This document shows positions 1 to 9,043 of a stretch of DNA of 9,043 bases, one piece after another. How positions within the stretch are numbered: position 1 is the stretch's first letter; every line of letters begins with the position of its first letter. This DNA is from Epulopiscium sp. Nele67-Bin004 (lineage in GTDB: Bacteria > Bacillota_A > Clostridia > Lachnospirales > Cellulosilyticaceae): contig LNZQ01000015.1 in the NCBI GenBank assembly GCA_002007315.1, positions 1 to 9,043 of the forward strand, written 5' to 3'. A program made the position numbers and the translations under genes. A model generated the notes under the pieces. It saw only the letters and a list, made by a program, of their open reading frames with translations, was not told the DNA's origin and did no database searches.

Positions 1-1352
1 AGCTCCGTCATTGCCGACTCGCCACCTTCAATTGTAACTGTCGTTGTAGCCGTATCGCTCCAGTTTCCTGCATCATCTTCAAGCTGTAGTGTTACTATAT
101 AGTTTCCTTCTTCATATATTACTTCTGGCTTTTCAATAATTATATGACCATTAGTTTCTGATTCATGTCTATAAGTATATCTAAAAGTTTTTATATCCTC
201 ATAATCTTCGTTATCATATTGTAAAGCAAATTCTATTTGTTCGCCCACTTCAAAGCTTTCTTTTGCTGGCAAAAACATAGTTATATCTGGTGGATAGTTT
301 GGCACGATAAACAGCTCTTTAGAACACCATTCGCTCCACAATCCATGTTCATCTTTAACTTTTAATGACACTGTATTATACCCAGGTTGCAATACTCTTG
401 ACGCTTCTTCCATCGTGCTAAATGTATACACAGGAATGTCATTTATCATCCATATTTGGCTTACCATTTTATCATTTTCAGCATCTTTATAATCTATATG
501 TGCCGAAACAATACTTCCTTGCATATATTCTGATTCCAAAAACCAAAAATCTGCCACTGGTGCAGTGTTGCCTTTTATTTCATTTGTTACACGAACAATT
601 TTTTCTCTACTATCATATTCCATATTAAGTTCTAGCATACTAGAAACTGCTTTTAATGGTAAGTACGTAACTCCGTCAACTTGTATTGGTGCGTCTGATA
701 TTCTAATTTGGTTTCCACCCCAAGTTGCGTCTGTGCTATTAAGCTCTAAAATAAGTTGCTGTATAGATATTTCTTCAAGCATACTATTAATAATTAATCT
801 ATCTGTTTCAACGTCGTAATATAACACTGCTCCAACCACTTCTTCAACTAAATATTTGGCTGGCACATAAACCACGTTATCAACGCTTATAGGGGTAGCC
901 GTCATCTCCGCTCCCGTTCCATACAACCACACATGCGGGTTGTCTATTTGGAAAACTGCTTCAATATCTTTTTCCCTTTCAGTTTGATGAATATTATCTG
1001 TTATATCTTCCAGTGTCGGGCCAGGGTCAATTATATTTCCGTCTTCATCTATCAAATTTCCAAACTCATCTATCAAATTTCCGTCTTCGTCAAATAGTTT
1101 TTCTATAAGTTCTTCAACTTCTTCACCTTCGTCAGTTACATCATTTGATGTTGTTTCTGTAATTTCTTCTTCCTCATCTTTTGATATTACCTGCTCTATA
1201 CTTTGCGGCAAAAATATTTGTATTTGCTCATTCGTCGTTGTTGCGTCGACTTTCGGTGGTATATATAACGCACCGTCAGACGTCGCAAAAACTGAATGGC
1301 TTGCACAAATACTACTTACTAATATACAGCTTAATAGTTTTTGATTTTTCAT
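1..1352 (-). CDS. Secreted protein with two copper-amine-oxidase-type stalk domains and two PKD/Ig-like domains (C-terminus beyond window)
   Basis: The frame is open from the ATG at 1352-1350 to the window edge, giving 450 codons and no stop, so the C-terminus is missing. Residues 1-23 look like a signal peptide (MKNQK, a hydrophobic run, cleavage near VFA-TS). Residues 56-110 are a very acidic linker that includes three 7-residue repeats at 88-108. Residues about 147-190 and 214-257 each read as a copper amine oxidase N-terminal-like stalk unit (YVPAKYLVEEVVG...YYD; TYLPLKAVSSMLE...YDS). Residues about 262-350 and 352-441 are two beta-rich units starting APVADFW and PPDITMF and ending in D-x-x-G-x-W-S, typical of PKD/Ig-like extracellular modules. 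It starts 9 bp after the deacetylase gene, and its ribosome binding site (GAGGAAA, 1357-1363) overlaps that gene's TGA stop, so the two are probably translationally coupled. It is likely a cell-surface or wall-associated protein. Whether an SLH, catalytic or anchoring domain follows cannot be seen. No enzymatic function is claimed. Confidence 0.85.
   Translation of the reverse strand, partial: MKNQKLLSCILVSSICASHSVFATSDGALYIPPKVDATTTNEQIQIFLPQSIEQVISKDEEEEITETTSNDVTDEGEEVEELIEKLFDEDGNLIDEFGNLIDEDGNIIDPGPTLEDITDNIHQTEREKDIEAVFQIDNPHVWLYGTGAEMTATPISVDNVVYVPAKYLVEEVVGAVLYYDVETDRLIINSMLEEISIQQLILELNSTDATWGGNQIRISDAPIQVDGVTYLPLKAVSSMLELNMEYDSREKIVRVTNEIKGNTAPVADFWFLESEYMQGSIVSAHIDYKDAENDKMVSQIWMINDIPVYTFSTMEEASRVLQPGYNTVSLKVKDEHGLWSEWCSKELFIVPNYPPDITMFLPAKESFEVGEQIEFALQYDNEDYEDIKTFRYTYRHESETNGHIIIEKPEVIYEEGNYIVTLQLEDDAGNWSDTATTTVTIEGGESAMTE
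1029..1091 (-). repeat. Three 21-bp in-frame tandem repeats (acidic DE-x-GN-(L/I)-I heptads)
   Basis: Three consecutive 21-bp units encode DEDGNLI, DEFGNLI and DEDGNII (residues 88-108 of the secreted stalk-domain protein), followed by DPGP. The units differ at synonymous and non-synonymous positions, so this is an old in-frame duplication rather than an assembly artefact. The Asp/Glu/Asn/Gly-rich pattern could bind divalent cations or simply be a flexible acidic spacer. No canonical EF-hand or dockerin loop is complete. Confidence 0.85.
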
Positions 1353-1356
1353 CTAG

Positions 1357-1364
1357 TTTCCTCA
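1357..1364 (-). promoter_or_regulatory. Ribosome binding site overlapping the upstream stop codon
   Basis: On the minus strand the string TGAGGAAA contains both the TGA stop of the polysaccharide deacetylase gene (1364-1362) and the GAGG Shine-Dalgarno core of the next gene, 7 nt before its ATG at 1352. This supports the chosen start and suggests translational coupling of the two genes. Confidence 0.75.
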
Positions 1365-3134
1365 ATTCTTCGTTAACTTCTCAATTTCATTTAATAAATC
1401 TTCTGGTGTCGTATTATTTGACACGTGAATTCTCTTTACATCTGTACTTGTCGTTGTACTTTTCCCGCTATTTAAATTCGTGATTTGCATATCAACGCCT
1501 GCTTCTTGTAGCCAAGATATTGTATTTTTATTGTGTTCAAATTGTGGATACGAAAAAACAATTACATCTCGTGCCCCCAAATTTTTCTCAATTAACTCCA
1601 AACAATATGTTGCTTGATATATTGCACTTGCCTTACTTTGCTGATCCATTGACGGGTGGTCATGACTATGAAGTTGTATGTCAATTAAACCACTTTGCTC
1701 CATCTCCAAAGATTGCTCCCAGTCAAAATGTGGCAGTCCAGTTTCCAGCTCTCCCACATATTTAGACACTATAAAAAATGTTGCTTGTGCCCCATATTTT
1801 TTTAGTATTGGATACGCTGTTTCATAGTTGCTTAAATATCCGTCATCAGCCGTTATAATAAAAGGCTTTTCTGGCATTCCACCTGTTCCATTTAGATATT
1901 CCCACAAATTCAGAAAATTGATAGGTGTATATCCGTTATCTAGTAAATGTACAAGTTGTTCTTCAAATAACTTGGTTTCTACAGCTATACTTTGCTCAGC
2001 TTTTGTTTGTCCAACCACATCAGCAAATTCATGATACATTAATACTGGTATATAGTCTTTTTCATAAATATGTTGACTATCTATAGGATAGTACACGTGA
2101 TATCTTTGTGCTTTTTCCCCCACTTCATAGTTACCTTCTTTACTAAAGTATAGATTTTGCACTTGTGCAGTCGGTTCATTAATCCATTTGATTGACACAC
2201 GTAATTCATTGTTATGATCTAGTATATCATCAACATCAATCGTTAAGTTGTATGGGTAGCCATAGACCACGCCTATTGACTCATCATTTAAATGATAATA
2301 CACATATTCAATGTCCATCATTTTTGCTTGTTCTTGAACAACTATATCTAGTTTATCTGACACAACATATGTCATTTCATCATTTGATAAAATATAAGTT
2401 TCACCATTTTGTACACCAACTAAATTTGTTGCAATCCAATTTCGACTTAAAAGAGCTTCATAAGCAAATGCAATTTGATAAGTACTATTAGGTATATCGA
2501 CATATTGATTGATCCAATAGACATTTTGCATATTTGTAGCCATATTGTAATATAACGACATAATAATATCTAAACTTTCTTGCACCTCATCTTCGTCAAA
2601 TACCTCCTGAGTATTATCTGGCAGATTTTTTGCAAGATTGTCATCAATGAAAATTTTTGTATCTGTTCCTAACACTTTATCTTGAAATTCTATTAGTTTA
2701 TCTATATCTGCAGTAGTATTAATCTCAAATTTAGGGTGTTGTTCGCTAGTATCAAGATTGTATACTATATTAGTATTTTTCTCAGATATATAGATTGTAA
2801 CATCATGTAAATATTGTCTTATTTGTTCTATAATGTCATGACTTTCAACCTCAATGTAGATTTCCTCTACAAATTCTGATACGCCCACAAAAACTTCTTC
2901 TAAATTTGTATCTTCTGAAATTTTTATATTATAAAAATTGTTCTCATCTGTTGGATATAAAGTAGTGTCAACGTTCACTGCATACTTAATAGGTGTATTC
3001 CCTTTATTTTGAGATATATAAATATCACTTTTGTAGACAATTTGAGGATAAATCCACTGAATAATAGATATAGCAATAGCTGATATAATAAAAAAGACTG
3101 CCAAACTTCCTAGAATTGATTTAATGTTTTTCAT
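1362..3134 (-). CDS. Membrane-anchored polysaccharide deacetylase (NodB domain, PgaB/IcaB-like)
   Basis: This is a 590-residue protein. Residues 7-28 form one hydrophobic N-terminal segment (signal anchor), so the rest should lie outside the membrane. Residues about 30-355 are a beta-rich region I do not recognise. The catalytic half starts with PVLMYHEF (363-370), the entry motif of PgaB/IcaB-type deacetylases. NodB motif 1 is TADDGY (428-433), with D430 as expected catalytic base and D431 as metal ligand. Motif 2 is HSHDH (489-493), supplying metal ligands H489 and H493. A SYP motif at 528-530 and RIH at 568-570 fit the later motifs. The family hydrolyses N-acetyl groups from GlcNAc-type polymers (peptidoglycan, wall polymers, exopolysaccharide); the substrate here is unknown. 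The usual Phe of TFDDG is Ala (A429), but the catalytic residues are intact. The start is supported by GAGGT (3141-3145) 6 nt upstream and by a strong promoter. It is the first gene of a two-gene unit with the stalk-domain protein gene. Confidence 0.92.
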   Translation of the reverse strand: MKNIKSILGSLAVFFIISAIAISIIQWIYPQIVYKSDIYISQNKGNTPIKYAVNVDTTLYPTDENNFYNIKISEDTNLEEVFVGVSEFVEEIYIEVESHDIIEQIRQYLHDVTIYISEKNTNIVYNLDTSEQHPKFEINTTADIDKLIEFQDKVLGTDTKIFIDDNLAKNLPDNTQEVFDEDEVQESLDIIMSLYYNMATNMQNVYWINQYVDIPNSTYQIAFAYEALLSRNWIATNLVGVQNGETYILSNDEMTYVVSDKLDIVVQEQAKMMDIEYVYYHLNDESIGVVYGYPYNLTIDVDDILDHNNELRVSIKWINEPTAQVQNLYFSKEGNYEVGEKAQRYHVYYPIDSQHIYEKDYIPVLMYHEFADVVGQTKAEQSIAVETKLFEEQLVHLLDNGYTPINFLNLWEYLNGTGGMPEKPFIITADDGYLSNYETAYPILKKYGAQATFFIVSKYVGELETGLPHFDWEQSLEMEQSGLIDIQLHSHDHPSMDQQSKASAIYQATYCLELIEKNLGARDVIVFSYPQFEHNKNTISWLQEAGVDMQITNLNSGKSTTTSTDVKRIHVSNNTTPEDLLNEIEKLTKN

Positions 3135-3165
3135 AAATGTACCTCGCTATATGTTGTATTCTAAA

Positions 3166-3194
3166 ATTATACAGGATTTTTCTCTGTGGTACAA
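3166..3194 (-). promoter_or_regulatory. Sigma-A-type promoter for the deacetylase operon
   Basis: Reading the minus strand, TTGTAC (3194-3189) and TATAAT (3171-3166) are separated by exactly 17 nt. The -10 is a perfect consensus and the -35 matches TTGACA at 4 of 6 positions. The -10 lies 31 bp upstream of the ATG at 3134. The promoter lies just beyond the terminator of the upstream ATPase gene, so the deacetylase/stalk-protein pair is an independent transcription unit. Confidence 0.8.
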
Positions 3195-3198
3195 GTAT

Positions 3199-3237
3199 AA
3201 AAAAAGTGTCGCAAGATAAATAATTGCGACACTTTTT
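3199..3237 (-). terminator. Intrinsic terminator of the MsmX/UgpC-like ATPase gene
   Basis: The segments 3201-3214 and 3224-3237 are perfect 14-bp inverted copies (core AGTGTCGCAA / TTGCGACACT) with a 9-nt loop. On the minus strand the stem starts 4 nt after the TAA stop of the ATPase gene and ends in a run of seven T. This is a textbook Rho-independent terminator. The A-run on the other arm would let it act in both directions, but no gene reads into it from the plus strand. Confidence 0.93.
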
Positions 3238-3241
3238 ATTA

Positions 3242-4354
3242 TTAGTTTGTTATAGTAAGTTGTGTATCTACATCAAATAAATGCATTTTTTCCATTTCAA
3301 GTCCAAGTCTTACTGTGCTTCCTGCTTTAGCTTTACAGCTTGGGTCAACACGACCTGTCATGTTTGTACCTTCACAAACCATGTATAGGTATGTTTCAGA
3401 ACCTAACATCTCTGTAACCTCAACTTTTGCTGTAACAGTTACATATTTAACTTTTTCAGATTCAACAACTGTATCCATATCTGCAGTATGCTCTGGACGA
3501 ATACCCATCATAACGCTTTTTCCAACGTAAGGTGCAACTTTTGCTGCTTTGCTTGCTGGAACTGGAACTTTTGAGCTACCAAATGATAATACTGGACCTG
3601 AACCTTCTTTTGAAACTTTACATTCGATAAAGTTCATTTGTGGAGAACCGATAAATCCTGCAACAAATAGGTTTTTAGGTGAAGTATATAATGTACCTGG
3701 TGAGTCAACTTGTTGAATAATTCCGTCTTTAAGAACTACGATACGTGTTCCAAGTGTCATCGCCTCAACTTGGTCATGCGTAACATAAATAAATGTAGTT
3801 TCTAGTTTGTTGTGTAGTTTTGAGATCTCAGTTCTCATTTGCACACGTAGTTTTGCATCAAGGTTTGATAATGGCTCATCCATTAAGAATACTTTTGGCT
3901 CACGAACGATTGCACGACCCATGGCAACACGTTGTCTTTGTCCCCCTGATAATGCTTTTGGTTTACGGTCTAGACATTTATCGATATCAAGAATTTTAGC
4001 TGCTTCACGAACTCTTTTGTCAATCTCGTCTTTTGGAGTTTTACGTAGTTTTAACCCGAATGCCATGTTGTCATAAACTGACATATGAGGATAAAGTGCG
4101 TAGTTTTGGAAAACCATCGCAATATCACGGTCTTTTGGAGCAACTTCATTACATAATTTGTCCCCAATCCAAAGTTCTCCGTCAGAAATTTCTTCAAGAC
4201 CAGCTATCATACGCAATGTAGTTGATTTTCCACATCCTGATGGTCCAACGAAAATTATAAATTCTTTATCTGCAATATCTAAATTGAAATCTTTTACTGC
4301 TGTATATCCATTCGAATATCTTTTATACACATTTTTTAGTTTTAATCCTGCCAC
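3242..4354 (-). CDS. Sugar ABC-importer ATPase, MsmX/UgpC/MalK type
   Basis: A 370-residue cytoplasmic ATPase of normal family length. It has every motif: Walker A GPSGCGKST (37-45), Q-loop Q83 in FQNYALYPH, signature LSGGQ (135-139), Walker B VFLMDE (155-160), D-loop SNLD (163-166) and H-loop H193. Residues about 235-370 form the MalK-type C-terminal OB/TOBE regulatory region with GIRPEH (284-289). The family powers carbohydrate importers (oligosaccharides, glycerol-3-phosphate). No permease or solute-binding gene is adjacent, as is typical of MsmX-like ATPases that serve several importers. The start is GTG at 4354-4352, not ATG: it gives the canonical MA-x-L-x-L-x-NV-x-K-x-Y beginning and is preceded by AAGGGAGG. 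The gene has its own terminator and is preceded by a 363-bp gap, so it is probably monocistronic. Arginine is mostly CGT and the gene looks less AT-rich than its neighbours, which suits a highly expressed housekeeping gene. Which sugar or importer it serves cannot be told from sequence. Confidence 0.96.
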   Translation of the reverse strand: MAGLKLKNVYKRYSNGYTAVKDFNLDIADKEFIIFVGPSGCGKSTTLRMIAGLEEISDGELWIGDKLCNEVAPKDRDIAMVFQNYALYPHMSVYDNMAFGLKLRKTPKDEIDKRVREAAKILDIDKCLDRKPKALSGGQRQRVAMGRAIVREPKVFLMDEPLSNLDAKLRVQMRTEISKLHNKLETTFIYVTHDQVEAMTLGTRIVVLKDGIIQQVDSPGTLYTSPKNLFVAGFIGSPQMNFIECKVSKEGSGPVLSFGSSKVPVPASKAAKVAPYVGKSVMMGIRPEHTADMDTVVESEKVKYVTVTAKVEVTEMLGSETYLYMVCEGTNMTGRVDPSCKAKAGSTVRLGLEMEKMHLFDVDTQLTITN

Positions 4355-4362
4355 TGTGTGAT

Positions 4363-4370
4363 CCTCCCTT
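4363..4370 (-). promoter_or_regulatory. Strong ribosome binding site fixing a GTG start
   Basis: The minus-strand sequence AAGGGAGG ends 8 nt before the GTG at 4354-4352. No in-frame ATG lies between it and the conserved N-terminal residues, so the site decides the GTG start of the ATPase gene. Confidence 0.85.
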
Positions 4371-4409
4371 AATACTACTTCTTTTTATTTAATTGCTTAA
4401 CTGATTTTT

Positions 4410-4427
4410 ATTATACTACATTTGTAG
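4410..4427 (-). promoter_or_regulatory. Candidate -10 box with adjoining palindrome upstream of the ATPase gene
   Basis: A perfect TATAAT (4415-4410, minus strand) lies 55 bp before the GTG start. Directly upstream, in the -10/-35 spacer, is CTACAAATGTAG (4427-4416), an inverted repeat with 5-bp arms. No recognisable -35 hexamer is found at 16-18 nt spacing and there is no extended TGn element. If this is the promoter, it is weak alone or uses an activator, and the palindrome could be an operator. This is inference. Confidence 0.4.
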
Positions 4428-4523
4428 GCTTGGGGCTATTCGCTATTTCTCTAAAAAAATCAATTTTCTTTTAGCTATAATCTATAATTCCAATAGAAAA
4501 TATTTCCTAACCCTACTTTTAGT

Positions 4524-4550
4524 ACCCAAATTATTTGTAATAATTTAGGT
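4524..4550. repeat. 12-bp inverted repeat with 3-nt loop
   Basis: The plus-strand arms ACCCAAATTATT (4524-4535) and AATAATTTAGGT (4539-4550) pair over all 12 positions, with one G-T wobble when read as minus-strand RNA, around a 3-nt loop. A second small inverted repeat, GGTTTTTAACC (4548-4558), overlaps one arm, so two alternative foldings exist. On the minus strand no T-run follows the stem, so it is not a standard terminator for the upstream operon. It could be an mRNA 3' stabilising stem or a protein-binding site. Confidence 0.6.
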
Positions 4551-4717
4551 TTTTAACCAATATGCATTCAAAATTGACGTGTTTTCATGACTAAAATTAT
4601 ATTATTTTACCCTGTACATATACCCTATCAACTTCAAAATTGTCTATATATAGTCCTTTTTACCTAATATCTACATTAAAATTACTTCATATTTTTGGTA
4701 CTTTATACAACGGCTTG

Positions 4718-6517
4718 TCAATTGTGCGATTTTATACGTTTTTCTATTACTTCAATTAAGAATTTAGGCAACACTAACATCCTTTTTGCACGTGTTGGCT
4801 CACTAATTAGCCTATAAAACCATTCTAATCCCAGTTTTTGAAATGCAATCGGAGCACGTTTCACTTCACCAGACATAACATCTAAGCTACCACCCACCCC
4901 AACAGCAACTTTTATGTTATGCAATTTATCTTTATTGTCAATAATCCACTGCTCTTGTTTTGGCGCACCTAGCCCCACAAGCAAGATATTTGCACCTGAT
5001 TTATTTATTTCCTCAATAATTTCATCTGTTTCGCTATCATCAAAATACCCATCTCTATATCCAACAACTTCAATATTAGGATATTTTTCAGTCATTTTTT
5101 CACTTGCAAGTTTAGCTATCTCTGGTTTACCTCCAAAGAAAAAGTATTTGTATTCTTTGTCGCTGCTTATTTTCATTGTATTTTGAACCAAGTCAAATCC
5201 AGCAACTCTTTCCTTTAAAGATGTTCCTTTTAAAATTTTTGATGCTATAACAACACCTATTCCGTCTGGAACAACTAAATCTGCATTTGCCAATATATCT
5301 CTAAGAGATTTATCTTGTTTTGCACGCATAATAATCTCTGGATTTGGGGTACACACTAAATGCAACTTATCTTTTGCCATAAATGTCTTAAAACGCCCTA
5401 TTGCTTGGTTCATTGTAACGTTGTCAACATCAACCCCCATAACATCAATTTTTTGCTTGAGCAATTGCCGAATAAACCTTATTGGGGCTTGAAGTTCCTC
5501 TTGCTTATGGTTCAACGTCTTTTGGATAATTTCTTTTTGAAGTCCAATGTTATTGTCCATATAATCAATATATTCTATCAGCGTTTCATCACTAAGCTGA
5601 GTTGTATGAATGCAATGTCTAATGTTCATTTCTTGCATTATATTTTCAACTTTTGGGTCATATGATATAGCAATCATCGGCACATTTAGAGCATATGCCA
5701 TAATTAAACTGTGCAGACGCATACCAATAACAAAGTCAAACTGTGCTGTATATGCAAGCACTTGTGAAATATTTAACGGCTTGTCCACAACATGTAGATG
5801 TTGATTATCAACAAGACTCGCCACATCTTTTGCTATTTTAATATCATGTTCATATTGCATTCCAACCATATAAACTTCATATCCTATAGAAATTAAATAT
5901 TTGCACCCCTCTGCCACACAACTAACTATTTCAGCAGTATTTTCCCACTCTCTTAGATAAATACCAACTTTTTTGTGACCAAATAAGTTTGCTTTTTTAG
6001 TTGATTTTATCCCAAAAACAGGATCCATAACAACATGAATATTTCTTTTTAACCCAGAGTCTATAAGCAGTTGCTTTGACCCATTATCTCTAACAAAAAT
6101 ACCATCAACTTTTTTGAGAACTTTTTTGATTAGAAAACGATTAAATTTATTATTCACAGGACCTACGCCCTGTGAATAAAATACTACTTTCTTTCTATAT
6201 AATTGGGCAATTTTTATTACGCCCAAATAATACGCAATGTTTTTGTTGCTCGTAACATCTTGCAACAAACTTCCGCCACCACTTATCAACAAATCACAAC
6301 GACGTATACATTTAGAAACACTTTTTAAATTCCATCTATTTACCGAATTAACTCTATAAGTTTTAGCTGTTTTCTCTGGATTGTTCGATAACACGGTTAT
6401 TTGTACATTAGGAATATTTTGCTTTAGCGACTTAACTATAACATACAGTATAGCTTCGTCACCAATGTTGTCAAATCCATAATAGCCCGATATTACTATG
6501 TTAGTTTTATGTTCCAT
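4718..6517 (-). CDS. Fused CsaB polysaccharide pyruvyl transferase and TagA/WecG/CpsF ManNAc transferase
   Basis: One uninterrupted 599-codon frame holds two complete enzymes. Residues 1 to about 355 are a CsaB-type polysaccharide pyruvyl transferase: GYYGFDNIGDEA (11-22), ISGGGSLLQD (78-87), SQGVGP (115-120), RDNGS (143-147), and MRLHSLI (266-272) with the family's conserved R267/H269. Residues about 358-599 are a TagA/WecG/CpsF glycosyltransferase: GVDVDNVTM (361-369), TPNPEII (390-396), VVPDGIGVV (415-423, whose D418 matches the proposed catalytic Asp), FFFGGKP (459-465), VGLGAPKQEQW (514-524), GVGGSLDVMSG (540-550) and the basic tail KRAP...EWFYRLISEPTRAKR. Each half has normal length and almost no linker joins them. 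In the known pathway TagA adds ManNAc to undecaprenyl-PP-GlcNAc and CsaB (PEP-dependent) ketalises that ManNAc, so the fusion joins consecutive cytoplasmic steps of secondary cell wall polymer synthesis. The ATG overlaps the end of the DUF5693-type gene by 22 bp and has AAGGTGAT (6524-6531) upstream. The enzymes are normally separate proteins encoded by csaB and tagA. Confidence 0.95.
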   Translation of the reverse strand: MEHKTNIVISGYYGFDNIGDEAILYVIVKSLKQNIPNVQITVLSNNPEKTAKTYRVNSVNRWNLKSVSKCIRRCDLLISGGGSLLQDVTSNKNIAYYLGVIKIAQLYRKKVVFYSQGVGPVNNKFNRFLIKKVLKKVDGIFVRDNGSKQLLIDSGLKRNIHVVMDPVFGIKSTKKANLFGHKKVGIYLREWENTAEIVSCVAEGCKYLISIGYEVYMVGMQYEHDIKIAKDVASLVDNQHLHVVDKPLNISQVLAYTAQFDFVIGMRLHSLIMAYALNVPMIAISYDPKVENIMQEMNIRHCIHTTQLSDETLIEYIDYMDNNIGLQKEIIQKTLNHKQEELQAPIRFIRQLLKQKIDVMGVDVDNVTMNQAIGRFKTFMAKDKLHLVCTPNPEIIMRAKQDKSLRDILANADLVVPDGIGVVIASKILKGTSLKERVAGFDLVQNTMKISSDKEYKYFFFGGKPEIAKLASEKMTEKYPNIEVVGYRDGYFDDSETDEIIEEINKSGANILLVGLGAPKQEQWIIDNKDKLHNIKVAVGVGGSLDVMSGEVKRAPIAFQKLGLEWFYRLISEPTRAKRMLVLPKFLIEVIEKRIKSHN

Positions 6518-8409
6518 CTACTTATCACCTTACTTATAATTTTCGTAACAACTTCGTACACGATAATAAACCCAATTCCTATAATAACCCCCATAGCAAT
6601 ACCATATCCAGTTCTTATTCCAGATACGATAAGCGGTGTGTGTATATGAGCAAATGTGTTAATCATAGAAAGCTGTCCAATTGTTCCTACAACAAGCACT
6701 GGCCATCTAAATCCTTTGTATGACATATATAATCCTAGTATCATAAACGGATGACCAATCATAAATTCTTTAGTTCGTGGTCTTATACCTAAAGTATCGT
6801 CTAGTGTTGCTCTTAACAACGCTTCAAGTTCTGGAATTTGCGTTGTATTTCCTGTTCTGCTTACATAAATAGTAACAACTGTGTATACAACAAATACACC
6901 TAGAATTCCAAATCCAACTAAATATTTCCAATTTATCTTTAGAAGCTTTTTAACTTCCTCAACTATTTCTTTCCAACGTGTAACTATTATCATGCCCGCA
7001 ACAATTATAAGAGGTAATACATGCGATGCTTTTACGCCTTTATACAAGTTTACACCGATTGCAAAACTATATTCGCTAATAAGTGCCGCCATTATTGCAA
7101 TACCCATAAATGTTACAAGTGTTATTTTGCAATAATGCATAAGTGCCAAAGTCAAGCTTTTTTTCTTCGGGGGATCTATACATAACAATACTCCATAACT
7201 TGAAAACACTACTGTTGTAACAAATGCCATACTTTGCATAGCGTCAATTTTTGAGCTTAGTAGCAATGCAACGTAATACAGCGTGCCCCCAATACCCGCA
7301 AGATAGCCAATAATCGCAAATTGTGTCATAGCTATTATTTTCATAAACATAGCTACTGCTCCAAGTCCAATTACTAATAATTGTTTTCTTGATGCAACTG
7401 GCCAACCTTTCATTTCAATGTCTGTGTCAAGCGTATATCCAAAACCTAGTGCCGACTCCACAAATCCACTTATTTCATCTTGCAGTGTTTCAAAATCTTT
7501 TTCAACGCCACCTGTATTTGGAAGTACAAACCCAAATGCTCTAACATTTCGCTCAACAAGTGCAAGTTCCAATGTGTCCAAAATACCACTTGCTTTTATG
7601 TGCGACAACTTGTCAGGAGAAAACATTCTTATTACGTTGTATACGCCATCTTGCTCAATACGTCTTGAAAGAGTTATATACCCTTCTTGAGTATCCGAGA
7701 AAAATTCCATATATGCAAAACCATATTCACGTGCAAATTTAATCATATTTGCTTCTGTGTACGCTGGAATTCTCGTTCCATCAAAAAGCAAATGCCCCAA
7801 GTTTGGTATTTGTTCAAGTTGGTCAATAAGCGTTTGTATCCCATATTCTGAATAGCTTGTAAATCCTCTAATTTCTGGTGAAATTTCAAATCCTCTATTC
7901 GCAAGATACGTCAAAGCTTCTATATCAAACCCCGTCCCTAATTGCGTTAGATTTTTGTATGGACGTTGTGAAAAAATATTTAGGTAATCACCATCTCTAG
8001 TTACAGTAACTCCTTTAGTAACCAAATTGTCATAAATTCTATCAAGCGTTACTTCATCAATTGCTTCTATAACAAGTCGATATTCTTCTTCTTTCACAAT
8101 GTCTATATACCCTCTAGCCAAATCACTTGTTACAAAATCTTTGGCGTTTGATACACTATAATATTCTGGCAAAAGAACATTTTCCTCAACCGTTATATTA
8201 TTTACACCAAGCTCCAAAAATATATCGAGCACTTCATCAAGCTCATAATCTGTATATTCAATAATATGCAGTATGTCTTGATACCTTACGGCTACTTGAA
8301 TATTTGTAAAATTATGCTCTGCTGTCATTCTCTGCGACAATATGTTTATAGAAAATACAACAGAAACTAAAATAACAATATTTAGTAGCCAATTAATTGT
8401 CTTTTGCAT
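6496..8409 (-). CDS. Polytopic membrane protein with large extracytoplasmic domain (DUF5693-type)
   Basis: A 637-residue protein of no established function, recognised as the DUF5693-type family that in Firmicutes tends to sit beside csaB. One N-terminal membrane segment (about 7-25) is followed by a soluble region of about 310 residues (30-340), then eight or nine hydrophobic stretches to the end (about 343-360, 363-385, 394-411, 427-447, 463-477, 496-516, 551-563, 568-588, 600-621). The soluble part alternates short beta strands (FEISPEI 174-180, HLLFDGT 206-212, FAYMEF 231-236, YNVIRMF 257-263, RAFGFVL 290-296) with amphipathic helices, like a TIM barrel. A conserved-looking RPRTKEFMIGHP (543-554) lies in a loop before the last membrane segments. 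GGAGG (8415-8419) lies 5 nt before the ATG. The gene follows the small secreted protein gene by 13 nt, and its 3' end overlaps the CsaB-TagA gene by 22 bp, so the products probably act together. A role in handling the pyruvylated polymer at the membrane is a guess from context. Confidence 0.85.
   Translation of the reverse strand: MQKTINWLLNIVILVSVVFSINILSQRMTAEHNFTNIQVAVRYQDILHIIEYTDYELDEVLDIFLELGVNNITVEENVLLPEYYSVSNAKDFVTSDLARGYIDIVKEEEYRLVIEAIDEVTLDRIYDNLVTKGVTVTRDGDYLNIFSQRPYKNLTQLGTGFDIEALTYLANRGFEISPEIRGFTSYSEYGIQTLIDQLEQIPNLGHLLFDGTRIPAYTEANMIKFAREYGFAYMEFFSDTQEGYITLSRRIEQDGVYNVIRMFSPDKLSHIKASGILDTLELALVERNVRAFGFVLPNTGGVEKDFETLQDEISGFVESALGFGYTLDTDIEMKGWPVASRKQLLVIGLGAVAMFMKIIAMTQFAIIGYLAGIGGTLYYVALLLSSKIDAMQSMAFVTTVVFSSYGVLLCIDPPKKKSLTLALMHYCKITLVTFMGIAIMAALISEYSFAIGVNLYKGVKASHVLPLIIVAGMIIVTRWKEIVEEVKKLLKINWKYLVGFGILGVFVVYTVVTIYVSRTGNTTQIPELEALLRATLDDTLGIRPRTKEFMIGHPFMILGLYMSYKGFRWPVLVVGTIGQLSMINTFAHIHTPLIVSGIRTGYGIAMGVIIGIGFIIVYEVVTKIISKVISRWNIKLT
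6524..6531 (-). promoter_or_regulatory. Ribosome binding site inside the preceding gene
   Basis: The minus-strand AAGGTGAT lies within the last codons of the DUF5693-type gene, 6 nt before the ATG at 6517 of the CsaB-TagA gene. Together with the 22-bp gene overlap this indicates coupled translation and fixes the fusion protein's start at a residue that leads straight into the CsaB glycine-rich motif. Confidence 0.75.
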
Positions 8410-8422
8410 AAATGCCTCCTAC

Positions 8423-8923
8423 TTACTGTATTGTATAATCTCCCCTCACCATAAGAACCAACTCCGTATTTGCCAACAAACCTCTCCCATCTGCTTTTGG
8501 CACAATAAGCAAGTGATTTTTTGGTGTAAGTTCCCCTGCTGACAAATCTTGACCATCTGTTACATCTTGTATCCCCCCACTACTTGATGCAATAGTTGTC
8601 GCTGTTCCCGACCTAAGTATTATCTCAGCACTTTCACCACCAATAATAGTTTTTCCAAGTGGCACAGTAACAACTTCATAGCTAAAGCTACCCGCAGATT
8701 GTCCACTAGCATTTTGTGATGAACCACCACCAACGAGATTTTCAAGTCGCTTTATCTCTTGTTCAATCGTTTCAATTTCTGCTTCAAGTATAGCTATTTC
8801 CCTATCCACATAACTTTTTGTTACAATCGGGTCTTGCTCACTACCAGGGTCTAAACTAAATCCATACGTGCTACCGATAAACGTCATCAAAACTACACCG
8901 CTAATATAAAATTTCTTTTTCAT
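8423..8923 (-). CDS. Small secreted coiled-coil protein of unknown function
   Basis: A 166-residue protein. Residues 1-22 are a signal peptide or signal anchor (MKKK, then a hydrophobic run ending STYGFS). A short motif, PGSEQDPIVTKSYVD (26-40), leads into a heptad-patterned helix (39-64, EIAILEAEIETIEQEIKRLENLV) typical of a coiled coil, then a Gly/Ser/Asn/Gln-rich hinge (65-79). The C-terminal 85 residues are beta-rich and look like a folded domain: VPLGKTIIGG (87-96), EIILRSGTAT (100-109), GGIQDVTDGQDL (116-127), TPKNHLLIVPKADGRG (133-148) and LVLMVRGDYTI (155-165). I recall such tails in hypothetical proteins of other Firmicutes but cannot assign a function. AAGGGAAG (8931-8938) lies 7 nt before the ATG. 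It follows the upstream gene by 21 bp and precedes the DUF5693-type gene by 13 nt, so it is a member of the wall-polymer operon and probably forms oligomers outside the membrane. Confidence 0.9.
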   Translation of the reverse strand: MKKKFYISGVVLMTFIGSTYGFSLDPGSEQDPIVTKSYVDREIAILEAEIETIEQEIKRLENLVGGGSSQNASGQSAGSFSYEVVTVPLGKTIIGGESAEIILRSGTATTIASSSGGIQDVTDGQDLSAGELTPKNHLLIVPKADGRGLLANTELVLMVRGDYTIQ

Positions 8924-8944
8924 TAATATTCTTCCCTTTCTGTC

Positions 8945-9043
8945 CTATCTAATACCCTTAAAAGTATAGTATATTTCGTCCCCTACCAATCTAAATTGAA
9001 CGAAAGTTGTACCCAAAACATCGTCTTGGTTATTTACAATACC
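8945..9043 (-). CDS. C-terminal end of an upstream gene (partial)
   Basis: An open frame enters from the window edge (first codon 9043-9041) and runs 32 codons to a TAG at 8947-8945, ending VGDEIYYTFKGIR. The composition looks like genuine protein with a beta-rich end. The stop lies 21 bp before the start of the secreted coiled-coil protein gene, a spacing expected within an operon. Too little is visible to identify the product. Confidence 0.6.
   Translation of the reverse strand, partial: GIVNNQDDVLGTTFVQFRLVGDEIYYTFKGIR

Follow-up and report, generated by a model that had tools for sequence, protein, structure and literature searches.

A single open reading frame on the minus strand of the window (the whole stretch of DNA analysed here, 9,043 nucleotides from Epulopiscium sp. 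Nele67-Bin004) appears to hold two enzymes of wall-polymer synthesis, CsaB and TagA, end to end. Is this a genuine gene, are both halves likely to be active, and how did they come to be joined? According to the accessible text of PMC6030368, TagA of Paenibacillus alvei attaches ManNAc to GlcNAc-PP-lipid, and CsaB then pyruvylates this sugar while it is still lipid-linked; the order of reactions assumed in a first-pass annotation of this DNA, TagA and then CsaB, agrees with that account. The same source describes csaB, tagA and tagO as co-transcribed. The P. alvei pair (CsaB, PAV_RS07425; TagA, PAV_RS07420) thus offers a close parallel, with the two consecutive reactions carried out from linked genes of one transcriptional unit, but by two separate proteins, whereas the window encodes one polypeptide. 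From the sequence and its comparisons, the gene very probably specifies a bifunctional enzyme that would make pyruvyl-ManNAc-GlcNAc-PP-lipid and that would have arisen by in-frame loss of the boundary between co-operonic csaB and tagA.

The frame begins with ATG and encodes 599 amino acids with no internal stop. The CsaB half scores 299.4 bits against TIGR03609 (CsaB; cut-off 213.1) over residues 7–304, equivalent to positions 2–296 of the 301 in the profile, and matches PF04230 over its entire length (1–280 of 280). In the TagA half, PF03808 is matched at residues 412–580 (profile 1–167 of 168; 218.8 against a cut-off of 27.4), TIGR00696 (WecG/TagA/CpsF, GT26) is exceeded with 183 bits against 69, and the TarA model covers residues 354–596 (profile 6–246 of 247). 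Neither half is truncated, since solo proteins have matching lengths (355–378 residues for the 67 CsaB relatives listed, 240–267 for the 120 TagA relatives listed). The first-pass annotation's central observation, two complete enzymes in one frame, therefore stands, and the minus strand, which it left unstated, can be added. Its remark that the halves meet almost without a linker is also borne out: in the predicted structure (mean pLDDT 92.1, pTM 0.76, built on 44 aligned fused rows out of 54, the ten left aside being long or reversed) a helix spans residues 344–352 and the first TagA strand starts at 356, so that the linker is effectively zero.

Table 1. Positions of the fused gene, its parts and the elements around its start
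Feature	Position	Strand	Evidence or remark
csaB–tagA fusion gene	4718..6517	−	599 codons plus stop; open reading frame, profile matches and a 92% identical fused relative (P0001)
CsaB half, GT-B-like pyruvyltransferase (predicted)	5456..6517	−	residues 1–354; R143, R189, R267, H269 and K289 kept
TagA half, GT-E fold ManNAc transferase (predicted)	4721..5455	−	residues 355–599
Conserved residues of the TagA half	T390, N392, D418, R569, R576, R579		C-terminal appendage retained
DUF5693 membrane protein gene, upstream	6496..8409	−	22-base overlap with the fusion gene; recurrent neighbour of csaB/tagA
Shine-Dalgarno-like AAGGTGA	6525..6531	−	ahead of the fusion start codon; −6.9 kcal/mol
Internal ATG, codon 360	5438..5440	−	Shine-Dalgarno pairing 0 kcal/mol

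Close relatives with separate genes raise the suspicion that an assembly or sequencing artefact joined two genes here. The fused relative P0001 argues against it: this protein has the same length, is encoded on a different contig (the longest is 6608 bases, against 9043 for the window) and is joined at the identical point, and of its differences from the window protein 24 fall in CsaB and 23 in TagA. Assembly error is rejected on the strength of this second contig, and with P0002 and P0003 fused as well, an artefact of either kind is exceedingly improbable.

Fusion extends well beyond these few proteins. Among the best 120 of 7234 relatives (matches from 7999 scored candidates, ranked from a fused query and thus giving no frequency), 53 carry both domains and 67 carry CsaB alone. 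The expectation that the two enzymes are normally separate accordingly holds for the characterised P. alvei pair but not as a general rule. The named sources of fused records include Actinomycetota, Candidatus Aquicultor, Firmicutes, Candidatus Margulisiibacteriota and Candidatus Saganbacteria, and some fused proteins already stand in public databases under CsaB names. Other proteins with PF04230 and PF03808 share the domain pair, and 52 of the 53 listed share its order; with the window included, CsaB precedes TagA in 53 of 54. Beyond P0001–P0003 they differ in having only 31–43% identity to the window protein and, in most, longer linkers. All ten fused proteins scanned, of the 53, lie above the CsaB and WecG/TagA superfamily cut-offs, and none of the ten reaches the TarA equivalog cut-off. 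The exception in order, P0037 (638 residues), is arranged TagA–CsaB, which makes the TagA C-terminal appendage internal; P0006 (1000 residues) is a three-part fusion with an N-terminal GT4 glycosyltransferase ahead of CsaB and TagA. In a plasmid collection (289 records with a tblastn match) no fused gene was found: in each of the three records with a query coverage of 80% or more, the two genes are separate. A scan of genome contigs gave one Sumerlaeota TagA locus alone, with no CsaB match in that genome, and a scan of viral contigs gave no match. The literature matches listed, which come mostly from outside subscription journals, contain no description of a natural CsaB–TagA fusion. That the fusion is a real, recurrent and modest variation on a known pathway is well supported.

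Retention of functional residues bears on whether both halves are active. The accessible part of PMC10435577 names Y14, F16, S88, T94, R148, R207, R306, H308 and K328 as residues of P. alvei CsaB for PEP or acceptor. Their equivalents here, Y13, F15, S83, T89, R143, R189, R267, H269 and K289, are all intact, the mapping resting on motif and equal spacing (for R189 on motif without equal spacing) rather than on an alignment of P. alvei CsaB itself. For TagA the reference is the Thermoanaerobacter italicus enzyme (5wb4, 5wfg, 7mpk, 7n41), a GT-E fold protein with about 48% identity to the TagA half, although it stands alone, without an N-terminal CsaB domain. Its residues T37, N39, D65, R214, R221 and R224 all have equivalents in the window protein. 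Three of these, catalytic D65 and T37 and the appendage residue R221 in the portion of PMC6493773 available, correspond to D418, T390 and R576, which are found in all 54 fused and all 120 solo TagA rows. The hallmark motifs of both enzymes claimed in the first-pass annotation are thus present, down to every published functional residue that could be mapped. Structure comparison places the CsaB half in the general GT-B fold; the pyruvyltransferase Pvg1p (5ax7) is absent from the best 50 matches in either structure list.

It is conceivable that one half is a non-catalytic scaffold, or that the TagA half uses a different sugar. The WecG/TagA/CpsF superfamily spans several sugars, and the TagA half scores 215 bits on the TarA equivalog NF041710, below the cut-off of 350. 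This shortfall does not tell against TagA activity, however, because the solved T. italicus TagA (residues 2–236) also falls short, with 208. Together with the retained residues and the identity to that solved enzyme, this makes a scaffold or a change of sugar a distinctly improbable reading.

A separate TagA made from an internal start within the fused gene was considered and rejected. The first-pass annotation had noted the lack of a Shine-Dalgarno sequence at codon 360, and indeed the pairing energy there is nil, compared with −6.9 kcal/mol at codon 1. The best internal starts between codons 320 and 400, ATG 380 (−3.9 kcal/mol, within the domain) and TTG 352 (−3.8), are weaker than the −6.4 kcal/mol that 5% of random places reach; there is no sign of separately initiated TagA. 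Since the fusion start codon sits within the end of the DUF5693 gene, translational coupling to that gene is suggested. A scan of positions 3000–9043 for promoters and terminators gave scores near background, and an Rfam scan found nothing at gathering scores.

That one polypeptide performs both reactions is favoured for three reasons: the P. alvei pathway fits, the ends joined here are ends that were tagged in that system, and the TagA appendage stays free. As the available text of PMC6030368 describes them, the P. alvei study proteins were an N-terminally MBP-fused TagA and a C-terminally His-tagged CsaB; the N terminus of TagA and the C terminus of CsaB are precisely the ends joined in the window protein. 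TagA is activated at the membrane through its C-terminal appendage, by the accessible account in PMC6493773, and the order CsaB–TagA leaves this appendage free. In the mechanism envisaged, the TagA half would transfer ManNAc from UDP-ManNAc onto GlcNAc-PP-undecaprenol at the inner face of the membrane, the CsaB half would then add a 4,6-pyruvate ketal from PEP to that ManNAc, and the polymer product would anchor SLH-domain surface proteins. Any kinetic benefit would consist at most in 1:1 dosage and membrane co-location. The fusion would couple both steps that build the wall epitope to which SLH-domain proteins bind, and a single protein with both activities, if such it is, would be a handy reagent, tractable for structures of sugar pyruvylation.

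How might two such genes become one? In all three of the named Bacillota loci read, csaB and tagA are adjacent but separate, and a DUF5693 gene lies close by. The Acetoanaerobium noterae locus (L002) runs DUF5693, csaB, 15 nt, tagA, and its csaB and tagA share one reading frame. It shares the gene order of the window, and there too DUF5693 overlaps the start of csaB; it differs in the stop and 15 nt that part csaB from tagA and in a DUF5693–csaB overlap of 8 bases instead of 22. Paenibacillus cellulosilyticus has DUF5693, csaB, 10 nt, tagA and a tagO-like gene, and Pontibacillus has csaB, an 8-nt overlap, tagA, an MraY family gene and DUF5693. A closer relative appears similar: because P0004 (CsaB), P0129 (TagA) and P0242 (DUF5693) each sit on one contig of 5301 bases, they are probably neighbours, and its csaB and tagA appear to be separate genes. 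In the window's ancestry, the boundary between neighbouring operon genes, csaB and then tagA, would have been lost in frame.

In trees of either half the window protein and P0001 are surrounded by solo rows, a few of which bear the names Cellulosilyticaceae or Epulopiscium/Epulonipiscium. They adjoin P0004/P0129 and fused P0002, and fused P0003 falls elsewhere among the solo rows. In topology tests, whose p values are optimistic because the groups were chosen once the initial trees had been seen, a single ancient fusion behind all fused proteins was rejected (CsaB half, AU p 0.001, with 10 of 54 fused and all 67 solo rows), as was one fusion for the window, P0001, P0002 and P0003 (CsaB half, p 2e-96). 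Holding these four together gave p 0.012 in the TagA half (68 of 120 solo rows) and p 3e-5 in a concatenated set (6 fused rows and 18 presumed pairs). Holding only the window, P0001 and P0002 together was not rejected (p 0.56 for CsaB, 0.68 for TagA, 0.39 concatenated), and in the two single-half tests this constraint scored slightly higher than the free tree; in the concatenated tree the separate P0004/P0129 fall between window plus P0001 and P0002 (90/80). Since joint grouping with P0003 is rejected, the sequence trees point to at least two fusions in the window's clade, that of P0003 being independent, in addition to deeper ones, whose solo relatives lie outside the sampled rows. The P0003 junction contains an internal MQDKIDILG that looks like a former TagA start, where the window has no linker. 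Pairwise distances correlate from half to half, with rho 0.57 over 53 fused rows (P0112 excluded) and 0.75 over the 18 presumed pairs, which is expected for co-inheritance and gives fusion no advantage over an operon.

Two variants of the bifunctional reading, whose probabilities overlap with its own, concern what fusion achieves. In the first, both halves are active but joining them confers no kinetic advantage, and the lipid-linked intermediate moves through the membrane by free diffusion. The loss of a boundary is easy between genes that lie 15 nt apart in one frame, 10 nt apart, or with an 8-nt overlap; close relatives (P0004/P0129) appear to keep separate genes, and linkers vary widely among fusions. 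Set against this neutral outcome are the origin of the fusion more than once, the one listed relative in reverse order and the retention of fusions across deep divergence, and the chances of neutrality seem about even. In the second variant, the TagA site hands ManNAc-GlcNAc-PP-lipid straight on to the CsaB site. Such channelling would suit steps that are consecutive in the pathway (PMC6030368, in its accessible part), a short junction in a model that is confident around it, and the repetition of the fusion. It is nonetheless rather doubtful: a pTM of 0.76 leaves the arrangement of the domains unfixed, proximity alone may suffice for enzymes that both use a membrane-held substrate, and P. alvei manages with separate enzymes. 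Nor does it follow from fusion, as the first-pass annotation had proposed, that nearly every ManNAc could be pyruvylated. The disaccharide repeat of P. alvei is pyruvylated although its enzymes are separate, by the available text of PMC6030368, and a gain in pyruvylation is thus no distinguishing prediction.

Because fusion recurs, regardless of order, it might be supposed that TagA and CsaB work generally as a membrane-bound unit in which pyruvylation is coupled to ManNAc transfer while the lipid-linked disaccharide is being made, with DUF5693 as the membrane partner that polymerises or exports the product. This broader proposal is unlikely; if true, fused lineages should pyruvylate every repeat, and in Bacillus anthracis, as the accessible text of PMC6030368 reports, pyruvate is placed at the chain end only. 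The repeated origin of the fusion is a separate, circumstantial line of evidence for CsaB using the product of TagA, an action demonstrated biochemically in P. alvei.

The DUF5693 product, multi-helical and probably a membrane protein, is a recurrent neighbour and as such may point to a membrane component that is still missing; it is a candidate for polymer export or polymerisation. Its gene lies at 3930–5999 in L002, 1821–4004 in L003 and 6781–8595 in L004; of the four loci examined, window included, three have it immediately next to csaB, and in L004 it follows tagO. The literature search found no paper naming the family. The predicted model is weak (pLDDT 63.2, from an alignment of seven rows), and this model has no match in the PDB at E 0.001.

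Three further genes of the window lie on the minus strand. Upstream of DUF5693, positions 8423–8923 encode a secreted-looking protein of 166 residues with a coiled-coil-like stretch (by eye) and no Pfam or NCBIfam match at E 0.001. Among six window proteins scanned, SLH domains gave no match at E 0.001. The gene at 3–1352, which the window end cuts, encodes a protein of surface type whose domains are copper amine oxidase N-terminal and PKD-like, and an SLH domain of this protein could lie beyond that end. Positions 1362–3134 encode a polysaccharide deacetylase that has a hydrophobic stretch at its N terminus and resembles PgaB in its C-terminal part only.
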